Assembly: GCA_027490755.1 (NCBI GenBank)
Contig: JAIXXL010000003.1
Location: 124,001 to 188,000, forward strand
DNA: 64,000 nt
Reading direction: 5' to 3'
From: Betaproteobacteria bacterium
GTDB lineage: Bacteria > Pseudomonadota > Gammaproteobacteria > Burkholderiales > UBA3065
Shown: positions 1 to 64,000 of the stretch, in pieces
How positions within the stretch are numbered: the stretch's first letter is position 1
How the letters are laid out: the number at the start of each line of letters is the position of its first letter
Notes under the pieces: generated by a model
What the model saw: only the letters and a program-made list of their open reading frames with translations
Databases searched by the model: none
What the model was told of the DNA's origin: nothing
Program-made: the position numbers and the translations under genes

Positions 1-1460
1 CCGGGCATCTGCTCGTGCAGCGGCAGTTCATCAGTGCCGCGCAGGGCACGTTCGAAGAAACCACCCAGCTCAACCCCGCTCACCGCCTCGGCCAGCGACT
101 CGAAGTCGCCATCGTGCAGCGGGGCGTTGGCATGCTGCTGCCATAGGGCCTGCATCACCGTGTCCAGCGTCACCCTGCCAGCGGTGGCGTGGCGCAGGTG
201 CAGGTCGAGCGAGAGCGCCACCAGCGCGCCCTTGGCGTAGTAGCTCACCGTGGTGTTGGGGCTGTTCTCGTCGGGGCGGTAGTACTTGATCCACGCGTCC
301 AGGCTGGCGTCCTCCAGCGTCTGCACCCGGTGACCGGGCATGCCGTGGACGCGGCCGATGGTCTCGGCGACCAGCTTCAGATACGTTGGCGCGTCGATCA
401 CGCCGGCGCGCAGCAACGCCAGATCGTCGTAGTAGGAGGTGAAGCCCTCGAACAGCCACAGTTGCCGGGTCAGGTTCTCGCGCGTCAGGTCGTAGGGTGC
501 AAAATCGGCCGGCTTGATGCGCTTGACCAGCCAGCTGTGGAAGTACTCGTGGCTGAACAGGCCGAGCAGGGTGCGGTAGCCCTTCTCGTCATGGCCGCGG
601 GCGCGTGGCAGGTGGTCGCGCTGCACGATCAGGCTGGTGCTGGCGCGATGCTCCAGGCCACCGTAGCCGCCGCGGGTGGCCAGCGTCAGGAAGTCGTAAT
701 GGGCGAACGGCGCCTCGCCACCGAACAGGCCGATCTGCCAGGCGCACACCTTCTGCACATCAGCCGCCAGCCGCGCCAGGTCAGCGGCGTGCTCTCCACT
801 CACGACGATACGGTGCTGCGTGCCGCAGGCCTCGAATCCCACCGCCTGCCACGCCGCGATCTCGACCGGGTGGTCGATGAGTTCGTCGTAGTCGGCGGCG
901 ACGTAGGTGCCAAAGCCATCGGCGTCGACGTCTACTGCGGTCATCGCGGTGGCGACGCGCCAGCCGGCTGCGCAGGCGTCGTCGATGCGCTCGATGCGCA
1001 GTCGCTGCGGACCGCTCTCCATGCCCTCGGCCCACGGCAGCAAGGCCGCGCCGTTGAAGTAGGCGCGGCGGTCGTCGACCCAGGCGCCACGCACCGACTC
1101 GTCGTGCGCATACACGGTCAGCTCGAGGTGCAGCGGCCCGCTGCAGGGCGCGGCCTGCCAGGTCTGCTTGTCGATCTTGCTGACCGCCACCGGGCCCTCT
1201 GCGGAGTGAGCGCTCACGCTGACGACGTGCCGGGCGTACTCGCGCACCAGATAGCTGCCCGGGATCCACACCGGCAGGCGGAAGCGCTGGCCATCGGCGG
1301 CTGGTTGCTCTACGGTGACGATGACCTGCCACAGGTGCCGGCGGGGGTCGTCGCAACGGAGGGTGTAGATGGGGCTGCTCAAGGTCTGCTCTGCGCTGGC
1401 GGAAGGGTTGGTACACACGATCAGGGTCGCGGCAAAGGCTAGCACGCGTTCCGCGCACAT
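1..1460 (-). CDS. M61 family metallopeptidase (glycyl-aminopeptidase type), C-terminus cut by window edge
   Basis: The frame runs off the left edge, so about 486 residues are visible of a family that is usually near 600. Residues 1-23 look like a cleavable signal peptide (hydrophobic stretch ending SASA), so the enzyme is probably periplasmic. The substrate-side motif GGYGGLEH lies near 264-271 and the zinc motif HEYFHSW near 304-310, with the two His as zinc ligands and Glu as the base, as known for M61 gluzincins. The C-terminal PDZ domain expected in this family falls outside the window. The start codon overlaps the start of the divergent gene by two bases, so one start may be misplaced. 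Function is from family; the natural substrate is unknown. Confidence 0.88.
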   Translation of the reverse strand, partial: MCAERVLAFAATLIVCTNPSASAEQTLSSPIYTLRCDDPRRHLWQVIVTVEQPAADGQRFRLPVWIPGSYLVREYARHVVSVSAHSAEGPVAVSKIDKQTWQAAPCSGPLHLELTVYAHDESVRGAWVDDRRAYFNGAALLPWAEGMESGPQRLRIERIDDACAAGWRVATAMTAVDVDADGFGTYVAADYDELIDHPVEIAAWQAVGFEACGTQHRIVVSGEHAADLARLAADVQKVCAWQIGLFGGEAPFAHYDFLTLATRGGYGGLEHRASTSLIVQRDHLPRARGHDEKGYRTLLGLFSHEYFHSWLVKRIKPADFAPYDLTRENLTRQLWLFEGFTSYYDDLALLRAGVIDAPTYLKLVAETIGRVHGMPGHRVQTLEDASLDAWIKYYRPDENSPNTTVSYYAKGALVALSLDLHLRHATAGRVTLDTVMQALWQQHANAPLHDGDFESLAEAVSGVELGGFFERALRGTDELPLHEQMP

Positions 1461-2562
1461 GCCGGTGGTCCTCGCCTGCGGCGTGGTCATGGCTCTCACC
1501 GCTAGCGCCTCCGGCGCGGCCGAGCCCGGGGAGGCCTCGCGCCTGCGCGTACCTCAGGGCTTCGCCATCGAGGTCTACGCCAGTGGCGTATCCAACGCGC
1601 GGCAGATGGCGCTGCTCCCTTCCGGCACTTTGCTGGTCGGTTCGCGCGACGCCGGCGTGGTCAGCGCCGTGCTGCCCGGCGCCTCAGTCGCCGAGCGCCG
1701 CGTGCTCACCCTGTTGGCGGGCCTCGAGATGCCGACCGGGATCGCCGCCCACGAGGGTGACCTCTACGTCGCCGACATCTCGCGCATCTACCGGGTGGCC
1801 GATGTCGAGGCGCGCATCGCCGAGGTGGCGCGCGGCGGCCCACGGGTGCGGCCAGAGACGTTGAACGACCGCCTGCCGGCCGACACCCACCACGGCTGGC
1901 GCTACCTGCGCGTCGACGAGCAGGGCCGGCTGATCGTGCCGATCGGCGCCCCGTGCAACGTCTGTGACCGCGATGCCGACGGCTACGCGCAGATCGTGCG
2001 CATGCAGCCGGACGGCAGCCAGCGCGAGACGCTCGCGCGCGGCGTGCGCAACTCGGTGGGCTTCGCCATCGAGCCGGCCAGCGGCCACCTGTGGTTCACC
2101 GACAACGGCCGCGACTGGCTCGGTGACGACCTGCCCAGCTGCGAGCTGAACCGGATGACGCAGGCCGGCCAGCATTTTGGTTTTCCGTTCTGCCACGAGG
2201 GCGCCGTGCCCGATCCCAAGTACGGTCGCGGGCGCAGTTGCGGCGAGTTCGTCGCGCCGATGGCCAAGCTCGGCCCGCACGTGGCGCCGCTGGGCATCAC
2301 GTTCTGGCGCGGCGACGCGGTGGTGGCGCTGCACGGTTCGTGGAACCGCTCACGCAAGTCGGCCTACAAGGTGGTGCGCGTGGTGCTGGACCGCAAGCCG
2401 TCAGGCAGCACGGTTCAGCGCATCGAGGACCTGGTGACCGGCTGGCTGCAGGGCGAATACGCCTGGGGCCGCCCGGCCGACGTGCTGGCAATACCCGACG
2501 GCAGCCTGCTTATCGCAGACGACCAGCAGGGTCTGGTCTACCGCCTGTTCGAGAAGCGCTAG
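1459..2562 (+). CDS. Exported PQQ-type glucose/sorbosone dehydrogenase family protein (six-bladed beta-propeller)
   Basis: 367 residues from the chosen ATG, which begins a good signal peptide (MPVVLACGVVMALTASASGA). The body matches soluble aldose/sorbosone dehydrogenase propellers: early LRVPQGFAIEVYA, a THHGWRYL segment, NSVGFAIEP, the WFTDNGRDW blade, LGITFWRG and ALHGSWNRS. Such proteins often bind PQQ and oxidise sugars or alcohols in the periplasm, but many family members are of unknown specificity. Four Cys in CNVCDRD, a CEL and a SCGE segment may form disulfides. An in-frame ATG 90 bases upstream would bury the signal peptide, so the later start is preferred. The gene is convergent with pyrF, 8 bases apart. 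Confidence 0.8.
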   Translation: MPVVLACGVVMALTASASGAAEPGEASRLRVPQGFAIEVYASGVSNARQMALLPSGTLLVGSRDAGVVSAVLPGASVAERRVLTLLAGLEMPTGIAAHEGDLYVADISRIYRVADVEARIAEVARGGPRVRPETLNDRLPADTHHGWRYLRVDEQGRLIVPIGAPCNVCDRDADGYAQIVRMQPDGSQRETLARGVRNSVGFAIEPASGHLWFTDNGRDWLGDDLPSCELNRMTQAGQHFGFPFCHEGAVPDPKYGRGRSCGEFVAPMAKLGPHVAPLGITFWRGDAVVALHGSWNRSRKSAYKVVRVVLDRKPSGSTVQRIEDLVTGWLQGEYAWGRPADVLAIPDGSLLIADDQQGLVYRLFEKR

Positions 2563-2570
2563 CGGGCCTT

Positions 2571-3275
2571 TCAGGCGGCTCCGCCGATCTCCGCGACGAT
2601 GCCGGCCAGCGCCGCGGCCGGGTCGGCTGCTGCGGTGATCGGCCGGCCGATGACCAGATCATCGGCGCCATTCGCAAGTGCCTGCGCCGGCGTCATGACG
2701 CGCTTCTGGTCACCGGCATCGCTGCCGGCAGGGCGGATGCCCGGCGTGACGCAGCGGAAGTCGGCGCCGCAGGCGACCTTGATCTCGGTGGCCTCGAGCG
2801 CCGAGCAGACCACGCCGTCCAGTCCGCACGCTGCCGCCAGCCGCGCCAGACGCAGCGCCTGCGCGCGCGGCTCGACGTCCACGCCGACGCCGGCGAGGTC
2901 CTCGCGCGTCATGCTGGTGAGCACAGTCACCGCGATCAGCAGCGGCTTGTGCTCGCAGCCATCGATCGCCTCGCGCGCGGCGCGCATCATCTTCTCGCCG
3001 CCGCTGGCGTGCACGTTGACCATCCACACCCCCAGCCCGGCGGCAGCGCGGCAGGCGCTGGCCACGGTGTTGGGGATGTCGTGGTACTTGAGGTCGAGGA
3101 AGACGCCGAAGCCCATTCCCATGAGTTGCCGCACCAATTCGGGCCCGGCGGTGGTGAACAGCTCCTTGCCGACCTTGAGCCGGCATTGCTGCGGGTCGAG
3201 CCGGCGCGCCAGGTCGAGTGCCGGTTGCGCGCTGGCGTAGTCAAGCGCGACGACGATGCGGGGTTCAGATGACAT
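2571..3275 (-). CDS. pyrF: Orotidine 5'-phosphate decarboxylase
   Basis: 234 residues, the full length for bacterial OMP decarboxylase. It converts OMP to UMP, the last step of de novo pyrimidine synthesis in the cytosol. The catalytic Asp-Lys-Asp set sits in [10 protein letters not shown] (D61, K63, D66), the TIM-barrel start is IVVALDYAS, and the phosphate-binding end reads TPGIRP and DLVIGRPIT. The chosen ATG gives the family N-terminus; an open frame continues upstream but lacks similarity. It is the last gene of the minus-strand series ihfB-lapA-lapB-pyrF, the order also seen for lapA-lapB-pyrF in many proteobacteria. A gap of about 90 bases separates it from lapB. Confidence 0.96.
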
Positions 3276-3364
3276 GCCTCGGTTCCGGTCCTTGTTGCGG
3301 GTTGGGGTGAGGCTACGCGAGCCTGGTGCATGGCGTATGACAAACCGCCGTGTTCGCCGCAGTC

Positions 3365-4525
3365 TCAGTCGTAGATGTTCAGCTCTTCGACCCGGCGCGC
3401 CGGGTAGGTCTCCCACGCCGAGCAGGCCGGGCACTGCCAGTAATGCGATCGGGCCCGGAAGCCGCAGGCCTTGCAGCGGTACTGCGACAGGCGGCGGGTG
3501 TGCTGCCCGAGCAGTTGGCGCAGGGTGGCGATATCGCCCAGCGGGCTGCCGTGTTCCAGTTGCCGCGACACCGCCAGGATCGACGGCCGCTGCAGCACCG
3601 CCTCGGCCAGCAGCGCGCGCGCCGCGTCCTCGCCCTCTACCGCCAGCACCACGCGCAGGGCTGCATCCAGCACGTCTACGGTAGGCACCTGCTGCCAGTA
3701 GCCGCGCAGCAGGTTGGCGGCGGCTTGTCCATTGCCATGCGCCAGCGCTGTCTCGGCGATCAGGCCCGCCACCAGCGGCAGGTCCTCGGCATTCTGCGAC
3801 TCGACCCGCTGCCAGCACGCCAGCGCGCGCGTCGGGTCGCCCTGGCGCAGTGCCAGGCGGCCACCGATCAGGTTGGCGCGGGTGCACTTGTAGTTGGCGG
3901 CCAGCGCCGCCTCCACCGCGGCTGCCGCGCCGGCATCGTCGGAGTGGTTGAAGGCGTGCTGCGCCACCTCGCACCAGTGCTGGGCGATCTCGTGCGGCCG
4001 CGGGTGGCCGGTGATCTCCTCCAGCCGGCGTGCTGTCTCGATCGCCTTCTGCCACTCGCGCTCGGCGGCGTACAGGTTGAGCAGCGGCGGTAGCGCGCGC
4101 GCCTCCTGCGATGTGCCGACCAGGCGGCGCAGTTCGCCCTCGGCGCGGTCGAGCAGGCCGGCGGCGAGGAAGTCGAGCGCCAGCTCCAGAGTCACCTTCT
4201 GCTTAGCCTCGGTGTCGAGGCCGCCCTCGGCGAGCAGGTTCTGGTGGATGCGGATGGCGCGGTCGGTCTCGCCCTTGCGGCGGAACAGGCCGGCCAGGGC
4301 CAGTTGCAGTTCGGTGTTGCCGCGCTCGGCACGCGCCAGCTCGACCAGAACGTCGGTGGCGCGCTCGGTGTCCTCGGAGACCAGCAGGTTCAGCGCGCGG
4401 AAGTAGGCGCGCGGCAGGTCGCGTGCCTCGCGGATGACCTGACGGATGTCGATGCGGGCAGCCGCCCAGCCCAGCGCAAAGAAGGCCGGCACCACCGCCA
4501 GCCACCAGTATTCGATCTCAAGCAT
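3365..4525 (-). CDS. lapB: Lipopolysaccharide assembly protein B (TPR plus rubredoxin-like zinc ribbon)
   Basis: 386 residues. One N-terminal transmembrane helix (about residues 4-21) anchors a cytosolic TPR solenoid, followed by a C-terminal four-Cys metal site at C351, C354, C365 and C368 (CKAC...CPAC). Known LapB (YciM) presents LpxC to the FtsH protease and so limits lipid A synthesis. Length and domain order match the family. Its start overlaps the end of lapA by 8 bases, so the two are almost certainly translated together. The order of TM helix, TPR and rubredoxin-like ribbon distinguishes it from general TPR proteins. Confidence 0.94.
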
Positions 4526-4814
4526 CGGCCGGGTCCCGTGCCGTGCCTTGCGCCAACTGCGCCCGCAGGCGGCGGATCTCGCTACGCTGGCGCACCCACG
4601 GCGACAGCATCGCCAGCAGCCCCATCAGGGCGCCGGCGACGAAGAACACGAACAACACCAGCGCCATCGGTGCCTGCCATTCCAGGCCCAGGTAGTAGCG
4701 CAGCGTCACCGGGTCGCTGTTCTTGATCGCGAGTCCCAGCAGCAGCAGGAACAACAAGCCTTTGACCAGCCACGCGGCGATCTGCGCGAGTCGGGTCAGC
4801 AGCGGGATCTCCAT
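4518..4814 (-). CDS. lapA: Lipopolysaccharide assembly protein A domain protein
   Basis: 98 residues from the chosen ATG; a longer open frame upstream is Pro/Ala-rich and unlikely to be translated. Two hydrophobic segments (about 8-24 and 46-68) with a short polar link IKNSDPVTLRYYLG match the LapA/DUF1049 fold, followed by a charged C-terminal coil (RSEIRRLRAQL). LapA is an inner-membrane partner of LapB in adjusting LPS synthesis. The overlap with lapB and position behind ihfB fit the usual operon. Small membrane proteins of this sort diverge quickly, so the identification leans partly on context. Confidence 0.88.
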   Translation of the reverse strand: MEIPLLTRLAQIAAWLVKGLLFLLLLGLAIKNSDPVTLRYYLGLEWQAPMALVLFVFFVAGALMGLLAMLSPWVRQRSEIRRLRAQLAQGTARDPADA

Positions 4815-4896
4815 GGGCTCGGGTGTGGCGTTGTGCGGCGCGCGGGGCGCCCGGTGCGCAACTGTAACCGATTCGCCGCAGACGCCGTCCGCCGGC

Positions 4897-4926
4897 AAAA
4901 AAGAAGGCTGCCCTGGGGCAGCCTTC
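4897..4926 (-). terminator. Intrinsic terminator after ihfB
   Basis: A perfect 11-bp inverted repeat (GAAGGCTGCCC / GGGCAGCCTTC, two-base centre) lies just past the ihfB stop. Reading on the minus strand it is followed directly by six T residues. This is a textbook rho-independent terminator, so ihfB/rpsA transcripts should largely end here and lapA probably needs its own promoter or read-through. Confidence 0.9.
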
Positions 4927-4961
4927 TGGCATTGCGATCAGCGGTCTTACCGCAGGCTGCT

Positions 4962-5255
4962 TCAGCCCGTGCGTGCGCTCTCGTCGACGCGGTCGCGCAA
5001 CTCCTTGCCGGCCTTGAAATGCGGCACATACTTGGCCGGAACCGGCACGGTGTCGCCGGTCTTGGGGTTGCGCCCCTGACGCGGCGGCCGGTAGTTCAGG
5101 CTGAAGCTGCCGAAACCGCGGATCTCGATCCGGTCCCTGTCGCACAGCGTCTGCGACATGGCATCCAGGATCGTCTTCACCGCGATCTCGGCGTCCTTGA
5201 GCACCAGCTGCGGAAAGCGCACCGAAAGTTGCGCGATCAGCTCGGACTTGGTCAC
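4962..5255 (-). CDS. ihfB: Integration host factor beta subunit
   Basis: 97 residues, close to the usual 94-100. IHF-beta pairs with IHF-alpha to bend DNA at specific sites in transcription, recombination and replication. The N-terminus [11 protein letters not shown], the segment [20 protein letters not shown], and the DNA-intercalating proline arm [25 protein letters not shown] (given here only for orientation as NPKTGDTV...FKAGKELR) are characteristic. It follows rpsA by 18 bases, the standard rpsA-ihfB pairing, and is closed by a strong terminator. Confidence 0.96.
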
Positions 5256-5273
5256 CTGGTGTGGCCTCCGACC

Positions 5274-6989
5274 TTATTCGCTCTTGCCGCTGTCGAGCTT
5301 GGCCTTGAGCAGGGCACCAAGGTTGGTGGTGCCGGTGCTGGCCGGGCTCTCCGAGTACTGCTTCATGGCTTCGGACTCTTCTGCATAGTCCTTGGCCTTG
5401 ACCGAGAGCTGGATCGAGCGGTTCTTGCGGTCGACGTTGATCACCATCGCCTCGACGCTGTCGCCTTCCTTGAGGAACGCGCGCAGGTCTTCGACGCGGT
5501 CACGCGACCACTCGGAGGCACGCAGGTAGCCTTCCTGGTCGCCGTCCAGCGCGATCACGGCACCCTTGGCGTCGACGCTGCGGACGGTGCCGTTAACGAT
5601 CTTGCCCTTGTCGTGGCTGCTGGCGAAGCTCGAGAACGGGTCGCCCTCGATCTGCTTGATGCCGAGGCTGATGCGCTCGCGCTCGACGTCGATGGCCAGG
5701 ACCACGGCTTCCAGTTCCTCGCCCTTCTTGAAGCGCTTGACGGCCTCTTCACCGGCTTCAGACCACGACAGGTCCGACAGGTGGACCAGGCCGTCGATGC
5801 CACCCGGCAGGCCGATGAACACGCCGAAGTCGGTGATCGACTTGACCTGGCCGCGGACGCGATCGCCCTTGGCCTGGCTGGCGGCGAACTCGTCCCACGG
5901 GTTCGACAGGCACTGCTTCATGCCCAGCGAGATGCGGCGACGGTCGCCGTCGATCTCGAGGATCATGACTTCGGTCTCGTCGCCGACCTGGCAGACGCGG
6001 CCCGGGTTGACGTTCTTGTTGGTCCAGTCCATCTCGGAGACGTGCACCAGACCTTCGATGCCCGGCTCGATCTCGACGAACGCGCCGTAGTCGGTGATAT
6101 TGGTGACCTTGCCGAACAGGCGGGTGCCTTGCGGGTAGCGGCGGGCGATGCCGACCCACGGGTCGTCGCCGAGCTGCTTGATGCCCAGCGAGACGCGGTT
6201 CTTCTCCTGGTCGAAGCGCAGAACCTTGGCCTCGACCTCGTCGCCGACGTTGAGCACTTCCGACGGGTGCTTGACGCGACGCCAGGCGATGTCGGTGATG
6301 TGCAGCAGGCCGTCGATGCCGCCGAGGTCCACGAACGCGCCGTAGTCGGTCAGGTTCTTAACGATGCCCTTGACCACTGCGCCTTCTTTCAGCGTCTCCA
6401 GCAGCTGGGCACGGTCGGCGCCCATGCTCTGCTCGAGCACCGCACGGCGGCTCACAACCACGTTGTTGCGCTTGCGGTCGAGCTTGATGACCTTGAACTC
6501 GAAGGCCTTGCCTTCGTAAGGGGTGGTGTCCTTGACCGGGCGGGTGTCGACCAGCGAACCCGGCAGGAAGGCGCGGATGCCGTTGACCATGGCGGTCAGG
6601 CCGCCCTTGACCTTGCCGGTGACGAAGCCTTCGACCACGGTGCCGGCTTCCATCGCCTCTTCCAGCGCGTGCCATGCGGCCAGGCGCTTGGCGCGATCAC
6701 GCGACAGGCGGGTTTCGCCGAAACCGTTCTCCAGCGATTCGATGGCGACGGAGACGAAGTCACCCTCGGCGACCTCGAGTTCGCCGCGGTCGTCACGGAA
6801 TTCTTCGATGGGTACGAAGCTCTCGGACTTGAGGCCGGCGTTGACGACGACGAAATTGGGTTCGATGCGGACGACTTCGGCGGTGATGATCTCGCCGGAA
6901 CGCATCTCCTGACGGCTCAGGCTCTCTTCGAAGAGCGCGGCAAAACTTTCAGGGGCGTGCTGGGAAGCGGTTGCGGTTGCAGTGGACAT
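5274..6989 (-). CDS. rpsA: 30S ribosomal protein S1
   Basis: 571 residues with six S1 RNA-binding repeats, typical of proteobacterial S1, which recruits mRNA to the 30S subunit. Repeats are recognisable by the recurring YGAFVDLG / [17 protein letters not shown] / [17 protein letters not shown] pattern in the centre, and by degenerate first, second and sixth domains. The ATG chosen gives [23 protein letters not shown], with the family motif FAALFEES near residue 15; the open frame upstream is not family-like. It lies between the aroA-cmk fusion and ihfB, a widely conserved order. The 137 bases upstream probably hold its promoter. Confidence 0.97.
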
Positions 6990-7126
6990 TGAGTTGGGGG
7001 TTCCATCGGCCCGGACCGTGAGGACCGGGGTTGATTTCGAAAGCCCTCGGCCGGGCGGCCTCGGGCACCTGTTACTGCTGTGGTTCGGCTTGTTCAGGGA
7101 CGCGCCGCGCGGCGGCGAGAAGCGGA

Positions 7127-9124
7127 TCAGACCAGACCGGCGTCCCGCACTGCCTGCATCACTCGCTCCACCACGGCATCGATGCCGAGTTCGGTGGAGT
7201 CGATGACGATGGCCCCGGGACACACCTTGAGCGGGGCGGTGGCGCGTGCCGCATCGCGTGCATCGCGCTCGGCCAGTTCCTGCTCGAGGGCGGCGAGACT
7301 AACACCATCCTCTTTGCCATTCAAGGGCTTGTCTTGCGACGGCGCTTTCGCCTGCAGCTGTTTGTAGCGGCGCAGCGCACGCGCGGCCACGCTGGCGGTC
7401 AGGTAGATCTTCAGCTGCGCGTCGCTGAACACCACCGAACCCATGTCGCGGCCATCGGCCACCAGCCCAGGCGCTTTGCGGAAGGCGCGCTGACGGTGCA
7501 TCAGGGCTGCGCGCAGGGCCGGGTGCACGGCCACGCGGCTGGCCGCCACACCGCCGGCGGCGCTGCGCACCGCATCGCCCACATCCTCGCCATTCACCAG
7601 GATGCGGTCGCCGTCAAAGCGGATGTCGAGACCGTGCGCCAGGCGGGCCAGCGCCTCGCCATCGTCCAGGTCGACGCCCTGCTGTGTTGCGGCGTGGCCG
7701 ACCACCCGATACAGCGCGCCGGAGTCCAGGTAGGCCCAGCCCAGACGCGCCGCCACCCTTTGCGCGATGGTGCCCTTGCCCGATGCCGCGGTGCCGTCGA
7801 TGGCGATCACCGGCACATCGACCCGCGCCAGCTCGTCGGCCGGCAGCAGCGTGCGCAGGTCGTCCCAGTAGCCGGGGTAGGTCTTGGCGGTGCAGCCCGG
7901 GTCGTTGACGCGCACTGGCGAGCCCATCAGCGCCACCAGCGAGAAACACATCGCCATGCGGTGGTCGTCGTAGGCGTCGATGCCGGCGAACTCCATGTTG
8001 GTCGGCGGCGTGATGCGGATCCAGTCCTCGCCCTCATCGACGGTGGCGCCGACCTTGCGCAGCTCGGTGGCCATGGCGTGGATGCGGTCGGTCTCCTTGA
8101 CCCGCCAAGAGCCGATGTTGCGCAGCCGGCATGGCCCGTCGGCGCGCAGCGCGCAGACGGCCAGGGTCATGGCGGCGTCGGGGATGTGGTTGAAGTCGGC
8201 GTCGAAGGCGCGCACGGTGCCGGTACCGCTGGCCTCGATCCAGCCCGGGCCGCTGCTGATGCTGGCGCCCAACTTGCGCAGCTCGTCGGCGAAGGCGATG
8301 TCGCCTTGGATCGAGCTGCTGTCGACGCCCTCGACGCGCACCGGGCCACCACCCAGCAAGCCGGCGGCGAGGAAGTAAGACGCACCCGAGGCGTCACCCT
8401 CGACGTGCAGCTCGCCGGGCGCGGTGTAGGCGCCGCCTGGCACGCGGAAGCGGCTCCAGCCCTCGCGTTGCACCTGCAGGCCGAAGCGCTGCATCAGTCG
8501 CAGCGTGATCTCGATATAGGGCTTGCTGATCAGCTCGCCGATCACCTCGATGGTGCTCGGCCGGCCGGTCAGCGGCAGCGCCATCAGCAGCGCGGTGAGG
8601 AACTGGCTGGAGACGTCGCCGCGGACCTTGAGCGTGTCGCTGCCCAGGGTGGCCGGGTGGATGGCGAGTGGCGGGTAGCCCTCGTTCTGCGTGCAGTCGA
8701 TCGCCGCGCCGGCGGCGCGCAGCGCATCGACCAGGTCGCCGATCGGGCGCTCGTGCATGCGCGGCACGCCGCTGACGCGGTACTCGCCGCCGCTCAGCGC
8801 CAGTGCGGCGGTCAGCGGCCGGAACGCGGTGCCGGCGTTGCCCAGGAACAGGTCCGCCTGCTTGACCGGGAAGACGCCGCCCACCCCCTCGACCTGCCAG
8901 TCGTCGGCGCCTAGGTGCTTCAGCCCGACGCCGAGGGTGACCAGCGCCTCACGCATCACCCGCGTGTCGTCGGCGTCGAGCACGCCGCGCAGGGTGGTGG
9001 TGCCTTGCGCCAGTGCGGCCAGCAGCAGGCAGCGGTTGGAGATGCTCTTCGATCCGGGCAGGCGCACGGTGCCGCGCGCGTGGCTCACCGGCGGCAGCAG
9101 GAGGGAGTCGGTGGCGTGGCTCAA
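7127..9124 (-). CDS. aroA-cmk: Bifunctional 3-phosphoshikimate 1-carboxyvinyltransferase / cytidylate kinase
   Basis: 665 residues holding two enzymes in one chain. Residues 1 to about 435 are EPSP synthase (shikimate pathway, step before chorismate): the start [17 protein letters not shown], the [13 protein letters not shown] motif and DDHRMAM near the end are diagnostic. Residues from about 436 are CMP kinase: [13 protein letters not shown] is the P-loop, then YLDSGALYR and DGRDMG. The join is short ([13 protein letters not shown]) with no stop or frameshift, so it is a true fusion of genes that are often adjacent. It lies between tyrA and rpsA on the same strand. Confidence 0.96.
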
Positions 9125-9184
9125 GGGGGCGCTGGTGCTTGTGGATCGGGGCGCTTGGTCAAACGGCTGCCGCTGGCGGGCCGT

Positions 9185-10093
9185 TCAGCCCTGGCCGGTC
9201 CGGCGCAGCCAGTCGGCGCGGGCATCGCGTGCCAGCGCAAAGGTCTGCTGCAGAGCCTCGCCGTCGCCGGATTCCAGCGCGGCACGCAGCTGCGCCACCC
9301 GCGCGGTGTAGCCGTCGAGCCGGTTGAGCAGCGCCGTGCGGTTGGCCAGCGCGATGTCGCGCCACATCTCGGGGTGGCTGCCGGCGATGCGGGTGAAGTC
9401 GCGGAAGCCCGACGCCGCGTAGGAGAACAGCCGCTCGTGGTCGGGGTCCAGCGCCACCTGCGCCACCAGCGCGTAAGCCAGCAGGTGCGGCAGGTGAGAG
9501 ACGGTGGCAAAGATGTCGTCGTGCTGCGTCGGCGTCATGCGGTGGATCACCGCGCCGGCGGTGCGCCACATCGCCTCGACGCGCTCGACGGCGGCCGGGT
9601 CGGTCTCGGCCAGCGGTGTGGTCACCACGTTGCGGCCACGGTAAAGGTTGCCGCGCGCCGCCGAGGGGCCGCTCTTCTCGTCGCCGGCGATCGGATGCGC
9701 CGGCACGAACTGCCCCATGTGCGCGGCGAAATGCTCGCGCGCGGCCGCCACCACGTCGCTCTTGGTGCTGCCGGCGTCGGTGACGATGGTGCCCGGCCCG
9801 ACGCCCGGCGCGATGGCCGCCAGCATGCGTCCGGTCTGCCCCACCGGCATCGCCAGCACCACCATGTCGGCGCCACGCACGCCGGTGGCGGCGTCGGTGA
9901 AGCCGTGGTCGATCAGGCCCAGCGTGCGCGCCTCGTCGAGCGTGGCCTGCGAGCGGCCGATGCCGACCACGGTGCCGACCGCGCCGGCCTCGCGCAGCGC
10001 CGCCGCCAGCGAGCCGCCGATCAGGCCGACGCCGACGATGGCGAGGCGCTCGATGCGGCTGCCCGGCGCGGGGCTGGGGTGAGGTGCGTTCAT
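9185..10093 (-). CDS. tyrA: Prephenate dehydrogenase
   Basis: 302 residues. It oxidises prephenate to 4-hydroxyphenylpyruvate with NAD(P), the committed tyrosine step. The Rossmann start is RLAIVGVGLIGGSLAAALR; the family segments VLAMPVGQT, DAGSTKSDVV, FVPAHPIAGDEKSG and the catalytic-region HDDIFATVSHLPHLLA follow. There is no chorismate mutase or ACT domain, so it is the short monofunctional form. Its ATG overlaps the TGA of trpE (4 bases), indicating coupled translation with trpE and gph upstream. Confidence 0.94.
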   Translation of the reverse strand: MNAPHPSPAPGSRIERLAIVGVGLIGGSLAAALREAGAVGTVVGIGRSQATLDEARTLGLIDHGFTDAATGVRGADMVVLAMPVGQTGRMLAAIAPGVGPGTIVTDAGSTKSDVVAAAREHFAAHMGQFVPAHPIAGDEKSGPSAARGNLYRGRNVVTTPLAETDPAAVERVEAMWRTAGAVIHRMTPTQHDDIFATVSHLPHLLAYALVAQVALDPDHERLFSYAASGFRDFTRIAGSHPEMWRDIALANRTALLNRLDGYTARVAQLRAALESGDGEALQQTFALARDARADWLRRTGQG

Positions 10094-11568
10094 GCCGGGC
10101 CCCGGGTCTGTTCCTCGGACTCGGCCAACTCGGCCGCGCGCAGCACGGCGCGTGCCTTGTTCTCGGTCTCCTGCCACTCCGACTGCGGCACCGAGTCGGC
10201 GACGATGCCGGCTCCGGCCTGCACGTACAGCTGACCGTCCTTGACCACGCCGGTGCGGATGGCGATGGCCACGTCCATGTTGCCGCTGTAGTCCAGGTAG
10301 CCCACCGCGCCGCCGTAGACGCCGCGCTTGGTCGGCTCGAACTCGTCGATGATCTCCATCGCCCGCACCTTGGGCGCGCCCGACAGCGTGCCGGCGGGGA
10401 AGGTCGCCTTGAGCGCGTCGATGGCGTCCAGCCCGGGCTTCAGCTGCCCCTGCACGTTGGAGACGATGTGCATGACGTGCGAGTAGCGCTCGATGACCAT
10501 GTGGTCGGTCACGCGCACGCTGCCGGTCTGCGCCACCCGGCCCACGTCGTTGCGACCCAGGTCCATCAGCTGCACGTGCTCGGCGCGCTCCTTGGGATCG
10601 GCCAAAAGGTCCTCGGCCAGCGCGTGGTCTTCCTCAGGCGTCACGCCGCGTGGCCGTGTGCCGGCGATCGGCCGGACGTTGACCGTGCCGTCTTCCAGGC
10701 GCACCAGGATCTCCGGGCTGGCGCCCACCACGTGGAACTCGCCGAAGTCGTAATAGAACATGTAGGGCGAGGGGTTGATGCTGCGCAGCGCGCGGTACAG
10801 CGACAGCGGGTGCGTCGCCAAAGGACGGCGGCGGCGGTTGGCCAACACCACCTGCATGATGTCGCCGGCGCGGATGTACTCCTGCGCCGCCTCCACAGCC
10901 TGCAGGAAACTTGCCTCGGGCCACTCGCGTACCGCCTCTACCGGCGGCGCGCTGACGGCGGCCGGGGCGTGCGCCACCTGGTCCAGCTGCGCGGTGAGTT
11001 CGTCGAGGCGCTTCTGCGCGGCGTCGAAGGCGCCCGGCAAAGACGGGTCGGCCCAGACGATCAGCGACAATTTGCCGCGGAGGTTGTCGAAGACGGCCAG
11101 CTCGTGGCTGACCAGCAGCAGGATGTCGGGCAGGCCGAGCGGGTCGGGTGGCGTGCTTTCGGCAAGCCGCCGCTCGATGTAGCGCACGATGTCGTAGGCG
11201 AAGTAGCCGCTCAGGCCGCCGGCGAATCGCGCCGGGCCCTCGCAGGGTGCGGCACGCACCGCCGCCAGATGCTCGCGCACCGCCTGCAGCGGGTCGGCCA
11301 CGGTCTGCTTCGACACCGGCTTGCGGTCACGCTCCAGCGTCACCTCGTGGCCGCGCACCACCAGCCGCTCGCGCGCCGGCAGGCCGATGATCGAGTAGCG
11401 GCCGAAGCGCTCGCCGCCCACCACCGACTCCAGCAGGAAGCTGTCCGGCCGGTTGGCCAGCTTGAGGTACACGGTCAGCGGCGTCTCGAGGTCGGCGTAG
11501 GTCTCGCGCATCACCGGGATGCGGTTGTAGCCCTGCGCGACCAGCCGGTCGAAGTCCTCGCGTCTCAT
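10090..11568 (-). CDS. trpE: Anthranilate synthase component I
   Basis: 492 residues, full length. TrpE makes anthranilate from chorismate with ammonia supplied by TrpG. The N-terminal regulatory part contains LLESVVGGERFGRYSIIG (the region that binds feedback tryptophan), and the catalytic C-terminal half shows NPSPYMFYYDFG, RPIAGTRPRG, DLGRNDVGRV and TLSGAPKVRAMEII. No trpG or trpD is next to it here, which is unusual for the rpe-gph-trpE order in Betaproteobacteria. It overlaps gph (upstream) and tyrA (downstream) by 4 bases each. Confidence 0.96.
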   Translation of the reverse strand: MRREDFDRLVAQGYNRIPVMRETYADLETPLTVYLKLANRPDSFLLESVVGGERFGRYSIIGLPARERLVVRGHEVTLERDRKPVSKQTVADPLQAVREHLAAVRAAPCEGPARFAGGLSGYFAYDIVRYIERRLAESTPPDPLGLPDILLLVSHELAVFDNLRGKLSLIVWADPSLPGAFDAAQKRLDELTAQLDQVAHAPAAVSAPPVEAVREWPEASFLQAVEAAQEYIRAGDIMQVVLANRRRRPLATHPLSLYRALRSINPSPYMFYYDFGEFHVVGASPEILVRLEDGTVNVRPIAGTRPRGVTPEEDHALAEDLLADPKERAEHVQLMDLGRNDVGRVAQTGSVRVTDHMVIERYSHVMHIVSNVQGQLKPGLDAIDALKATFPAGTLSGAPKVRAMEIIDEFEPTKRGVYGGAVGYLDYSGNMDVAIAIRTGVVKDGQLYVQAGAGIVADSVPQSEWQETENKARAVLRAAELAESEEQTRGPA

Positions 11569-12275
11569 GCCGCCTCTGCCAGTGCCAGCAGTACCGGCAG
11601 TTCGGTGAAGGAGCCGATGATGCGGTCGGCCGCCAGCGGCACGCCGGGCCCACCCTCGTTGTAGCCGTAGGGCAGGCACCACACCGGGCAGCCGGCGGCA
11701 CGCGCCGCCTCTACGTCGTTGCTGGAGTCGCCCACCATCAACGCCTCTGCCGGCGCCACACCGAAGTGCGCGCAGGCGTGCAGCAGCATGTCCGGGTACG
11801 GCTTCTTGCGCGTACAGGTGTCGCCGCTCACCACCAGCTCGAAGAACGGCGCCAGGCCGGTCTTGTCGAGCAGCGGCAGGGTGAATCTCTGGTGCTTGTT
11901 GGTGACGCAGGCCAGCGCGAAGCCGGCGTCCTGCAAGGAACGTAGCCCCTCGATCACGCCCGGGTAGGGCGGCGAGTCGAAGCCCAGCAGGTCCTCGTAG
12001 TGCGCCTCGAAGCTTGGCAGCAGGGTGTCGATCTCGGCCTGGGTGGGCTCGCGCTGCAGGGCCACGCGCAGCGATTGACTCAGCAGATGCCCCAGCCCGC
12101 GACCGATGAAGCTGACGATCTGCGGCAGGTGCAGTTCGGCCAGGCCGCGTTCGACCAGCGTGCGGTTCATCGCCCGCGCCAGGTCCGGCCCCGACTCCAG
12201 CAGTGTGCCGTCGAGGTCGACCAGCAGGGCGCGCACGCTCAGCTGCTCGATGTGGAATGCGGGCTCGCGATCCAT
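11565..12275 (-). CDS. gph: Phosphoglycolate phosphatase (HAD superfamily)
   Basis: 236 residues. The HAD motif I DLDGTLLESGPDLA (about 19-32), the cap with LPSFEAHYEDLLG, motif II VTNKH, and motif III-IV KKPYPDML ... MVGDSSNDVEAARAAG are all intact. It hydrolyses 2-phosphoglycolate from DNA repair or oxygenase side reactions, although related HAD enzymes have broader substrates. The position between rpe and trpE matches the conserved rpe-gph-trpE order, which supports the assignment over other HAD phosphatases. It overlaps trpE by 4 bases. Confidence 0.92.
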   Translation of the reverse strand: MDREPAFHIEQLSVRALLVDLDGTLLESGPDLARAMNRTLVERGLAELHLPQIVSFIGRGLGHLLSQSLRVALQREPTQAEIDTLLPSFEAHYEDLLGFDSPPYPGVIEGLRSLQDAGFALACVTNKHQRFTLPLLDKTGLAPFFELVVSGDTCTRKKPYPDMLLHACAHFGVAPAEALMVGDSSNDVEAARAAGCPVWCLPYGYNEGGPGVPLAADRIIGSFTELPVLLALAEAA

Positions 12276-12286
12276 CGCCGTCGCGG

Positions 12287-13000
12287 TCAGTGCACGCGGC
12301 CCGGCGTGAGCCCGGCCAGTTGTTCGCGCAGGGCGCGCAGCACGCTGTCGTAGCGGTGCGGGTCGCTGTCGCGCGCGGCGCCGAACACCGCCGATCCGGC
12401 GACGAAGGTGTCAGCGCCGGCGCGTGCCACCGCGGCGATGTTGTCGACCTTGACGCCGCCATCCACCTCCAGCCGGATGCGGTGGCCAGTCTCGCGCTCG
12501 TGCGCGTCCAGCATGGCGCGCACCTGGCGCAGCTTGGGCAGCGTCGACGGGATGAAAGACTGCCCGCCAAAGCCCGGGTTCACCGACATCAGCAGGACCA
12601 GGTCGAGCTTGTCGAGGACATGCTCGAGGTGTGCCGCCGGTGTGGCCGGGTTGAGCACCAGCCCGGCCTGGCAGCCCTGGTCGCGGATCAGCGCCAGCGT
12701 GCGGTCGACGTGGTCGCTGGCCTCCGGGTGGAAGCTGATCAGGTTGGCGCCGGCCTTGGCAAAGTCCGGCACGATGCGGTCGACCGGGCGCACCATCAGG
12801 TGCACGTCGATGGTCGCGCTGGTGTGCGGGCGGATGGCGGCGCAGACCAGCGGGCCGATGGTCAGGTTCGGCACGTAGTGGTTGTCCATGACGTCGAAGT
12901 GGATCCAGTCGGCGCCGGCGGCGATGACGTTGCTCACTTCCTCGCCAAGCCTTGCGAAATCGGCCGAGAGGATGCTGGGTGCGATGACGAATTCGGACAT
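12287..13000 (-). CDS. rpe: Ribulose-phosphate 3-epimerase
   Basis: 237 residues, a TIM barrel that interconverts ribulose 5-phosphate and xylulose 5-phosphate in the pentose phosphate route. [17 protein letters not shown] opens the protein; [19 protein letters not shown] carries metal and catalytic His/Asp residues; [22 protein letters not shown] and LEVDGGVK carry the remaining metal and catalytic residues. It is the first gene of the minus-strand rpe-gph-trpE-tyrA run and diverges from apaG across 110 bases that must contain both promoters. In a methylotroph it could also serve formaldehyde assimilation, but nothing here shows that. Confidence 0.96.
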
Positions 13001-13110
13001 GGAGCGGTGGCCCTGGGCGCGCCGTCTTTAAAGCCCGCCAGTGTAACCGAGGGTCGCTGGCTGACGAGGTCCGCCTTGCGTGCGGCCCCAAAATCGGATG
13101 CAATCCGTCC

Positions 13111-13494
13111 ATGAGCGACGACGCCACCCACCGCATCGAGGTCACGGCACATGCCGTGTTCGTGCCCGAGCAGTCGGACATCGTTGCCGACCGTTATGTG
13201 TTTGCCTACACCGTGATCATCCGCAACAGCGGCTCGGTGCCGGCCCAGCTGGTGTCACGGCATTGGGTCATCACCGACGCCCACAAGCGCTTGCAGGAGG
13301 TGCGGGGGCAGGGCGTGGTGGGTGAACAGCCCTGGCTGGCGCCGGGTCAGCACTTCGAGTATTCGAGCAGCGCATCCATCGCCACGCCGGTGGGCACCAT
13401 GCACGGCAGCTACCAGATGGTCGCCGCCGACGGTACCCGCTTCGACGCCGAAATCCCGCCCTTCCAGCTGAGCCTGCCAAGGACGCTGCACTGA
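13111..13494 (+). CDS. apaG: ApaG (CorD) family protein
   Basis: 127 residues, the normal ApaG length, a single immunoglobulin-like beta sandwich. Recognisable segments are RYVFAYTVIIRN, LVSRHWVITDA, VRGQGVVGEQP with its glycine-rich GxGxxG stretch, and GTMHGSYQMV. ApaG has been linked to magnesium/cobalt phenotypes and diadenosine tetraphosphate levels, and the fold appears in F-box proteins; its biochemical role is unsettled. It diverges from rpe and is followed at once by mltA, whose probable start overlaps the apaG stop. Confidence 0.93.
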   Translation: MSDDATHRIEVTAHAVFVPEQSDIVADRYVFAYTVIIRNSGSVPAQLVSRHWVITDAHKRLQEVRGQGVVGEQPWLAPGQHFEYSSSASIATPVGTMHGSYQMVAADGTRFDAEIPPFQLSLPRTLH

Positions 13495-14777
13495 GACTGT
13501 TTGCCGCGATCCTGCTGCTGTTGCTGGCCACCGGCTGCGCGCAAATGCGGCTGCCCGGCGGCACCCCGCCGCGCGAGGCCCCGCCGGCTGCGCGTCCGGC
13601 ACCCGCCGCGCCGCGCCCCGCACCCGAGGCGCGTCCTGCCCCCGAGACCGTCGCACCCGCTGGCCGGGTGGTCGCCTTCGCCGACCTGCCAGGCTGGGCC
13701 GACGACCGCCACGCCGAGGCGCTGGCGGTGTTCGTCGCCGGCTGCAAGGCGATCAAGCCGGATAAGCCCCTTGCACCGGCCTGCGCCGCCGCGCGCGGCG
13801 TACCAGCGGGCGACGATGCCGCCGCGCGTGGCTTCTTCGAGTCGCGCTTCGAGCCGGTCGAACTGAGCAACGGCAACGGCGCCACCGAAGGCCTGGTCAC
13901 CGGTTATTACGAGCCGGTGGTCCGCGCCTGCCGAGCCCGCAAGCCCGACTGCAGCGTGCCAATCCACGGCGTGCCTGACGACCTCATCACGGTGGACCTT
14001 TCCGCCATCGACCCCGACCTCAAGGGCAAGCGTCTGCGCGGCCGTCTGGAAGGGCGCAAGCTGGTTCCATATGCCAGCCGCGCCGAGATCGACGCGCGCA
14101 ACGGCAGCGCCGGCGCCTCAGCCAAGGGCAGCGCAACCAATGGCAACGCGAACGGCAACGGCAAGTCCGCCAACGGCAAGTCCGCCAACGGCAAGCCGCT
14201 GCCGGCACCCATCCTGGCCTGGGCGGCCGACGCGGTGGACGTGTTCTTCATGCAGGTGCAGGGCTCCGGCCGCCTGCAGCTGGACGACGGCGGCGTCATT
14301 CGCGTGGGCTACGCCGATCAGAACGGGCACCCCTACCGGCCGGTGGGGCGGTCTCTGGTCGAACGCGGTGCCCTGGCCAAGGATGGCGTCTCGATGCAAT
14401 CGATCCGCGACTGGTTGGCCGCCAACCCGGCCGAGCGCGACGCCGTCTTGGCAACCAACCCCAGCTATGTCTTCTTCCGCGAGCTGCCGCCCAGCGAGGA
14501 CGGCCCGCCAGGGTCGCTCGGCGTGCCGCTGACGCCAGCGCGCAGCATCGCCGTGGACGTGAACGCGGTGCCGCTGGGCAGCCCGGTCTGGCTCGCCACC
14601 ACCGACCCCGACGACGGCAGCGCCATCCGCCGGCTGATGGCGGCGCAGGACACCGGCGGCGCCATCCGCGGCACGGTGCGGGCCGACCTGTTCTGGGGTC
14701 GGGGTGATGCCGCCGCGGCCAAGGCCGGCCGCATGCAGCAGCCGGGCCGCATGTGGCTGCTGCGGCCGCGCCAGTAG
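13491..14777 (+). CDS. mltA: Membrane-bound lytic murein transglycosylase A (lipoprotein)
   Basis: About 428 residues if translation begins at CTG 13491, which overlaps the apaG stop and has AAGGA seven bases upstream; the first NTG start of the usual kinds in frame is TTG 13521. Starting early gives LRLFAAILLLLLATGC, a lipoprotein signal with the acylated Cys at its end; the late start would remove most of it. The MltA barrel shows VTGYYEPV, FFMQVQGSGRL, NPSYVFFRE and the catalytic-Asp segment AAQDTGGAIRG followed by RADLFWG. A Ser/Gly/Asn/Lys-rich insert (about residues 205-235) interrupts the fold. MltA cleaves peptidoglycan to 1,6-anhydromuropeptides at the outer membrane. Confidence 0.9.
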   Translation: MRLFAAILLLLLATGCAQMRLPGGTPPREAPPAARPAPAAPRPAPEARPAPETVAPAGRVVAFADLPGWADDRHAEALAVFVAGCKAIKPDKPLAPACAAARGVPAGDDAAARGFFESRFEPVELSNGNGATEGLVTGYYEPVVRACRARKPDCSVPIHGVPDDLITVDLSAIDPDLKGKRLRGRLEGRKLVPYASRAEIDARNGSAGASAKGSATNGNANGNGKSANGKSANGKPLPAPILAWAADAVDVFFMQVQGSGRLQLDDGGVIRVGYADQNGHPYRPVGRSLVERGALAKDGVSMQSIRDWLAANPAERDAVLATNPSYVFFRELPPSEDGPPGSLGVPLTPARSIAVDVNAVPLGSPVWLATTDPDDGSAIRRLMAAQDTGGAIRGTVRADLFWGRGDAAAAKAGRMQQPGRMWLLRPRQ

Positions 14778-14781
14778 GCGC

Positions 14782-15519
14782 TTACTTCCCTGATTCGTTC
14801 AGGTAACGCTCGATGTCCTTGGCCGGGATGGCGCCCGGCACGGTACGGCCGCTGGCGAACACCAGTGTCGGCGTGCCGTTGATACGGTACTTCTCGCCCA
14901 GTGCAGCCAATTTGGCGACCGGGTTCTCGCAGTCGGCACCGCTGGCCGGGCTCTTGCCCTCCAGCATCCAGTCCTTCCAGGCCTTCAGCCGGTCGCTGCT
15001 GCACCAGACCCGGCGCGAGCGCTCGTTGGCCTGTGGGTGCAGCTTGTCGATGGGGTAGAGGAAGGTATAGACGGTGACGTCGGTCACCTCCAGCAGCGAC
15101 TTCTCCAGCCGCTTGCAGAAGGGGCAGTCGGCGTCGGAGAACACCACCAGCTTGCGCTTGCCGTTGCCCTTCACCTCCTTGATGGCGAGGTCCACCGGCA
15201 GGCTGCCGAAGTCGATGCTGCGCAGCTTGGACAGTCGCTCGTCGGTCAGGTTGGCGCGCGTCTTGGTGTCGATCAGCATGCCGTTGAGCAGCACATGTTC
15301 GCCCTTCTCGTCGGCGTAGAAGATCTGGCCATCGGCGTAGACCTCCCACAGGCCGGCGACCGGCGACTTGCTCACCTGCTCGATCTGCAGGTCGGGGAAG
15401 CGCGACTGCAGGGCCTTCTTCAGCGCGTCATTGGCCAGCGCCGGCAGCGCCAGCAGGCAGAGTCCGACCAGCAGCGATGCGCTGACGGTGGTAGGGGCGA
15501 GGGCGGAGCGACGGGTCAT
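14782..15519 (-). CDS. dsbC: Thiol:disulfide interchange protein DsbC
   Basis: 245 residues: a signal peptide (about 1-29, ending PALA), an N-terminal dimerisation domain, then a thioredoxin fold with the active site C132-P-F-C135 (SDADCPFCKRLEK). A cis-proline segment INGTPTLVF lies near the C-terminus, and a second Cys pair (VWCSS, ADCENP) corresponds to the structural disulfide of DsbC. It isomerises wrong disulfides in periplasmic proteins and is kept reduced by DsbD. It is convergent with mltA, four bases apart, with no visible terminator between them. Confidence 0.95.
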   Translation of the reverse strand: MTRRSALAPTTVSASLLVGLCLLALPALANDALKKALQSRFPDLQIEQVSKSPVAGLWEVYADGQIFYADEKGEHVLLNGMLIDTKTRANLTDERLSKLRSIDFGSLPVDLAIKEVKGNGKRKLVVFSDADCPFCKRLEKSLLEVTDVTVYTFLYPIDKLHPQANERSRRVWCSSDRLKAWKDWMLEGKSPASGADCENPVAKLAALGEKYRINGTPTLVFASGRTVPGAIPAKDIERYLNESGK

Positions 15520-15561
15520 CTGGGGTACCGGAGGTGTTGGGCGGATGCGCAGACGTCGAGC

Positions 15562-16734
15562 CTAACGCATCGCCTGCCGCACCATCTCGGACTTGAGCGG
15601 CGCGAGGTGGTTCAGCAGGCCCATGCCGTGACCACCCACAAAGCCCGCCAGCGGCCGCTTGAACAGGTGGAACAGGCCGTCGGTGACGGTCTCGATGCTG
15701 TGCACGTCGAACTGGCGCAGCGTCTGGTAGCGCGCCAGCGCCATGCGGTCGCCGATATCGCGACGCCCGGCGGTGGCCTCGAGCAGCGCGCGCACGTCGC
15801 GCAGCCCCAGGTTCATACCCTGGCCGGCCAGCGGGTGGACCACGTGCGCGGCATCGCCCACCAGCGCCATTCGCGGCGCGGTGAGCTGGCGCGAGCGCTG
15901 CCGCCGCAGCGGGAACGACTGCGGCTGCGAGACTATTTCAAGGTCGCCCCAGCGGTGGGCCCCGGCCGCTGCCACCTGCGCTGTCAAGGCCGCGTCGTCC
16001 AGCGTCAGCAGCGCCTCGGCGCGCGCCTGCGGCAGGCTCCAGACCATGCTGATGTGGCGCCCGGGCAGTGGCAGCCAGGCCAGCACCGCGCCGTTGTCGA
16101 ACCACTGGCAGGCGATGCCGCGGTGGTCGCGCTCACAAATGAAATTGGCCACCACCGCGCGGTGCTCGTAATCGTCGCCGCTGGTCTGGATGCCTGCCAT
16201 CGCGCGCAGCGGCGAGGCGGCGCCGTCAGCGGCCACCAGCAGGCGGGTGGCCAGCGTGGACGCGTCGCTCAGCGCAAGCTCAAGGCCGTGGCCGGTGTCG
16301 GTCATGCCGCTGATCTCAGCTGCCGAGGCGGCGCCGGGTCGCTCGGCATGTGCCGCCACCGCCGCCTCCAGCGCCCGCAGCAGGTTGTCGCTCTCGACGA
16401 TCAGCGCCATCTCCGCCACGCCGGCCTGTTGCGCTGAAAGATCCAGGCCGCTGCCGTGGCGGGCGCGGATGTGCATGGCGCGCACGCTGCCGATGCGTCT
16501 GCGGTCGAGATGTGGGAGCACCCCCAGGCTCTCCAGCCAGCCCAGGTTGCCCGGCGAGAGGGCATAGATGCGCGCCGCATAACCATCGGGCAGTGGCGGC
16601 AAGGTATGCGCCTGCCGCAGCCAGCGAACGCGGGTGCCGCGGGCCAGCAGTCCGAGCGTGGCCGCTGCGCCGACGATGCCACCGCCGGCCACTACCACCT
16701 CGGGGTGCGGGTCACGATCCTGTTCTGTGTCCAT
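15562..16734 (-). CDS. UbiH/UbiF-family FAD-dependent ubiquinone-biosynthesis hydroxylase
   Basis: 390 residues from the chosen ATG; the frame continues upstream without family similarity. FAD-binding GGGIVGAAATLGLLARG is near the N-terminus, LLVAADGAASPLRAMAGI is the DG motif, and MALVGDAAHVVHPLAGQGMNLGLRDV the second FAD motif (cited in part: GDAAHVVHPLAGQGMNLG). These flavoprotein monooxygenases add ring hydroxyls during ubiquinone synthesis; whether this copy acts at C1, C5 or C6 cannot be decided from sequence reading. It sits next to dsbC on the same strand, 42 bases upstream of it, an order seen in other Betaproteobacteria. Confidence 0.88.
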   Translation of the reverse strand: MDTEQDRDPHPEVVVAGGGIVGAAATLGLLARGTRVRWLRQAHTLPPLPDGYAARIYALSPGNLGWLESLGVLPHLDRRRIGSVRAMHIRARHGSGLDLSAQQAGVAEMALIVESDNLLRALEAAVAAHAERPGAASAAEISGMTDTGHGLELALSDASTLATRLLVAADGAASPLRAMAGIQTSGDDYEHRAVVANFICERDHRGIACQWFDNGAVLAWLPLPGRHISMVWSLPQARAEALLTLDDAALTAQVAAAGAHRWGDLEIVSQPQSFPLRRQRSRQLTAPRMALVGDAAHVVHPLAGQGMNLGLRDVRALLEATAGRRDIGDRMALARYQTLRQFDVHSIETVTDGLFHLFKRPLAGFVGGHGMGLLNHLAPLKSEMVRQAMR

Positions 16735-16801
16735 GGTGTTCTGGAAGTCTTTTGTGGCCGGTCTGGCGGTGTGTCGCGGTGCAGGGCTGGTCTTGCCAAG
16801 G

Positions 16802-16830
16802 TTGACCCGCCGCAGCACCAAGCCTAGACT
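16802..16830 (+). promoter_or_regulatory. Sigma-70-type promoter of the tRNA gene
   Basis: TTGACC and TAGACT hexamers are separated by 17 bases and end 11 bases before the tRNA 5' end. Spacing and distance are what a stable-RNA promoter would need. No other gene lies downstream in range. Confidence 0.75.
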
Positions 16831-16841
16831 ACGCGGCCCAT

Positions 16842-16918
<77 letters not shown>

Positions 16919-16926
16919 GTCTCACC

Positions 16927-16959
16927 AGCAAGGCCGACCACTGTGTCGGCCTTGCTGCT
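16927..16959 (+). terminator. Terminator of the tRNA transcript
   Basis: A perfect 12-bp inverted repeat (AGCAAGGCCGAC / GTCGGCCTTGCT, six-base loop) begins 8 bases after the tRNA, followed by GCTTT. The T-tract is short, but stem strength and position support termination. Confidence 0.78.
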
Positions 16960-17037
16960 TTCTGGTGCCGCTCATCGGGTGCTGCTGGCGGGTGGATCGG
17001 CGAACAGGTCAGGCCAGCTCCAATCGGCATTTGCAAA

Positions 17038-17052
17038 TTAGATTTTATCTAA
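17038..17052. promoter_or_regulatory. Palindromic operator candidate upstream of the first MarR-like gene
   Basis: TTAGAT-TTT-ATCTAA is a perfect inverted repeat 66 bases before the start codon, in an AT-rich patch of otherwise GC-rich DNA. TTGCAA just upstream may be a -35 element. MarR/OhrR proteins bind such short palindromes and usually repress their own gene, so autoregulation is the likely meaning. Confidence 0.5.
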
Positions 17053-17117
17053 CGGAACAAGTGTTTATCACCGGAAGTCTTCTGTCTCCCTGACAGCGCT
17101 CATCCGGAGTTTCCGAC

Positions 17118-17606
17118 ATGCAGAGCGATACCTGCTCCTCAACGGCGGACTTGGCGGTCGATCGCCAGCTGTGTTTCCTCCTCCACCGCAACACCGCCCG
17201 TTTCATCGGCCGCTGGGACCGGTTCCTGCGCAGCTACAACCTGACCTTCACCGAATACCTCGTATTGCTCGCGGTGTGGGAGCGCTGGCCGGTGAGCGAG
17301 AACGCGCTGGCGGTGCGGCTCCAGTTCGATCCGTTCACCATGGAGGAAGCGCTGGCCAACCTTGAGCGTGGCCGCCTTGTGACCCGCAGCGAGGACCTGG
17401 GCATCCCCGAGCACCGGGTGGTGGAGGCCACCCGCAAGGGGCTGGACATGCGGCCCGAGATCGAGGAGATCCGTGGCCGCTTCTCGTGCGAGTTGGGTCT
17501 GACACCGAAAGACTCCGCCGTGCTCATGGCGCAATTGGAGAAGCTGTCGGAAGCACTGGCCGGGATGGACCTTGTCCGCGGCGACTGGGCCGCGCAGCCG
17601 GCCTGA
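17118..17606 (+). CDS. MarR-family regulator, OhrR-like (first of a tandem pair)
   Basis: 162 residues. The opening DRQLCFLLHRNTARFIGRW followed by LTFTEYLVLLAVWE closely parallels OhrR, whose single N-terminal Cys senses organic peroxides; here Cys19 occupies that place. The winged-helix part is LRLQFDP-type (AVRLQFDPFTMEEALANLE) then GRLVTRSEDLGIPEHRVVEATRKG, where the recognition helix differs from standard OhrR. An ohr gene, the usual target, is not nearby. A paralogue of identical length follows, and a BLUF protein and rubrerythrin lie beyond. A redox-sensing role is inferred from the Cys, and the ligand is unknown. Confidence 0.82.
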   Translation: MQSDTCSSTADLAVDRQLCFLLHRNTARFIGRWDRFLRSYNLTFTEYLVLLAVWERWPVSENALAVRLQFDPFTMEEALANLERGRLVTRSEDLGIPEHRVVEATRKGLDMRPEIEEIRGRFSCELGLTPKDSAVLMAQLEKLSEALAGMDLVRGDWAAQPA

Positions 17607-17840
17607 CCGCCACCGTCTCCGCGCCGCGGGTCCGACCCGCGCGAGAACGCTCGGGGCGCTCCGTTTCTGACATGTCGCGGCGGCCAGGAGCGTCCCAACG
17701 CACCCTGGTAAAATAACTATCTCTATTGGATTGATTCTTCCGGTAGCGTGTCTGGCTGGAAGGGTGCCGGCTGGTGCGGCGGCGCTCGCCAGAGTGGGTC
17801 GTCAATACCCGCTGCACCGCTCGATACGGAGAATCCGACA

Positions 17841-18329
17841 ATGAAGAGCGATACACCTCGGGCCGCACCTGCGGTCCTCAACACAGCGTCGCAGCTTTGC
17901 GGCCTGCTGCATGCCACCAACGCCAAGCTCATCGGCCCCTGGGACCGCGTGCTGCGCCAATACGGTCTGGATTTTGCCGGTTACGCGGCACTGCTGGCCT
18001 TATACGAGCGGTCACCGATCAGCGAGGGGGATCTCTCGCTGCGCTTGCAGTTCGACCCCTTCACCTTCGAGGACGCGCTGGCGGATCTCGAGCGCTGCCG
18101 GCTCATTTCCCGCTCCGGGAGCACCGAGGCCGGCGACCGTCTGGTTGCACCCAGCGGCAAGGCCTTTGACCTGCAACCCGACCTGCTCGACATCGCCGGC
18201 CGCCTCGCCAACGATTTCAGTTTCGCCGAGGCCGATGCCCAGCAGCTCATGGGCCAGCTCAGGCGCTTGTCGCTGGCGATCACCAACACCGCGCTCGACC
18301 ATCTGGATGTCACCCGGGAGCATGCCTGA
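17841..18329 (+). CDS. MarR-family regulator, OhrR-like (second of a tandem pair)
   Basis: 162 residues, a clear paralogue of the preceding gene: LCGLLHATNAKLIGPWDRVLRQYGL aligns with its partner, Cys20 matches Cys19, and LRLQFDPFTFEDALADLER is nearly the same in the DNA-binding region. The similarity extends into the leader: CGGAG, two variable bases, TCCGACA, the start codon and AGAGCGATAC are shared, so the duplication included the ribosome-binding site. The start chosen is the one that gives this match; the frame is open upstream. About 234 bases separate the genes, enough for a separate promoter. Wing sequences differ, so the two may bind different operators or form heterodimers. Confidence 0.82.
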   Translation: MKSDTPRAAPAVLNTASQLCGLLHATNAKLIGPWDRVLRQYGLDFAGYAALLALYERSPISEGDLSLRLQFDPFTFEDALADLERCRLISRSGSTEAGDRLVAPSGKAFDLQPDLLDIAGRLANDFSFAEADAQQLMGQLRRLSLAITNTALDHLDVTREHA

Positions 18330-18335
18330 GGCGAC

Positions 18336-18797
18336 TCAGCGGGCTGGCAGGTCGCGCCAGCGGCCCTCCATCACGAAGTCCTGAAGCATCTGGGCGGACG
18401 GTTTGCTGTCGTACATCAGCGCGTCCAGCAGTTGCATGAACTGTTCGGCATCAACCTGCGTCGAGGCCATGGCCCATTGTCCGAAGTCGCGCTCCATGAT
18501 GGCGTTGGCGCGCAGCAGCAGGAACTCGCCGTTGCGGCTGTCGTTGCGGATCTTGGCCATCAGGTTGTTGACCTGCAGCACCGGGCCCTCCAGCACTTGC
18601 ATGAACCAACCGCCGTGTGACACCAGCACGCCGGTGATGCCGTGCTCGGGGTTGTTGCGACGCGAAGATTCTAGGATGGCGCGCTCGCCATCGTCGTCGG
18701 TCAGGCAGCGGCTGCGGTAGACGACCCGGATCAGGGCGCGGGATATGGAGTCGGGTGTCGCGTTGGTGTGAGCGGCTGGGGCCGGTGATGCTTGCAT
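18336..18797 (-). CDS. BLUF-domain blue-light sensor protein
   Basis: 153 residues, essentially one BLUF domain (about 20-115) plus a short C-terminal helix region, so a 'short BLUF' acting through a partner. The FAD-photocycle residues are all present by alignment to AppA: Tyr27, Asn49 (RRNNPEHGITGVL), Gln67 (FMQVLEG), Trp108 and Met110 (FGQWAM). It should therefore be photoactive. There is no output domain. It is convergent with the second MarR-like gene (6 bases apart) and diverges from rubrerythrin over a 293-base region rich in palindromes. Start MQASPAP is chosen because the longer upstream frame is Arg-rich and not family-like. Confidence 0.9.
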   Translation of the reverse strand: MQASPAPAAHTNATPDSISRALIRVVYRSRCLTDDDGERAILESSRRNNPEHGITGVLVSHGGWFMQVLEGPVLQVNNLMAKIRNDSRNGEFLLLRANAIMERDFGQWAMASTQVDAEQFMQLLDALMYDSKPSAQMLQDFVMEGRWRDLPAR

Positions 18798-18852
18798 GCG
18801 GTGCGCCTTTTGGTCGCGTCGGTGTGCCGACAGCGGAATCTTGTCACGTGTA

Positions 18853-18890
18853 TTTCGAAAGCCAAGACGAGACAAAGTTCGTTTTCGAAA
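18853..18890. promoter_or_regulatory. Two TTTCGAAA palindromes 30 bp apart upstream of the BLUF gene
   Basis: The 8-bp palindrome TTTCGAAA occurs at 18853-18860 and again at 18883-18890, centre to centre exactly 30 bp, about three helical turns. Both are 55-95 bases upstream of the BLUF start, a usual place for an activator or repressor. AT-rich palindromes like these are uncommon in this GC-rich sequence. Confidence 0.4.
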
Positions 18891-18997
18891 TGGCTTGTTT
18901 GCCGTGCAATGCGAACCCCGCATCCCTGATCTGCATCGTCTTGCGCGTTGCACCTTTCCTTTGTAACGAAGTCCATCTATAGTCCGGTCCGGCTGGG

Positions 18998-19025
18998 TGA
19001 TAACTTTCTTAAAAGAAATCTATCA
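18998..19025. promoter_or_regulatory. 28-bp dyad upstream of rubrerythrin
   Basis: TGATA-AC-TTTCTT-AA-AAGAAA-TC-TATCA pairs at 11 positions in each arm with two mismatches, centred 80 bases before the rubrerythrin ATG. It is likely an operator overlapping the promoter. A local MarR/OhrR-like protein is one candidate binder, but its arms do not match the palindrome in front of the first MarR gene. Confidence 0.45.
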
Positions 19026-19090
19026 GCCTGAAAGTTTTAAATTATCGACCCGCGCAGCGGGTCTCTCACAACGGGAACGAGGAGACTGAA

Positions 19091-19513
19091 ATGCCGCAAC
19101 TCAAGGGCAGCAAGACCCACCAGCATCTGAAGGACGCATTCGCCGGCGAGAGCCAGGCCAACCGCCGCTACCTGTACTTCGCAAACAAGGCCGACGTTGA
19201 AGGTCATCCGGAAGTGGCGACGCTGTTCCGCTCGACCGCCGAAGGCGAGACCGGCCACGCGCACGGTCACCTGGACTATCTGGCCCAGGTCGGCGACCCG
19301 GCCACCGGCATGCCGATCGGCAGCTCGGAGCAGAACCTGGCCTCGGCCGTTGCTGGCGAGACCCACGAGTACACCGACATGTACCCGGGCATGGCCAAGG
19401 ACGCTCGCGACGAGGGCTTCGACGAGATCGCCGACTGGTTCGAGACTCTGGCCAAGGCCGAGCGCTCGCACGCCAACAAGTTCGCCAAGGCTCTCGAAGC
19501 TCTGGCTGCCTGA
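19091..19513 (+). CDS. Rubrerythrin-type diiron protein lacking the rubredoxin domain
   Basis: 140 residues forming a four-helix diiron domain only. Iron ligands are visible as E20, the pair E53xxH56, E90, E93 and the pair E124xxH127, so the site is complete. Family members reduce hydrogen peroxide in the cytosol. Without the C-terminal rubredoxin, electrons must come from another protein; the neighbouring Fe-S oxidoreductase is a reasonable but unproven candidate. A good ribosome-binding site (GAGGAGA) precedes the ATG. A terminator follows, so it is probably transcribed alone and strongly, with partial read-through to the next genes. Confidence 0.93.
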
Positions 19514-19531
19514 TCAGGCGTCTGCAGTTCG

Positions 19532-19559
19532 CGGGGGTGTCACACGGCACCCCCGTTTT
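19532..19559 (+). terminator. Intrinsic terminator after rubrerythrin
   Basis: CGGGGGTG and CACCCCCG form an 8-bp stem with an eight-base loop and are followed directly by TTTT. It lies 18 bases after the rubrerythrin stop codon. Confidence 0.88.
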
Positions 19560-19616
19560 GTTACGTCACCCACCGCTCTCGATTAAAGTCGCGCCCGACA
19601 CCTCTGGAGAACGACC

Positions 19617-20975
19617 ATGACCGTCCGCGAAGGCTCGCTCGAAGCCCCGATCCGTCACCCCATCGACTGGAAGAATCCGGCCTATTACGACGAAGCCGCC
19701 GTCGAGGCAGAGCTCGAACGCGTGTTCGACATCTGTCACGGTTGCCGCCGCTGCGTGAGCCTGTGCAATAGCTTTCCGCTGCTGTTCGACCTGATCGACG
19801 AGGGCCCGACCGGTGAGGTCGACGGCGTCGCCAAGGCCGACTTCCACAAGGTCGTGGACCAGTGCTACCTGTGCGACGTCTGCTACATGACCAAGTGCCC
19901 GTATGTGCCGCCGCATCCGTGGAACCTCGACTTCCCGCATCTGATGCTGCAGCACAAGGCCATCGAATTCAAAAAGGGCATCCCCACCGCGTTCCGCGAC
20001 AAGACCCTCTCCAACACCGCGCTCAACGGCAAGCTGGCCGCCATCCCGGTGGTGGCGCAGACCGTCAACGCGCTGGCCAAGACCGCGCCGGCGCGTGCCC
20101 TGGGCGAGAAGCTGCTGGGCGTGCACAAGACCGCCTGGCTGCCTGACTTCACCTCCAAGCCCTTCGAGAGCAACCACGCCGCGTCGCACAAGCATCCTGT
20201 CAAGGATGGCCAGCGCACGCCCGGCAAGGTCGCCATCTACACCACCTGCTATGTGAACTGGAACGAGCCGGGCATCGGCCACGACCTGATCAAGGTACTC
20301 GAGCACAACGACATCCCCTTCGTGGTGGTCGAGAAACAAGCCTGCTGCGGTATGCCGAAACTTGAGCTGGGCGACCTGGAGTCGGTCGAGGGTCTGGTCA
20401 AGCAGACCATCCCCGGCCTGGCCAAGCTGGCCAAGGACGGCTACGCCATCGTCACGCCGATCCCGTCCTGCACGCTGATGTTCAAGCAGGAGATCCCGCT
20501 GATGTTCCCCGGCGACGAGGACATCGCCGCGGTGCAGAAGGCCATGTTCGACCCGTTCGAATATTTTGTGGCGCGTGACAAGGACGGCCTGCTCAAGACC
20601 GACTTCAAGCAGCCGCTGGGCAACGTGAGTTACCACGTCGCCTGCCACCTGCGCGTGCAGAACGTTGGGCAAAAGACCCGCGAGATGCTGCAAAAGGTAC
20701 CGGAGACGGCCGTGAACACGGTGGAGCGCTGCTCTGGCCACGCCGGCACCTGGGGCGTGAAGAAAGAATTCCACGAGATGTCGCTGAAGATCGGCAAGCC
20801 GATGTTCCGGCAGATGAACGAACACCCCAACGGCGTGGTCGATTACATCGCTTCGGACTGCCAGCTGGCCGGTCACCACATCGCCCAGGGTATCGACCAG
20901 GGCGTGGCCAATGGCCCCACCGACGACAAGGTTCAACATCCCCTCTCACTGCTGGCGCGCGCCTACGGGCTGTGA
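19617..20975 (+). CDS. Heterodisulfide-reductase / GlpC-like (Fe-S)-binding oxidoreductase
   Basis: 452 residues. Two [4Fe-4S] motifs stand near the N-terminus: C40, C43, C46, C50 and C83, C86, C89, C94. Two CCG-type domains follow, shown by QACCGMPKLELGD near 244 and by ACHLRVQNVG...VERCSGHAGTWG near 345-380. This is the architecture of GlpC/HdrD-like electron carriers that pass electrons between a flavoprotein and a quinone or partner. No signal peptide is seen, so it is cytosolic or membrane-associated. The conserved neighbours rubrerythrin and DUF3501 suggest a role in delivering electrons for peroxide removal; that is inference. Confidence 0.88.
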   Translation: MTVREGSLEAPIRHPIDWKNPAYYDEAAVEAELERVFDICHGCRRCVSLCNSFPLLFDLIDEGPTGEVDGVAKADFHKVVDQCYLCDVCYMTKCPYVPPHPWNLDFPHLMLQHKAIEFKKGIPTAFRDKTLSNTALNGKLAAIPVVAQTVNALAKTAPARALGEKLLGVHKTAWLPDFTSKPFESNHAASHKHPVKDGQRTPGKVAIYTTCYVNWNEPGIGHDLIKVLEHNDIPFVVVEKQACCGMPKLELGDLESVEGLVKQTIPGLAKLAKDGYAIVTPIPSCTLMFKQEIPLMFPGDEDIAAVQKAMFDPFEYFVARDKDGLLKTDFKQPLGNVSYHVACHLRVQNVGQKTREMLQKVPETAVNTVERCSGHAGTWGVKKEFHEMSLKIGKPMFRQMNEHPNGVVDYIASDCQLAGHHIAQGIDQGVANGPTDDKVQHPLSLLARAYGL

Positions 20976-21012
20976 CCCGCCGCGCCGGCCAACACGTACT
21001 CAGGAGACGCAC

Positions 21013-21594
21013 ATGACGCTGACCCGCGAATCGCTCTGGACCCTCGAACACTACGCCAAGGTGCGCAAGGACTTCCGCACCGAGGTGATCGCCCACAAGC
21101 GCCTGCGCAGCCTGGCACTGGGTGAGCACGTCACCCTGCTGTTCGAGGACGAGATGACCATCCGTTACCAGGTGCAGGAGATGCTCCGCATCGAGAAGAT
21201 CTTCGAAGAGGACGGCATCCGCGACGAACTGGAGGCCTACACGCCGCTGATCCCGGACGGTCGCAACTTCAAGGCGACGATGATGATCGAGTACTCGGAC
21301 CCGGACGTGCGCGCCGCCGAACTGCGCAAGCTCAAGGGCATCGAGGACCGCGTCTGGCTGCAGGTCGAGGGCCGCGAGAAGGTCTGGGCCATCGCCGACG
21401 AGGACCTCGAGCGCGAGAACGACGAGAAGACCAGCGCCGTGCACTTCATGCGCTTCGAACTCGACAAGGACATGGCCGAGGCGCTCAAATACGGCGTCGC
21501 CCTTGCGGCCGGCATCAGCCATCCCGAGTACACGGTGAAGGTCGACCCGGTCGCGGCGGAATTCCGCAACGCCCTGGTCAAGGACCTCAAGTGA
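21013..21594 (+). CDS. DUF3501 family protein
   Basis: 193 residues, soluble, acidic, no motif of known catalysis. Recognisable features are the start [20 protein letters not shown], a [24 protein letters not shown] segment rich in charged residues, and [18 protein letters not shown]. It regularly accompanies rubrerythrin and the Fe-S oxidoreductase found just upstream, so it probably belongs to that electron-transfer unit, but its function is not known. AGGAG lies seven bases before the ATG. Its stop codon overlaps the GTG start of the RidA gene. Confidence 0.85.
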
Positions 21595-21980
21595 GCCAGT
21601 ACAACGAGAAACGCATCATCTCGACGCCGGACGCCCCGGCGGCGATCGGCACCTACTCGCAGGCGGTCCGTGTCGGCGACACGGTGTACTGCTCCGGCCA
21701 GATCGGCCTCGACCCGCAGACCATGCAGATGGTCGACGGCATCGAGGCGCAGATCCACCGCGTCTTCGAGAACCTGGCCGCGGTGGCCCACGAGGCCGGC
21801 GGCAGCATGGCCAACGCGGTGCGCCTGACCGTTTTTCTGACCGACCTTGCCCACTTCGCCAAGGTCAACGAGATCATGGCCGAGTACGTGCCGCAACCCT
21901 ACCCGGCGCGCGCCGCGGTGGGCGTGGCCAGCCTGCCGCGCGGCGCGCTGGTCGAGGTCGACGCGGTTCTGGTGGTGTGA
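21591..21980 (+). CDS. ridA: RidA (YjgF/YER057c/UK114) family enamine/imine deaminase
   Basis: 129 residues, the family length. Motifs are [17 protein letters not shown] at the start, [10 protein letters not shown], and the C-terminal [23 protein letters not shown] with the conserved Arg that binds the imine substrate carboxylate and the terminal Glu. RidA removes reactive 2-aminoacrylate and related imines, thereby protecting PLP enzymes. It uses a GTG start overlapping the DUF3501 stop, and its own stop overlaps the GTG start of recG, so DUF3501-ridA-recG are translationally coupled. Confidence 0.95.
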
Positions 21981-24031
21981 GCGGTCTTGCCCGGCTCGGC
22001 CTCACCGAGCCGTGGCATTGCGTCCTCCACCTGCCGCTGCGCTACGAGGACGAGTCCCGCGTCACCCCGATCGGCGCGCTGAGCGGCGGCGAGCATGCCC
22101 TCACCGAGGGCCGTCTGGTGCACGGCGAGGTTCGGCTGCGGCCGCGCCGGCAGTGGATCGGCAAGGTCCGCGACGATCACGGCGACGAGGTCACGGTTCG
22201 CCTGATCCACTTTTCCAACGCGCAGCTGCAGGCCCTGCCGGTAGGCAGCTGGCTGCGGCTGTACGGCGAGGTGCGCGGCAGCCTGTTCGGCCGCGAGATG
22301 GTCCACCCGCGAATGCGCGTCAGCGAGCCTGGCGCGCCAACCCGCTCCGGGCTGACGGCGGTCTACCCCACCGTGGCCGGCGTTGCCCAGCCGTCCATCC
22401 GCCGCGCTGTGGCGGCGGCCTTCGCCGGCATCGACTGGTCCGACACCCTCGACGAGCCGACGCGGCGCCGCCTGCGGCTGCCCGCCCTGCGCGAGGCGTT
22501 GGCGCGGCTGCACTACCCGCAACACATCCCGCCCGCCGACGACCCTGCATGGCAGCGTGTGCGTTTTGACGAGCTGCTGGCGCAGCGGCTCAGCCTGCGT
22601 CTGGCACGTCAGGTGCGCGCCGCGCTGGCGGCCACGCCCCTGCCGCCGCCCGGGAGTGCCCCCGACAGGAGCACTGCTTCGATTGCTGGCGGCCCCGCGC
22701 GAGTGGCCAGCGCGGATGCGGCCGGCCGGGACCTGGTCGGCGCGCTGATCGGCAGCCTGCCGTTCCCGCTGACTGGTGCCCAGCAGCGCGCCTGGACCCA
22801 CATCGCCGCGGACCTGGCGCGCGCGCAGCCCATGCAGCGCCTGCTGCAGGGCGATGTCGGCGCCGGCAAGACCATCGTCGGCGCGCTGGCCTGCCTGCGC
22901 GCGGTGGAGAACGGCCGGCAGGCGGCGGTGATGGCGCCCACCGAGCTGCTGGCCGAGCAGCACCTGGCCAAGTTCCGGCAGTGGCTGGAGCCGCTCGGCA
23001 TACGCGTCGCGGGACTCTCAGGTGGCCAGAAGAAGGCCGAGCGCGAGCGCCTGGCGGCGGCGGTGGCGGCCGGCGAGATCGACGTGGTGGTCGGAACCCA
23101 CGCGTTGTTCCAGAAGGGCGTGGCGTTTCGCGCGCTGGCGCTGGTGGTGGTCGACGAGCAGCACCGTTTCGGTGTGGCTCAGCGGCTGAGCCTGGCCGGC
23201 AAGGGCGAGGGCGTGCACAGCCTGATGATGAGCGCCACACCCATCCCGCGCACGCTGGCCATGAGCTACTACGCCGACCTGGATGTGTCGGTGATCGACG
23301 AGCTGCCGCCCGGCCGCAGCCCGATCGAGACACGAGTGATCGGCAACCCGCGCCGGGACGAGGTGGTGGCCAAGCTCGCTCTCGCCTGCGGCGACGGCCA
23401 TCAGGTCTACTGGGTCTGCCCGCTGGTCGAGGAATCCGAGGCGCTGCAGCTGCGCGCCGCCACCGATGCCTACGAGGACCTGCGCGCGGCGCACCCCGGT
23501 GTGCGTTTTGGTCTGGTGCACGGGCGGCTGGCGGCCGCCGAGAAGGCGGCGGTGATGGCTGCCTTCCAGCGCCACGAGATCGACTGGCTGGTGGCCACCA
23601 CCGTGATCGAGGTGGGCGTCGACGTGCCCAACGCCACCTGGATGGTGATCGAGCACGCCGAGCGGCTCGGTCTGGCGCAGCTGCACCAGCTGCGTGGGCG
23701 GGTGGGGCGCGGGCCGCGGCAGAGCCACTGCATCCTGCTGTTCGAGCCGGGCCTCTCGGAGAACGCGCGCAAGCGCCTGGAGATCATCCGCAACAGCACC
23801 GATGGTTTTGAGATCGCTCGCCGCGACCTTGAGCTGCGTGGCCCGGGCGAGTTGCTGGGGAAGTCGCAGAGCGGGCAGCCGCTGCTGCGTTTTGCCGACC
23901 CGGAGCGTGATGTGCTGCTGCTGGAGCAGACCTCGCAGCTGGCCGAGGACTGGATCGCCGCCGAACACCCGGCGGTGACCGTGCACCTGGACCGCTGGCT
24001 CGGCGAGCGGCAGGGCTTCTGGCGGACGTAG
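21977..24031 (+). CDS. recG: ATP-dependent DNA helicase RecG
   Basis: 684 residues. The N-terminal wedge/OB domain (about 1-170) includes [14 protein letters not shown]. Superfamily 2 helicase motifs follow: motif [18 protein letters not shown], Ia [38 protein letters not shown], and the second lobe with [41 protein letters not shown] cited as VGVDVPNA and [12 protein letters not shown]. RecG drives fork reversal and branch migration of recombination intermediates. It starts with GTG overlapping ridA, and the 140 bases downstream hold strong hairpins. Confidence 0.97.
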
Positions 24032-24047
24032 CACCCCTGAGGGCCGC

Positions 24048-24102
24048 GAGTGACCTCTCTTCTTGCTCCGCGCTTCGCGTAGTCACTCCGGGGCCTCCCC
24101 GG
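24048..24102. repeat. Nested inverted repeats between recG and ubiC
   Basis: GAGTGAC (24048-24054) pairs with GTCACTC (24082-24088), enclosing an inner CGCG-CTT-CGCG hairpin. A second perfect hairpin CCGGGG-CCT-CCCCGG (24088-24102) follows. There is no T-tract. It could be a processing or termination structure for the recG message, or an extragenic repeat; only one copy is seen in this window. Confidence 0.45.
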
Positions 24103-24171
24103 CACCGGCCAAGTGGCGGCGCACGACAGGCAAGGGGCCAGTGCTGCGGTACGAATCGCTACACTCGGGCC

Positions 24172-24753
24172 ATGCTGACTCGTCCTGCTGATGGCTGGAG
24201 ACCCGTGCTGCGGGCTGCTCCGCGCGGCATCCTCCCCTGGCTCACCGACCACGACTCGCTCACCGCAGCGGTGCGCGCGCGCTGCGGCGAGTTGCGCGTG
24301 CGGGTGCTGCGGCAGGGGCTGGGGCGGGTGCTGCCCGACGAGGCGCCGCTGGTGGGCGTGCGGCCCGGCGCGCGCGTCTGGGTGCGCGAGGTGGCGCTGG
24401 TCGCCGATGGCGTGCCATGGGTGTGGGCGCGCAGCGTGGCCCGGCCCGGTGACCTGCGTAACGCTTGGCGCGACCTGGCGGGGCTCGGCAACCGCTCGCT
24501 GGGCGCGGCGCTGTTCGCCGACCCCCGTGTCGGCCGCGGCAACCTGCTGGCGCGTGCGCTGGACCGGCGTGACCCGCGGGGCAGGGTGGCGGGGCGGTAC
24601 CTGCTGGGTGCCGGGGCGGCGGTTGACGCTATGGGCCGCGGCAACTGCCCGTTCTCCGCGCTCTGGGGCCGCCGCTCGCTGTTCTGTCGCGGCCACGGCT
24701 GCATCCTCGTCACCGAGGTCTTTGCGCCCGCTATCCCGGATCGCAGAGCCTAG
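24172..24753 (+). CDS. ubiC: Chorismate pyruvate-lyase
   Basis: 193 residues. UbiC splits chorismate to 4-hydroxybenzoate and pyruvate, the first step of ubiquinone synthesis. The family run ILPWLTDHDSLT near residue 20, the WVREVALVADGVPWVWARSV segment (cited in part) and the GAGAAVDAMGRGNC-like end fit the fold, although UbiC sequences are variable. The identification is strengthened by ubiA following on the same strand, 93 bases downstream, the usual ubiC-ubiA pairing. A TACACT hexamer sits only 7 bases before the ATG, which would give a very short leader if it is the -10 element. Confidence 0.88.
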   Translation: MLTRPADGWRPVLRAAPRGILPWLTDHDSLTAAVRARCGELRVRVLRQGLGRVLPDEAPLVGVRPGARVWVREVALVADGVPWVWARSVARPGDLRNAWRDLAGLGNRSLGAALFADPRVGRGNLLARALDRRDPRGRVAGRYLLGAGAAVDAMGRGNCPFSALWGRRSLFCRGHGCILVTEVFAPAIPDRRA

Positions 24754-24846
24754 TCCGGCGTGATTGGCGGTGCGGCCGTCCGCGCCCACCTCGGCTATCC
24801 TTCGCAGCCTTGAGCCTCGGCCGGTCATGGCCCATCCTCCCAACGC

Positions 24847-25722
24847 ATGAGCAGCGCCGCGCAAGTCCTCTCTCCCTACATCCGGCTGGTCCGCCTGGAC
24901 AAGCCGGTCGGCATCTGGCTACTGCTGTGGCCCACGCTGTGGGGCCTGTGGGTGGCCGCCGGAGGCCTGCCGCCGGCAGATGTAGCGTTCATCTTCGTGT
25001 TGGGCACGGTGCTGATGCGGTCGGCGGGCTGCGCCATCAACGACTGGGCCGACCGCGACTTCGACGGCCACGTCGAGCGCACCCGCGGGCGCCCGCTGGC
25101 CAGTGGCGAATTGCCGCCGCGCGCTGCGCTGTGGGTAGCGGGTGGGCTCGCGCTGGCGGCATTTCTGCTGATCCTGCCGCTGTCGCCCGGGGTCTGGCTG
25201 TGGTCGGTGCCGGCGGTGCTGCTGGCGGCCAGCTACCCCTTCACCAAGCGCTTTCTTGCCATCCCGCAGGCGTACCTGGGGCTGGCATTCGGCTTCGGCA
25301 TCCCGATGGCCTTTGTCGCCATGACCGGCGAGGTCCCCGCGGTGGCCTGGCTGCTGCTGGCCGCCAACCTGTTCTGGACCGTGGCCTACGACACCGAGTA
25401 CGCCATGGTCGATCGCGCCGACGACCTCAAGCTGGGCATCCGCACCTCGGCCATCACCTTCGGCCGCTTCGACGTCAACATCATCGCGCTGTGCTACTTC
25501 GTCAGCCTGCTGCTGCTGGCGGTGGCGGGCGGGCTGCTGGAGCGGGGCATCTGGTGGATGCTCGGTCTCACCGTCGCCTCCGGCATCGCGCTGCACCACG
25601 TGCGCCTGATCGCCGGCCGCGACCCTGCGGCCTGCTTCCGTGCCTTCCGCCACAACGTCTGGTACGGTGCCGCCGTGTTTGCCGGCCTGCTCGCCGACTA
25701 CGCGCTGGTGCCGGCCAGCTGA
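24847..25722 (+). CDS. ubiA: 4-hydroxybenzoate octaprenyltransferase
   Basis: 291 residues, an integral membrane prenyltransferase with about eight to nine hydrophobic helices. Both Asp-rich substrate motifs are present: [20 protein letters not shown] near 63-82 binds the prenyl diphosphate through magnesium, and [18 protein letters not shown] near 180-200 completes the site. It attaches the polyprenyl tail to 4-hydroxybenzoate, the product of the upstream UbiC. The start [22 protein letters not shown] is the family N-terminus (first 20 residues given in part). Confidence 0.96.
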
Positions 25723-25803
25723 CCCCGGCCAACCGACAACCAGCCGCGCCACGCGCGGTGCCCCCGATCTGCCCCTACACCCCACCCGGAGCCCGTAACC
25801 GAC

Positions 25804-26637
25804 ATGAGCAGCGACATCCTCGACCGGATCCTCGCCACCAAACGCCGCGAGGTCGCCGACCTGCTCGGCCGCACCGACTTGGCGGCCCTGCGTGTTGCAG
25901 CCGCGGCGGGCGGCCCGGTGCGTGACTTCGTCGGCGCGCTGCGCGGCAAGGTGGCCGCCGGGCAGGCTGCCGTCATTGCCGAGGTGAAGAAGGCAAGCCC
26001 GAGCAAGGGCGTGCTGCGCGACCCCTTCGACCCGGCCGCTATCGCTGCCGACTACGCCGCGCATGGCGCGGCCTGTCTGTCGGTGCTGACCGACGTCGAC
26101 TACTTCCAGGGCTGCCGCGCCTATCTGGAGGCCGCGCGTGGTGCCTGCAGCATCCCGGTGCTGCGCAAAGACTTCATCGTCGACCCGGCGCAGGTGCTCG
26201 AGGCACGCGCCATGGGCGCCGACTGCATCCTGCTGATCGTCGCTGCGTTCGCCCGCAACGCTGCTGCCGGCACCACGACCGACAGTTTCGACCTGGGCGC
26301 GCTGCAGCGGCTCGAGGCTCTGGCGATGGACCTTGGCATGGCGGTGCTGATCGAGGTGCACGATGCCGCCGAACTCGACATCGCCCTGCAGATGCGCTCG
26401 CCGCTGGTCGGCATCAACAACCGCAACCTGCGCACCTTCGAGGTCAGCCTGCAGACCACGCTCGACCTGCTCAGCCGCATCCCTGACGAACGTCTGGTCA
26501 TCACCGAGAGCGGCATCCTCGGGCCTGACGACGTCGCGCTGATGCGCGGCAAGGGCGTGAACAGCTTCTTGGTCGGTGAGGCGTTCATGCGCGCACCCAG
26601 CCCGGGTGCGGAGTTGGCGCGGCTGTTCGGCGGCTGA
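25804..26637 (+). CDS. trpC: Indole-3-glycerol phosphate synthase
   Basis: 277 residues, a monofunctional TIM barrel closing the indole ring in tryptophan synthesis. [14 protein letters not shown] opens the protein. The catalytic Glu and Lys lie in [48 protein letters not shown] and [12 protein letters not shown] carry the remaining active-site residues. It follows ubiA by 81 bases, while trpE is about 14 kb away on the other strand, so the tryptophan genes are dispersed in this genome. AGCCCGTAACCGAC before the ATG is a weak ribosome-binding site. Confidence 0.96.
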
Positions 26638-26655
26638 CCTTTGCCGGGGGGCTGC

Positions 26656-27735
26656 CTAGAGCCGCCCCGCGATGGCCGCCAGCCGCGCCGCCCTGACAGC
26701 GCCCGCGATCTGCGCCTTGTCGGCGCAGGCCTTGGCGATGCCGCCGGCATCCACGCCAGACGCTGCCCTCAATGCATCACGCAGCCGCCCGGCGCTCGCA
26801 GCATCTCCCTCGCCGGCAGCAGCGCGCACGGCGATCAGGCACTCCAGCCGGTGCGGCTGACGCAGCGCGTCGACCACCTCCAGCGTACGCAGCAGACCCT
26901 CGGCGCTGTCGGTGCCAAGCGCGCGGCTGCGTAGCGCATCCTCGCCGGCACGCGCCACGTCCTGCGGCACCCGCAGCCGTGCACACAGCGCGCCCCAGGC
27001 CGCGTCGTCGCGCAACGCCAGCGCCAGCAGAGCACCCACCACCGGCACCGGTTGCCCGGCGGCGGTGGCCAGCCTTTGGCAGAGCGTGTTGAAGGTCGTG
27101 GCATCCAGCGCCGCCAGCTCGGGGAACACCACCGCCAGCGCGTCGCAGTCGCGCAGTACGGTCCAGTAGCGGTGCGGCAGGGGCTCGGCAAGCGCCCGCG
27201 CCGTCTCTTGCCAGACACGTTCCGCCACGAGGTGCGCGAGTTCGCCATCGCTGGCCATCTGTCGGGCCAGCGCGAGCGTCTCCGGCGCCACGCCGAAATC
27301 GAAACGCGCCGCAAAGCGCGCCAGCCTGAGCACGCGCAGCGGGTCCTCGACGAAGGCGGGCCCGATGTGGCGCAGCAGCCCGGCGCGCAGGTCTGCCTGG
27401 CCGCCGCAAGGGTCGACCAGGGTGCCGTCGGCCGCCCGCGCCATCGCGTTGATGGTCAGGTCACGCCGCACCAGGTCCTGTTCCAGCGTGACGTCGGGCT
27501 CGGCGTGCACCACGAACCCGCGGTAGCCATGCCCAGACTTGCGCTCGGTGCGCGCCAGCGCATATTCCTCGTGGGTGTCCGGGTGCAGGAAAACCGGGAA
27601 GTCCCGCCCGACCTGCTGGTAGCCGGCGTCGAGCATCTGCTGCACGGTGGCGCCTACCACCACCCAGTCGCGGTCCTGCACGGGTCGGCCGAGCAGCGCA
27701 TCGCGCACCGCGCCGCCGACCTCGTAGACCTTCAC
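26656..27735 (-). CDS. cca: CCA-adding tRNA nucleotidyltransferase
   Basis: 359 residues, class II. The nucleotidyltransferase head has [20 protein letters not shown] with the G-G-A-V-R-D-x-L-L-G and metal-binding D-x-D elements, then [24 protein letters not shown] and [15 protein letters not shown]. It repairs or adds the 3' CCA end of tRNA. It stops shortly after the tRNA-binding part and shows no C-terminal HD phosphohydrolase domain, which is present in the longer enterobacterial form. The start overlaps the end of the NDUFA9-like gene by 4 bases. Confidence 0.95.
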
Positions 27736-28688
27736 CTCGCGGCGCGCCGGCGGTAACGGTCCATCGGGTCGCGGTTGCCGAACATGGTCGGCAGCACCGC
27801 GTCGAGGCCCTGCGGGCCGGGCGCGAACACTTCCGGCCAGCTGCCGCGGGCGACGTTCGCTACCTGCATCGAGGCGAGGTTGTCGCGCGTCATGATCGGG
27901 CCCGGCAGGTGCTCGAAGACCAGCGCCTGCAGGTAGGCGACGGGCCCGGGCAGGCCGACGATGGCCGGGTCGTGGCCGGCAGCCTGTGCCGACTTGCGCA
28001 CCAGGTCACGCAGGCGGAACACCTGCGGGCCGCCCAGCTCGTAGGTCTGGCCGAAGGTCTCCGCGTTCTCCAGGCTCGCCGCCATGGCGCGCGCCACGTC
28101 CTCGACCCAGACCGGCTGGAATTCGACGTCGGCCCCGGCCAGCGGCACCAGCGGCAGCGCGGCCAGTCCGGCAAAAAGCGTGAGGAAGCTGTCACCGACG
28201 CCGAAGATCACCGAGGGCCGGAACACCGTCATCGCCACCTCGTTGCCGGCCGCCTTGCGCGCCGCCGCTTCGCCCGCCGCACGGCTGCGCAGGTAGCGGC
28301 TGGGCGCGTCGGGGGCGGCGCCGAGTGCGCTCATGTGCAGGTAGCGGTGGATGCCGTTGCGCCGGCATGCCTCGACCACCTTGCCAGGGAATTCGCCGTG
28401 CACGCGGTCGAAGTCACCGCGCCGGCGCTCGTGGAGGATGCCGACCAGGTTGATGACGGCGTCGCAGCCGTGCACCGCTGCGGCCAGTCCCGCCTCGGTC
28501 ATCACGTTGCAGTCGAAGACTTCGGCCGCCGGCAGCTCGAGCAGGCCCTGCTTGACCCGCTCGCGGTGGCGGGTGGGCACCCGCAGGCGGTAGCCGGCTG
28601 CGGCCAGCTGGCTGCACAGGTAGTGGCCAACGAAGCCGCCGCCACCGATCACGCAGACGGTCTGGATGTTTTTCGTGCGGGTCGTCAT
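27732..28688 (-). CDS. NDUFA9-like NAD(P)-binding atypical short-chain dehydrogenase
   Basis: 318 residues. The Rossmann motif [18 protein letters not shown] near 12-29, NLVGIL near 78-83, HMSALGA and the Tyr-poor catalytic region place it with atypical SDRs related to the complex I accessory subunit NDUFA9. These bacterial proteins are thought to bind NADPH and act on a sugar nucleotide or quinone-related substrate, but no activity is established. The genomic order slt - this gene - cca is common in Betaproteobacteria. It overlaps cca by 4 bases and lies 29 bases downstream of slt. Confidence 0.87.
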
Positions 28689-28717
28689 CGCGCTGTTTCT
28701 CCGCCGGCGCCGCCGGC

Positions 28718-30673
28718 TCAGGGTTCTCGCAAGTCTTTGTTATCGCTCAGGATAGGCTGCCACTCGGCAGCGCTTGCACGCGCCGGGATGATACCAAGCC
28801 GGTCCCGCAGCGACAACGCGGTGCCGCCCAACTGGCGGCCGTAGACGGTGGCGTTGGCGAGCACCTTCTTGACGTAGTCGCGGGTCTCGCCGATCGGGAT
28901 GGATTCGGCGTAGACCGCGCCCTCCAGCGGCCGCTGGTCGCGCCAGCGTTGTGCGCGACGGGGGCCGGCGTTGTAGCCCGCCGCCACCAGCACCGGGCTC
29001 TGCTCGAGCGTGTCGAGCAGGTGTCGCACATAGGCCGAGCCAAGCTGCACATTGGTCGCCGGATCACCCAGTGCCTTGTCCCCCGGTTTGTTCATGCCGA
29101 GCTTCTTGGCCAGCCAGCTGGCGGTGGCCGGCATCACCTGCATCAGGCCGCGCGCGCCGGCCGGCGAGGTGGCGGACGGGTTGAAGCGGCTCTCCTGGCG
29201 GATCAGCCCGTACAGCAGGGCTGGGTCCACGGTGTGGTGGCTGGCGCGGCCGCGGATCTGCTCGGCGAACGGGGTGGGGTAGCGCAGCGCGTAGTTGTGC
29301 GTGCGCCGGGTGCGCTCGGCGGTCCAGATCGAGCGCTCGAACCAACCCTCGCGGCGCGCCAGCTCCGCACCGGCGATCATCTGCTCGTCGCTCAGTTCGG
29401 CGATGCCCCATGACCACTCGCGCGTGGCCTCGAAGTCGAAGCCGAGACGGTGCAGCGCGAGCCCCCGCGCAAAGCCGGGCCGTTCGGCCATGGCGCGCAT
29501 GTCCGCCGCGGTCGGCGTGTGGTCGCGCTGCGGCTCGCTCATCGATGGCCCCAGCGCCTCGCTGGCGAGCAAGCCGTAGAAGCTCGGCTCGCCCGAAAGG
29601 CCGATCAGCACTGGCGTGGCCTCGCCCTCGCGGGCACTGGCCTGCAGCGCCCGCGCGCGCCAGAAGCGCCAGGCCGGTTCGTTCTGCGCGTCGCGGCTCA
29701 TCCGCTCGATGTGCTGGAGCACCGCTGGCCAGTCGCCGCGCCGCAGTGCGAGGCGGGTCTGCCAGGCCCAGTCCTCGTCGGCCAACAGCGCGGGGTCGGC
29801 CTGCGCGAACCAGGCCGCCGACTGCGGCAGGTGCTGGCGTGCCGCGTAGAACGCCAGCCTTCCGGTGAGCCAGCGCTGGTCGCCGGTGCTCAGGTGGCCG
29901 CGCACCGCCTGCAGCGCATCCCAGGCCGGCAGAGGCTCCAGGCGCGCCTTGCGCAGGATCGCCACCAGCACCGCGGCGTCGGGTTTGGCGCCCGGGCGCA
30001 GACCGTCCAGCAGCCCGTCCGGCTTTTCGTTGGCGCGATGGATGCGGCCGGCGTCCACCACCCAGTCGTCGCCGCCCAGGCGCGACAGCAGGCGCGCGTC
30101 GCCGCTGTCCAGTGCCAGCAGGCGCCGGCGGTGCAGCGCGCCGGCATCCACCAGTCCGCGCTCGCGCAGCTGGTCGAACAGCGCCTCACAGGCATCGTTC
30201 AGGGTGCTGCCGGATGACCACAGCGTTCGCGTGTCACCCAGGCCGGCGAGGTCACCCAGCGCCAGCTGGGCCTGCGCCACCAGGCAGGGCACGTCGGGGT
30301 CAGGCTGGCGGATGGCGCGCGCCGCGCCGATCACGCCCGGCCAGTCGCTGCGCTTGGCCAGCAGACGCGTCCAGTCGTGGCGCATGCGGTCGCCCAGATA
30401 CTGGCCGTCCATCCGGCGCACGAAGGCATCCAATGCAGCGGGCTCGACGTTCTCGATGCGCATGCGCAGTCGCCAGTAGTCGGCGTAGGGCTCCAGAGGG
30501 TGCCCCGACAGCCTGGTGGCGTGTTTGTCCAGCAGATCGGCGCGACCCTGCCTGAACGCCTCACGTGCGGACGTGAAGGCGTTGTCGGCGGCGCGATCGG
30601 CCAGCACATCGCCGGCACCGAGTGCGGCGAGCAGTGGTAGTGCGCGGAGGGCTGCTAGAGTGAATCTCACCAT
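28718..30673 (-). CDS. slt: Soluble lytic murein transglycosylase
   Basis: 651 residues from the chosen ATG, which begins a signal peptide (MVRFTLAALRALPLLAALGAG). A long alpha-helical superhelix (about 25-470) is followed by a lysozyme-like catalytic domain: ALLYGLIRQESRFNPSA with the catalytic Glu, then GARGLMQVMPATA and VAAGYNAGP. It cleaves peptidoglycan glycan strands in the periplasm to 1,6-anhydro products. The divergent aldehyde dehydrogenase starts only 15 bases away, so the promoters of both genes must lie inside each other's coding sequence or overlap tightly. Confidence 0.95.
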   Translation of the reverse strand: MVRFTLAALRALPLLAALGAGDVLADRAADNAFTSAREAFRQGRADLLDKHATRLSGHPLEPYADYWRLRMRIENVEPAALDAFVRRMDGQYLGDRMRHDWTRLLAKRSDWPGVIGAARAIRQPDPDVPCLVAQAQLALGDLAGLGDTRTLWSSGSTLNDACEALFDQLRERGLVDAGALHRRRLLALDSGDARLLSRLGGDDWVVDAGRIHRANEKPDGLLDGLRPGAKPDAAVLVAILRKARLEPLPAWDALQAVRGHLSTGDQRWLTGRLAFYAARQHLPQSAAWFAQADPALLADEDWAWQTRLALRRGDWPAVLQHIERMSRDAQNEPAWRFWRARALQASAREGEATPVLIGLSGEPSFYGLLASEALGPSMSEPQRDHTPTAADMRAMAERPGFARGLALHRLGFDFEATREWSWGIAELSDEQMIAGAELARREGWFERSIWTAERTRRTHNYALRYPTPFAEQIRGRASHHTVDPALLYGLIRQESRFNPSATSPAGARGLMQVMPATASWLAKKLGMNKPGDKALGDPATNVQLGSAYVRHLLDTLEQSPVLVAAGYNAGPRRAQRWRDQRPLEGAVYAESIPIGETRDYVKKVLANATVYGRQLGGTALSLRDRLGIIPARASAAEWQPILSDNKDLREP

Positions 30674-30688
30674 TGTCGGTTCGCAAGC

Positions 30689-32050
30689 ATGTTCACCAGC
30701 CGGGATCCCAGCAGCGGGGCGATCATACAGTCGTTTCGCAGCCATACATCGACCCGCATCAACCGCATCGTAGACCGTGTGTCTGCGGCGCAGGTGCGCT
30801 GGGCCGCGACCGCGCCGTCGGAACGTTCCGCTTGCCTGATGCGGCTGGCGGCCCTGCTGCGCGAGCAGCGTCAGGTGCTGGCCTCGACCATGACCGACGA
30901 GATGGGCAAACGCACCATCGAGGCCCTCGGCGAGGTCGAGAAGTGCGCGCTGGTCTGCGACTTCTACGCGGTCCACGGCCAGGCCTTTCTCGAGCCGGAG
31001 CGCTTCATCACCGAAGCTGGCGAGAGCTACGTCGAGTACCCGCCGGCGGGCGTGGTGCTGGCGGTGATGCCGTGGAACTTCCCGCTGTGGCAGATCCTGC
31101 GCTGCGCGGTGCCAGCACTGGTGGCTGGCAACGGTGTACTGGTCAAGCCGGCGCCGTCGACGCCGGCGACTGCACTGATGCTGGAGTCGCTGGTCGCCGA
31201 TGCTGGCTTCACCCCGGACCTGCTGCGGGTGATCCTGGCCGAGGTGCGCAACCTCGAGCCGGTCATCGCGCATCCGGCGGTTGCGGTGGTCTCGCTGACC
31301 GGCTCCGAGCGGGCCGGCCGCGCCGTGGCAGAGCTGGCCGGCAAGCACCTCAAGCGCTCGGTGCTCGAGCTCGGCGGCTCAAACCCGCTGGTGGTGTTTG
31401 CCGACGCCGATGTCGAGGCCGCCGTGGCAGCGGCCACCAGTGCCCGGTTCCTCAACTGCGGACAGTCCTGCATCGCGCCCAAGCGCCTGATCGTGGTGCC
31501 CGAGGTGGCGGATGCCTTTGCCGCCGGCATGGCGAAGGCGGTCGCCGCCCTGCGCACCGGCGACCCTCGTGCTGTAGACGCCACGCTGGGGCCGATGGCC
31601 AACCGCGAGGCACGCGCTCTCCTGCACGGTCAGGTTCGTGCCTCTTTGGCGGCCGGCGCCATCTGCCTCGCCGGTGGCGAGCCCCTGCCCGGCGCTGGCG
31701 CCTTTTACGCGCCGACTCTGCTCGACCATGTGCTTCCGGGCATGCCCGCCTTCGACGACGAGTTGTTCGGCCCGGTCGCCTGTCTGGTGCGTGCGGTGAG
31801 CGAGTCGCACGCGCTGGAGCTGGCGGCCAACAGTCGCTTTGGGCTGGGCGCCAGCCTTTGGACTGCCGATGTCGAGCGCGCCTCCCGGCTGGCGCGCTTC
31901 ATGCCGGTGGGCATGGTGGCCATCAACGCCACCGAGCGTTCGGACCCGCGGCTGCCGTTCGGCGGTGTCAAGGCGTCTGGCTATGGCCGCGAGCTGTCCT
32001 ACCACGGGCTGCGGGAGTTCACGTCGCCCCGGAGCGTCTGGATCCGCTGA
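30689..32050 (+). CDS. NAD(P)-dependent succinate-semialdehyde-type aldehyde dehydrogenase
   Basis: 453 residues. The ALDH landmarks are VMPWNFPLWQ near 127-136, KPAPSTPATAL, SLTGSERAGR (cofactor loop), ELGGSNPLVV with the catalytic Glu, and the nucleophile in NCGQSCIAPKR. The length and the sequence around PFGGVKASGYGREL fit the short succinate-semialdehyde dehydrogenase group (Sad/GabD-like); other aldehydes are possible, and in a methylotroph a C1 aldehyde cannot be excluded by reading alone. The end overlaps the convergent xseA by 32 bases. Confidence 0.9.
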   Translation: MFTSRDPSSGAIIQSFRSHTSTRINRIVDRVSAAQVRWAATAPSERSACLMRLAALLREQRQVLASTMTDEMGKRTIEALGEVEKCALVCDFYAVHGQAFLEPERFITEAGESYVEYPPAGVVLAVMPWNFPLWQILRCAVPALVAGNGVLVKPAPSTPATALMLESLVADAGFTPDLLRVILAEVRNLEPVIAHPAVAVVSLTGSERAGRAVAELAGKHLKRSVLELGGSNPLVVFADADVEAAVAAATSARFLNCGQSCIAPKRLIVVPEVADAFAAGMAKAVAALRTGDPRAVDATLGPMANREARALLHGQVRASLAAGAICLAGGEPLPGAGAFYAPTLLDHVLPGMPAFDDELFGPVACLVRAVSESHALELAANSRFGLGASLWTADVERASRLARFMPVGMVAINATERSDPRLPFGGVKASGYGRELSYHGLREFTSPRSVWIR

Positions 32051-33251
32051 CCTGTACCGGCAGGGTGCCGTCGGCGAAGTGCAGGTCGACCGCGTCGCCT
32101 GTTGCCAGGTCGCCGGCCCGACGCACCAGCTGGCCGCCGGCATCGCTCACCCAGACGTAGCCGCGCTCCAACACGCGCTCGGGCGAGAGCATGGTCAGAG
32201 CGGCCCCCGCCCGTTCCATCCGGGCTGCAGCGTCGTCGAGCCAGCGTCGGCCAAGTCGCGATCGCAGGTGCGCCAGCCGCTGCAGCTGCAGCTCGATGCG
32301 CTGCGCCGGCGAAAGCAGCCGCGCGGCGAGGTTGTCGAGGCCCTGGGTCAGGGTCTCGTCGCGCCGGTTCATCTCGCGTTGCAGCCTGCGCCACATCTGT
32401 TCCAGCCGGGCGATCGACTGCCGGCGGTCGGGGCAGACCAGCGCCGCGGCGGCGGTGGGGGTGGGCGCGCGCAGGTCGGCCACCAGGTCGGAGAGCAGGG
32501 TGTCGGTCTCGTGGCCGACCGCGCTCACCACCGGCATGCCGCTCGCGAGGATGGCGCGCGCCACGCGTTCGGTGTTGAAGGCCCACAGGTCCTCGATGCT
32601 GCCACCACCGCGCCCGACGATGAGCACATCGACCTCGTCGCGCCGACTGGCCGTGGCTATCGCCTGCGCGATCGACTCGGGTGCCGCTTCGCCCTGCACC
32701 AGCGCCGGGTAGAGGATCACCCGCAGCCCCGGCATGCGCTCGCCGAGGATGCGCAGCAGGTCGCGGATGGCGGCGCCGGAGGGCGAGGTGACGATGCCGA
32801 CCGCGCGCGGCATGGTCGGCAGCGGTCGCTTGCGCTCGCTGTCCAGTGCGCCCTCGGCCAGAAGCTGGCGGCGCAGCGCCTCGAGCGCAGCAAAACGGGC
32901 GCCGAGTCCGGCCAGGCGCACGCTGTCCACCTGCAGCTGGAACTCCCCGCGCGGCTCATACAGCGTTGCGCTGGCGCGCACGTCCACCTGCTGGCCGTTC
33001 GCCAGCGCCACCTCACTGCCGCCGGCGCGACCGCGGAACAGTACGCAGCGCACCGCACTCTGGGCGTCCTTCAGCGAGAAATACTGGTGGCCTGACGCAG
33101 CGCGGACGAGGTTGCTGACCTCGCCGGTGACCCACAGCAGCGGAATGGTCGCCTCCAGGCGGCCGCGCGCCAGCCGGTTCAGGGCGCTCACACTCAGCGG
33201 TAAACCGGTGTCCGGCAGTCCGGCCGGATGCGCCTCCTCCACATCTGTCAT
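32019..33251 (-). CDS. xseA: Exodeoxyribonuclease VII large subunit
   Basis: 410 residues, slightly short for the family. An N-terminal OB-fold (about 15-110: LSVSALNRLARGRLE, LWVTGEVSNL, GHQYFSLKD) precedes the catalytic domain with VGIVTSPSGAAIRDLLRIL, YPALVQGEAA, VDVLIVGRGGGSIEDLWAFN and SAVGHETDTLLSDLVADLRAPTPTAAA (cited in part). The C-terminal coiled coil is Arg/Leu rich. With XseB it degrades single-stranded DNA to oligonucleotides. The small subunit is not beside it. Its ATG is preceded by the AT-rich 33.25-33.67 kb intergenic region. Confidence 0.95.
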   Translation of the reverse strand: MTDVEEAHPAGLPDTGLPLSVSALNRLARGRLEATIPLLWVTGEVSNLVRAASGHQYFSLKDAQSAVRCVLFRGRAGGSEVALANGQQVDVRASATLYEPRGEFQLQVDSVRLAGLGARFAALEALRRQLLAEGALDSERKRPLPTMPRAVGIVTSPSGAAIRDLLRILGERMPGLRVILYPALVQGEAAPESIAQAIATASRRDEVDVLIVGRGGGSIEDLWAFNTERVARAILASGMPVVSAVGHETDTLLSDLVADLRAPTPTAAAALVCPDRRQSIARLEQMWRRLQREMNRRDETLTQGLDNLAARLLSPAQRIELQLQRLAHLRSRLGRRWLDDAAARMERAGAALTMLSPERVLERGYVWVSDAGGQLVRRAGDLATGDAVDLHFADGTLPVQVSGSRRSGAT

Positions 33252-33401
33252 ATGTTTGTCAACGACCCCGGTGAATTTTTTTATGTAAAGCCGCTTGACC
33301 AGATAAGGCCATGATAAGTAAGCATTAAATTTCAGGCGCGAATCGGGTGCAGTCCAGCTTTTAGCACGAGTTTACGCGGCCTCCAGGGCTCCGAAAGGAG
33401 G

Positions 33402-33434
33402 TCTGTGCACAGAGTTATCCACAGAATCTGTGGA
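33402..33434. promoter_or_regulatory. DnaA-box cluster
   Basis: Within 33 bases stand the palindrome TCTGTGCACAGA (33402-33413), a perfect DnaA box TTATCCACA (33415-33423), and an inverted repeat TCCACAG-AAT-CTGTGGA (33418-33434) whose right arm is a half-match to a reverse DnaA box. On the plus strand TTTTT follows a few bases later, so it could alternatively act as a terminator, though no gene precedes it on that strand. Confidence 0.5.
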
Positions 33435-33607
33435 GCGTTTTTAAATCCCCTGTGCGAGTGGGTCATTGCCTCAGATAGCTGCGCCATTCATCAGGTAAAT
33501 GGGCTAAGTCATTCAGTCGATGGCCGAATCGCAGACTTATGCCGTGCCCCACGTGAGCGCCCCCTCGCTTTTCTCTGCTCGGCACTGTGCTCGGCGCTCG
33601 TGCCGGC

Positions 33608-33637
33608 TTGCCGCTGCCGCGCCCGGCAGGCTAAAGT
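33608..33637 (+). promoter_or_regulatory. Probable promoter of the exbB-exbD-lpxK series
   Basis: TTGCCG and TAAAGT hexamers with an 18-base spacer end 31 bases before the exbB GTG start. It is a moderate sigma-70 match in the right place for the whole downstream series. Confidence 0.45.
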
Positions 33638-33668
33638 CGCGACCTGACGCAATTGGGGAGGTGACTCC

Positions 33669-34259
33669 GTGCTTGATATGGTGACGGCCGCTGGTTGGCC
33701 GATCTGGCCGATGATCGTGGCATCCGTGATTGCGCTGGCGATCATCCTGGAGCGGCTGTTCTCGCTGCGTGCCAACGTGGTGGCGCCCGCAGGTGTGCTG
33801 GAGCAGGCGATCGCCTGCGGACGCGCTGGAGAGGGCCTTGACGCGCTCGAGGGCTCGCCGCTTGGCCGCGTGCTCGGCGCCGGCATCCGCAACCGCAACG
33901 GCTCGCCCGAGGACATGAAGCAGGCGGTCGAAGAGACCGGCCGCGCCGTGGCGCACGATCTTTCCCGCTACCTCACCACGCTCGGGTCGATCGCCTCGAT
34001 GTCGCCCTATCTGGGCCTGTTCGGCACGGTGGTCGGCATGATCGAGATCTTCGCCGCGCAGTCGCCCACCAGCGGCGCCGACCCGGCGCTGCTGGCGCAC
34101 GGCATCTCGGTGGCGCTGTACAACACGGCCTTCGGTCTGATCGTCGCCATCCCCAGCATGGTCTTCTACCGGCACTTCCGGGCGCAGATCGATGCCTATC
34201 TGGTGGACATGGAGCAGCAGGCCATCCATCTGGTCGACGCCATCAACAAGGGCCGCTGA
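33669..34259 (+). CDS. exbB: MotA/TolQ/ExbB proton channel family protein
   Basis: 196 residues with three membrane helices (about 10-28, 110-130, 150-172). LTTLGSIASMSPYLGLFGTVVGMI (cited in part: PYLGLFGTVVGMI) and NTAFGLIVAIPSMVFYRHF are the signature of the proton-conducting pair. With ExbD it converts proton motive force to energise a TonB- or Tol-like outer membrane process. Start is GTG behind a GGGAGGTG ribosome-binding site. exbD follows after three bases. The fixed location upstream of lpxK suggests the type sometimes linked to envelope assembly rather than siderophore uptake. Confidence 0.94.
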   Translation: MLDMVTAAGWPIWPMIVASVIALAIILERLFSLRANVVAPAGVLEQAIACGRAGEGLDALEGSPLGRVLGAGIRNRNGSPEDMKQAVEETGRAVAHDLSRYLTTLGSIASMSPYLGLFGTVVGMIEIFAAQSPTSGADPALLAHGISVALYNTAFGLIVAIPSMVFYRHFRAQIDAYLVDMEQQAIHLVDAINKGR

Positions 34260-34262
34260 CGC

Positions 34263-34679
34263 ATGGACTTCCACCGCGGGCTGCGCAACGAGGAGCCGGA
34301 GATCAACCTGATCCCGCTCATCGACGTGCTGCTGGTCATCGTCATCTTCCTGGCGGTCAGTACCACCTACAGCAAGTTCGCCGAGCTGAAGATCACCCTG
34401 CCCAAGGCGAGTGCCGAGGCGGTCCAGCAGAAGCCCGTCGAGCTCGACCTCGCCGTCAATGAACGCGGCGACTACTTCCTCAACCGGCAACCGATCGACG
34501 CTCACGACGCCGAGGCCTTGGCGAAGGCCATGCGCGCGGCCGCCGGCGCCGACAAGGACCCGGTGATCGTCATCCGTGCCGACGCCAAGGCTACCCACCA
34601 GAGCGTGATCAACATCATGGAAGCCGCGCGTCAGGCGGGTTTCGTGCGCATCACCTTCGCCACGCAGGCGCGCGGCTAG
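34263..34679 (+). CDS. exbD: ExbD/TolR family biopolymer transport protein
   Basis: 138 residues: a short cytosolic start, one transmembrane helix with the key proton-binding Asp in INLIPLIDVLLVIVIFLAV (about 18-36), and a periplasmic domain ending AARQAGFVRITFATQ. It partners the upstream ExbB. The full length and intact Asp indicate function. It lies 3 bases behind exbB and 4 bases ahead of lpxK. Confidence 0.95.
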   Translation: MDFHRGLRNEEPEINLIPLIDVLLVIVIFLAVSTTYSKFAELKITLPKASAEAVQQKPVELDLAVNERGDYFLNRQPIDAHDAEALAKAMRAAAGADKDPVIVIRADAKATHQSVINIMEAARQAGFVRITFATQARG

Positions 34680-34683
34680 GCCG

Positions 34684-35757
34684 GTGGCCGGCTGGCGCTC
34701 CAGGCTCGAGACCTCTCTCCTCCGCGAATGGGCTGGCGGCGGCGCTGCGCAGTGGCTGCTGCGTCCGCTGTCGTGGCTCTACGCCGGCATCCTCTGGCTG
34801 CGCCGGATGGCCAACGGCAGCGTCCGTCCCCTCTCTACATCGGCAGCCAGCCTGCGCGCGCCGCTGGTGGTGGTCGGCAATCTCACTGCCGGCGGCAGCG
34901 GCAAGACCCCATGCGTCATCGCGCTGGCACAGGCGCTGGCCGCGCGTGGCTGGCACCCCGGCATCGTCAGCCGCGGCTACGGCGGGCGCGGCCGCATCAC
35001 GCCCGTCACCGCCTCCAGCGCGCCGGCAGAGGTCGGTGACGAACCAGTCCTGATCGCCCGCCGCACCGGCATGCCGGTGTGGGTCGGTCGTGACCGCCTG
35101 GCCGCTGCGCGCGATCTGCTCGGCGCCTGTCCGCAGGTGGACGTGCTGATCAGCGACGACGGCTTGCAGCACGCCAGCCTGCCGCGCGACGTCGAGATCG
35201 TGGTGGTCGACGCCCGTCGCGGCTTCGGCAACCGCCGCCTGCTGCCGGCCGGGCCACTGCGCGAGCCGCTTTTGCGCCTGTCGCGGGTCGACCAGCTGTG
35301 GGTCTGCGGCGAGGGTGAGGTGCCCGCTTGTCCGCCCGCCGCCGCCGCGGTGCCGGTGCGCGTCGGTCTGGCGCTCTCGGGCACCGCGTGTTCGCTGGCG
35401 CGCCCCGGCGAGACGCGTCCGCTGGCAGGTTTCGCCGGGCAGGATACGGTTGCGGTGGCCGGCATCGCGGCACCCGAACGCTTCTTCGGCATGCTTGGCG
35501 CGGCCGGCATCCGCGCCACCCCGGCAGCGTGGCCGGACCACCATGCCTTCCGCGCCGAGGACCTTCAGCACCTGCGCGATCGCTGCGTGCTGATGACGCA
35601 GAAGGATGCGGTAAAGTGCGAAGCGTTCGCCGCAGCGGACTGGTGGATGGTGCCGCTCGATGCGGTGATCCCTGCCAGCGCCGTGGATGCGGTCGAGCGC
35701 GGCTTGCGCCACAGCCCCCGTGGCGCATCGTCCGATACCTCACCGAGACGCTCATGA
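34684..35757 (+). CDS. lpxK: Tetraacyldisaccharide 4'-kinase
   Basis: 357 residues. LpxK phosphorylates the 4' position of the lipid A precursor at the inner membrane. An N-terminal membrane-associated helix [17 protein letters not shown] precedes the P-loop [15 protein letters not shown] (about 60-75), then [31 protein letters not shown] and MTQKDAVKC. The GTG start has family-like sequence right after it. The stop overlaps the ATG of the Trm112-like gene. Confidence 0.96.
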
Positions 35758-35927
35758 GTACGCCCCTCGTCGACATCCTCGTCTGTCCCGCCTGCAAGAG
35801 CGGACTCCGCCTGGACCGGCAGCGTCGGGAATACGTCTGCCCGGCCTGTCGTCTGGCCTACCCGGTGCGCGACGGCATCCCGGTGATGCTCGAGTCCGAG
35901 GCGCGGCCGCTCGAGGCCGACGAGTAG
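35754..35927 (+). CDS. Trm112/YcaR-like zinc-ribbon protein
   Basis: 57 residues, the usual YcaR length. Four Cys (C11, C14, C29, C32) build a zinc ribbon: [12 protein letters not shown] and [20 protein letters not shown]. In eukaryotes and archaea Trm112 activates methyltransferases; the bacterial role is not firmly known. The placement between lpxK and kdsB is highly conserved, and the start overlaps lpxK by 4 bases. Too short for many gene finders but clearly real. Confidence 0.93.
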
Positions 35928-35935
35928 GGCGAACG

Positions 35936-36715
35936 ATGCCGGCCGCGACGGCGTTCAAGGCCGTCATCCCCGCCCGCTACGCCTCCAGCCGCTTGCCCGG
36001 CAAGCCGCTGGCCGACATCGGTGGACTGCCCATGGTGGTGCACGTCGCGCGGCGTGCGTTGGAGAGCGGCGCCGCAGAGGTGGTGGTGGCCACCGACGAC
36101 ACGCGCATCCAGCAGGCGGTCGCGGCGCACGGCATCGCCGTCGAGATGACCGACCCCGAACACCCCAGCGGCACCGACCGCATCGCGCAGGTTGCGTTGC
36201 GACGTGCCTGGCCGGACGACACCGTGGTGGTCAACGTGCAGGGCGACGAGCCGCTCATCGACCCCGCTCTGATCGCAGCGGTAGCCGCCCGCTTGGACGC
36301 GGGCGAAGCCGACATCGCTACCGCCGCGCACCCACTGCACGAGGTCGCGCAGTTCATGGACCCCAACGTGGTCAAGGTGGTGTGCGACGAGCGTGGCCAC
36401 GCGCTGGCCTTCTCGCGGGCGCCGATCCCCTGGCCGCGCGACGACTTTGCGCGCGACCGCAGCCGCCTGCCCGAGGGCCTGCCGGCCCTGCGGCACATCG
36501 GCATCTATGCCTACACCGTTCGCTACCTGCGCCAGCACGGCGGGCTGGCCATGACCGCGCTGGAGCGTTTCGAGTGCCTTGAGCAATTGCGGGCCCTCGG
36601 ATGGGGTTTTAGAATCTCGGTCCATGTAGTCGGTCAGGCGCCGGTGGCCGGTGTCGACACCGAGACCGACCTGGCGCGGGTCCGCGCCCTGCTTGCCAGA
36701 TCCAATTCCACTTAG
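35936..36715 (+). CDS. kdsB: 3-deoxy-manno-octulosonate cytidylyltransferase
   Basis: 259 residues. It activates KDO with CTP for LPS inner core synthesis. [19 protein letters not shown] near the N-terminus binds the nucleotide; [35 protein letters not shown] and [12 protein letters not shown] complete the active site. It begins 8 bases after the Trm112-like gene, and together with lpxK forms an LPS cluster. Confidence 0.96.
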
Positions 36716-37423
<708 letters not shown>

Positions 37424-37511
37424 AAGCTTTCACGGCTGCTTGCCGATAACGCTTTTTGCTGCAGTGCAGTAAACTCCGGTCTCCTCCGACCGAGTCACCC
37501 AGGGAGTCACC

Positions 37512-38501
37512 ATGTCCAAAGCCCCCGTCCGTGTCACCGTCACCGGCGCCGCCGGTCAGATCGGCTACAGCCTGCTGTTCCGCATCGCCTCCGGCGAGAT
37601 GCTCGGCAAGGATCAGCCGGTCATCCTGCAGCTGCTCGACCTGCCCGACTTCCAGAAGAAGGTCTCGGGCGTGATGATGGAACTGGACGACTGCGCATTC
37701 CCGCTGCTGGCCGGCATGACGCAGAGCGACGACCCCAATGTGGCGTTCAAGGACACCGACATCGCCATGCTGGTCGGCGCCAAGCCGCGCGGCCCGGGTG
37801 AGGAGCGCAAGGACCTGCTGGCCGGCAACGCCAAGATCTTCACTGTGCAGGGTGCGGCCATCGGCCAGCACGCGAAGCCGGACTGCAAGGTGCTGGTGGT
37901 CGGCAACCCCTGCAACACCAACGCCTACATCGCCATGAAGACGGCGCAGAAGTACGGCCGCGTCAACCCGGCCAACTTCACCGCCATGCTGCGTCTGGAC
38001 CACAACCGCGCGCTGTCGCAGCTGGCGGCCAGGACCGGCCGCGCGGTGACATCGTTCAAGCACATGACGGTGTGGGGTAACCACTCGCCGACCATGTACG
38101 CCGATTACCGCTTCGCCACCTCCAACGGCGACGCGGTCAAGGGTCTGGTCAACGACGACGCCTGGAACCGTGACGTGTTCCTGCCCACCGTGGGCAAGCG
38201 TGGCGCCGCCATCATCGAGGCGCGCGGCCTGTCGTCGGCGGCCTCGGCGGCCTCGGCGGCGATCGACCACGTGCGCGACTGGGTGCTCGGCAGCAACGGC
38301 GAGTGGGTGACCATGGGCGTACCCTCCGACGGCAGCTACGGCATCCCCGAGGGCGTGGTGTTCGGCTACCCCTGCACCACCGTGGGCGGCAAGTACAGCA
38401 TCGTCCAGGGCCTGGAGATGGACGCGTTCAGCAAGGAGCGCGTCGGCGTCACCCTGAAGGAACTGGAAGAAGAGCGCGCGGCTGTCGCGGATCTGCTCTA
38501 A
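37512..38501 (+). CDS. mdh: Malate dehydrogenase (cytosolic-type)
   Basis: 329 residues. NAD-binding [22 protein letters not shown] opens the chain (cited in part: [13 protein letters not shown]); substrate residues appear in [13 protein letters not shown], the [13 protein letters not shown] loop, LRLDHNRA, and the catalytic His in [13 protein letters not shown]. It resembles the eukaryotic-cytosolic-type MDH common in Betaproteobacteria. It oxidises malate in the TCA cycle, and in serine-cycle methylotrophs also runs in reverse. GGGAG lies ahead of the ATG. The following DUF971 gene starts 4 bases downstream. Confidence 0.97.
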
Positions 38502-38505
38502 GCCC

Positions 38506-38877
38506 ATGGCCGGCCTCACCCGCGACACCCCGATCCCCACCGAGATCACGCTGCACAAGGCTTCGCGCGTGCTCGAGCTGGCCTTCGAGAGCGGCGAGCG
38601 CTTCCGGCTGCCCGCCGAGCTGCTGCGCGTCTACTCGCCCTCGGCCGAGGTGCGCGGCCACGGCCCGGGTCAGGAGACGCTGCAAGTGGGCAAGCGCAAC
38701 GTCGAGATCACCGGCGTCGAGGCGGTCGGCCACTACGCCATCCGCCCGACCTTCAGCGATGGGCACGACACCGGCATCTTCTCGTGGGACCTGCTCTACG
38801 ACATGGGCCGCCATGAAGACGACCTGTGGACGACCTATCTCGAGCGACTGAACGCGGCCGGGGCCAGCCGTGACTGA
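38506..38877 (+). CDS. DUF971 family protein (gamma-butyrobetaine hydroxylase-like N-terminal domain)
   Basis: 123 residues, one DUF971 domain. [42 protein letters not shown] (cited in part: [27 protein letters not shown] is longer than shown elsewhere; key run [20 protein letters not shown]) and the end [14 protein letters not shown] are typical. The domain is found at the N-terminus of gamma-butyrobetaine hydroxylase and in P-loop/Fe-S proteins, but the stand-alone protein has no settled function. In Betaproteobacteria it is normally next to ubiE; here it sits between mdh and a fatty acid hydroxylase-like gene, whose start overlaps it. Confidence 0.88.
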
Positions 38878-39826
38878 GGGGGTGATGTCGGTGGCGACTT
38901 CCGGCGCTGAGGTCGCGGCCGGTTCCGAACCGCTGGCCTATCGCGCGCTCGCGGGCATCCTCTGGCCCGGCGTCCTCGGCCTGTGCATCCTCTCCACCGC
39001 GCTCGGCATGCAGGCCGGGCACGGCCCCCTGGTCTTCGTCATCACCTATGTGTGCCTGGCGCTGAGCCTGTTCGTGCTCGAGCGCGTCATGCCGTGGGAG
39101 CGCGAATGGTTGAAGAACGACGGCCAGATGTGGCCGGACTTCCTCCACACCTTCATTACCAAGACGTTCGTGTATTGGTTCACGCTAGCGGCCGGTGCGC
39201 TGGGCATCTTCGATGCGCTGCGCGTGGGCGAGGGGCTGTGGCCGCACCAGTTGCCGCTGCCGCTGCAGGTGGTGCTTGGCCTCGTCATCAGCGAGTTCGG
39301 CTTCTACTGGAGCCACCGACTGGGTCACGAGTTCAAACCGATCTGGCGCTTCCACGCCATCCATCACTCGGTGCGGCGGCTGTGGTTCTTCAACACCGGG
39401 CGCTTTCACGTGGGCGACACCCTGCGCGCCATGTGCTTCGGCTTGCCGCTGATGTTCGCCATCGGAGCGCCGGAGGTGGTCTTCACCTGGGTCAGCGCGA
39501 TCACCGCGTTCGTGGGGCTGCTGACGCATTGCAACGTGGACATGCGCACGCGCTGGCTGCACCGCTGGTTCAACACGCCGGCCATGCACCGCTGGCACCA
39601 CAGCAAGCGCCTGTACGAGGGCGACAAGAACTACGGCGAGAACCTGCTGTTGTGGGACCGCCTGTTCGGCACCTGGTATGACGCTGACTACCGCGCGTCG
39701 GCCGACATCGGTATCAAGGAATACATGCCGCGCACCTATCTGGCGCAACTGCTGGCACCGCTGTGGTGGAACCGGCTGCAGGCGAAGGTCGCGAGCGGGG
39801 CGATCGACCGCAGCGGCGGGCTCTAG
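38870..39826 (+). CDS. Sterol desaturase / fatty acid hydroxylase superfamily membrane protein
   Basis: 318 residues, or 313 if the ATG at 38885 is used. Four to five membrane helices surround a His-rich di-iron site: HRLGHE, HAIHHS and HRWHHSKR with a further His in LTHCN. This matches the integral membrane hydroxylase family acting on lipids, sterols or carotenoids. The substrate is unknown; no sterol or carotenoid genes are nearby. It overlaps DUF971 by 8 bases and is the last chromosomal-type gene before the toxin-antitoxin island. Confidence 0.88.
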   Translation: MTEGVMSVATSGAEVAAGSEPLAYRALAGILWPGVLGLCILSTALGMQAGHGPLVFVITYVCLALSLFVLERVMPWEREWLKNDGQMWPDFLHTFITKTFVYWFTLAAGALGIFDALRVGEGLWPHQLPLPLQVVLGLVISEFGFYWSHRLGHEFKPIWRFHAIHHSVRRLWFFNTGRFHVGDTLRAMCFGLPLMFAIGAPEVVFTWVSAITAFVGLLTHCNVDMRTRWLHRWFNTPAMHRWHHSKRLYEGDKNYGENLLLWDRLFGTWYDADYRASADIGIKEYMPRTYLAQLLAPLWWNRLQAKVASGAIDRSGGL

Positions 39827-39896
39827 GCCTTTTGGCGGATGACTCCGCTACGGGCATGGTTTAGATTGGGCCACTCCAGATTCATGCGAGGCAGTC

Positions 39897-40160
39897 ATGG
39901 GTGACAGGTTCCGGGACATTCAGGCCAAGGCACTCGACCTCTCTCCTGAGGAACGCGATCGACTGATCGGAACGTTGGTTGAGAGCTTTGAGCCCGGCAA
40001 CACCGAATCGCCGGAGGCTGTTGCCGATGCGTGGGCGGCGGAGATTGCCCGTCGCGTGGTTGACGCCGACGCTGGCCGCGCAGATTGGGTCGACGCAGAC
40101 GACGTGCTGGCTCGCATCGAGCAAAAGATCGCCGCGGCGGTAGCCGCCCGTGCGGGTTAG
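39897..40160 (+). CDS. Addiction-module antitoxin component
   Basis: 87 residues, all helical and acidic: FRDIQAKALDLSPEERDRLIGTLVESFEP followed by PEAVADAWAAEIARRV (first part cited in pieces: LDLSPEERDRLIGTLVESFE). This matches the small antitoxin family that pairs with RelE/ParE toxins. The ATG has GAGGCAGTC before it. It overlaps the next frame, which is a broken toxin, so this antitoxin may have no functional partner here. Confidence 0.8.
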   Translation: MGDRFRDIQAKALDLSPEERDRLIGTLVESFEPGNTESPEAVADAWAAEIARRVVDADAGRADWVDADDVLARIEQKIAAAVAARAG

Positions 40161-40361
40161 GTTCTCGGCTGCGGCTTCGACGGATCTGGAGGCGGCCGTA
40201 GATTGGTATCTCGATCAGGGTGCTCCGGTTGCCGCGCCATCGCCCTCAAGCGTTTCCCGTTCTCTCTCGTCTATCGAGTTGCTGAGCCATTTGTGGAGGT
40301 TCTCGCGCTCTCGCACCAAAGCCGCCGGCCGGGATGGTGGGATGTCCGGGGGCCTGGCTAA
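40150..40361 (+). pseudogene. ParE/RelE-type toxin, internally deleted and frameshifted
   Basis: The GTG start overlaps the antitoxin by 11 bases, as in intact pairs. Residues VRFSAAASTDLEAAVDWYLDQ match ParE helices 1. After about 29 codons the sequence jumps by -1 frame to KRFPFSLVYRVAEPFVEV then LALSHQSRRPGWWDVR and a TAA stop, which is the ParE C-terminal sheet. About 35-40 residues of the middle are missing. The remaining halves are both well preserved, so inactivation is recent. Confidence 0.82.
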
Positions 40362-40762
40362 TGACAGGCCGACCACTGCTGCCCCCTGACGCCGACCTCG
40401 AGCGTCTCTCTACTTGGGCCAAGTACCGCAACGGCCTGTGCGAGTCCTGCATGGCCACGTGCTGCACCATGCCGGTCGAGGTCAAGGTGCCCGACCTGGT
40501 GCGCCTCGGCGTGCTCGACGCCTTCGAGGCCGAGACCCCGATGAAGCCCTGGCTCAAGCGCCTGCAGAAGGCCGGCGTGGTCGAGCGCCACTCGCCGGCG
40601 ACCGGGCTGTTCACGCTGGCGCGGCAGTCGGGCGGCGAATGTGTGTTCCTAGACCGGCAGACGCGCCGCTGCACCGTCTACGAGCAGCGGCCGGATACCT
40701 GCCGCAAGCACCCGCAGGTGGGGCCGCGGCCGGGGTATTGCGCGTTTCGGTGGAGGGGGTGA
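40361..40762 (+). CDS. YkgJ-family cysteine cluster protein
   Basis: 133 residues with a Cys pattern C27xxC30xxxC34C35 near the start, then GGECVFLDRQTRRCTVYEQRPDTCRKHP and GYC near the end (cited in part: CTVYEQRPDTCRKHP). The pattern is that of the YkgJ/UPF0153 family, thought to bind zinc or an Fe-S cluster; no activity is known. Its ATG overlaps the stop of the decayed toxin (TAATG). It is convergent with mqsA, 12 bases apart. Confidence 0.85.
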   Translation: MTGRPLLPPDADLERLSTWAKYRNGLCESCMATCCTMPVEVKVPDLVRLGVLDAFEAETPMKPWLKRLQKAGVVERHSPATGLFTLARQSGGECVFLDRQTRRCTVYEQRPDTCRKHPQVGPRPGYCAFRWRG

Positions 40763-40774
40763 GGCCCGGCAGCC

Positions 40775-41182
40775 TCAGTTGACCAGTTCGCGGAGCAATT
40801 CCGGGTGCTGGTCCAGCAGGCGCAGTAGCAGCAGCGTCGAACGGTGCGGGTGAGTCTTGCCGCGTTCGTATTCGGAGAACGCGTTGACACCGCCGCCGAA
40901 CAACCGCCCCGCTTCCGCCTGTTTGAGCCCGAGCCGCTTGCGGATCGTCCGGACGGTCGCTGCGATCTCGCGGTCGACCCCGGCGCTGAAAGCATCGATG
41001 GCCTCGGAGTAACGCGCGGCCTCGCCTGGGTCAAACTCACACTCTCCGCAGTTCGGGCAGTGCCATCCGGCGACGGCGGGGACGATCGTCTTGTGGTCCC
41101 GGTAACTGAAGACCAGATCGCGCGGCCCGTGGACGAGCGCGTGGCCATGGTCACAGCGCAGGCAGTTGCGCTTTGCACTCAT
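40775..41182 (-). CDS. mqsA: MqsA-type antitoxin (zinc ribbon plus HTH)
   Basis: 135 residues. The N-terminal zinc domain has CLRC (C7, C10) and CPNC, and neutralises the toxin. The C-terminal helix-turn-helix reads IRKRLGLKQAEAGRLFGGG then FSEYERGKTHPH, which binds the operator. This two-domain build is specific to MqsA. It begins one base after the mqsR stop, toxin first, as in the known mqsRA operon. The start is the ATG after which the zinc ribbon begins at once; the open frame extends 11 codons upstream into mqsR. Confidence 0.92.
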   Translation of the reverse strand: MSAKRNCLRCDHGHALVHGPRDLVFSYRDHKTIVPAVAGWHCPNCGECEFDPGEAARYSEAIDAFSAGVDREIAATVRTIRKRLGLKQAEAGRLFGGGVNAFSEYERGKTHPHRSTLLLLRLLDQHPELLRELVN

Positions 41183-41183
41183 G

Positions 41184-41486
41184 TCACCTCTCCTTGAACT
41201 GGATGACCACCGCACCTTCTCGCAATGTCAGCTTGATGTAGACCCAGCGTTCATCGTCCAACTGCCGGTGATAAACGTCTTGCCAGACCGAGTGGTCGCC
41301 GTGGGTTGTCATGCTCTTGTAGAAATCTGTTCGGGTAAGCCCAATCACCACCAAGACCGTATCAGCACCGTCCAGACCCATGTGCCGGGCGTTGTCGAGT
41401 GCTGTTCGGGTAAACGCCGCAACGCCAACTTCTTCGACCTTTTTTAGAACGGTCTCCAGAGGGTAGTGAGCGCGGCTCTTTTCCAT
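41184..41486 (-). CDS. mqsR: MqsR-type mRNA interferase toxin
   Basis: 100 residues from MEKSRAHYP. MqsR cuts mRNA at GCU/GCA-type sites and belongs to the RelE fold. The strongly conserved VVIGLTRTDFYKSMTTHGDH and VWQDVYHRQL segments and the C-terminal IQFKER match closely and include the catalytic Lys/Tyr/Arg residues. The frame remains open to 41573, and an ATG two codons further up (41492) is also possible; a palindrome lies immediately before these starts. Confidence 0.92.
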   Translation of the reverse strand: MEKSRAHYPLETVLKKVEEVGVAAFTRTALDNARHMGLDGADTVLVVIGLTRTDFYKSMTTHGDHSVWQDVYHRQLDDERWVYIKLTLREGAVVIQFKER

Positions 41487-41494
41487 TAGCATGG

Positions 41495-41509
41495 TAACGG
41501 ATTCCGTTA
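41495..41509. promoter_or_regulatory. mqsRA operator
   Basis: TAACGGA-T-TCCGTTA is a perfect 15-base palindrome abutting the mqsR start. MqsA is known to bind TAAC...GTTA-type palindromes in its own promoter, so autorepression is expected. It lies in the 168-base space shared with the divergent nuclease-helicase gene, so MqsA could also affect that gene. Confidence 0.65.
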
Positions 41510-41654
41510 GTTTTGCCGCGGCAGTCCTTGGCGACGACTGTGCCGCAACGCCGGCAAAATCCGCATCAGTCAAATGACGGCGTCGGTTGATGGGCGACGC
41601 ACCGCTCGTGACCCGCTACCATCACGCTTACCGATACTGAAAGCATGTTTTGCC

Positions 41655-43529
41655 ATGCAGCTCTACGCAGGCCATTCACGGGATTTCGTCGAGCAGGCGA
41701 CGCGCAACGCCATTGCCCGGCGGCTCGAGGATGCTTTCTTCGAGGCTTATCACTACAAACCGGCACAGCAGGAGGTGACCTCCTGGCAGAACTCCCTTTT
41801 CAGAATGGCGTACACGCTGGAGCGGGGCGGTTTTGACGACCACGGCATCCTTCTTGAGTACCAGTTGCCCCTCTCTAGTCGCCGCCTCGACTGCATGGTG
41901 ACCGGCCATTCAACTGAGGAAGATCGCAACGCGGTGATCGTCGAACTCAAGCAGTGGTCGGACGTTGAGCCCTCTTGTGCAGACGACTGCGTGACTACCT
42001 GGGTCGGTGGCCGCAAACGCGACGTACTTCATCCTTCCCGCCAAGTCGGCCAGTACGAGGAGTACTTGCGCGACATGCATACCGCGTTCGCTGAGGACGG
42101 CATCGGCCTGCGTTCATGCGCCTTTCTGCACAACCTCAATTTTGATTTCGGCAACGAGATCTTCGCTGAGCGCCATCGCGCTCTGGTCGAACGTCACCCG
42201 GTCTTTACCGGGGACCGGCAGGTGGAGTTGCAAGCTTTCTTGCGGATGTACCTGGGCGGTGGGCGCGGCGAGAAAGTACTTGGCGACGTCCTCGCGAGTC
42301 GCCACGCACCGAGTCGGAAACTGCTGGAGCACACAGCGGAAGTGGTGAACGACCAGCAAGCCTACGTACTGCTAGACACGCAGTACGTTGTCTTCAATCG
42401 GGTTCTCGCCGAGGTGCGCGCAGCCTCTGCGGCCACCGGATCGCGCAAGACGCTGGTCCTCGTGCACGGCGGGCCAGGCACCGGTAAATCGGTCATCGCT
42501 CTTCATCTGCTCGGGCGCTTGTCCGGCGAGGGTCGCAACGTGATGCACCTGACCGGCTCCAAGGCGTTCACCGAGAACATGCGCAAACTTGTGGGCAGCA
42601 AGGCTGCAGCTCAGTTCGGCTACTTCAACATCAATAAGCGCGGCGACATCCCGCCCAACCAGTTCGATGCGCTCATACTCGACGAAGCGCACCGCATCCG
42701 GGAGACGAGTCGCGACCGCTTCACCAAAGCGAGCGACTGGTCTGGGCTTCCGCAGGTGGATGAGCTGATCGCATCGGCACGAGTCTGCGTTGCTTTTATC
42801 GACGACCGTCAGATCGTCCGGCCGGGCGAGGTCGGGAGCTCCGTGTTGCTGCGCGAGGCAGCGGAGCGCGCGGGTGCCGACGTCCTCGATTTTGAACTGG
42901 ATGCCCAGTTCCGTTGCAGTGGCTCGGACGGTTTCATCAACTGGATCGACAACACGCTCGAGATCCGACGTACCGCAAACGTCCTCTGGAGCCGCTCCGA
43001 CCCCTACGAGTTCAGCATCTGTCGCTCAGTATCCGAGCTTGAAGCATTGATCCGGCAGAAGCAGGACTCGGGCGCGACGGCCCGTCTTGCCGCGGGTTTC
43101 TGTTGGCCGTGGTCAGACCCGGCAGCAGACGGTTCGCTGGTTCGCGATGTGACTATCGGCGAGTGGTCGATGCCATGGAATGCGAAACCCGATGCTGGTC
43201 GGTTGGCCAAGGGCATCCCCAAGTCAAACTTTTGGGCCTCAGAGCCCGCGGGCGTCTATCAGGTGGGTTGTGTCTACACCGCGCAGGGCTTCGAGTTCGA
43301 CTACGTCGGTGTGATCTTCGGACAAGATCTGCGATATGACTGGGATGCCGGCACTTGGGTCGGTGATCGGAAGAAGTCGTATGACACGACGGTAAAGCGT
43401 AGTGGCGAGCAGTTCACCGAGCTGGTCAAAAACACCTATCGGGTCCTACTGACTCGCGGCATCAAGGGTTGCTTCGTCTATTTCGAGGACGAGGACACGC
43501 GGCGCTTCTTCCAGAGTCGGTTGGGTTGA
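41655..43529 (+). CDS. DUF2075 helicase with N-terminal PD-(D/E)XK-like nuclease domain
   Basis: 624 residues from MQLYAGHSRDF; the open frame upstream is not family-like. Residues 60-105 show a nuclease-like core: LLEYQLPLSSRRLDCMV then AVIVELKQW, giving the D...ExK residues. The C-terminal DUF2075 domain has Walker A HGGPGTGKS near 272, Walker B ALILDEAHRI near 340, an arginine-containing DAQFRCSG, and QGFEFDYVGVIFGQDL plus VLLTRGIKG near the end. Base composition is visibly less GC-rich than in neighbours, suggesting transfer. It diverges from mqsRA. A role in phage defence is inferred from domain make-up and location only. Confidence 0.85.
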   Translation: MQLYAGHSRDFVEQATRNAIARRLEDAFFEAYHYKPAQQEVTSWQNSLFRMAYTLERGGFDDHGILLEYQLPLSSRRLDCMVTGHSTEEDRNAVIVELKQWSDVEPSCADDCVTTWVGGRKRDVLHPSRQVGQYEEYLRDMHTAFAEDGIGLRSCAFLHNLNFDFGNEIFAERHRALVERHPVFTGDRQVELQAFLRMYLGGGRGEKVLGDVLASRHAPSRKLLEHTAEVVNDQQAYVLLDTQYVVFNRVLAEVRAASAATGSRKTLVLVHGGPGTGKSVIALHLLGRLSGEGRNVMHLTGSKAFTENMRKLVGSKAAAQFGYFNINKRGDIPPNQFDALILDEAHRIRETSRDRFTKASDWSGLPQVDELIASARVCVAFIDDRQIVRPGEVGSSVLLREAAERAGADVLDFELDAQFRCSGSDGFINWIDNTLEIRRTANVLWSRSDPYEFSICRSVSELEALIRQKQDSGATARLAAGFCWPWSDPAADGSLVRDVTIGEWSMPWNAKPDAGRLAKGIPKSNFWASEPAGVYQVGCVYTAQGFEFDYVGVIFGQDLRYDWDAGTWVGDRKKSYDTTVKRSGEQFTELVKNTYRVLLTRGIKGCFVYFEDEDTRRFFQSRLG

Positions 43530-43583
43530 ATGCCGCCCAGTCTCGTCGCAAATGGCGCGAGGCCGCGAAGCAGCCCGACCTCA

Positions 43584-43685
43584 CTAGAACGCCCCCGGGT
43601 AATACCACACCATGTTGCGGTCGGCAGTGAGCAACGGCGTGGCGTCATGCGCAGCCTGCGCCACCACGAGCCGGGGGCGATTCAC
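43584..43685 (-). pseudogene. C-terminal scrap of a PIN-domain (VapC-like) toxin
   Basis: 34 codons ending in TAG read RLVVAQAAHDATPLLTADRN followed by MVWYYPGAF. The DRxLVAQA...LLTAD pattern is the end of the PIN fold with its last catalytic Asp. The expected upstream hundred residues are absent: an in-frame stop lies close by and the HicB gene occupies the space. It is probably the remnant of a toxin lost by deletion. Confidence 0.5.
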
Positions 43686-43721
43686 AGACAAGCGTTTGGG
43701 ATGTCATCGGCACTGCTTCGG

Positions 43722-44048
43722 CTACACCGCCAGCTTGGCCGAGACCAGCCGATTAAGGCTGATGCCCTGCTCGGCGGCTTCGGTCGCCAGTGCCCCGTGT
43801 GGCGACGCTGGCACCCGGGCGAGCAGACGACCACTGAAGTGCCGTTCCGCTAGCGCTACTGGTATTGGTTCGCCGTTGGCGAAAAGGTCACTCACGGTTT
43901 CACTCACTATTTGGCGAATGCCTGAAAGGGCATCCTCGGGCGTCGGTGCCAGCCATGACAGCGATGGGAACTCTGCACAGAGCCCCACATGCTCGGCATC
44001 TTCCGCCGACCAGGTGACTCGGTAGGTGTAGTGGTCGCCGTGAGTCAT
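43722..44048 (-). CDS. HicB-family antitoxin without a neighbouring HicA
   Basis: 108 residues. HYTYRVTWSAEDAEHVGLCAEFPSLSW is the partial RNase H-like HicB fold (cited as YRVTWSAEDAEHVGLCAEFP), followed by PEDALSGIRQIVSETV and a ribbon-helix-helix end with RVPASPHGALATEAAEQG and SLNRLVSAKLAV. HicB normally neutralises the small HicA mRNA interferase encoded next to it. No HicA-like frame is seen on either side. The start MTHGDHYTY is favoured because the 15 upstream codons do not resemble the family. Confidence 0.85.
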   Translation of the reverse strand: MTHGDHYTYRVTWSAEDAEHVGLCAEFPSLSWLAPTPEDALSGIRQIVSETVSDLFANGEPIPVALAERHFSGRLLARVPASPHGALATEAAEQGISLNRLVSAKLAV

Positions 44049-44240
44049 GTGCCTGGACCGACCCGTTCGATTGCCATGCTTATTTGACATCAATAACGCT
44101 ATCGTTCGTCAAGTCGTGGCCTCGGAGGTGGGGCTGTCGATATGAGAAACGACTTGTGTCAAAAGCGCATCGGTCGGATGGGCAGAGTTTTTAAACCGAC
44201 CGGAGAGTCGCTGTTCAAAGCCTTCTTTCCCAGCTATTCT

Positions 44241-44263
44241 TCTGTACATTGAAAATGTACAGA
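44241..44263. promoter_or_regulatory. Phd/YefM-type operator
   Basis: TCTGTACATT and AATGTACAGA are perfect 10-bp arms around a GAA centre, each holding the TGTACA core recognised by YefM/Phd-type antitoxins. It ends 13 bases before the antitoxin start, so binding would block transcription of the pair. This also argues against the ATG at 44265, which would leave no leader. Confidence 0.82.
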
Positions 44264-44276
44264 AATGGGTGTTCAG

Positions 44277-44522
44277 ATGGCGGATGTCAGCATTACCGAG
44301 CTTCGCCAGAATCTCCCCAACTATCTCAAGCAGGTCGAACGGGGGGGGGAGATCGCTGTGACGGTTCGTGGGCGTGTCATTGCCAAGCTTGTGCCGGCTT
44401 CGGAGGTCTCTGCGCAGACGCAGGCTCGGGAACGGCTGCTCGCCCTTCGCGGCAAGGTCACTTTGGGCGATGTGGTTAGCCCCACAGGTGCCGTTTGGGA
44501 GGCCGATGCGGGCAGTCTGTGA
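44277..44522 (+). CDS. Phd/YefM-family antitoxin
   Basis: 81 residues. ADVSITELRQNLPNYLKQVERG is the DNA-binding N-terminal part (cited in pieces: SITELRQNLPNYLKQVE), followed by EIAVTVRGRVIAKLVP and a flexible toxin-binding tail. It overlaps the PIN toxin gene by 17 bases. Codons 22-25 contain a run of nine G (44341-44349), where slippage would destroy the frame. The operator upstream indicates autoregulation. Confidence 0.9.
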   Translation: MADVSITELRQNLPNYLKQVERGGEIAVTVRGRVIAKLVPASEVSAQTQARERLLALRGKVTLGDVVSPTGAVWEADAGSL

Positions 44523-44907
44523 CACCCACGTGTTGCTGTTCGGCGCGTTGGAACCTGAGCGTTTGTCCGCGGAGGCAGTTCGCGTGCTCGCCGCAGGTGC
44601 AGAGGTCGGCCAGCTGGTTTGCGCCGATATCAGCCTGTGGGAGATCGCCATGCTGCATTCGCGTGGCCGGCTGCAAATGCCTCCGGAGGTGGGTCTCGTC
44701 GAATTGGTGTCCGATATCCTCGCCAGCCTGCAGATGCAGGTGGTGCCGATCACACCGCGGATCGCGGCGGTCGCCCAAGACTCGCGCTTCAGCCACGGCG
44801 ACCCGGCTGACCGGCTGATCGCGGCGACTGCCATCGCCGAAGGGCTGCCGCTGATTACGGCGGACAGCCGACTCCTGCAGGTGCCCGGCTTGCGCTGTAT
44901 ATGGTGA
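44506..44907 (+). CDS. PIN-domain (VapC-type) ribonuclease toxin
   Basis: 133 residues, full PIN length. The four acidic positions are present: Asp in VCDTHVLLFGAL near residue 6, Glu in LWEIAMLH, Asp in GDPADRLIAATA and Asp in ITADSRLL. VapC toxins cleave tRNA or rRNA. GGGAGG lies just upstream of the ATG, inside the antitoxin gene. Both partners look intact, unlike the other toxin gene remnants nearby. Confidence 0.92.
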   Translation: MRAVCDTHVLLFGALEPERLSAEAVRVLAAGAEVGQLVCADISLWEIAMLHSRGRLQMPPEVGLVELVSDILASLQMQVVPITPRIAAVAQDSRFSHGDPADRLIAATAIAEGLPLITADSRLLQVPGLRCIW

Positions 44908-44988
44908 TTTCCTGGTGTGTCTGGCTGACTCGGCGCTGTGCTCCCGCGAGTCATTCCAGGAACTGATGCGCTCCGCCATACTCACACC

Positions 44989-45357
44989 ATGATGAAGCGC
45001 TGGCTCGCACCCTTCCTCGCCGTCTTCCTGCTGGTCTCGACTGTCGGGCAGGTGAGCATGGCTGCGCGCATGCCGTGCAGCGCCGGGCCACACGCTGCCG
45101 CGTCCTCTGCGGTCACGCCATATGGCGATGTCGCGCACGCAGCGCACCACGCCGATGCCGCAAAAAGCCCCTGCCATGATTCCGGCGCCCAAGACTGCAG
45201 CGACGTCTGCAAGCGGCTGTGCGGCAACGTGGCGTTCGTGCCGAACGCTATCCCGCAGCCGGCCACGCCTGAGGCACCGTCGCGCGCCTATCCGCCGATC
45301 AGCGCATCGCTGTTCACCCGTACAAGTCCGCCGGACACGCCGCCACCGATCGCCTGA
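44989..45357 (+). CDS. Small exported Cys/His-rich protein, probably metal-linked
   Basis: 122 residues. A signal peptide (about 1-25, LAPFLAVFLLVSTVGQVSMA) precedes a short mature chain with MPCSAG, HAAHHAD, SPCHDSG, DCSDVC and KRLCG, five to six Cys and several His, then a Pro-rich tail. It is not a family I can name with certainty; it resembles small copper-associated periplasmic proteins such as CopL. It is followed on the same strand by an outer-membrane-like protein and MerP- and MerT-like proteins, which supports a metal-handling role. Confidence 0.65.
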   Translation: MMKRWLAPFLAVFLLVSTVGQVSMAARMPCSAGPHAAASSAVTPYGDVAHAAHHADAAKSPCHDSGAQDCSDVCKRLCGNVAFVPNAIPQPATPEAPSRAYPPISASLFTRTSPPDTPPPIA

Positions 45358-45405
45358 TCGAGCCGCCCGGGCATCCGCCCGTCCCTCGATCACTGGAGAT
45401 CCGGC

Positions 45406-46086
45406 ATGAACCCACTCCGTCCTTGTTTTACGAAGCGCCCTTTGGCTCGCGCGTCTGCTTGCCTCATGGCTGTCGGTCTGCTTGCCGCTGGCACGGCGCA
45501 ATCCGCGCCGATGGGCTTTGTTGGCAGCGCCATGACCATGGTCGACTACGACGAGAGCTGGCGCATGCTCTCGGCCAACTACGCCCTCACCCGCAGCGAT
45601 GCCATTGGCGCGAGCGTCAGCGAGTTGCGCCCCGAGGGCGTCGCGCAACGCGAGACCCTCACCCAAGTGGAGTACGTGCGCCTGCTTAAGCGCTGGAACC
45701 TCAGCGACGCGCAGGCCAACGTCTGGTTGTTCGGTGGCATCGGTGAACTCGACCGCGGCACGGCCGGCAGCAACATGGCCTGGTCGCCCGGCATCCAGGC
45801 GGATTACGAGACCACCCGGCTCTACGCCGCAGCCACCGCGCGCATGTACCGCGCCGGTTCGGTCGACCGCGACCAGTACAGCGTCCGCGCCGGCTTCTCC
45901 TTCTACGAGGCCGCATACGACGAGCCGCAACCCTGGCTGATCGTCGACGCCAAGCGCATGGTCGGGCTGTACGAGGGCTGGGAAGTCACGCCGATGCTGC
46001 GCATCATCCACAAACGCTTCTTCGTCGAGGGCGGCATCAGCGATCGCGGCAATGTGCGCGCCAACCTCATGATCACCTTCTTCTGA
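45406..46086 (+). CDS. Exported outer-membrane-like protein of unknown function in a metal gene cluster
   Basis: 226 residues. A signal peptide ends near residue 34 (LLAAGTAQSAPMG). The mature part alternates polar and aromatic residues and ends VRANLMITFF, with a C-terminal aromatic residue as in outer-membrane beta-barrels. Repeating strand-like segments include SWRMLSANYALTRSDAIG, QANVWLFGGIGEL, TRLYAAATARMYR and WEVTPMLRIIHKRFFVEGG. No Cys are in the mature part. The function is not recognised; the neighbours suggest a role with metal export or sensing. Confidence 0.7.
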   Translation: MNPLRPCFTKRPLARASACLMAVGLLAAGTAQSAPMGFVGSAMTMVDYDESWRMLSANYALTRSDAIGASVSELRPEGVAQRETLTQVEYVRLLKRWNLSDAQANVWLFGGIGELDRGTAGSNMAWSPGIQADYETTRLYAAATARMYRAGSVDRDQYSVRAGFSFYEAAYDEPQPWLIVDAKRMVGLYEGWEVTPMLRIIHKRFFVEGGISDRGNVRANLMITFF

Positions 46087-46097
46087 CAGGACACCCC

Positions 46098-46418
46098 ATG
46101 AACACCCATCGTCTATTCATCTCCGCCCTTGCCACCCCGGCCTTGCTGTTCGGGCTGGCGCAATCGCCCGCCTTCGCCGAAGACGCGCAGAGCATCACCG
46201 CTACCGTGAACGGCATGGTCTGCGCCTTCTGCGCGCAGGGCATCGAGAAGAAGCTCAAGGCCATGGCCGAGACGCAGTCGGTCAAGGTCGACCTCAAGTC
46301 CAAGTTCGTCTCGGTCATCGCCAAGCCCGGCCAGCAACTCGACCCCGCCAAGGTCAAGCAGGTCATCGTCGACGCCGGCTACGAGGTGCGCGACCTCAAG
46401 GTGGGGGGCGCGCATTGA
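46098..46418 (+). CDS. MerP-like periplasmic heavy-metal-associated domain protein
   Basis: 106 residues: a signal peptide (about 1-27, ending PAFA) and one HMA ferredoxin-like domain. The metal motif is GMVCAFCAQGIEKKL with C42 and C45; the ending VKQVIVDAGYEVRDLKV is typical. The Phe in CxFC differs from the common GMTCxxC. It probably passes a soft metal such as mercury or copper to the next gene's membrane protein, with whose start it overlaps. Confidence 0.88.
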   Translation: MNTHRLFISALATPALLFGLAQSPAFAEDAQSITATVNGMVCAFCAQGIEKKLKAMAETQSVKVDLKSKFVSVIAKPGQQLDPAKVKQVIVDAGYEVRDLKVGGAH

Positions 46419-46801
46419 GCGCGCCGCTCAGCGATGGCGGGGCGACCCGGGTCGGCCTGCTCAGCGTGCTGGCTTCGGCCAGCACTCTGGTCTGCTGCAC
46501 CATACCGGCGATCCTGGTGTTGCTGGGTGCTGGCTCGGTGCTGGCGGGACTGGTCAGCTGGTTCCCCGGCATCGTCTGGCTCTCCGAGAACAAGCCGCTG
46601 GTGTTCGGCTTTGCAACGGTGATGATGCTGGTGGCGGGCGTCGCGCAGCGGGCCGCGGCGCGGCTGCCGTGTCCGGCTGATCCTGCGCTGGCCGCCGCAT
46701 GTGCGGCCAACCGCCGGCGTGGACGTGTCCTGTTCCTGGGCTCGCTGGTCCTGCTGCTGGTCGGGGCCACCTTTGCCTTCCTGCTGCCCGCACTGAGCTG
46801 A
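46415..46801 (+). CDS. MerT-like small inner-membrane metal transporter
   Basis: 128 residues with three hydrophobic helices. The first contains the vicinal pair in STLVCCTIPAIL, the hallmark of MerT-type carriers that accept metal from MerP; further Cys occur in LPCPAD and AACAAN on the loop. A TTG start overlaps the stop of the MerP-like gene. No merA reductase is present in the window, so if mercury is the substrate its reduction would need genes elsewhere; copper or another thiophilic metal is equally possible. Confidence 0.75.
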   Translation: MSAPLSDGGATRVGLLSVLASASTLVCCTIPAILVLLGAGSVLAGLVSWFPGIVWLSENKPLVFGFATVMMLVAGVAQRAAARLPCPADPALAAACAANRRRGRVLFLGSLVLLLVGATFAFLLPALS

Positions 46802-46856
46802 GGTGCCGGATGCGTGGTGTAACGCGTCCGCAACACTATTTGATTAGATTGGAACA

Positions 46857-47192
46857 ATGAAAACAAATCACGCGGTCCTCGCGCTGGCGGCCCTGGCTCA
46901 ACCGCACCGGCTCGCGACATTCCGCCAGCTGGTGGTTGCAGGGCCGTCGGGGCTCACCCCCGGTGTTCTGGCTGAGCGCTTGGCGATACCGGCGCCGACA
47001 CTCTCTTTTCACTTGAAAGAGTTGCTGCATGCCGGCTTGGTGAGCCAGGCGCGTGAAGGCCGCAACCTGATCTACCGCGCCCGCTTCGACCAGATGCAGT
47101 CGCTGGTCGGGTTCCTCACCGAGAACTGTTGCGGCGGCCAGCCATGCGCGCAAGTCAGTGATGTCTGTCTGAGTTGCGAGGAGACGCCATGA
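46857..47192 (+). CDS. arsR: ArsR-family arsenite-responsive repressor
   Basis: 111 residues. A winged helix (about 8-80) with SGLTPGVLAERLAIPAPTLSFHLKEL (cited in part: VLAERLAIPAPTLSFHLKEL) and the wing LVSQAREGRNLIYRA. Five Cys crowd the C-terminus: C91, C92, C97, C104, C107. The CC-x4-C set recalls the type of As(III) site known in Acidithiobacillus ArsR rather than the classical helix site. It should repress this operon until arsenite or an organoarsenical binds. Confidence 0.92.
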   Translation: MKTNHAVLALAALAQPHRLATFRQLVVAGPSGLTPGVLAERLAIPAPTLSFHLKELLHAGLVSQAREGRNLIYRARFDQMQSLVGFLTENCCGGQPCAQVSDVCLSCEETP

Positions 47193-47668
47193 AGCGGTTC
47201 CACGTTCACCTGCGCGTCGAGGACCTCGGCGCCAGCGTTGCCTTTTACCAGCGGCTCTTCGGTGCCGAACCCACCCGCCTGGAGGCTGACTACGCCAAGT
47301 GGATGCTGGAGGATCCGCGCATCAATTTCGCCATCTCCACACGTGGCGGTAGCGCCGGGCTCGATCATTTCGGCTTCCAGACCGACACCGAGGCCGAGCT
47401 GGAGGCGCTCAAGCAGTCTGCCGAAGCCGCCGACATGGCCATGATCGATGAGGGCAGCACGTCCTGTTGCTACGCCCGCAGCGACAAGCACTGGATCGTC
47501 GACCCGCAGGGTGTGGCCTGGGAGCATTTCCACACACTCGCCGATATTCCGGTCTTCCACGAAACCGCGGCTGAGGCATCCGGTTCTGCCTGCTGCGGCC
47601 CCTCTGTAACCCTTGCCCCGGTCAAGCTGGGGCTGCCCCGACCCCGAAAGACTCAGGAGACCCCATGA
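47189..47668 (+). CDS. arsI: ArsI/CadI-type glyoxalase-fold protein, probable organoarsenical C-As lyase
   Basis: 159 residues of vicinal-oxygen-chelate fold. Probable iron ligands are H7 (FHVHLRV), H60 (GLDHFGFQ) and E112 (WEHFH). A vicinal pair C93-C94 in STSCCYARSDKHWIVDP is the feature that binds trivalent methylarsenicals in characterised ArsI, which splits the C-As bond using iron and oxygen. A second CC stands in the tail (SACCGP). CadI-type cadmium proteins are relatives, so substrate is inferred. It overlaps arsR and arsC by 4 bases each. Confidence 0.78.
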   Translation: MKRFHVHLRVEDLGASVAFYQRLFGAEPTRLEADYAKWMLEDPRINFAISTRGGSAGLDHFGFQTDTEAELEALKQSAEAADMAMIDEGSTSCCYARSDKHWIVDPQGVAWEHFHTLADIPVFHETAAEASGSACCGPSVTLAPVKLGLPRPRKTQETP

Positions 47669-48162
47669 GCAGGAATCCCTTCAACGTCCTCTTCATCTGC
47701 ACTGGCAACACCGCCCGCTCAATCATCGCCGAGGGCTTGCTCAACCACTTGGGCCAAGGGCGTTTTGTGGCGTATTCGGCAGGCAGCTTCCCCAAAGGCG
47801 TGGTCAACCCCCATGCATTGAGTGTGCTGGAGAAGCAAGGTATCGCTGTGGCCGGCGCGCGAAGCAAGAGCTGGAACGAGTTCTCCGGGCCTGATGCGCC
47901 GCACCTCGACTTTGTCTTTACCGTTTGTGACAACGCCGCCGGCGAAGTCTGCCCGGTCTGGCCAGGCCAACCGATGACGGCGCATTGGGGAGTGGAAGAG
48001 CCCTCGGCTGCATCGGGCAGCACGCCCGAGGAGGCGCTGCGCAAGTTCATGGAGGTGGCTTTGACGCTGCGCCGTCGTATCGAGTTATTCATCTCCCTGC
48101 CGATGGAGAAGCTCGACGCGCTATCGTTGAGAGAGGAACTCGACGCGATCGGCAAGGCGTGA
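47665..48162 (+). CDS. arsC: Arsenate reductase, low-molecular-weight phosphatase type
   Basis: 165 residues. The P-loop LFICTGNTARSIIAEG near 9-24 contains the nucleophilic Cys and the Arg-Ser of the CX5RS motif, with Thr in place of the more usual Val/His. FTVCDNAAGEVCPVWPG holds the further Cys that form the disulfide relay, so electrons come from thioredoxin or mycoredoxin. It reduces arsenate to arsenite. ATG overlaps arsI and the stop overlaps the GTG of the aquaporin gene. Confidence 0.92.
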   Translation: MSRNPFNVLFICTGNTARSIIAEGLLNHLGQGRFVAYSAGSFPKGVVNPHALSVLEKQGIAVAGARSKSWNEFSGPDAPHLDFVFTVCDNAAGEVCPVWPGQPMTAHWGVEEPSAASGSTPEEALRKFMEVALTLRRRIELFISLPMEKLDALSLREELDAIGKA

Positions 48163-48815
48163 GTCTGGGCCGCCAGTTATTCGCCGAGGCGCTCGGTACA
48201 GCGCTTCTGCTCGCCATCGTCATCGGTTCCGGCGTGATGGGCGAGACCCTGGCCGCCGGCAACGCGGCGGTCGCTTTGCTGGCAAATACGCTGGCGACGG
48301 TGTTCGGCCTGTACGCGTTGATCGCGGTGTTCGGCCCGGTCAGCGGCGCGCACTTCAACCCCGTGGTGTCGCTGGTGATGACGCTGCGCGGGGCCCTGCC
48401 GCGCTCACATCTGCTGCCATTTGTGGTGGCGCAGCTGGCGGGTGCGGCCTGCGGCGCCCTGCTGGCGAACGCGATGTTCGATCTGCCCCTTTGGCAGCTT
48501 TCGACGCATATGCGCGAGGGCGGTGGGCAGTGGCTGGCGGAGGTGGTCGCCACCGCCGGCTTGCTGCTGGTCATCCTGCGCGGTCCGGCAGCGCAGGTGC
48601 CGATGCTGGTCGCCGCCTGGATCGGCGCCGCCTACTGGTTCACCGCGTCGACCTCGTTCGCCAACCCCGCGGCGGTGTTCGGCCGCATGCTCAGCGACAC
48701 CTTCGCCGGCATCGCTCCGGTCAGCGCGCCGGGTTTCGTGCTGGCCGAGGTGGCGGGGGCGCTGCTCGGGCTGGCCGTCGCACACGCGCTGTCGGGAGAC
48801 GGCCGCCGGCGCTGA
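48159..48815 (+). CDS. Aquaglyceroporin-like channel in the ars operon (AqpS type)
   Basis: 218 residues, six membrane helices with two half-helices. The first pore motif reads SGAHFNPVVSL, so NPV in place of NPA; the second is SFANPAAVFGR with NPA intact. Channels of the MIP family within ars operons let arsenite or methylated arsenicals leave down their gradient after reduction. No ArsB/Acr3 pump is present, so this is the only visible exit route. The GTG start overlaps arsC. Confidence 0.85.
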   Translation: MSLGRQLFAEALGTALLLAIVIGSGVMGETLAAGNAAVALLANTLATVFGLYALIAVFGPVSGAHFNPVVSLVMTLRGALPRSHLLPFVVAQLAGAACGALLANAMFDLPLWQLSTHMREGGGQWLAEVVATAGLLLVILRGPAAQVPMLVAAWIGAAYWFTASTSFANPAAVFGRMLSDTFAGIAPVSAPGFVLAEVAGALLGLAVAHALSGDGRRR

Positions 48816-48847
48816 GCGCGACGGCTACCTCCCTGCGGTTCGGCCGC

Positions 48848-49657
48848 CTAGGCCCAGACCAGCACCTCCGCCTTGCCGCCGTTGCCGGTGTCGCCCATCC
48901 AGCGCTGCGCGCGCGGGTTGACCGGCAGCGTCGCGAACGGCGCACCCGCCTCTTTCCACGACGCCATCAGCAGCGGCAGAAATGCCAGCGTGTGCGTGCC
49001 GCAATCGGCAAAGGTGGCGGGCAGGGGCGGGCGCTGGCGCACGATCAGCGAGCCGCGACGCATGGCATGGCCACAATGCGCACCGACGGTACCCAGCACC
49101 ACCAGCGTCCCGGCGATCATGCGCGAGGCGGCGTAGGCCCCCGCGTTGCCGGCCACCAGGATCTGCCCGCGGCGCAGCTGGTCTGCCAGCCGTTCGCCGG
49201 CGTTGCCGTGCACCACCAGCATGCCGCCCGACATGCCCTTCTTGTTGCCGGGCAGCGGCGCGCCGGCGCTGTCGCCGACATTGCCCTGCACCACGATGCG
49301 GCCCCTCTTCATCTCGCAGGCGGCGAAGTCGCCGGCGTTGCCGGTCACGGTGATCTTGCCGCCCTTCATTTGCAAACCAAGGTGGTCGCCGGCGTCGCCC
49401 TCGACGCGGATCGAGCCGATGGTCATGCCGGCACCGATGCGGTTGCAGGTCGCCCCGTTGCCCCTGAACACGATCTGCATCGTGTCGCTGCCGCTCACGT
49501 CGAAAACATCGCCGCAGGGCGTCTGGCGCCCGCCGACCAGGATCGGCAGCTTCGCCACCTCGGCGGCAGACTTGCCGGCCAGGGAATCGCAGGTCAGGCC
49601 ACCGCAGTCGATGTCGGCCGCAGGCATGCCGCGGGCGGTAAAGGTCAGCGCGCTCAT
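48848..49657 (-). CDS. fhcC: Formyltransferase/hydrolase complex subunit C
   Basis: 269 residues of a right-handed beta-helix built from repeats such as GDAGDHLGLQMKGG, GNAGDFAACEMKRG, GNVGDSAGAPLPG and GNAGERLADQLRRG. This is the GXXGD repeat of formylmethanofuran dehydrogenase subunit C. In methylotrophs the Fhc complex has lost the redox centre and hydrolyses formyl-methylofuran to formate. It is the last gene of fhcBADC, overlapping fhcD by 4 bases. It is convergent with the aquaporin gene, 32 bases apart. Confidence 0.94.
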   Translation of the reverse strand: MSALTFTARGMPAADIDCGGLTCDSLAGKSAAEVAKLPILVGGRQTPCGDVFDVSGSDTMQIVFRGNGATCNRIGAGMTIGSIRVEGDAGDHLGLQMKGGKITVTGNAGDFAACEMKRGRIVVQGNVGDSAGAPLPGNKKGMSGGMLVVHGNAGERLADQLRRGQILVAGNAGAYAASRMIAGTLVVLGTVGAHCGHAMRRGSLIVRQRPPLPATFADCGTHTLAFLPLLMASWKEAGAPFATLPVNPRAQRWMGDTGNGGKAEVLVWA

Positions 49658-50589
49658 TGGGTACCCCCCATGATGTCGTGCAGGTGGAACTGGAACTGGC
49701 CCAGCTTGCCCCCGTAGTTGCCAGCCGAGATGCGGCGGATGCCGCCCTTGGCGCCGATGTCGCAGCAGGCCTGCACGCCCACCCGGGTGGCCTCGCGCAC
49801 GTCGGCCTCGGTCAGGCCGTCGATGACGATCTCCATCACCGACTCGATGCCGGGAGAGATGTCGCTGCGCGTGATGCCGCGGATGGTCGGGCAGAAGGCG
49901 TCGTTGGTGGACGCCATCAGCGCCTTGTATTTGCTGCCGACCTTCGACCCGGAGCGCACCACCCCGCCGGGGAAGGGCATGACCACGTTCGGCAGCTTCT
50001 TCATGGCGTCGATGGCGGCCTCGCAGGCGGCCAGGGCCTCGGGCTGGCTGGTCGCCAGCACCAGAAAGTTGCCGCCGCCGACCGCGCGCACCATGCCCGC
50101 TGTTTCTTCGACCAGGAACTCGCCGTCCATCACCGGGATGCGCCAGTAGCGCTTGTTGCCGATCTTCTTGCTCTGCTGGAAGCCGTCGCCGAAGAAACGC
50201 AGGTTCTTGCCCAGATTGATCCGGTCGCCGCCGTCGATGCCGCTGAACGCAGCGCTGGTCGGCGAAGTGAGCACACACTGCCCCATCCGTGTCTCGAGCT
50301 GCTTGATGAGCACCGCCGAGCCCGCGGCGAACAGCAGCACCGAGTAGCCGGGGCGGCCGTCAGGCGTCTCGGATGGTGCCAGCTCGCGCTCGATACCGGC
50401 CTCGACGCCGCAGGCGATCACCGAGGTGGCGAAGCCGGTCATGGCGTTGGCGGCGTTGAATGCCCAGCGGTGGTTCTGCGCGGTGATGATGACGCGCGTG
50501 CCGCGCATGCCGAAGCCCTCGGCAAAGGTGTCGTCGATGACCGTGCCGTTGATCACCATATTGCGAGCGGGAGCAGTCGATTCGCTCAT
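49654..50589 (-). CDS. fhcD: Formylmethanofuran:H4MPT formyltransferase (Fhc subunit D)
   Basis: 311 residues, the length of archaeal Ftr. VIDDTFAEGFGMRGTRVIITA near the start (cited as DDTFAEGFGMRGTRVIITA), MGQCVLTSPTSAAF, LGKNLRFFGDGFQ, MPFPGGVVRSGSKVGSKYK (19 residues) and GGKLGQFQFHLHDIM at the end are conserved. It moves the formyl group from H4MPT to the methylofuran bound by subunit A. It overlaps fhcA and fhcC by 4 bases each. Confidence 0.95.
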   Translation of the reverse strand: MSESTAPARNMVINGTVIDDTFAEGFGMRGTRVIITAQNHRWAFNAANAMTGFATSVIACGVEAGIERELAPSETPDGRPGYSVLLFAAGSAVLIKQLETRMGQCVLTSPTSAAFSGIDGGDRINLGKNLRFFGDGFQQSKKIGNKRYWRIPVMDGEFLVEETAGMVRAVGGGNFLVLATSQPEALAACEAAIDAMKKLPNVVMPFPGGVVRSGSKVGSKYKALMASTNDAFCPTIRGITRSDISPGIESVMEIVIDGLTEADVREATRVGVQACCDIGAKGGIRRISAGNYGGKLGQFQFHLHDIMGGTQ

Positions 50590-52259
50590 TGCTTTCTCCC
50601 GTGGGTGCAGTCGTGGACGTGCAGCTTCGAGCCATGGCCGCACTCGCACATCTCATCGTTGGAGATCTTGAAGTTGCCCATGCGCTGCGTGCGGAAGCGG
50701 CGGAAGTGCGGCTCGATGACCTTCTCGATGCCGGGGTCGTATTCTGGCTTGACCACGTGGGTGTTGCCCCACACCACCTGCACGATCCTGCCGTCGCGGG
50801 CCACCAGCGTGCCGTCCTTGAACACGTAGTTTGGCTTGGCGAACATCTTCTCGCGGTCGGCGTCCTCGGTGTAGACGGTGATGTCGGCCGCTGCGCCCAC
50901 GCCCAGGTGCCCGCGGTCGCGCAGGCCGAGGGTCTTGGCTGGCGCGGCGCGCGTCATGATGGCGATCTCGTAGAGCGAGTACTCGCGGTCGAGCGAGCCC
51001 AGTGTCGAGAGGCCTGCGGCGTCGGTGTTGATGCGCGCCAGCTGCTCGTTGCGGAACGACTTGTCCATCAGCAGCCGGATCAGGTGTGGGTAGCTGGTGA
51101 AGGGCGCGCCGTTGGGGTGGTCGGTGGTCAGGAACACCCGCCACGGGTCGTCGACCAGCAGGAAGGTCTCCAGCCCGATGCACCACTGCAGCGCGTTCAC
51201 GAAGTTGGTGTCGCGGTACCTGAACGGCACCACGCCGCAACCGGCGTCGCACTCGATGTCCATGATCACCGACTTGGACGGGTCGGCGTGCGCCGCGTTG
51301 CGGTGCTGGCTCATGTTGTCGCCGGATGCGGTCACGGTCTGGCCGAACAGGATCTGCCCCACGTCCACCGAGATGTTCTTGTGCTTGTTGACCATCTCGG
51401 CGATGTGCGCGGCGCCGCTGGAGAACTTGCGGTCGCCCTCGGTCCCGTAGCTGTGGAACTGGATGTGGGTGAAGTGCGCCGGCAGCCCGTCGAGGGCGGC
51501 GAACGAATCCAGCGTGGTCTGCACGTTTCCGGGCACGCCGAGGTTGCAGCCGTGGACGTGCAGCGGGTGCGGCACGCCCAGATCATGCAGCGCCTGCGCC
51601 AGGGTCTTGAGGATCTGCCGCGGTGTCACGCCGTAGAAGGGCGCCTGCTCGTCAAGGTCGAGCTTGCGCTGGTTGAACTTGAAGGCCGAGATGCCACCCG
51701 GGTTGACCACCTTCAGGCCCATGGCTTGGCTGTGGGTGATGGTCCAGGCCACGTAGTCATTGATCACGCGCTGGTCGACACCGTCCTTCATCAGGCTCAG
51801 CAGCAGGTCGTCGCTGCCGAGCATGGCGTAGGCGCCCTTGTCGATGATCGGTGTGTCGCCCATCTCCATGTGTGCCTGGCGGGCGTTCACCGGCATCATC
51901 GCCGGCTCAAAACCGGCGGTGTAGCCCATCTCGGCGTAGCGGTAGCCGGTGGTGAAGGTGCTCGGCGCGGCGTGGCCGCAGCCAGACCGTTCCAGGTCGG
52001 TGGCGGCGCACAGGTCGGGCCGATGGTCCTCGGGCAGCATGGCGCGGGCGATGTTGACCTTGCCGCCACCGATGTGGGTGTGCAGGTCGATGGCGCCGGC
52101 CATCACCAGCTTGCCGCGCAGGTCGTACTCCTGGTCGACCTTGGCTCCCGGCTCGGGCGCGTCGACGATGCGGCCGTCGCGGATGTAGATGTCGCGCGCA
52201 ACGCCGTCGACGTTGTGGGCGGGGTCGATGACCTTGCCGCCAGTCAGCTTGATCAGCAT
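50586..52259 (-). CDS. fhcA: Formyltransferase/hydrolase complex subunit A (amidohydrolase)
   Basis: 557 residues, an amidohydrolase-fold metal enzyme. IDLHTHIGGGKVN near 60 gives the first metal-binding HxH; further His occur in HPLHVHGCNLG and FTHIQFHSYG, and TDHPNGAPF carries a catalytic Asp. In the methylotroph complex this subunit binds the methylofuran cofactor and hydrolyses the formyl group to formate. The C-terminal CGHGSKLHVHDCTHG is Cys/His rich. It overlaps fhcB by 7 bases. Confidence 0.95.
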   Translation of the reverse strand: MLIKLTGGKVIDPAHNVDGVARDIYIRDGRIVDAPEPGAKVDQEYDLRGKLVMAGAIDLHTHIGGGKVNIARAMLPEDHRPDLCAATDLERSGCGHAAPSTFTTGYRYAEMGYTAGFEPAMMPVNARQAHMEMGDTPIIDKGAYAMLGSDDLLLSLMKDGVDQRVINDYVAWTITHSQAMGLKVVNPGGISAFKFNQRKLDLDEQAPFYGVTPRQILKTLAQALHDLGVPHPLHVHGCNLGVPGNVQTTLDSFAALDGLPAHFTHIQFHSYGTEGDRKFSSGAAHIAEMVNKHKNISVDVGQILFGQTVTASGDNMSQHRNAAHADPSKSVIMDIECDAGCGVVPFRYRDTNFVNALQWCIGLETFLLVDDPWRVFLTTDHPNGAPFTSYPHLIRLLMDKSFRNEQLARINTDAAGLSTLGSLDREYSLYEIAIMTRAAPAKTLGLRDRGHLGVGAAADITVYTEDADREKMFAKPNYVFKDGTLVARDGRIVQVVWGNTHVVKPEYDPGIEKVIEPHFRRFRTQRMGNFKISNDEMCECGHGSKLHVHDCTHGRKQ

Positions 52260-53575
52260 GCGCGGACCTCCTGCTTCGCTTGGCCGTTTCCGGCTGGCCG
52301 CAGGATCGCGAGGATGCCGGCGGTCACGTCGGCCACTTCTGGCAGCCCGACATCGCGCAACTGGCGCATCGGCACCGCCACCGAGCTGTCGGTGCGGAAC
52401 AGGTGCCCGGCGCTGTCGATGCCGGGGATGCCGACCGGGATGAAGACGTCGCAGTCGACCCGCATGGCCGGATGGCCCAGCACCACTGTCGGCCGCTTGC
52501 CCGCTGGCGGTGTCTTGCCGGGGTCGAAACTGGACACCCAGAACAGGGCATCGGCGCGGCCCTCGGCGAGCACGCGCTCGGCATCCAGCGCCACCGGGTC
52601 GTGTTGCGGGCCGGCCGCGGAGAGGCGCGTGCGCACGGTGAAGCCGGTCTGCCAGGTGCAGACCTGGTGCGCCGTGTAGTCGCCGTCGGTGCCGCCCAAG
52701 GGCAGGCCGTTGCAGCGGGTGTGGGCGTTGAGCTCGCGGACCAGGTCGCAGGCCGACTGGATGGCCAGTTCAGCGTGGTCGAAGTCGAGGTCGGAGGTGA
52801 CCCACGCCACCACACCGTACTTCGCGGCCTTCAGCCGCTCGGCCAGGCGTGCGAGGTCGGCTAGCGGGATGCCGGCAACGGCGTCGCCGGACACGGGCGC
52901 GCCGCGCACCAGCGCACGCAGCGCCTGCGCCACCTCGCCCAGTTGCTCGTTGCGGCAGGCCAGCACCTCGGCCTTGCGGCCCCCCGGCGAGGTCGCCAGC
53001 AGCGGGTCCTTCGGCTGCCCCAGCATCACCACCTCGCGGTCCTCTGCGCCCAGGCCGAACAGGGTGTCATCGACCCACAGGCAGCGCTCGTAGAAGCGCG
53101 GCAGACGGCTGCCGATGTCGGTGCCGAAGCAGACCAGCAGGTCGGCGCGGTTACGCACCTCCGAGAGGCTGGTCACCACCCAGCCCGAATTCTGCAGCAC
53201 GTGGAAGTTGCGGAACATGCTGTAGCTGTTCATGTGGTCGACCGTGCCACCGGTGGCGTCTGCCAGTTCCATGACGCCGCGCATGCCGGGCAGATGAGTG
53301 CCGCAGCCACCGAACAGGGGCGCCTGCGCCTTGCCCAGGATCGCAGCAGCGGCAGCGACGGCCTCTTCCAGCGTGGCAGTCTTGCCGCCGATGCTGGGAG
53401 ACGCGCCAGCCTCGAGGTGGCGGTTGGCGGCGTCGAAGCCGGCTAAGGCGCGCGGGCAGTTGCCGCTTTCGATACGGACGCGTCCATGGTCGGTGGTGAC
53501 GCTAAGGTCGTCACACAGCAGCCCGCAGAAGCTGCATGGCACCTCGTGACGGGACTCGGGTGGGTGGTGGCTCAT
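52253..53575 (-). CDS. fhcB: Formyltransferase/hydrolase complex subunit B
   Basis: 440 residues related to the molybdopterin subunit FwdB/FmdB. The N-terminus has VPCSFCGLLCDDLSV and NCPRAL, Cys positions used by archaeal proteins for an Fe-S cluster. The body (LFGGCGTHLPGMRG, VCFGTDIGSRLPRF, VFIPVGIPGID) keeps the fold, but methylotroph FhcB is known to have lost the tungsten/molybdenum redox function. It is the first gene of fhcBADC and diverges from the mptG gene. Confidence 0.93.
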   Translation of the reverse strand: MSHHPPESRHEVPCSFCGLLCDDLSVTTDHGRVRIESGNCPRALAGFDAANRHLEAGASPSIGGKTATLEEAVAAAAAILGKAQAPLFGGCGTHLPGMRGVMELADATGGTVDHMNSYSMFRNFHVLQNSGWVVTSLSEVRNRADLLVCFGTDIGSRLPRFYERCLWVDDTLFGLGAEDREVVMLGQPKDPLLATSPGGRKAEVLACRNEQLGEVAQALRALVRGAPVSGDAVAGIPLADLARLAERLKAAKYGVVAWVTSDLDFDHAELAIQSACDLVRELNAHTRCNGLPLGGTDGDYTAHQVCTWQTGFTVRTRLSAAGPQHDPVALDAERVLAEGRADALFWVSSFDPGKTPPAGKRPTVVLGHPAMRVDCDVFIPVGIPGIDSAGHLFRTDSSVAVPMRQLRDVGLPEVADVTAGILAILRPAGNGQAKQEVRAC

Positions 53576-53830
53576 GCGGATCGCGCTCTCGAGTGGAGAT
53601 GGTTCTGGCAGGCAGGTCGGTTGCGGCGGGCCGGTCCCGGTGTCGCCATGTTGGCGCGGTGTCAGCCCGGACGTTGGCTTTATAAGCTGTCTTAACCTGC
53701 GGGAACGCGGAGTTTACCCCTGCCGCGTTGCGAAATGAGCATCGCCGACCGCCTCGGCCGAGTCGGCGACCTTGATGCATAATCGTCTGTGTCTAAAAAG
53801 CCGGCCCTGCGCCTGGTCATACGGAAACTC

Positions 53831-54865
53831 ATGTCCCGCAACCCGCAGGCTATGTCACGCCCCACCGCATCCTTCGCCACGGCGAGAGCCGCTCACGGCG
53901 TCTCGGTCTGGGCGCCGGCTCGTCTGCACATGGGGTTCCTCGACCTCGACGGTGGGCTGGGGCGGCGCTTCGGCAGCCTGGGCTTCACCCTCGACCATCC
54001 CGGCACCCGGGTCACTGCCACGCCGGCGGCCGACCTGCAGGTCAGCGGCATGCCGGCCGATCGCGCCAAGCGCTACATCCAGCGCGCAGCCGAGCACTTC
54101 GGGGTCGTGCCGGTGGGGCACTACCATGTCGCCGAGACGGTTCCAGCACACATCGGCCTCGGCTCGGGGACGCAGTTGGCCCTCGCGGTGGCGCGTTGCC
54201 TGTGCTGGCTCGCGGGTGTCGATGCCAGCGACGCCGAGTTGGCTCGGGCGACCGGTCGCGGCTTGCGTTCGGGCATCGGCATCGCCGGTTTTGGTCAGGG
54301 CGGTTTTCTGGTCGACGGCGGCAACCGCGGCGACGGTGTCGCGCCGCTGGTCTCTCGGCTCGACATCCCGGAGGCGTGGAGCGTGCTGCTGCTGTTCGAC
54401 GAGGTCGCCACCGGCCTGCATGGCGACGCCGAGATCGAGGCTTTCCGCCGCCTGCCGCCGTTCACTGGCGCGCGCGCCGAGCGCCTTTGCCGCGCCACCC
54501 TGATGCAGATGCTGCCGGGCCTGGCCGAGGCCGACCTTGGCGCTTTTGGCGCTGCAGTGAATCTGGTCCAGGACGAGTGCGGCGACCACTTCGCGCCAGC
54601 GCAGGGTGGACGCTTCGCCAGCCCGCGCATCAGCGCCGCACTGGCCTGGCTCGACGGCCAGGGCATCGCCTGTCGCGGACAGAGTTCGTGGGGGCCGACC
54701 GGTTTCGCCGTGTTGCCAGACGCCGCAGCAGGCAATGCAATGGCTGCGGCGCTGCGCGAGCGCTTCGGCCCGCAGGGCGTGCGCATCGAGATCACCCGTG
54801 GCCGCAACATTGGCGCCGACATCGCACCGCTGGCGGTCGGCGTCCGTGCCGCCTCGGTGGGCTGA
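53831..54865 (+). CDS. mptG: Beta-ribofuranosylaminobenzene 5'-phosphate synthase (H4MPT biosynthesis)
   Basis: 344 residues from the ATG with GGAAA before it; a GTG 42 bases upstream is also open. It joins 4-hydroxybenzoate or aminobenzoate with PRPP in the first committed step of the pterin arm of H4MPT. The GHMP-kinase-like fold shows VWAPARLHMGFLDLDG, VPAHIGLGSGTQLALAVAR and SGIGIAGFGQGGFLVDGG. It is the first gene of the rightward C1 cluster. The 255 bases between it and fhcB contain both promoters; an AT-rich patch TTTATAAGC lies near 53680. Confidence 0.9.
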   Translation: MSRNPQAMSRPTASFATARAAHGVSVWAPARLHMGFLDLDGGLGRRFGSLGFTLDHPGTRVTATPAADLQVSGMPADRAKRYIQRAAEHFGVVPVGHYHVAETVPAHIGLGSGTQLALAVARCLCWLAGVDASDAELARATGRGLRSGIGIAGFGQGGFLVDGGNRGDGVAPLVSRLDIPEAWSVLLLFDEVATGLHGDAEIEAFRRLPPFTGARAERLCRATLMQMLPGLAEADLGAFGAAVNLVQDECGDHFAPAQGGRFASPRISAALAWLDGQGIACRGQSSWGPTGFAVLPDAAAGNAMAAALRERFGPQGVRIEITRGRNIGADIAPLAVGVRAASVG

Positions 54866-54994
54866 GGGCCGCGCCAGCCGACCCCGCACGCTCCTGGCCC
54901 CACCGGCTGATTTTTCGAGCCGACCGCTGCGGGCCCGCCGCGCTTGCCACCCCGACCCACTGGATTCAAGAACACTGACCTTCTGGAGACCCCG

Positions 54995-55909
54995 ATGTCC
55001 GACTCGCCCTACATCCTGCACATGTTCACTCATGCTCCCAACGTCAGCCCGTTCGACGTGAACATGGCGGTGGACTCCGGCTACGACGTCGTCATCCCCT
55101 ACACCCACCTGACGGTCGACCAGGTGCAGGGCATGACCCAGGACGCGATCTTCTCGCGCGGCCCCAGCGGCGTGAAGCGCACCGCCATCTTCATCGGCGG
55201 CCGCGACAACGAGATCGCCAACGACATGGTCGAAGCCGCGCACCGCGCCATGGTTCCGCCGTTCGAGGTCAGCGTGTTCGCCGACCCGTCCGGCGCCTTC
55301 ACCACCGCCGCGGCGATGGTCGCCTGCGTCGAGCGCGCGCTCAAGCGCGACCACGGCACCACCCTCGAAGGCAAGCGCGTCGCCGTGATCGGCGGCACCG
55401 GCCCGGTCGGCGCGGCCGCTGCGGTGCTGTCGGCCGATGCCGGCGCCGACGTGCACATCATCGGCTACGAGCCGATGACGCAGGCCCGCACCACTGCCAA
55501 CCGTCTGGCCAGCAAGTATGAGGTTGAGATCACCCCAGCCGAGGCCGATCTGGAGCAGATCAAGCTGCGCATGATCCGCGACGCGGATGTGGTTCTGGCC
55601 ACCTCCAAGGCCGGCGTCGAGGTGCTCGGTCCGGCCGGTCTGGCCACCACGCATCATCTTCTCGTCGCGGCCGACGTCAACGCGGTGCCGCCGGCCGGCA
55701 TCGCCGGTGTCGACCTGATGGACGATGGCAAGCGCATCGACTCGGCCTCTGGCAAGACGGTGGCGATCGGCGCGCTGGCCATCGGCAACGTCAAGTACCA
55801 GACCATGCAGCGCATGTTCCGGAGCATGGTCAAGGCCGAGAAGCCGGTCTATTACGATTTCCGCGCCGCGTTCTCGTTCGCCCGCGCGTTCGTGGCCGAG
55901 GCCCGCTGA
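54995..55909 (+). CDS. mtdB: NAD(P)-dependent methylene-H4MPT dehydrogenase
   Basis: 304 residues. It oxidises methylene-H4MPT to methenyl-H4MPT. PYILHMFTHAPNVSPFDVNMA opens it (cited in part: HMFTHAPNVSPFDVNMA), the substrate residues appear in IPYTHLTVDQVQGMTQDAIF (20), and the dinucleotide fold is VAVIGGTGPVGAAAAVLSA near 124. The sequence is of the MtdB type, found only with H4MPT genes, rather than folate-linked FolD. CTGGAG precedes the ATG. It lies 129 bases after mptG. Confidence 0.95.
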   Translation: MSDSPYILHMFTHAPNVSPFDVNMAVDSGYDVVIPYTHLTVDQVQGMTQDAIFSRGPSGVKRTAIFIGGRDNEIANDMVEAAHRAMVPPFEVSVFADPSGAFTTAAAMVACVERALKRDHGTTLEGKRVAVIGGTGPVGAAAAVLSADAGADVHIIGYEPMTQARTTANRLASKYEVEITPAEADLEQIKLRMIRDADVVLATSKAGVEVLGPAGLATTHHLLVAADVNAVPPAGIAGVDLMDDGKRIDSASGKTVAIGALAIGNVKYQTMQRMFRSMVKAEKPVYYDFRAAFSFARAFVAEAR

Positions 55910-55964
55910 GCGGCTCCAGGCCGTCACGTCCGCGCCAGGGCGCTTCGCTGCCGAGCTTGTGACT

Positions 55965-57203
55965 ATGACCGGAAAGTCGGACGCCGCGCCGCTGGTGGTC
56001 CTGGCGGCCTCGGCTCGCGCGTTGGCCGAGTCCCTGCGACGTGCCGGTCTGCCCGGGCAGGGCATGCCGCTGCTGGCGGTCGATGCCTTCGGCGACGATG
56101 ACCTGATGGCTGCGGTCGACGCGTGGCAGGCGTTGCCCCTGCAGCATCTGGCTCGGCCCGATCGAGTGCTGGCTGCGGTCGACGCGGCATTGCAGCGGGT
56201 GGGTAGTGGGGCCGCGGCGTCTGTCGTGATCGGCGGCGGATTCGATGGCGCTAACGACGTGCTGCACGCCCTCGCCGCCCGCTTTCGCCTGCTCAACGCG
56301 CCACCCTCAGCCTGGGCGGCAGCCCGCGACCCACTGCTGTTCAGCCGTCTCGGTATCGACGCGCCCGAGACGCAGATGCACCCCCCCAGCAACCGGCGTG
56401 GCTGGCTGCAAAAGCATGCCGGCAGCAGCGCCGGTCTTGGCGTGAATCCTGCGGCCGCGGCGCGTCCTGCCCTGACTGACGGCGCATCGCCCGATATCGG
56501 CCATGCAGCGGCGTACTGGCAGCGTCGCGCGCACGGCATCCCGGTCTCGCTGCTGTTCTGCGCGCATGCCGACGGCATCATTGCCGTTGGTATCAACCGG
56601 CAATGGTGCAGTCCGGCGCCGGGTCTCCCATTTCGTTTTGGTGGCATCGCCAGCAGCTTCGACCCCGGTGCGATGGCTCGGCAGCAGCTGGTCGCGGCGG
56701 CGGGTCGGGCCGCGGCCTCGATCGGCTTGCGCGGGCTGTGCAGCCTGGACGCGGTGCTCGAGCGTGGCGGTCGGGTCCGCGCGCTCGAGATCAACCCGCG
56801 GCCCACCGCCAGCGTCGAACTGTACGACCGCGCCGCGCCTGGCCTGATGCGCCTGCACACCGCTGCGGTCCTCGGCCACAGCCTGCCGGACTGGGCCCCG
56901 GCGCCTGGCAGCGGGGCGTTGGCTCTGGTCCGCGCGCCATGCGACCTCCACGCCGGCCCGCGTCCGCGCGGCTGCTCCGACTGGCGCGAGGGCGCGCCGG
57001 TAGCGGCCGGCGAGCCGCTGTGCACGGTCCACGCCGAGGGCCCTGATGCGCGCGACGCCATGGCCCGGGTGATGGCTTCAGCTGGCCGTCTGCGGCATCG
57101 GCTGCGCGCCGCAGCTGCAGTTGCCGCCCCGGACGCAGAAGCGTTTTTCTACAATGCCCCCGATACTTCGTCCAGATCAGTCCCTAGGAGAGACCATGCT
57201 TGA
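55965..57203 (+). CDS. ATP-grasp protein of the H4MPT cluster, function unassigned
   Basis: 412 residues from the ATG; a GTG two codons earlier is possible. The ATP-grasp elements are NRRGWLQKHAGSSAGLGV (phosphate-lid region near 145), the central PVSLLFCAHADG, and the metal site LCSLDAVLERGGRVRALEINPRPT (cited: VRALEINPRPT). An unusual C-terminal extension with HAGPRPRGCSDWREGAPVAAGEP looks like a lipoyl/biotinyl-type or lid segment. Such enzymes join a carboxylate to an amine or similar. It sits between mtdB and mch, so a step in H4MPT or methylofuran maturation is the likely job. The end overlaps the mch start by 8 bases. Confidence 0.8.
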   Translation: MTGKSDAAPLVVLAASARALAESLRRAGLPGQGMPLLAVDAFGDDDLMAAVDAWQALPLQHLARPDRVLAAVDAALQRVGSGAAASVVIGGGFDGANDVLHALAARFRLLNAPPSAWAAARDPLLFSRLGIDAPETQMHPPSNRRGWLQKHAGSSAGLGVNPAAAARPALTDGASPDIGHAAAYWQRRAHGIPVSLLFCAHADGIIAVGINRQWCSPAPGLPFRFGGIASSFDPGAMARQQLVAAAGRAAASIGLRGLCSLDAVLERGGRVRALEINPRPTASVELYDRAAPGLMRLHTAAVLGHSLPDWAPAPGSGALALVRAPCDLHAGPRPRGCSDWREGAPVAAGEPLCTVHAEGPDARDAMARVMASAGRLRHRLRAAAAVAAPDAEAFFYNAPDTSSRSVPRRDHA

Positions 57204-58176
57204 TATGAGCCCGGGTCAGTGGCCCAGCCTTGGCGCCACCGTCCAACCCCTGGTGGAGCGCCTGGTGCGCGATGCCCGCGCACTGCGTGTCGGCGTCAGC
57301 CGCGCTGCCAACGGTGCCACCATCGTCGATGCGGGCGTCAAGTCGCCCGGTGGTGTCGAGGCGGGCCGCCTGATCGCCGAGATCTGCCTCGGCGGCCTCG
57401 GCCAGGTCTCGCTCTCCTACGCACCCTACGAGCGCTGGTCCTGGCAGATCGTGGTCAGCACCTCCAACCCGCTGCTCGCTTGCCTGGGCTCGCAGTACGC
57501 CGGCTGGAGCCTGTCGCACGGCGACGGCAAAGACGCCTTCTTCGCCCTCGGTTCGGGCCCCGGTCGCGCCCTGGCTGGCCGTGAAGAGCTGTTCAAGGAG
57601 CTCAACTACAAGGACCAGCACGACCAGTGCGTGCTGGTGCTGGAGACCGACAAGGTGCCGCCGCCCGAGGTGATGGACAAGGTCGCCCGCGACACCGGCG
57701 TGCCGACCGAGCGCCAGACCTACATCCTCACGCCGACCCGCAGCCTCGCCGGCGCGACGCAGGTGGTTGCGCGCGTGCTCGAGGTCGGTCTGCACAAGGC
57801 GCACACCGTCGGCTTCCCGCTCGACCACATCCTCGACGGCCACGGTGCCGCGCCGCTGTGCCCCTCGGCGCCGCAGTTCATGGACGCCATGGGCCGCACC
57901 AACGACGCCATCCTGCTGTGCGGCGAGGTGCACCTGGTGGTGCTTGGCCCCGACAGCGACGCCCGCGATCTGGCCGAGAAGATGCCCTCCTGCACCTCGC
58001 GCGATTACGGCAAGCCGTTCGCCGAGGTGTTCAAGGCGGTCAACTACGACTTCTACAAGATCGACCCGGCACTGTTCGCGCCGGCGGTGGTGTCGGTGAC
58101 GTCCTACGAATCTGGCCGCACCTACCGCGCCGGCAAGGCCAATCCGGAACTCCTCGACCAGTCCTTTGGTGCCTGA
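57196..58176 (+). CDS. mch: Methenyl-H4MPT cyclohydrolase
   Basis: 326 residues. It opens methenyl-H4MPT to formyl-H4MPT, feeding Fhc. VSRAANGATIVDAGVKSPGG near 37, CLGGLGQVSL, NPLLACLGSQYAGW and ALGSGPGRALA are conserved, as are CPSAPQFMDAMGRTNDAIL (19) and TSRDYGKPFAEVFKAVNYDFYKID near the end (cited in part: YGKPFAEVFKAVNYDFYKID). ACTAGGAGAG-type sequence (TAGGAGAGACC) precedes the ATG. It overlaps the genes on both sides. Confidence 0.96.
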   Translation: MLDMSPGQWPSLGATVQPLVERLVRDARALRVGVSRAANGATIVDAGVKSPGGVEAGRLIAEICLGGLGQVSLSYAPYERWSWQIVVSTSNPLLACLGSQYAGWSLSHGDGKDAFFALGSGPGRALAGREELFKELNYKDQHDQCVLVLETDKVPPPEVMDKVARDTGVPTERQTYILTPTRSLAGATQVVARVLEVGLHKAHTVGFPLDHILDGHGAAPLCPSAPQFMDAMGRTNDAILLCGEVHLVVLGPDSDARDLAEKMPSCTSRDYGKPFAEVFKAVNYDFYKIDPALFAPAVVSVTSYESGRTYRAGKANPELLDQSFGA

Positions 58177-59065
58177 GGCGCCCAGAGTCCTTGTCGCCAC
58201 CGATGACGCCGGCTGGCATGGTCGGCGCCTCGACGCTGCGCTGATCGCGCGCGGCCTCAAGCCGGTCACCGCCAGCCTGCGCGACTGCCGCATCGACCTG
58301 ACACGGCCGTCCGGAATCGCCATCCCGGGCTTTGAGGACGCGCTGAGCGGTCTGCCGCACGCGGTCTTCGTGCGCGGTATCTCGGGTGGCTCGCTGGAAC
58401 AGATCACGCTGCGTCTGGACGTGCTGCACGCGCTGCAGGCGCTCGGCGTGCCGGTCTTCAACCACGGCCGTGCGATCGAGAAGAGCGTCGACAAGGCGAT
58501 GACCAGCCTGCTGCTGCACCGTGCCGGCATCCCGACGCCGCCGACCTGGGCCTGCGAGTCGCGCGAGCAGGCGCAGGCGGTGGTGCATGCCGAGGCCGCT
58601 GCTGGCCACGAACTGGTGATCAAGCCGCTTTTCGGTTCGCAGGGCATCGGCGTGCAGCGCGTCGCCGGGCGCCAGCTGCCGCCGCCGGAGCAGTTCCGCC
58701 ACGCCTACTACCTGCAACGCTTCGTCGACACCAGTGAGGCTGGCTGGCACGACTTCCGCGTCTTCGTCATCGGCCGCGAGGTCGCGGCGGCGATGATCCG
58801 TCGTGGCAGCGACTGGATCAGCAACGTCGCCCAGGGCGCGCGCTGCGAGGCGGTACCGGCCGAGGGCGAACTGGCGCGGCTGGCGGTGGACGCCGCCGCC
58901 GCGCTCGACATGGACTACGCCGGCGTCGACCTCATCCGCGGCCGCGACGGGCAGCTCATGGTGGTCGAGGTCAACGGCATCCCGGCCTGGCGCGGCCTGC
59001 AGTCGGTGTGCGGCTTCGACGTGGCGCAGCGGCTGGTCGATCGGCTGCTGCCAAAGGTGGCCTGA
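58166..59065 (+). CDS. RimK-like ATP-grasp ligase of the H4MPT cluster
   Basis: 299 residues with a GTG start overlapping mch by 11 bases. The ATP-grasp domain shows VFNHGRAIEKSVDKAMTSLL, the phosphate loop VIKPLFGSQGIGVQRV near 152, and the metal site MDYAGVDLIRG ... VVEVNGIPAWRGLQ. It resembles RimK/MptN-type enzymes that add alpha-glutamate to a cofactor tail, so it may build the glutamate tail of the pterin or of methylofuran. In Methylobacterium a comparable gene (orf5) lies beside mch. Acceptor unknown. Confidence 0.85.
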   Translation: MVPEAPRVLVATDDAGWHGRRLDAALIARGLKPVTASLRDCRIDLTRPSGIAIPGFEDALSGLPHAVFVRGISGGSLEQITLRLDVLHALQALGVPVFNHGRAIEKSVDKAMTSLLLHRAGIPTPPTWACESREQAQAVVHAEAAAGHELVIKPLFGSQGIGVQRVAGRQLPPPEQFRHAYYLQRFVDTSEAGWHDFRVFVIGREVAAAMIRRGSDWISNVAQGARCEAVPAEGELARLAVDAAAALDMDYAGVDLIRGRDGQLMVVEVNGIPAWRGLQSVCGFDVAQRLVDRLLPKVA

Positions 59066-59979
59066 TGGCGCCCGTTCCGCCGCGCCTCGGGACGGGCGAT
59101 TCCGCGCCCACCCCCCTGCAGCGGGCCCTGCTGCGCGCCTGCCGCGCCGACGTCGAGGCCTTCAAGCCGGGCAACGTTGCGATCGGCGCGCCGGCGCACC
59201 GCATGACCGCCGACGACTTTCTGCGCAGCGCCGAGGTGGTCTTGGCGCCGCTCGCGGATGCGGGCTTGGCGCTCGGCGCGCGCATCGAGGCCGCGGTGGC
59301 CGCCACCATCGCCGCCGTAGGCTGCAACACCAACCTGGGCATCGTGCTCCTGCTGGCGCCGATGGCCGAGGCGGCCATCAGGGCTGCAGCGGCTCGGCAA
59401 CCGCCGCTGCGCTGGCGCGAACACATGTCGGCTGTGCTGGCCGCGACCACGGTCGCCGATGGTGCTGCGGTGGCGCGCGCCATCCTGCTGGCCCACCCTG
59501 CCGGGCTCGGGGGCGCGCCCGAGGCGGATGTCTCTGGTGCCGGGTCCGCAGGGGGTGGCTTCAGCCACACCCTGTATCAGGCCATGGCCCTTGCCGCTGG
59601 CCGCGACCAGATCGCGCGCCAATATGTGTCCGGTTTTGCCACGGTGCTGGCCATGGCGGATCGCTTGCGCGACCTCTTGCGCCAGGGTGCCACGCGGGAG
59701 GATGCAGTGACCGCCGTGTTCGTCCGCCAGCTGGCGGCGGAGCCGGACACCCACATCTGTCGCAAACATGGTGCTGATAGCGCGGGCGAAGTCCGGCACC
59801 GGGTGGCAGAGTTGGCGGACGAGTTGCCCAATCCGCCACGCTGGTCTGTGGCAGAAGTACGTCGAATGGCAAGTCTTCACCATGAATTGCTGGCGCAACA
59901 GGTCAACCCAGGCACCACGGCCGACCTGATAGTTGCAGCAGTTTTCGCTACAGAACTGGACGCAATGCAGAACTTTTAG
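59065..59979 (+). CDS. CitG/MdcB-like (triphosphoribosyl-dephospho-CoA synthase family) protein of the H4MPT cluster
   Basis: 304 residues. CRADVEAFKPGNVAIGAP near 33, GCNTNLGIVLLLAPMAEA (18) near 92, and ISGAGSAGGGFSH-like DVSGAGSAGGGFSH match the CitG/MdcB family, which transfers a ribosyl-type group to dephospho-CoA. No citrate or malonate lyase genes are nearby, and an equivalent gene (orf7) is a regular member of bacterial H4MPT clusters. A related ribose-transfer step in cofactor synthesis is therefore plausible but not shown. The ATG overlaps the previous stop (TGATG). Confidence 0.83.
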   Translation: MAPVPPRLGTGDSAPTPLQRALLRACRADVEAFKPGNVAIGAPAHRMTADDFLRSAEVVLAPLADAGLALGARIEAAVAATIAAVGCNTNLGIVLLLAPMAEAAIRAAAARQPPLRWREHMSAVLAATTVADGAAVARAILLAHPAGLGGAPEADVSGAGSAGGGFSHTLYQAMALAAGRDQIARQYVSGFATVLAMADRLRDLLRQGATREDAVTAVFVRQLAAEPDTHICRKHGADSAGEVRHRVAELADELPNPPRWSVAEVRRMASLHHELLAQQVNPGTTADLIVAAVFATELDAMQNF

Positions 59980-60070
59980 GACAATGCCGCGCGACCAGCC
60001 TGCCAAAGAGGGTGGGCGGGTGTGACACCCCAAGAAATTTTTCCCTGTAAATACTGAAGGAGAGTTGGAT

Positions 60071-60580
60071 ATGGCAAAGATCGATCGCGTGATGGTGGGC
60101 GAATCCCTGGTTGGTGACGGCAATGAAGTTGCTCACATCGACCTGATCATCGGCCCCCGCGGCTCGGCTGCCGAAGCTGCGTTCTGCAACACGCTGACCA
60201 ACAACAAGGACGGCTTCACCTCCCTCCTCGCAGTGGTTGCCCCGAACCTGATGTGCAAGCCGGCCACCGTGATGTTCAACAAGGTCACCATCAAGGGCGC
60301 CAAGCAAGCCGTCCAGATGTTCGGCCCGGCACAACGCGGCGTCGCCATGGCAGTTGCTGATTCGGTCGAAGACGGCACCATCCCGGCCGACGAAGCCGAT
60401 GACCTGTTCATCTCGGTCGGCGTGTTCATCCACTGGATGGCCGAAGACGACAAGAAGATCCAGGACTACAACTACACCGCCACCAAGGAAGCTCTGGCCC
60501 GCGCCGTCAAGGGCGAGCCGAAGGCCAAGGACGTGGTTGCAGCCAAGGGCACCTCGGCTCACCCGTTCGCCGCCCACTAA
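60071..60580 (+). CDS. fae: Formaldehyde-activating enzyme
   Basis: 169 residues. Fae condenses formaldehyde with H4MPT to methylene-H4MPT, the entry of the pathway. [20 protein letters not shown] with the conserved His22, [33 protein letters not shown] (20) and [13 protein letters not shown] are nearly identical to characterised Fae. AAGGAG lies 8 bases before the ATG, a very strong ribosome-binding site, and codons are of the preferred type, both fitting an abundant protein. A nearly identical paralogue follows after 96 bases. Confidence 0.98.
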
Positions 60581-60676
60581 GTCGTACGCCGTCCGCCCCC
60601 GTTGTCTGCAACGGGGGCGGATGCCAGACGATACGGTCCGTCCGCACGGGCGGGCCGGCACCGCAAGGGAGTCAAC

Positions 60677-61327
60677 ATGGGAATCCTCGACAGCATCCTC
60701 AGCGCGCTCGGCCTCAAGTCGCAGCCTGCTGCTCCGGCGCCTGCACCCGCGCCAGCACCTGCTGCCGCAAAGCCCGCAGCCGCCAAGCCGGCGGCCGCAA
60801 AGCCCGCCAGCAAGCGCTCGGCCAAGATCAACAAGGTCCTGATTGGCGAGTCGCTGGTGGGTGACGGCAACGAGGTCGCGCACATCGACCTGATCATCGG
60901 CCCGCGGGGTTCCGCAGCCGAAGGTGCCTTCAACAACAGCCTGACCAACAACAAGCACGGCTTTACCGCCCTGCTCGCTGTGGTCGCGCCGAACCTGATG
61001 GCCAAGCCGAACTGCGTCATGTTCAACAAGGTCACCATCAAGGGTGCCAAGCAGGCGGTTCAGATGTTTGGTCCCGCCCAGCGCGGCGTGGCGATGGCGG
61101 TGGCGGATTCGGTCGAGGATGGCACCATCCCGGTCGATCAGGCCGACGACCTGTTCATCTCGGTCGGCGTGTTCATCCACTGGGATGCCTCGGACGACAA
61201 GAAGATCCAGGACTACAACTACCGTGCCACCCGTGAGTCGATCCAGCGTGCTGTCGCTGGTGAGCCGACGGCCAAGGACGTGATCGCCCAAAAGGGCAAG
61301 GCCACGCACCCGTTCGCGGCACACTGA
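60677..61327 (+). CDS. fae2: Second formaldehyde-activating enzyme with N-terminal amphipathic peptide and Ala/Pro/Lys linker
   Basis: 216 residues. The Fae domain (about 48-216) is very close to the upstream copy and keeps the conserved His at 69 ([10 protein letters not shown]), so it should be active. In front are 47 extra residues: [14 protein letters not shown], an amphipathic helix with Ile/Leu at 3, 4, 7, 8, 11 and 13, then a linker of PA and AAKP repeats. GCAAGGGAG precedes the ATG. The extension resembles targeting or membrane-docking tags rather than any part of Fae. The gene ends in a strong terminator. Confidence 0.95.
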
Positions 61328-61372
61328 ACGCTCCGGCTTGCCGGAAGCCCGGTCCGCCGGGCAACGTTTGCA

Positions 61373-61400
61373 GAGCCCCCCTCGTGGGGGTTCTTTTTTT
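61373..61400 (+). terminator. Intrinsic terminator at the end of the rightward C1 cluster
   Basis: GAGCCCCC and GGGGGTTC form a G-C rich stem with a CTCGT-type loop followed by seven T residues (61394-61400). It lies 46 bases after the fae2 stop and directly before the end of the opposing HisA/F-like gene. Confidence 0.92.
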
Positions 61401-61402
61401 GC

Positions 61403-62095
61403 CTATCGGCGCAGCGCGCCGGTGTGCAGCGCGGTGGCGACCAGAACAGCCGACGCTCCCGCTGCCCGGAGTGAACCCAGGTCGCCCCGGTCCCTCACAC
61501 CGCCGGCCGCGACCCACGCCCTGTCCGCGGCAATCCCCATGCAGGTCTCCAGCCACGTGCCGACGCCCCCCGCCGAGTTGCCCACCCGTGTCAGGTCCAT
61601 GGCGATGACGTCGCGTGGCCAGAGCCCGGGGCGCTGCAGTATGCCGGCTGGGTCACGCGGTCCCTGCGCATCGTGGTCCAGCGACAGGATCCACCGTGCC
61701 TGCGCCAACCCACTCGAGGCATCGGCCAGACCGTCGAGCGTGGTCAGGGATTCGCTGCCGATCACGGGGACGCATCCGTGCGCCGCGGCCGCCATGGCTG
61801 CCGTGGCATCACCAAAGCCAGCGTCGACCCACAGCGGCACCGGGGATGCCCTGCTCAGCTTATCCAGCAGGGCCCACTGCGCCTTGCCGGCAACGATGGC
61901 GTCGAGGTCGGCCACGTATGCGGCAGGGGTCCGCAGCCCGGCGCTGGCCACGGCCTCGAGCATCGCCTCGAGCACAGCCACCGGTTCGCTGCCCGCGAGC
62001 AGCCCCGAACGCAGAGGCGCGTAGGATGCGCGTTCGCCCCGTCTGGCATGCACCACGATGCCATCGCGGATGTCGAGGACCGGAACTATGTCCAT
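61403..62095 (-). CDS. HisA/HisF-like TIM-barrel protein of the H4MPT/methylofuran cluster
   Basis: 230 residues. MDIVPVLDIRDGIVVHARRG is a HisA-type start with the catalytic Asp in VLDIRDG; YVADLDAIVAG and VWVAAGGVRDRGDL keep the second catalytic Asp region and the phosphate-binding loop. It is not the histidine-pathway enzyme by context: no his genes are near, and the related hisA/hisF family occurs in methanogens and H4MPT-using methylotrophs. A role in cofactor synthesis is inferred. The ATG overlaps that of the divergent gene by two bases. Confidence 0.85.
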   Translation of the reverse strand: MDIVPVLDIRDGIVVHARRGERASYAPLRSGLLAGSEPVAVLEAMLEAVASAGLRTPAAYVADLDAIVAGKAQWALLDKLSRASPVPLWVDAGFGDATAAMAAAAHGCVPVIGSESLTTLDGLADASSGLAQARWILSLDHDAQGPRDPAGILQRPGLWPRDVIAMDLTRVGNSAGGVGTWLETCMGIAADRAWVAAGGVRDRGDLGSLRAAGASAVLVATALHTGALRR

Positions 62096-63071
62096 GAAGC
62101 TTCTTCTGATCGAGTCGGTGACTGCCGGTGCATTCAACCGGCCGCTTGAGCACGGCCTGCTGGAGGAGGCTGAGTCGATGCTCGGCGCCATGGTAGCCGA
62201 GACCGCCGCGGGCACCGCTGCGGCGCGAGCTGGCGTGGCAGCGCGTCTGCTGCGGCGGCAGGGGATGTCGCCGCGCTGGCCCGGCATCGCCGCGCCGGTG
62301 GCCGACGGTGCGTGGTCGGCCGCCTGGCAGGCGGCGCTGTCCAGCAACGACGCGGTCTGGCTCCTGGCGCCCGAGACCGGCGGCGAACTCGCTGCCCTGG
62401 CGTGCGAGGTCGAGGCGGCGGGTGTCCGCCTGCTCGGGCCGTCGTCCCGGGCGGTGGCGGTCGCCGCATCCAAGTCGGCGTGCCATGTGGCCCTCGCTGG
62501 CCGCGTTCGTCAGCCGGCTGACCTGCCCGGTAGCGGTGGCTGGGTGGTCAAGCCGGACGACGGTGTCGCTGCATGTGGGGTCCACCGCCTGGCGGCCGGC
62601 GCGTTGCCCGCCGTGCCCCCGCAACACCTCGTCCAACCCTTCGTCGAGGGCGCCGCCTTGAGCCTGAGCGTTCTCAGCGATGGGCGCGATGCCCGCGTGC
62701 TGTCGGTCAACCGGCAAGACGTCGGCTGGGATGCCGGTGGCGCCGCGAATTACCGTGGCGGCGTCACCAATGCCATCGCCGACCGCACCCGTTTCCTGCC
62801 GCTGGCGCAGGCGGTGCAGGCGGCCATCCCGGGCCTGTGGGGCTGCTGGGGCATCGACTGCGTCCTGCCGCCGGATGGCGAGCCGGTCCTCATCGAGGTC
62901 AATCCTCGCCTGACCACTGCCTTCGTGCATCTTCGCGCCGCCACCGGCTTCGATGTCCTTGGCGCATTGCTGGCGCTGGCTGCTGGTGAGCCACTGGCTA
63001 CGCTGCCTGAGGCAGCGGCAGGGCAGCCGGTGCCCTTCCGTCTCGCAGGCACCCTCGAGGCCACCCCATGA
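62094..63071 (+). CDS. ATP-grasp ligase, MfnD-like (tyramine-glutamate ligase type)
   Basis: 325 residues from MKLLLIESVTAGAF. The ATP-grasp parts are SKSACHVAL (start of the domain), GGWVVKPDDGVAACGV (phosphate loop near 145), VQPFVEGAALSLSVL, and the metal site GCWGIDCVLPPDGEPVLIEVNPRLTT (cited: VLIEVNPRLTT). In methanogens the ATP-grasp MfnD joins tyramine to glutamate for methanofuran; the next gene is MfnF-like, which supports this reading. The substrate is inferred. It overlaps the following gene by 4 bases. Confidence 0.78.
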   Translation: MKLLLIESVTAGAFNRPLEHGLLEEAESMLGAMVAETAAGTAAARAGVAARLLRRQGMSPRWPGIAAPVADGAWSAAWQAALSSNDAVWLLAPETGGELAALACEVEAAGVRLLGPSSRAVAVAASKSACHVALAGRVRQPADLPGSGGWVVKPDDGVAACGVHRLAAGALPAVPPQHLVQPFVEGAALSLSVLSDGRDARVLSVNRQDVGWDAGGAANYRGGVTNAIADRTRFLPLAQAVQAAIPGLWGCWGIDCVLPPDGEPVLIEVNPRLTTAFVHLRAATGFDVLGALLALAAGEPLATLPEAAAGQPVPFRLAGTLEATP

Positions 63072-64000
63072 GCGGCTGGGTCTGCGGTTGGGACATCGGC
63101 GGCGCCCACCTCAAGGTCGCCCTGCGCGACCCGTCCGGACGCTGGGTGCAGGTGCGCCAACTGCCGTGCCCACTCTGGCAGGGCATCCCTCATCTTGCCG
63201 ACGCCTTGCAAAGGGTGGTTCAGGGCTGGCCGGTCGGTGCGACACAGGTCCTGCACATCGCCACCATGACCGGCGAATTGGTAGATGCCTTTGATGACCG
63301 CACCGAGGGCGTCCTTGCCATCGTCGACTGCAGCGAGTCGGCCTTTGTCGGGGCATCCTGGCGCTGGTTCGGCCTCGACGGACGTCTGCTCAACGGCGCC
63401 GCTGCACGCCGTGACCCGCTGCAACTGGCCTCGGCCAACTGGTTGGCCACCGCCAGCTGCGCCGCTCGCCACGGCGACGGCCTGCTGATCGACATCGGCT
63501 CCACCACCACCGACATCGTCGCGCTGGCGGCGGGGGCCGCTCGCCCGCTCGCCCTGACCGATGGCGCACGTCTTTCCATGCGTGAACTGGTCTACCGCGG
63601 CGTGGTGCGCACGCCCCTGATGGCGGTCGCCGCCAGCGTCGACTGGCGCGGCGAACCCCGGCCGCTGATGGCCGAACATTTCGCTACCAGCGCCGACGTC
63701 TTCCGGCTCACCGGCGATCTTGACGAGGCAGCAGACGCCTGGCCGGCGGCGGATGGCGGCGCAAAGACCCCGGCAGGCAGTGCCCGTCGCATCGCGCGGA
63801 TGCTCGGTGAGGACCTGCCTGCGGCCAGCCTCGACCTGTGGCGCGAGGTGGCCGGCCAGCTGGCCGGGGCCATGACCGGCAGCATCGTCGATGCCGCCGG
63901 TGCCGTGCTGGCGGCCGCGCCGCCGCTTGCGCAGCCGCGGGTGGTCTGCGCCGGTGCGGGGCACTGGCTGGCGGCGCGTGTCGCCGCGCAACTGGGTCTG
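63068..64000 (+). CDS. MfnF-like H4MPT-linked C1 pathway protein (hydantoinase/oxoprolinase-related), cut by window edge
   Basis: At least 311 residues; the frame runs off the right edge. WVCGWDIGGAHLKVALRD is the first phosphate-binding element of the actin/Hsp70-like ATPase fold and GLLIDIGSTTTDIVAL near 139 the second; VVCAGAGHWLA near the edge is the adenosine motif. The family is a regular member of bacterial H4MPT clusters. Its archaeal relative MfnF forms the ether link of methanofuran from the aminomethylfuran diphosphate and glutamyl-tyramine. It follows the MfnD-like gene with a 4-base overlap. Confidence 0.85.
   Translation, partial: MSGWVCGWDIGGAHLKVALRDPSGRWVQVRQLPCPLWQGIPHLADALQRVVQGWPVGATQVLHIATMTGELVDAFDDRTEGVLAIVDCSESAFVGASWRWFGLDGRLLNGAAARRDPLQLASANWLATASCAARHGDGLLIDIGSTTTDIVALAAGAARPLALTDGARLSMRELVYRGVVRTPLMAVAASVDWRGEPRPLMAEHFATSADVFRLTGDLDEAADAWPAADGGAKTPAGSARRIARMLGEDLPAASLDLWREVAGQLAGAMTGSIVDAAGAVLAAAPPLAQPRVVCAGAGHWLAARVAAQLGL

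Follow-up and report, generated by a model that had tools for sequence, protein, structure and literature searches.

The window, the whole stretch of 64,000 nucleotides that was analysed, carries genes for an ATP-grasp protein, a RimK-like ligase and a CitG-like protein around mch, between mtdB and fae (Table 1). That these genes overlap or are tightly spaced had been predicted, and their coordinates and strand could be confirmed: myfA and mch overlap by 8 bases, mch and myfB also by 8, and myfB and orf7 by 1 base. The start of myfB was taken as the GTG at 58169, an alternative TTG at 58166 being possible. The gene order agrees with the order mch-orf5-orf7-fae-orf17 published for M. trichosporium (PMC3615186), and the orf17 homologue of M. 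extorquens is required for methylofuran (PMC8141765). A hydantoinase-family gene occupies the equivalent context in one annotated record, which bears on the reading of the mfnF-like orf9.

Table 1. Genes in and around the run from mtdB to fae, with coordinates in the window.
Feature	Coordinates	Strand	Basis and remarks
fhc genes (formyltransferase/hydrolase complex)	49654..53575	-	reading of ORFs; gene order as on the annotated plasmid NZ_CP029831 of Azospirillum
mptG, beta-RFAP synthase (first ribose of H4MPT)	53789..54865	+	TIGR00144 162 bits, cut-off 113.5; true start may be further in
mtdB, methylene-H4MPT dehydrogenase	54995..55909	+	PF09176 123 bits
orfY/myfA, ATP-grasp, 412 aa	55965..57203	+	PF02655 28.9 bits, cut-off 23.2; precedes mch in homologous clusters too; methylofuran glutamate ligase by correspondence
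mch, methenyl-H4MPT cyclohydrolase	57196..58176	+	TIGR03120 398 bits, cut-off 228.8
orf5/myfB, RimK/MptN-like	58169..59065	+	TIGR00768 167.9 bits, NF040720 206 bits; methylofuran polyglutamate ligase by correspondence
orf7, CitG-superfamily protein, 304 aa	59065..59979	+	PF01874 189 bits, gathering cut-off 27; proposed alpha-ribosyl (5-triphosphoribosyl) transferase of H4MPT biosynthesis
fae	60071..60580	+	TIGR03126 252 bits
second fae copy with N-terminal extension	60602..61327	+	TIGR03126 243 bits over residues 80-238
orf17, HisA/HisF-like	61403..62098	-	TIGR00734 71.7 bits; start approximate
mfnD-like (orf1), tyramine-glutamate-ligase-like ATP-grasp	62094..63071	+	NF040722 63.5 bits, below cut-off 400
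mfnF-like (orf9)	63068..64000	+	position and reading of ORF only; runs past window end

The original prediction counted both ATP-grasp ligases among unsolved steps and called the C-terminal extension of the first one unusual, and neither part of it stands. The matching proteins OrfY and Orf5, renamed MyfA and MyfB, were both shown in 2021 to act as glutamate ligases of methylofuran (Hemmann 2021, PMC8141765), and the addition of the second glutamate by MyfA was shown for M. flagellatus (PMC8141765). By context and family, the two genes of the window correspond to myfA and myfB, and by this correspondence their products would extend the glutamate chain of methylofuran. An ATP-grasp fold of MyfA is indicated both by its PF02655 score and by a structural model that aligns over residues 3-384 with PurT (1kj8; Z 28.8). 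The C-terminal extension, kept in 20 homologues whose alignment shows P351, C353 and A357 to be invariant, is the ordinary C-terminal lobe of PurT/PurK type and is found family-wide. Comparison of MyfA with the MfnD-like protein of the window gave 28% over 153 residues at E 0.06. MyfB, encoded directly after mch, exceeds the cut-off of the RimK model TIGR00768 (143.4 bits) and is not MptN proper, its NF040720 score lying below the equivalog cut-off of 350 bits.

Orf7 lies above the gathering cut-off of PF01874 and below the cut-offs of both CitG/MdcB equivalog models, TIGR03125 (21.4 versus 272.3 bits) and TIGR03132 (24.5 versus 282.35 bits). In a tree of 69 rows, Orf7 proteins together with two archaeal proteins were split from CitG/MdcB with support of 100/100. 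Left out of the tree were sequences available as short stretches only, namely L015 and L017 (the two halves of a single orf7 in genome G001), L018 (a 56-residue fragment with KPGLV), and L111, L113, L119, L156, L160 and L162, all of the CitG/MdcB type (SPGG.AD) and with no H4MPT gene adjoining. Residues K34, P35, V38, N88, T89, G92, D228, G283, A286 and D287 are common to both clades, P282 being counted in the shared core as P282-G283, whereas N37, N90, N281 and T284 of Orf7 are replaced by L, H, S and G in CitG/MdcB, suggesting a shared core and a changed pocket. The structural model of Orf7 (pLDDT 90.5) superimposes on the Archaeoglobus fulgidus protein of PDB entry 3h9p (3h9p_A) with Z 24.5 and an rmsd of 2.2 over 219 residues at 23% identity. 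The next-best neighbours are the ADP-ribosylhydrolases ARH3/DraG, which act on an alpha ribose bond; at Z values of at most 3.8, the noise level for helical proteins, we claim no relation to Orf7.

A scan of genome contigs yielded at least 594 stretches, 575 of which were confirmed, and the best 80, all titled proteobacteria or unassigned bacteria, were used, so that the sample is biased to near relatives. Since MyfB or Fae was present in 80 of 80 of these best Orf7-type loci from other genomes, the arrangement is not due to chance. The neighbours of orf7 in the 80 loci, whose counts vary with contig extent, were MyfB (75), Fae (67), Mch (59), Orf17 (57), MyfA (55), MfnD (49), MfnF (47), MptG (42) and MtdB (25). 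Set A4 comprised 48 of the 80 loci and set A5 20 of them, each together with the window.

Far from being widespread in organisms without H4MPT, Orf7-type genes occur almost exactly where mch and mptG do. They were found in 18 of 18 mch genomes versus 0 of 380 others (398 genomes), in 12 of 12 versus 0 of 29 (41 genomes) and, in a sample from another order, in 52 of 52 versus 1 of 197 (249 genomes; 7 of 60 matches, at only 23-32 bits, counted as not Orf7-type); the three samples overlap and together give 82 of 82 mch rows with Orf7. Of the 52 mptG matches, 4 fell short of the cut-off, among them a fragment scoring 27.7 bits. The sole mch-less genome with an Orf7-type gene (G465) is also without mptG. 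Of 36 near-invariant positions, 14 are lost in its copy, K34, N37, N88, N90, K234, N281 and G283 among them, against at most 2 in functional members; the Orf7 motif decays here, where the pathway is gone. Among 72,556 plasmids searched, 36 of 36 with an Orf7 match also carried mptG, the overlap being taken on 40 of 41 records. Two genomes (G055 and G211) have an MptG-family gene and are without Orf7, and also without MCH, CitG and MfnB. Their MptG-family gene adjoins one for a P-loop (AAA-domain) nucleotide-binding protein, which in G055 is fused to a Ham1-like domain; given this different setting, they were rejected as counter-examples to the pairing, and these genes probably belong to another pathway. 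A search for MfnB (PF04476) gave no match in the genome that the window comes from, which is 79% complete, but all 4 genus mates and all 17 of the other mch genomes searched carry it.

The methanopterin pathway needs one ribosyl transfer beyond that of MptG, and an alpha-linked ribose is common to methanopterin and the cofactor of citrate lyase. From the gene context, co-occurrence, separate clade, fold, conserved core and motif decay observed, we infer a reaction, donor and acceptor for Orf7: with a probability of about two in three, it adds the second ribose to the side chain of methanopterin, preferably from ATP, next to MyfA and MyfB, which build the glutamate chain of methylofuran. Orf7 would join C1 of ribose 5-phosphate in alpha configuration to a ribitol hydroxyl of the pterin-aminophenyl-ribitol intermediate. 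With ATP, which by homology and stereochemistry is probably the donor, the acceptor hydroxyl would displace adenine with inversion, turning a beta N-glycoside into an alpha O-glycoside as in CitG/MdcB and giving a 5-triphosphoribosyl derivative. In bacteria, trimming of the phosphates would then yield dephospho-H4MPT. In archaea, attack of 2-hydroxyglutarate on the triphosphate could expel pyrophosphate, a step modelled on the next step of the citrate lyase/malonate decarboxylase systems. Searches of the open-licence literature revealed no named enzyme for this second ribosyl transfer and no published claim linking CitG-type or triphosphoribosyl enzymes to methanopterin, and the novelty is therefore provisional; neither the second ribosyl step nor Orf7 is mentioned in the accessible parts of PMC9982363, PMC2680597, PMC7325909, PMC6787355 and PMC6193120.

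The alternative that survives best, although it is unlikely, is that Orf7 adds the second ribose from PRPP instead of ATP, giving the 5-monophosphate directly. A single inversion starting from PRPP would leave a beta link, in contrast to the alpha link of methanopterin, and the core shared with CitG/MdcB (K34, N88, D228, D287) suggests the same donor as in those enzymes. On the other hand, all of the profile evidence would fit this donor equally well, and MptG, which belongs to this pathway as well, draws on PRPP as its donor (PMC6787355). Somewhat less probable again is a role at another step of H4MPT biosynthesis, such as the handling of a ribosyl phosphate intermediate without formation of a glycosidic bond. 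Profile and context show only membership of the pathway and would agree with such a role, but Orf7 has retained the catalytic core of a family of ribosyltransferases and the pathway requires the additional ribosyl transfer.

It is improbable that Orf7 acts on methylofuran as MyfA and MyfB do. Its gene does lie between myfB and fae in most of the best 80 loci, but in Azospirillum it lies directly 3' of mch with no myfA or myfB adjoining, and methylofuran contains no sugar. Among 14 control genomes, the CitG family was present, by Pfam-level matches, in E. coli, M. jannaschii, H. volcanii, S. acidocaldarius and M. acetivorans, mptG in these same four archaea, and mfnB only in M. jannaschii and M. 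acetivorans; in the four archaea the CitG family thus goes with mptG and not with mfnB, S. acidocaldarius and H. volcanii having CitG and MptG families without MfnB, and therefore points to the pterin and not to methylofuran. In haloarchaea the CitG gene adjoins DUF447 (Natrinema plasmid) and not furan genes, DUF447 adjoins mptG and mer, and DUF447 is also found inside a bacterial H4MPT island. Because the genes for both cofactors co-occur in bacteria, the pterin assignment rests on the four control archaea, two haloarchaeal plasmids, the A. fulgidus protein and chemistry. According to PMC8141765, growth on methanol requires every gene of the cluster; Orf7 does not figure there among the enzymes of methylofuran. 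Deletion of mch and fhc is possible only in a strain that is negative for mptG (PMC4169470). An ordinary CitG/MdcB enzyme for a CoA-derived prosthetic group, as implied by the public records that name Orf7 triphosphoribosyl-dephospho-CoA synthase, was rejected as highly improbable in view of both equivalog scores, the separate clade and the 5 of 398 genomes that also have a true CitG/MdcB type.

Two parts of the original prediction are thereby retained: the genes belong to pterin or methylofuran biosynthesis, the ATP-grasp ligases to methylofuran and the CitG-like protein to the pterin, and a ribosyl transfer to a new acceptor is the best explanation of the CitG-like protein. With a named candidate that has a conserved active site and a predicted donor, a gap in a pathway whose side-chain genes are essential for methylotrophs as well as methanogens becomes directly testable. 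If Orf7 is the second ribosyltransferase, a widespread annotation in methylotrophs and archaea would be corrected. More tentatively, and on balance doubtful, the methanopterin arm may derive from ATP by way of the 5-triphosphoribosyl derivative, with hydroxyglutarate attached in archaea and trimming in bacteria, and haloarchaea and Sulfolobus may also build a methanopterin-type side chain. The MptG-DUF447-CitG-like module of haloarchaea and the MptG and CitG of Sulfolobus would then serve to make such a side chain, DUF447 being a candidate for the step in which ribitol is formed by reduction. Against this, haloarchaea are credited with folate and reportedly have no methanopterin-specific enzymes (PMC8305020).

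Compared with known systems, MyfA and MyfB (PMC8141765) share superfamily and cluster with the window genes, which were assigned from context and family, the likeness of Orf5 to MyfB lying in the mch-orf5-orf7-fae order and the similarity to MptN. The putative CitG-like protein 3h9p, for which we know of no tested function, has the same fold as Orf7 and is grouped with it in the tree on a long branch; its solved chain aligns from residue 39 on and the KPGN motif therefore falls outside the comparison. CitG/MdcB belong to the same superfamily, with a conserved core and probably the same donor chemistry; unlike them, Orf7 forms a separate clade with differing residues, always occurs with H4MPT genes and would use a different acceptor. 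On the more tentative reading, the scheme by which the citrate lyase cofactor is built would have been turned to a C1 carrier.

The window carries an H4MPT/methylofuran island in which, as the original prediction had soundly read from the sequence, an ATP-grasp gene, a RimK-like gene and a CitG-family gene are closely set around mch at 55965-59979 (table). A report on Methylosinus trichosporium gives the gene order mch-orf5-orf7-fae-fae-orf17 (PMC3615186), and on this basis the RimK-like gene corresponds to orf5 and the CitG-like gene to orf7. In the tandem fae pair (60071-61327) the second copy is extended at its N-terminus by some 55-80 residues rich in Ala and Pro. The HisA/HisF-like orf17 diverges from the MfnD-like gene, and Hemmann et al. 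(2021; PMC8141765) describe its homologue in M. extorquens as required for methylofuran and every island gene of that organism as essential on methanol. Immediately past the island lies a gene for a PabB-like chorismate-binding enzyme, followed by one for an MfnE-like kinase. MfnB had no match in the window's own genome, an incomplete assembly (79% complete, 2.06 Mb).

Features of the island and of the compared loci
Feature	Sequence	Coordinates	Strand
mptG	window	53789-54865	+
mtdB	window	54995-55909	+
ATP-grasp gene (orfY/myfA by inference)	window	55965-57203	+
mch	window	57196-58176	+
RimK-like gene (orf5/myfB)	window	58169-59065	+
CitG-family gene (orf7)	window	59065-59979	+
fae	window	60071-60580	+
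second fae	window	60602-61327	+
HisA/HisF-like orf17	window	near 61403-62098	-
MfnD-like ATP-grasp gene	window	from 62094	
MfnF-like gene	window	next after MfnD-like gene	
PabB-like gene	L180	1892-3520 (begins at window 63891, crosses window end)	
MfnE-like kinase gene	L180	3623-4150	
orf7 in two frames, genus mate G001	L015 + L017	contig C69 38238-39043	
orf7 copy, genome G465	L188	9990-10775	
MptG-family and P-loop genes, genome G055	L182	3307-5947	
MptG-family and P-loop genes, genome G211	L183	4834-6545	
CitG gene and DUF447, Natrinema plasmid	L128	9941-11385	
DUF447 between mer and mptG, Halobellus plasmid	L193	7986-9688	

The two ATP-grasp ligases had been proposed as unsolved cofactor steps, but this part is already explained, and the CitG-like gene is already known without an assigned role. 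According to Hemmann et al. (2021; PMC8141765), OrfY and Orf5 are required for methylofuran, the respective mutants accumulate one- and two-glutamate forms, overexpression of Orf5 leads to a longer glutamate chain, and the proteins were renamed MyfA and MyfB. The RimK-like protein fits MyfB in position and in its similarity to MptN. We infer that the gene before mch is orfY because an ATP-grasp protein occupies the same place elsewhere (55 of the best 80 among at least 575 confirmed homologous loci) and because, as in M. flagellatus, a separate MfnD-like gene lies downstream; the products of the two genes in the window show weak similarity (E 0.06). The C-terminal extension of the ATP-grasp protein, previously considered unusual, is ordinary, since it is kept across 20 homologues and residues 3-384 of the structural model (pLDDT 86.3) superpose on PurT (336 residues at rmsd 3.7, Z 28.8).

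Among 398 genomes of the window's phylum, the CitG family was found in 51, MCH in 18 and MptG in 22 (20 above the cut-off). All 61 CitG-family matches were read and typed by motif, either as Orf7 type (PG[TSA].AD with D[ST]H..RK.G, with minor departures in single sequences) or as CitG/MdcB type (mostly PGG.AD). The Orf7 type was present in 18/18 MCH genomes and in 0/380 others (Fisher p 1.5e-31, p-values here overstating the case because the samples share genomes and kinship makes these non-independent), and H4MPT or methylofuran genes adjoined it in every case. The CitG/MdcB type occurred in 38 genomes, five of which also carry the Orf7 type, and had such genes beside none of its members. In 41 relatives, MCH and the Orf7 type were found in the same 12 genomes; in one of them, a genus mate, orf7 is divided between two frames, either by a frameshift or through an error in assembly. 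Another order was sampled with 249 genomes; in these, Orf7 (205-349 bits, clearly separated from seven other matches at 23-32 bits) and MptG (48 above the cut-off) were each detected in all 52 MCH genomes, and the pattern extends across many families. The gene thus tracks mch, and homologues of this type were not widespread in genomes without MCH.

A single genome of the 249, G465, had Orf7 but neither MCH nor MptG. Its orf7 frame is open, but of 36 positions conserved to at least 97% in 65 others it has lost 14, including K34, N37, V38, N88, N90, K234, N281 and G283, whereas in a leave-one-out comparison functional members each lose at most two. A tblastn search of the surrounding 20 kb with the window's proteins revealed no other island gene; at a distance of 0.7 kb is a gene of dihydropteroate-synthase type. 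This copy looks like a relic remaining after loss of the pathway, and the motif is therefore kept only where the pathway exists. In two genomes, G055 and G211, an MptG-family gene, accompanied by no H4MPT genes, stands beside one for a P-loop (AAA-domain) nucleotide-binding protein, fused in G055 to a Ham1-like domain; the pair perhaps belongs to a C-nucleoside-type pathway.

Both cofactors co-occur in bacteria, MfnB being present in 17/17 mch genomes tested from the 398 besides the window's own and in 4/4 genus mates. It is a set of 14 control genomes that tells pterin from furan. Of these, E. coli, M. jannaschii, H. volcanii, S. acidocaldarius and M. acetivorans had the CitG family; MptG was detected in the four archaea among them, MCH in three of the four (not S. 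acidocaldarius), and MfnB was confined to M. jannaschii and M. acetivorans. The CitG family therefore accompanies MptG in the archaea that lack the methanofuran gene. In agreement with this, among 72,556 plasmids, all 36 records with an Orf7 match (35 bacterial, one haloarchaeal) had an MptG match, and four of the 40 MptG records listed were without Orf7 (three distant matches of 24-28% and one haloarchaeal plasmid). In Azospirillum orf7 directly follows mch, with neither myfA nor myfB adjoining. On the Natrinema plasmid the CitG gene is directly followed by DUF447, with mptG at another site of that plasmid, and DUF447 also lies beside mptG on the Halobellus plasmid and within the H4MPT island of Aquabacterium; it may be a linked side-chain enzyme. 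Haloarchaea have been reported to be without methanopterin-specific enzymes (PMC8305020).

Orf7 would perform the alpha ribosylation in the methanopterin side chain, with ATP as ribosyl donor, and is a natural candidate for this step because it has a CitG core and is found only where MptG is. In the methanopterin side chain, a ribitol derived from RFAP is followed by ribose 5-phosphate in alpha linkage, to which 2-hydroxyglutarate is joined by a phosphodiester bond; the bacterial form ends with the ribose. MptG takes PRPP (alpha) as donor and gives a beta product; with CitG the donor is ATP (beta), adenine leaves and an alpha 1-2 link is formed, the triphosphate of its product serving the next step with pyrophosphate leaving. 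That Orf7 acts in H4MPT biosynthesis is very likely, a ribosyl transfer with either donor is likely, and addition of the second (alpha) ribose with ATP as preferred donor has a probability of roughly two in three. Annotated records label Orf7 triphosphoribosyl-dephospho-CoA synthase. In the open-licence literature searched, Orf7 is named with no function given and no publication linking CitG to methanopterin was found; a 2011 methanogen survey estimated seven methanopterin proteins as still unknown (PMC3087415). From the present analysis the CitG-like gene gains a specific, testable candidate role with strong circumstantial support.

In the malonate decarboxylase system, MdcB and MdcG together make the prosthetic group (PMC5534430). 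Orf7 scores 189 bits against PF01874, 21.4 against the CitG equivalog model (cut-off 272.3) and 24.5 against that of MdcB (cut-off 282.35). Its model (49 sequences, pLDDT 90.5) aligns with A. fulgidus 3h9p (Z 24.5, rmsd 2.2 over 219 residues), the remaining matches, led by ADP-ribosylhydrolases, having Z of at most 3.8. A maximum-likelihood tree of 69 proteins separates bacterial Orf7, a haloarchaeal protein and 3h9p from all CitG/MdcB-type proteins with support 100/100, the archaeal branches being long and their placement flagged by the program's warning. Residues K34, P35, V38, N88, T89, G92, D228, P282, G283, A286 and D287 are at least 93% conserved in both clades, whereas CitG/MdcB differ from Orf7 in having L for N37, H for N90, L for P99, S for N281 and G for T284, and the archaeal pair carries the Orf7-side N281, T284, P99 and D132.
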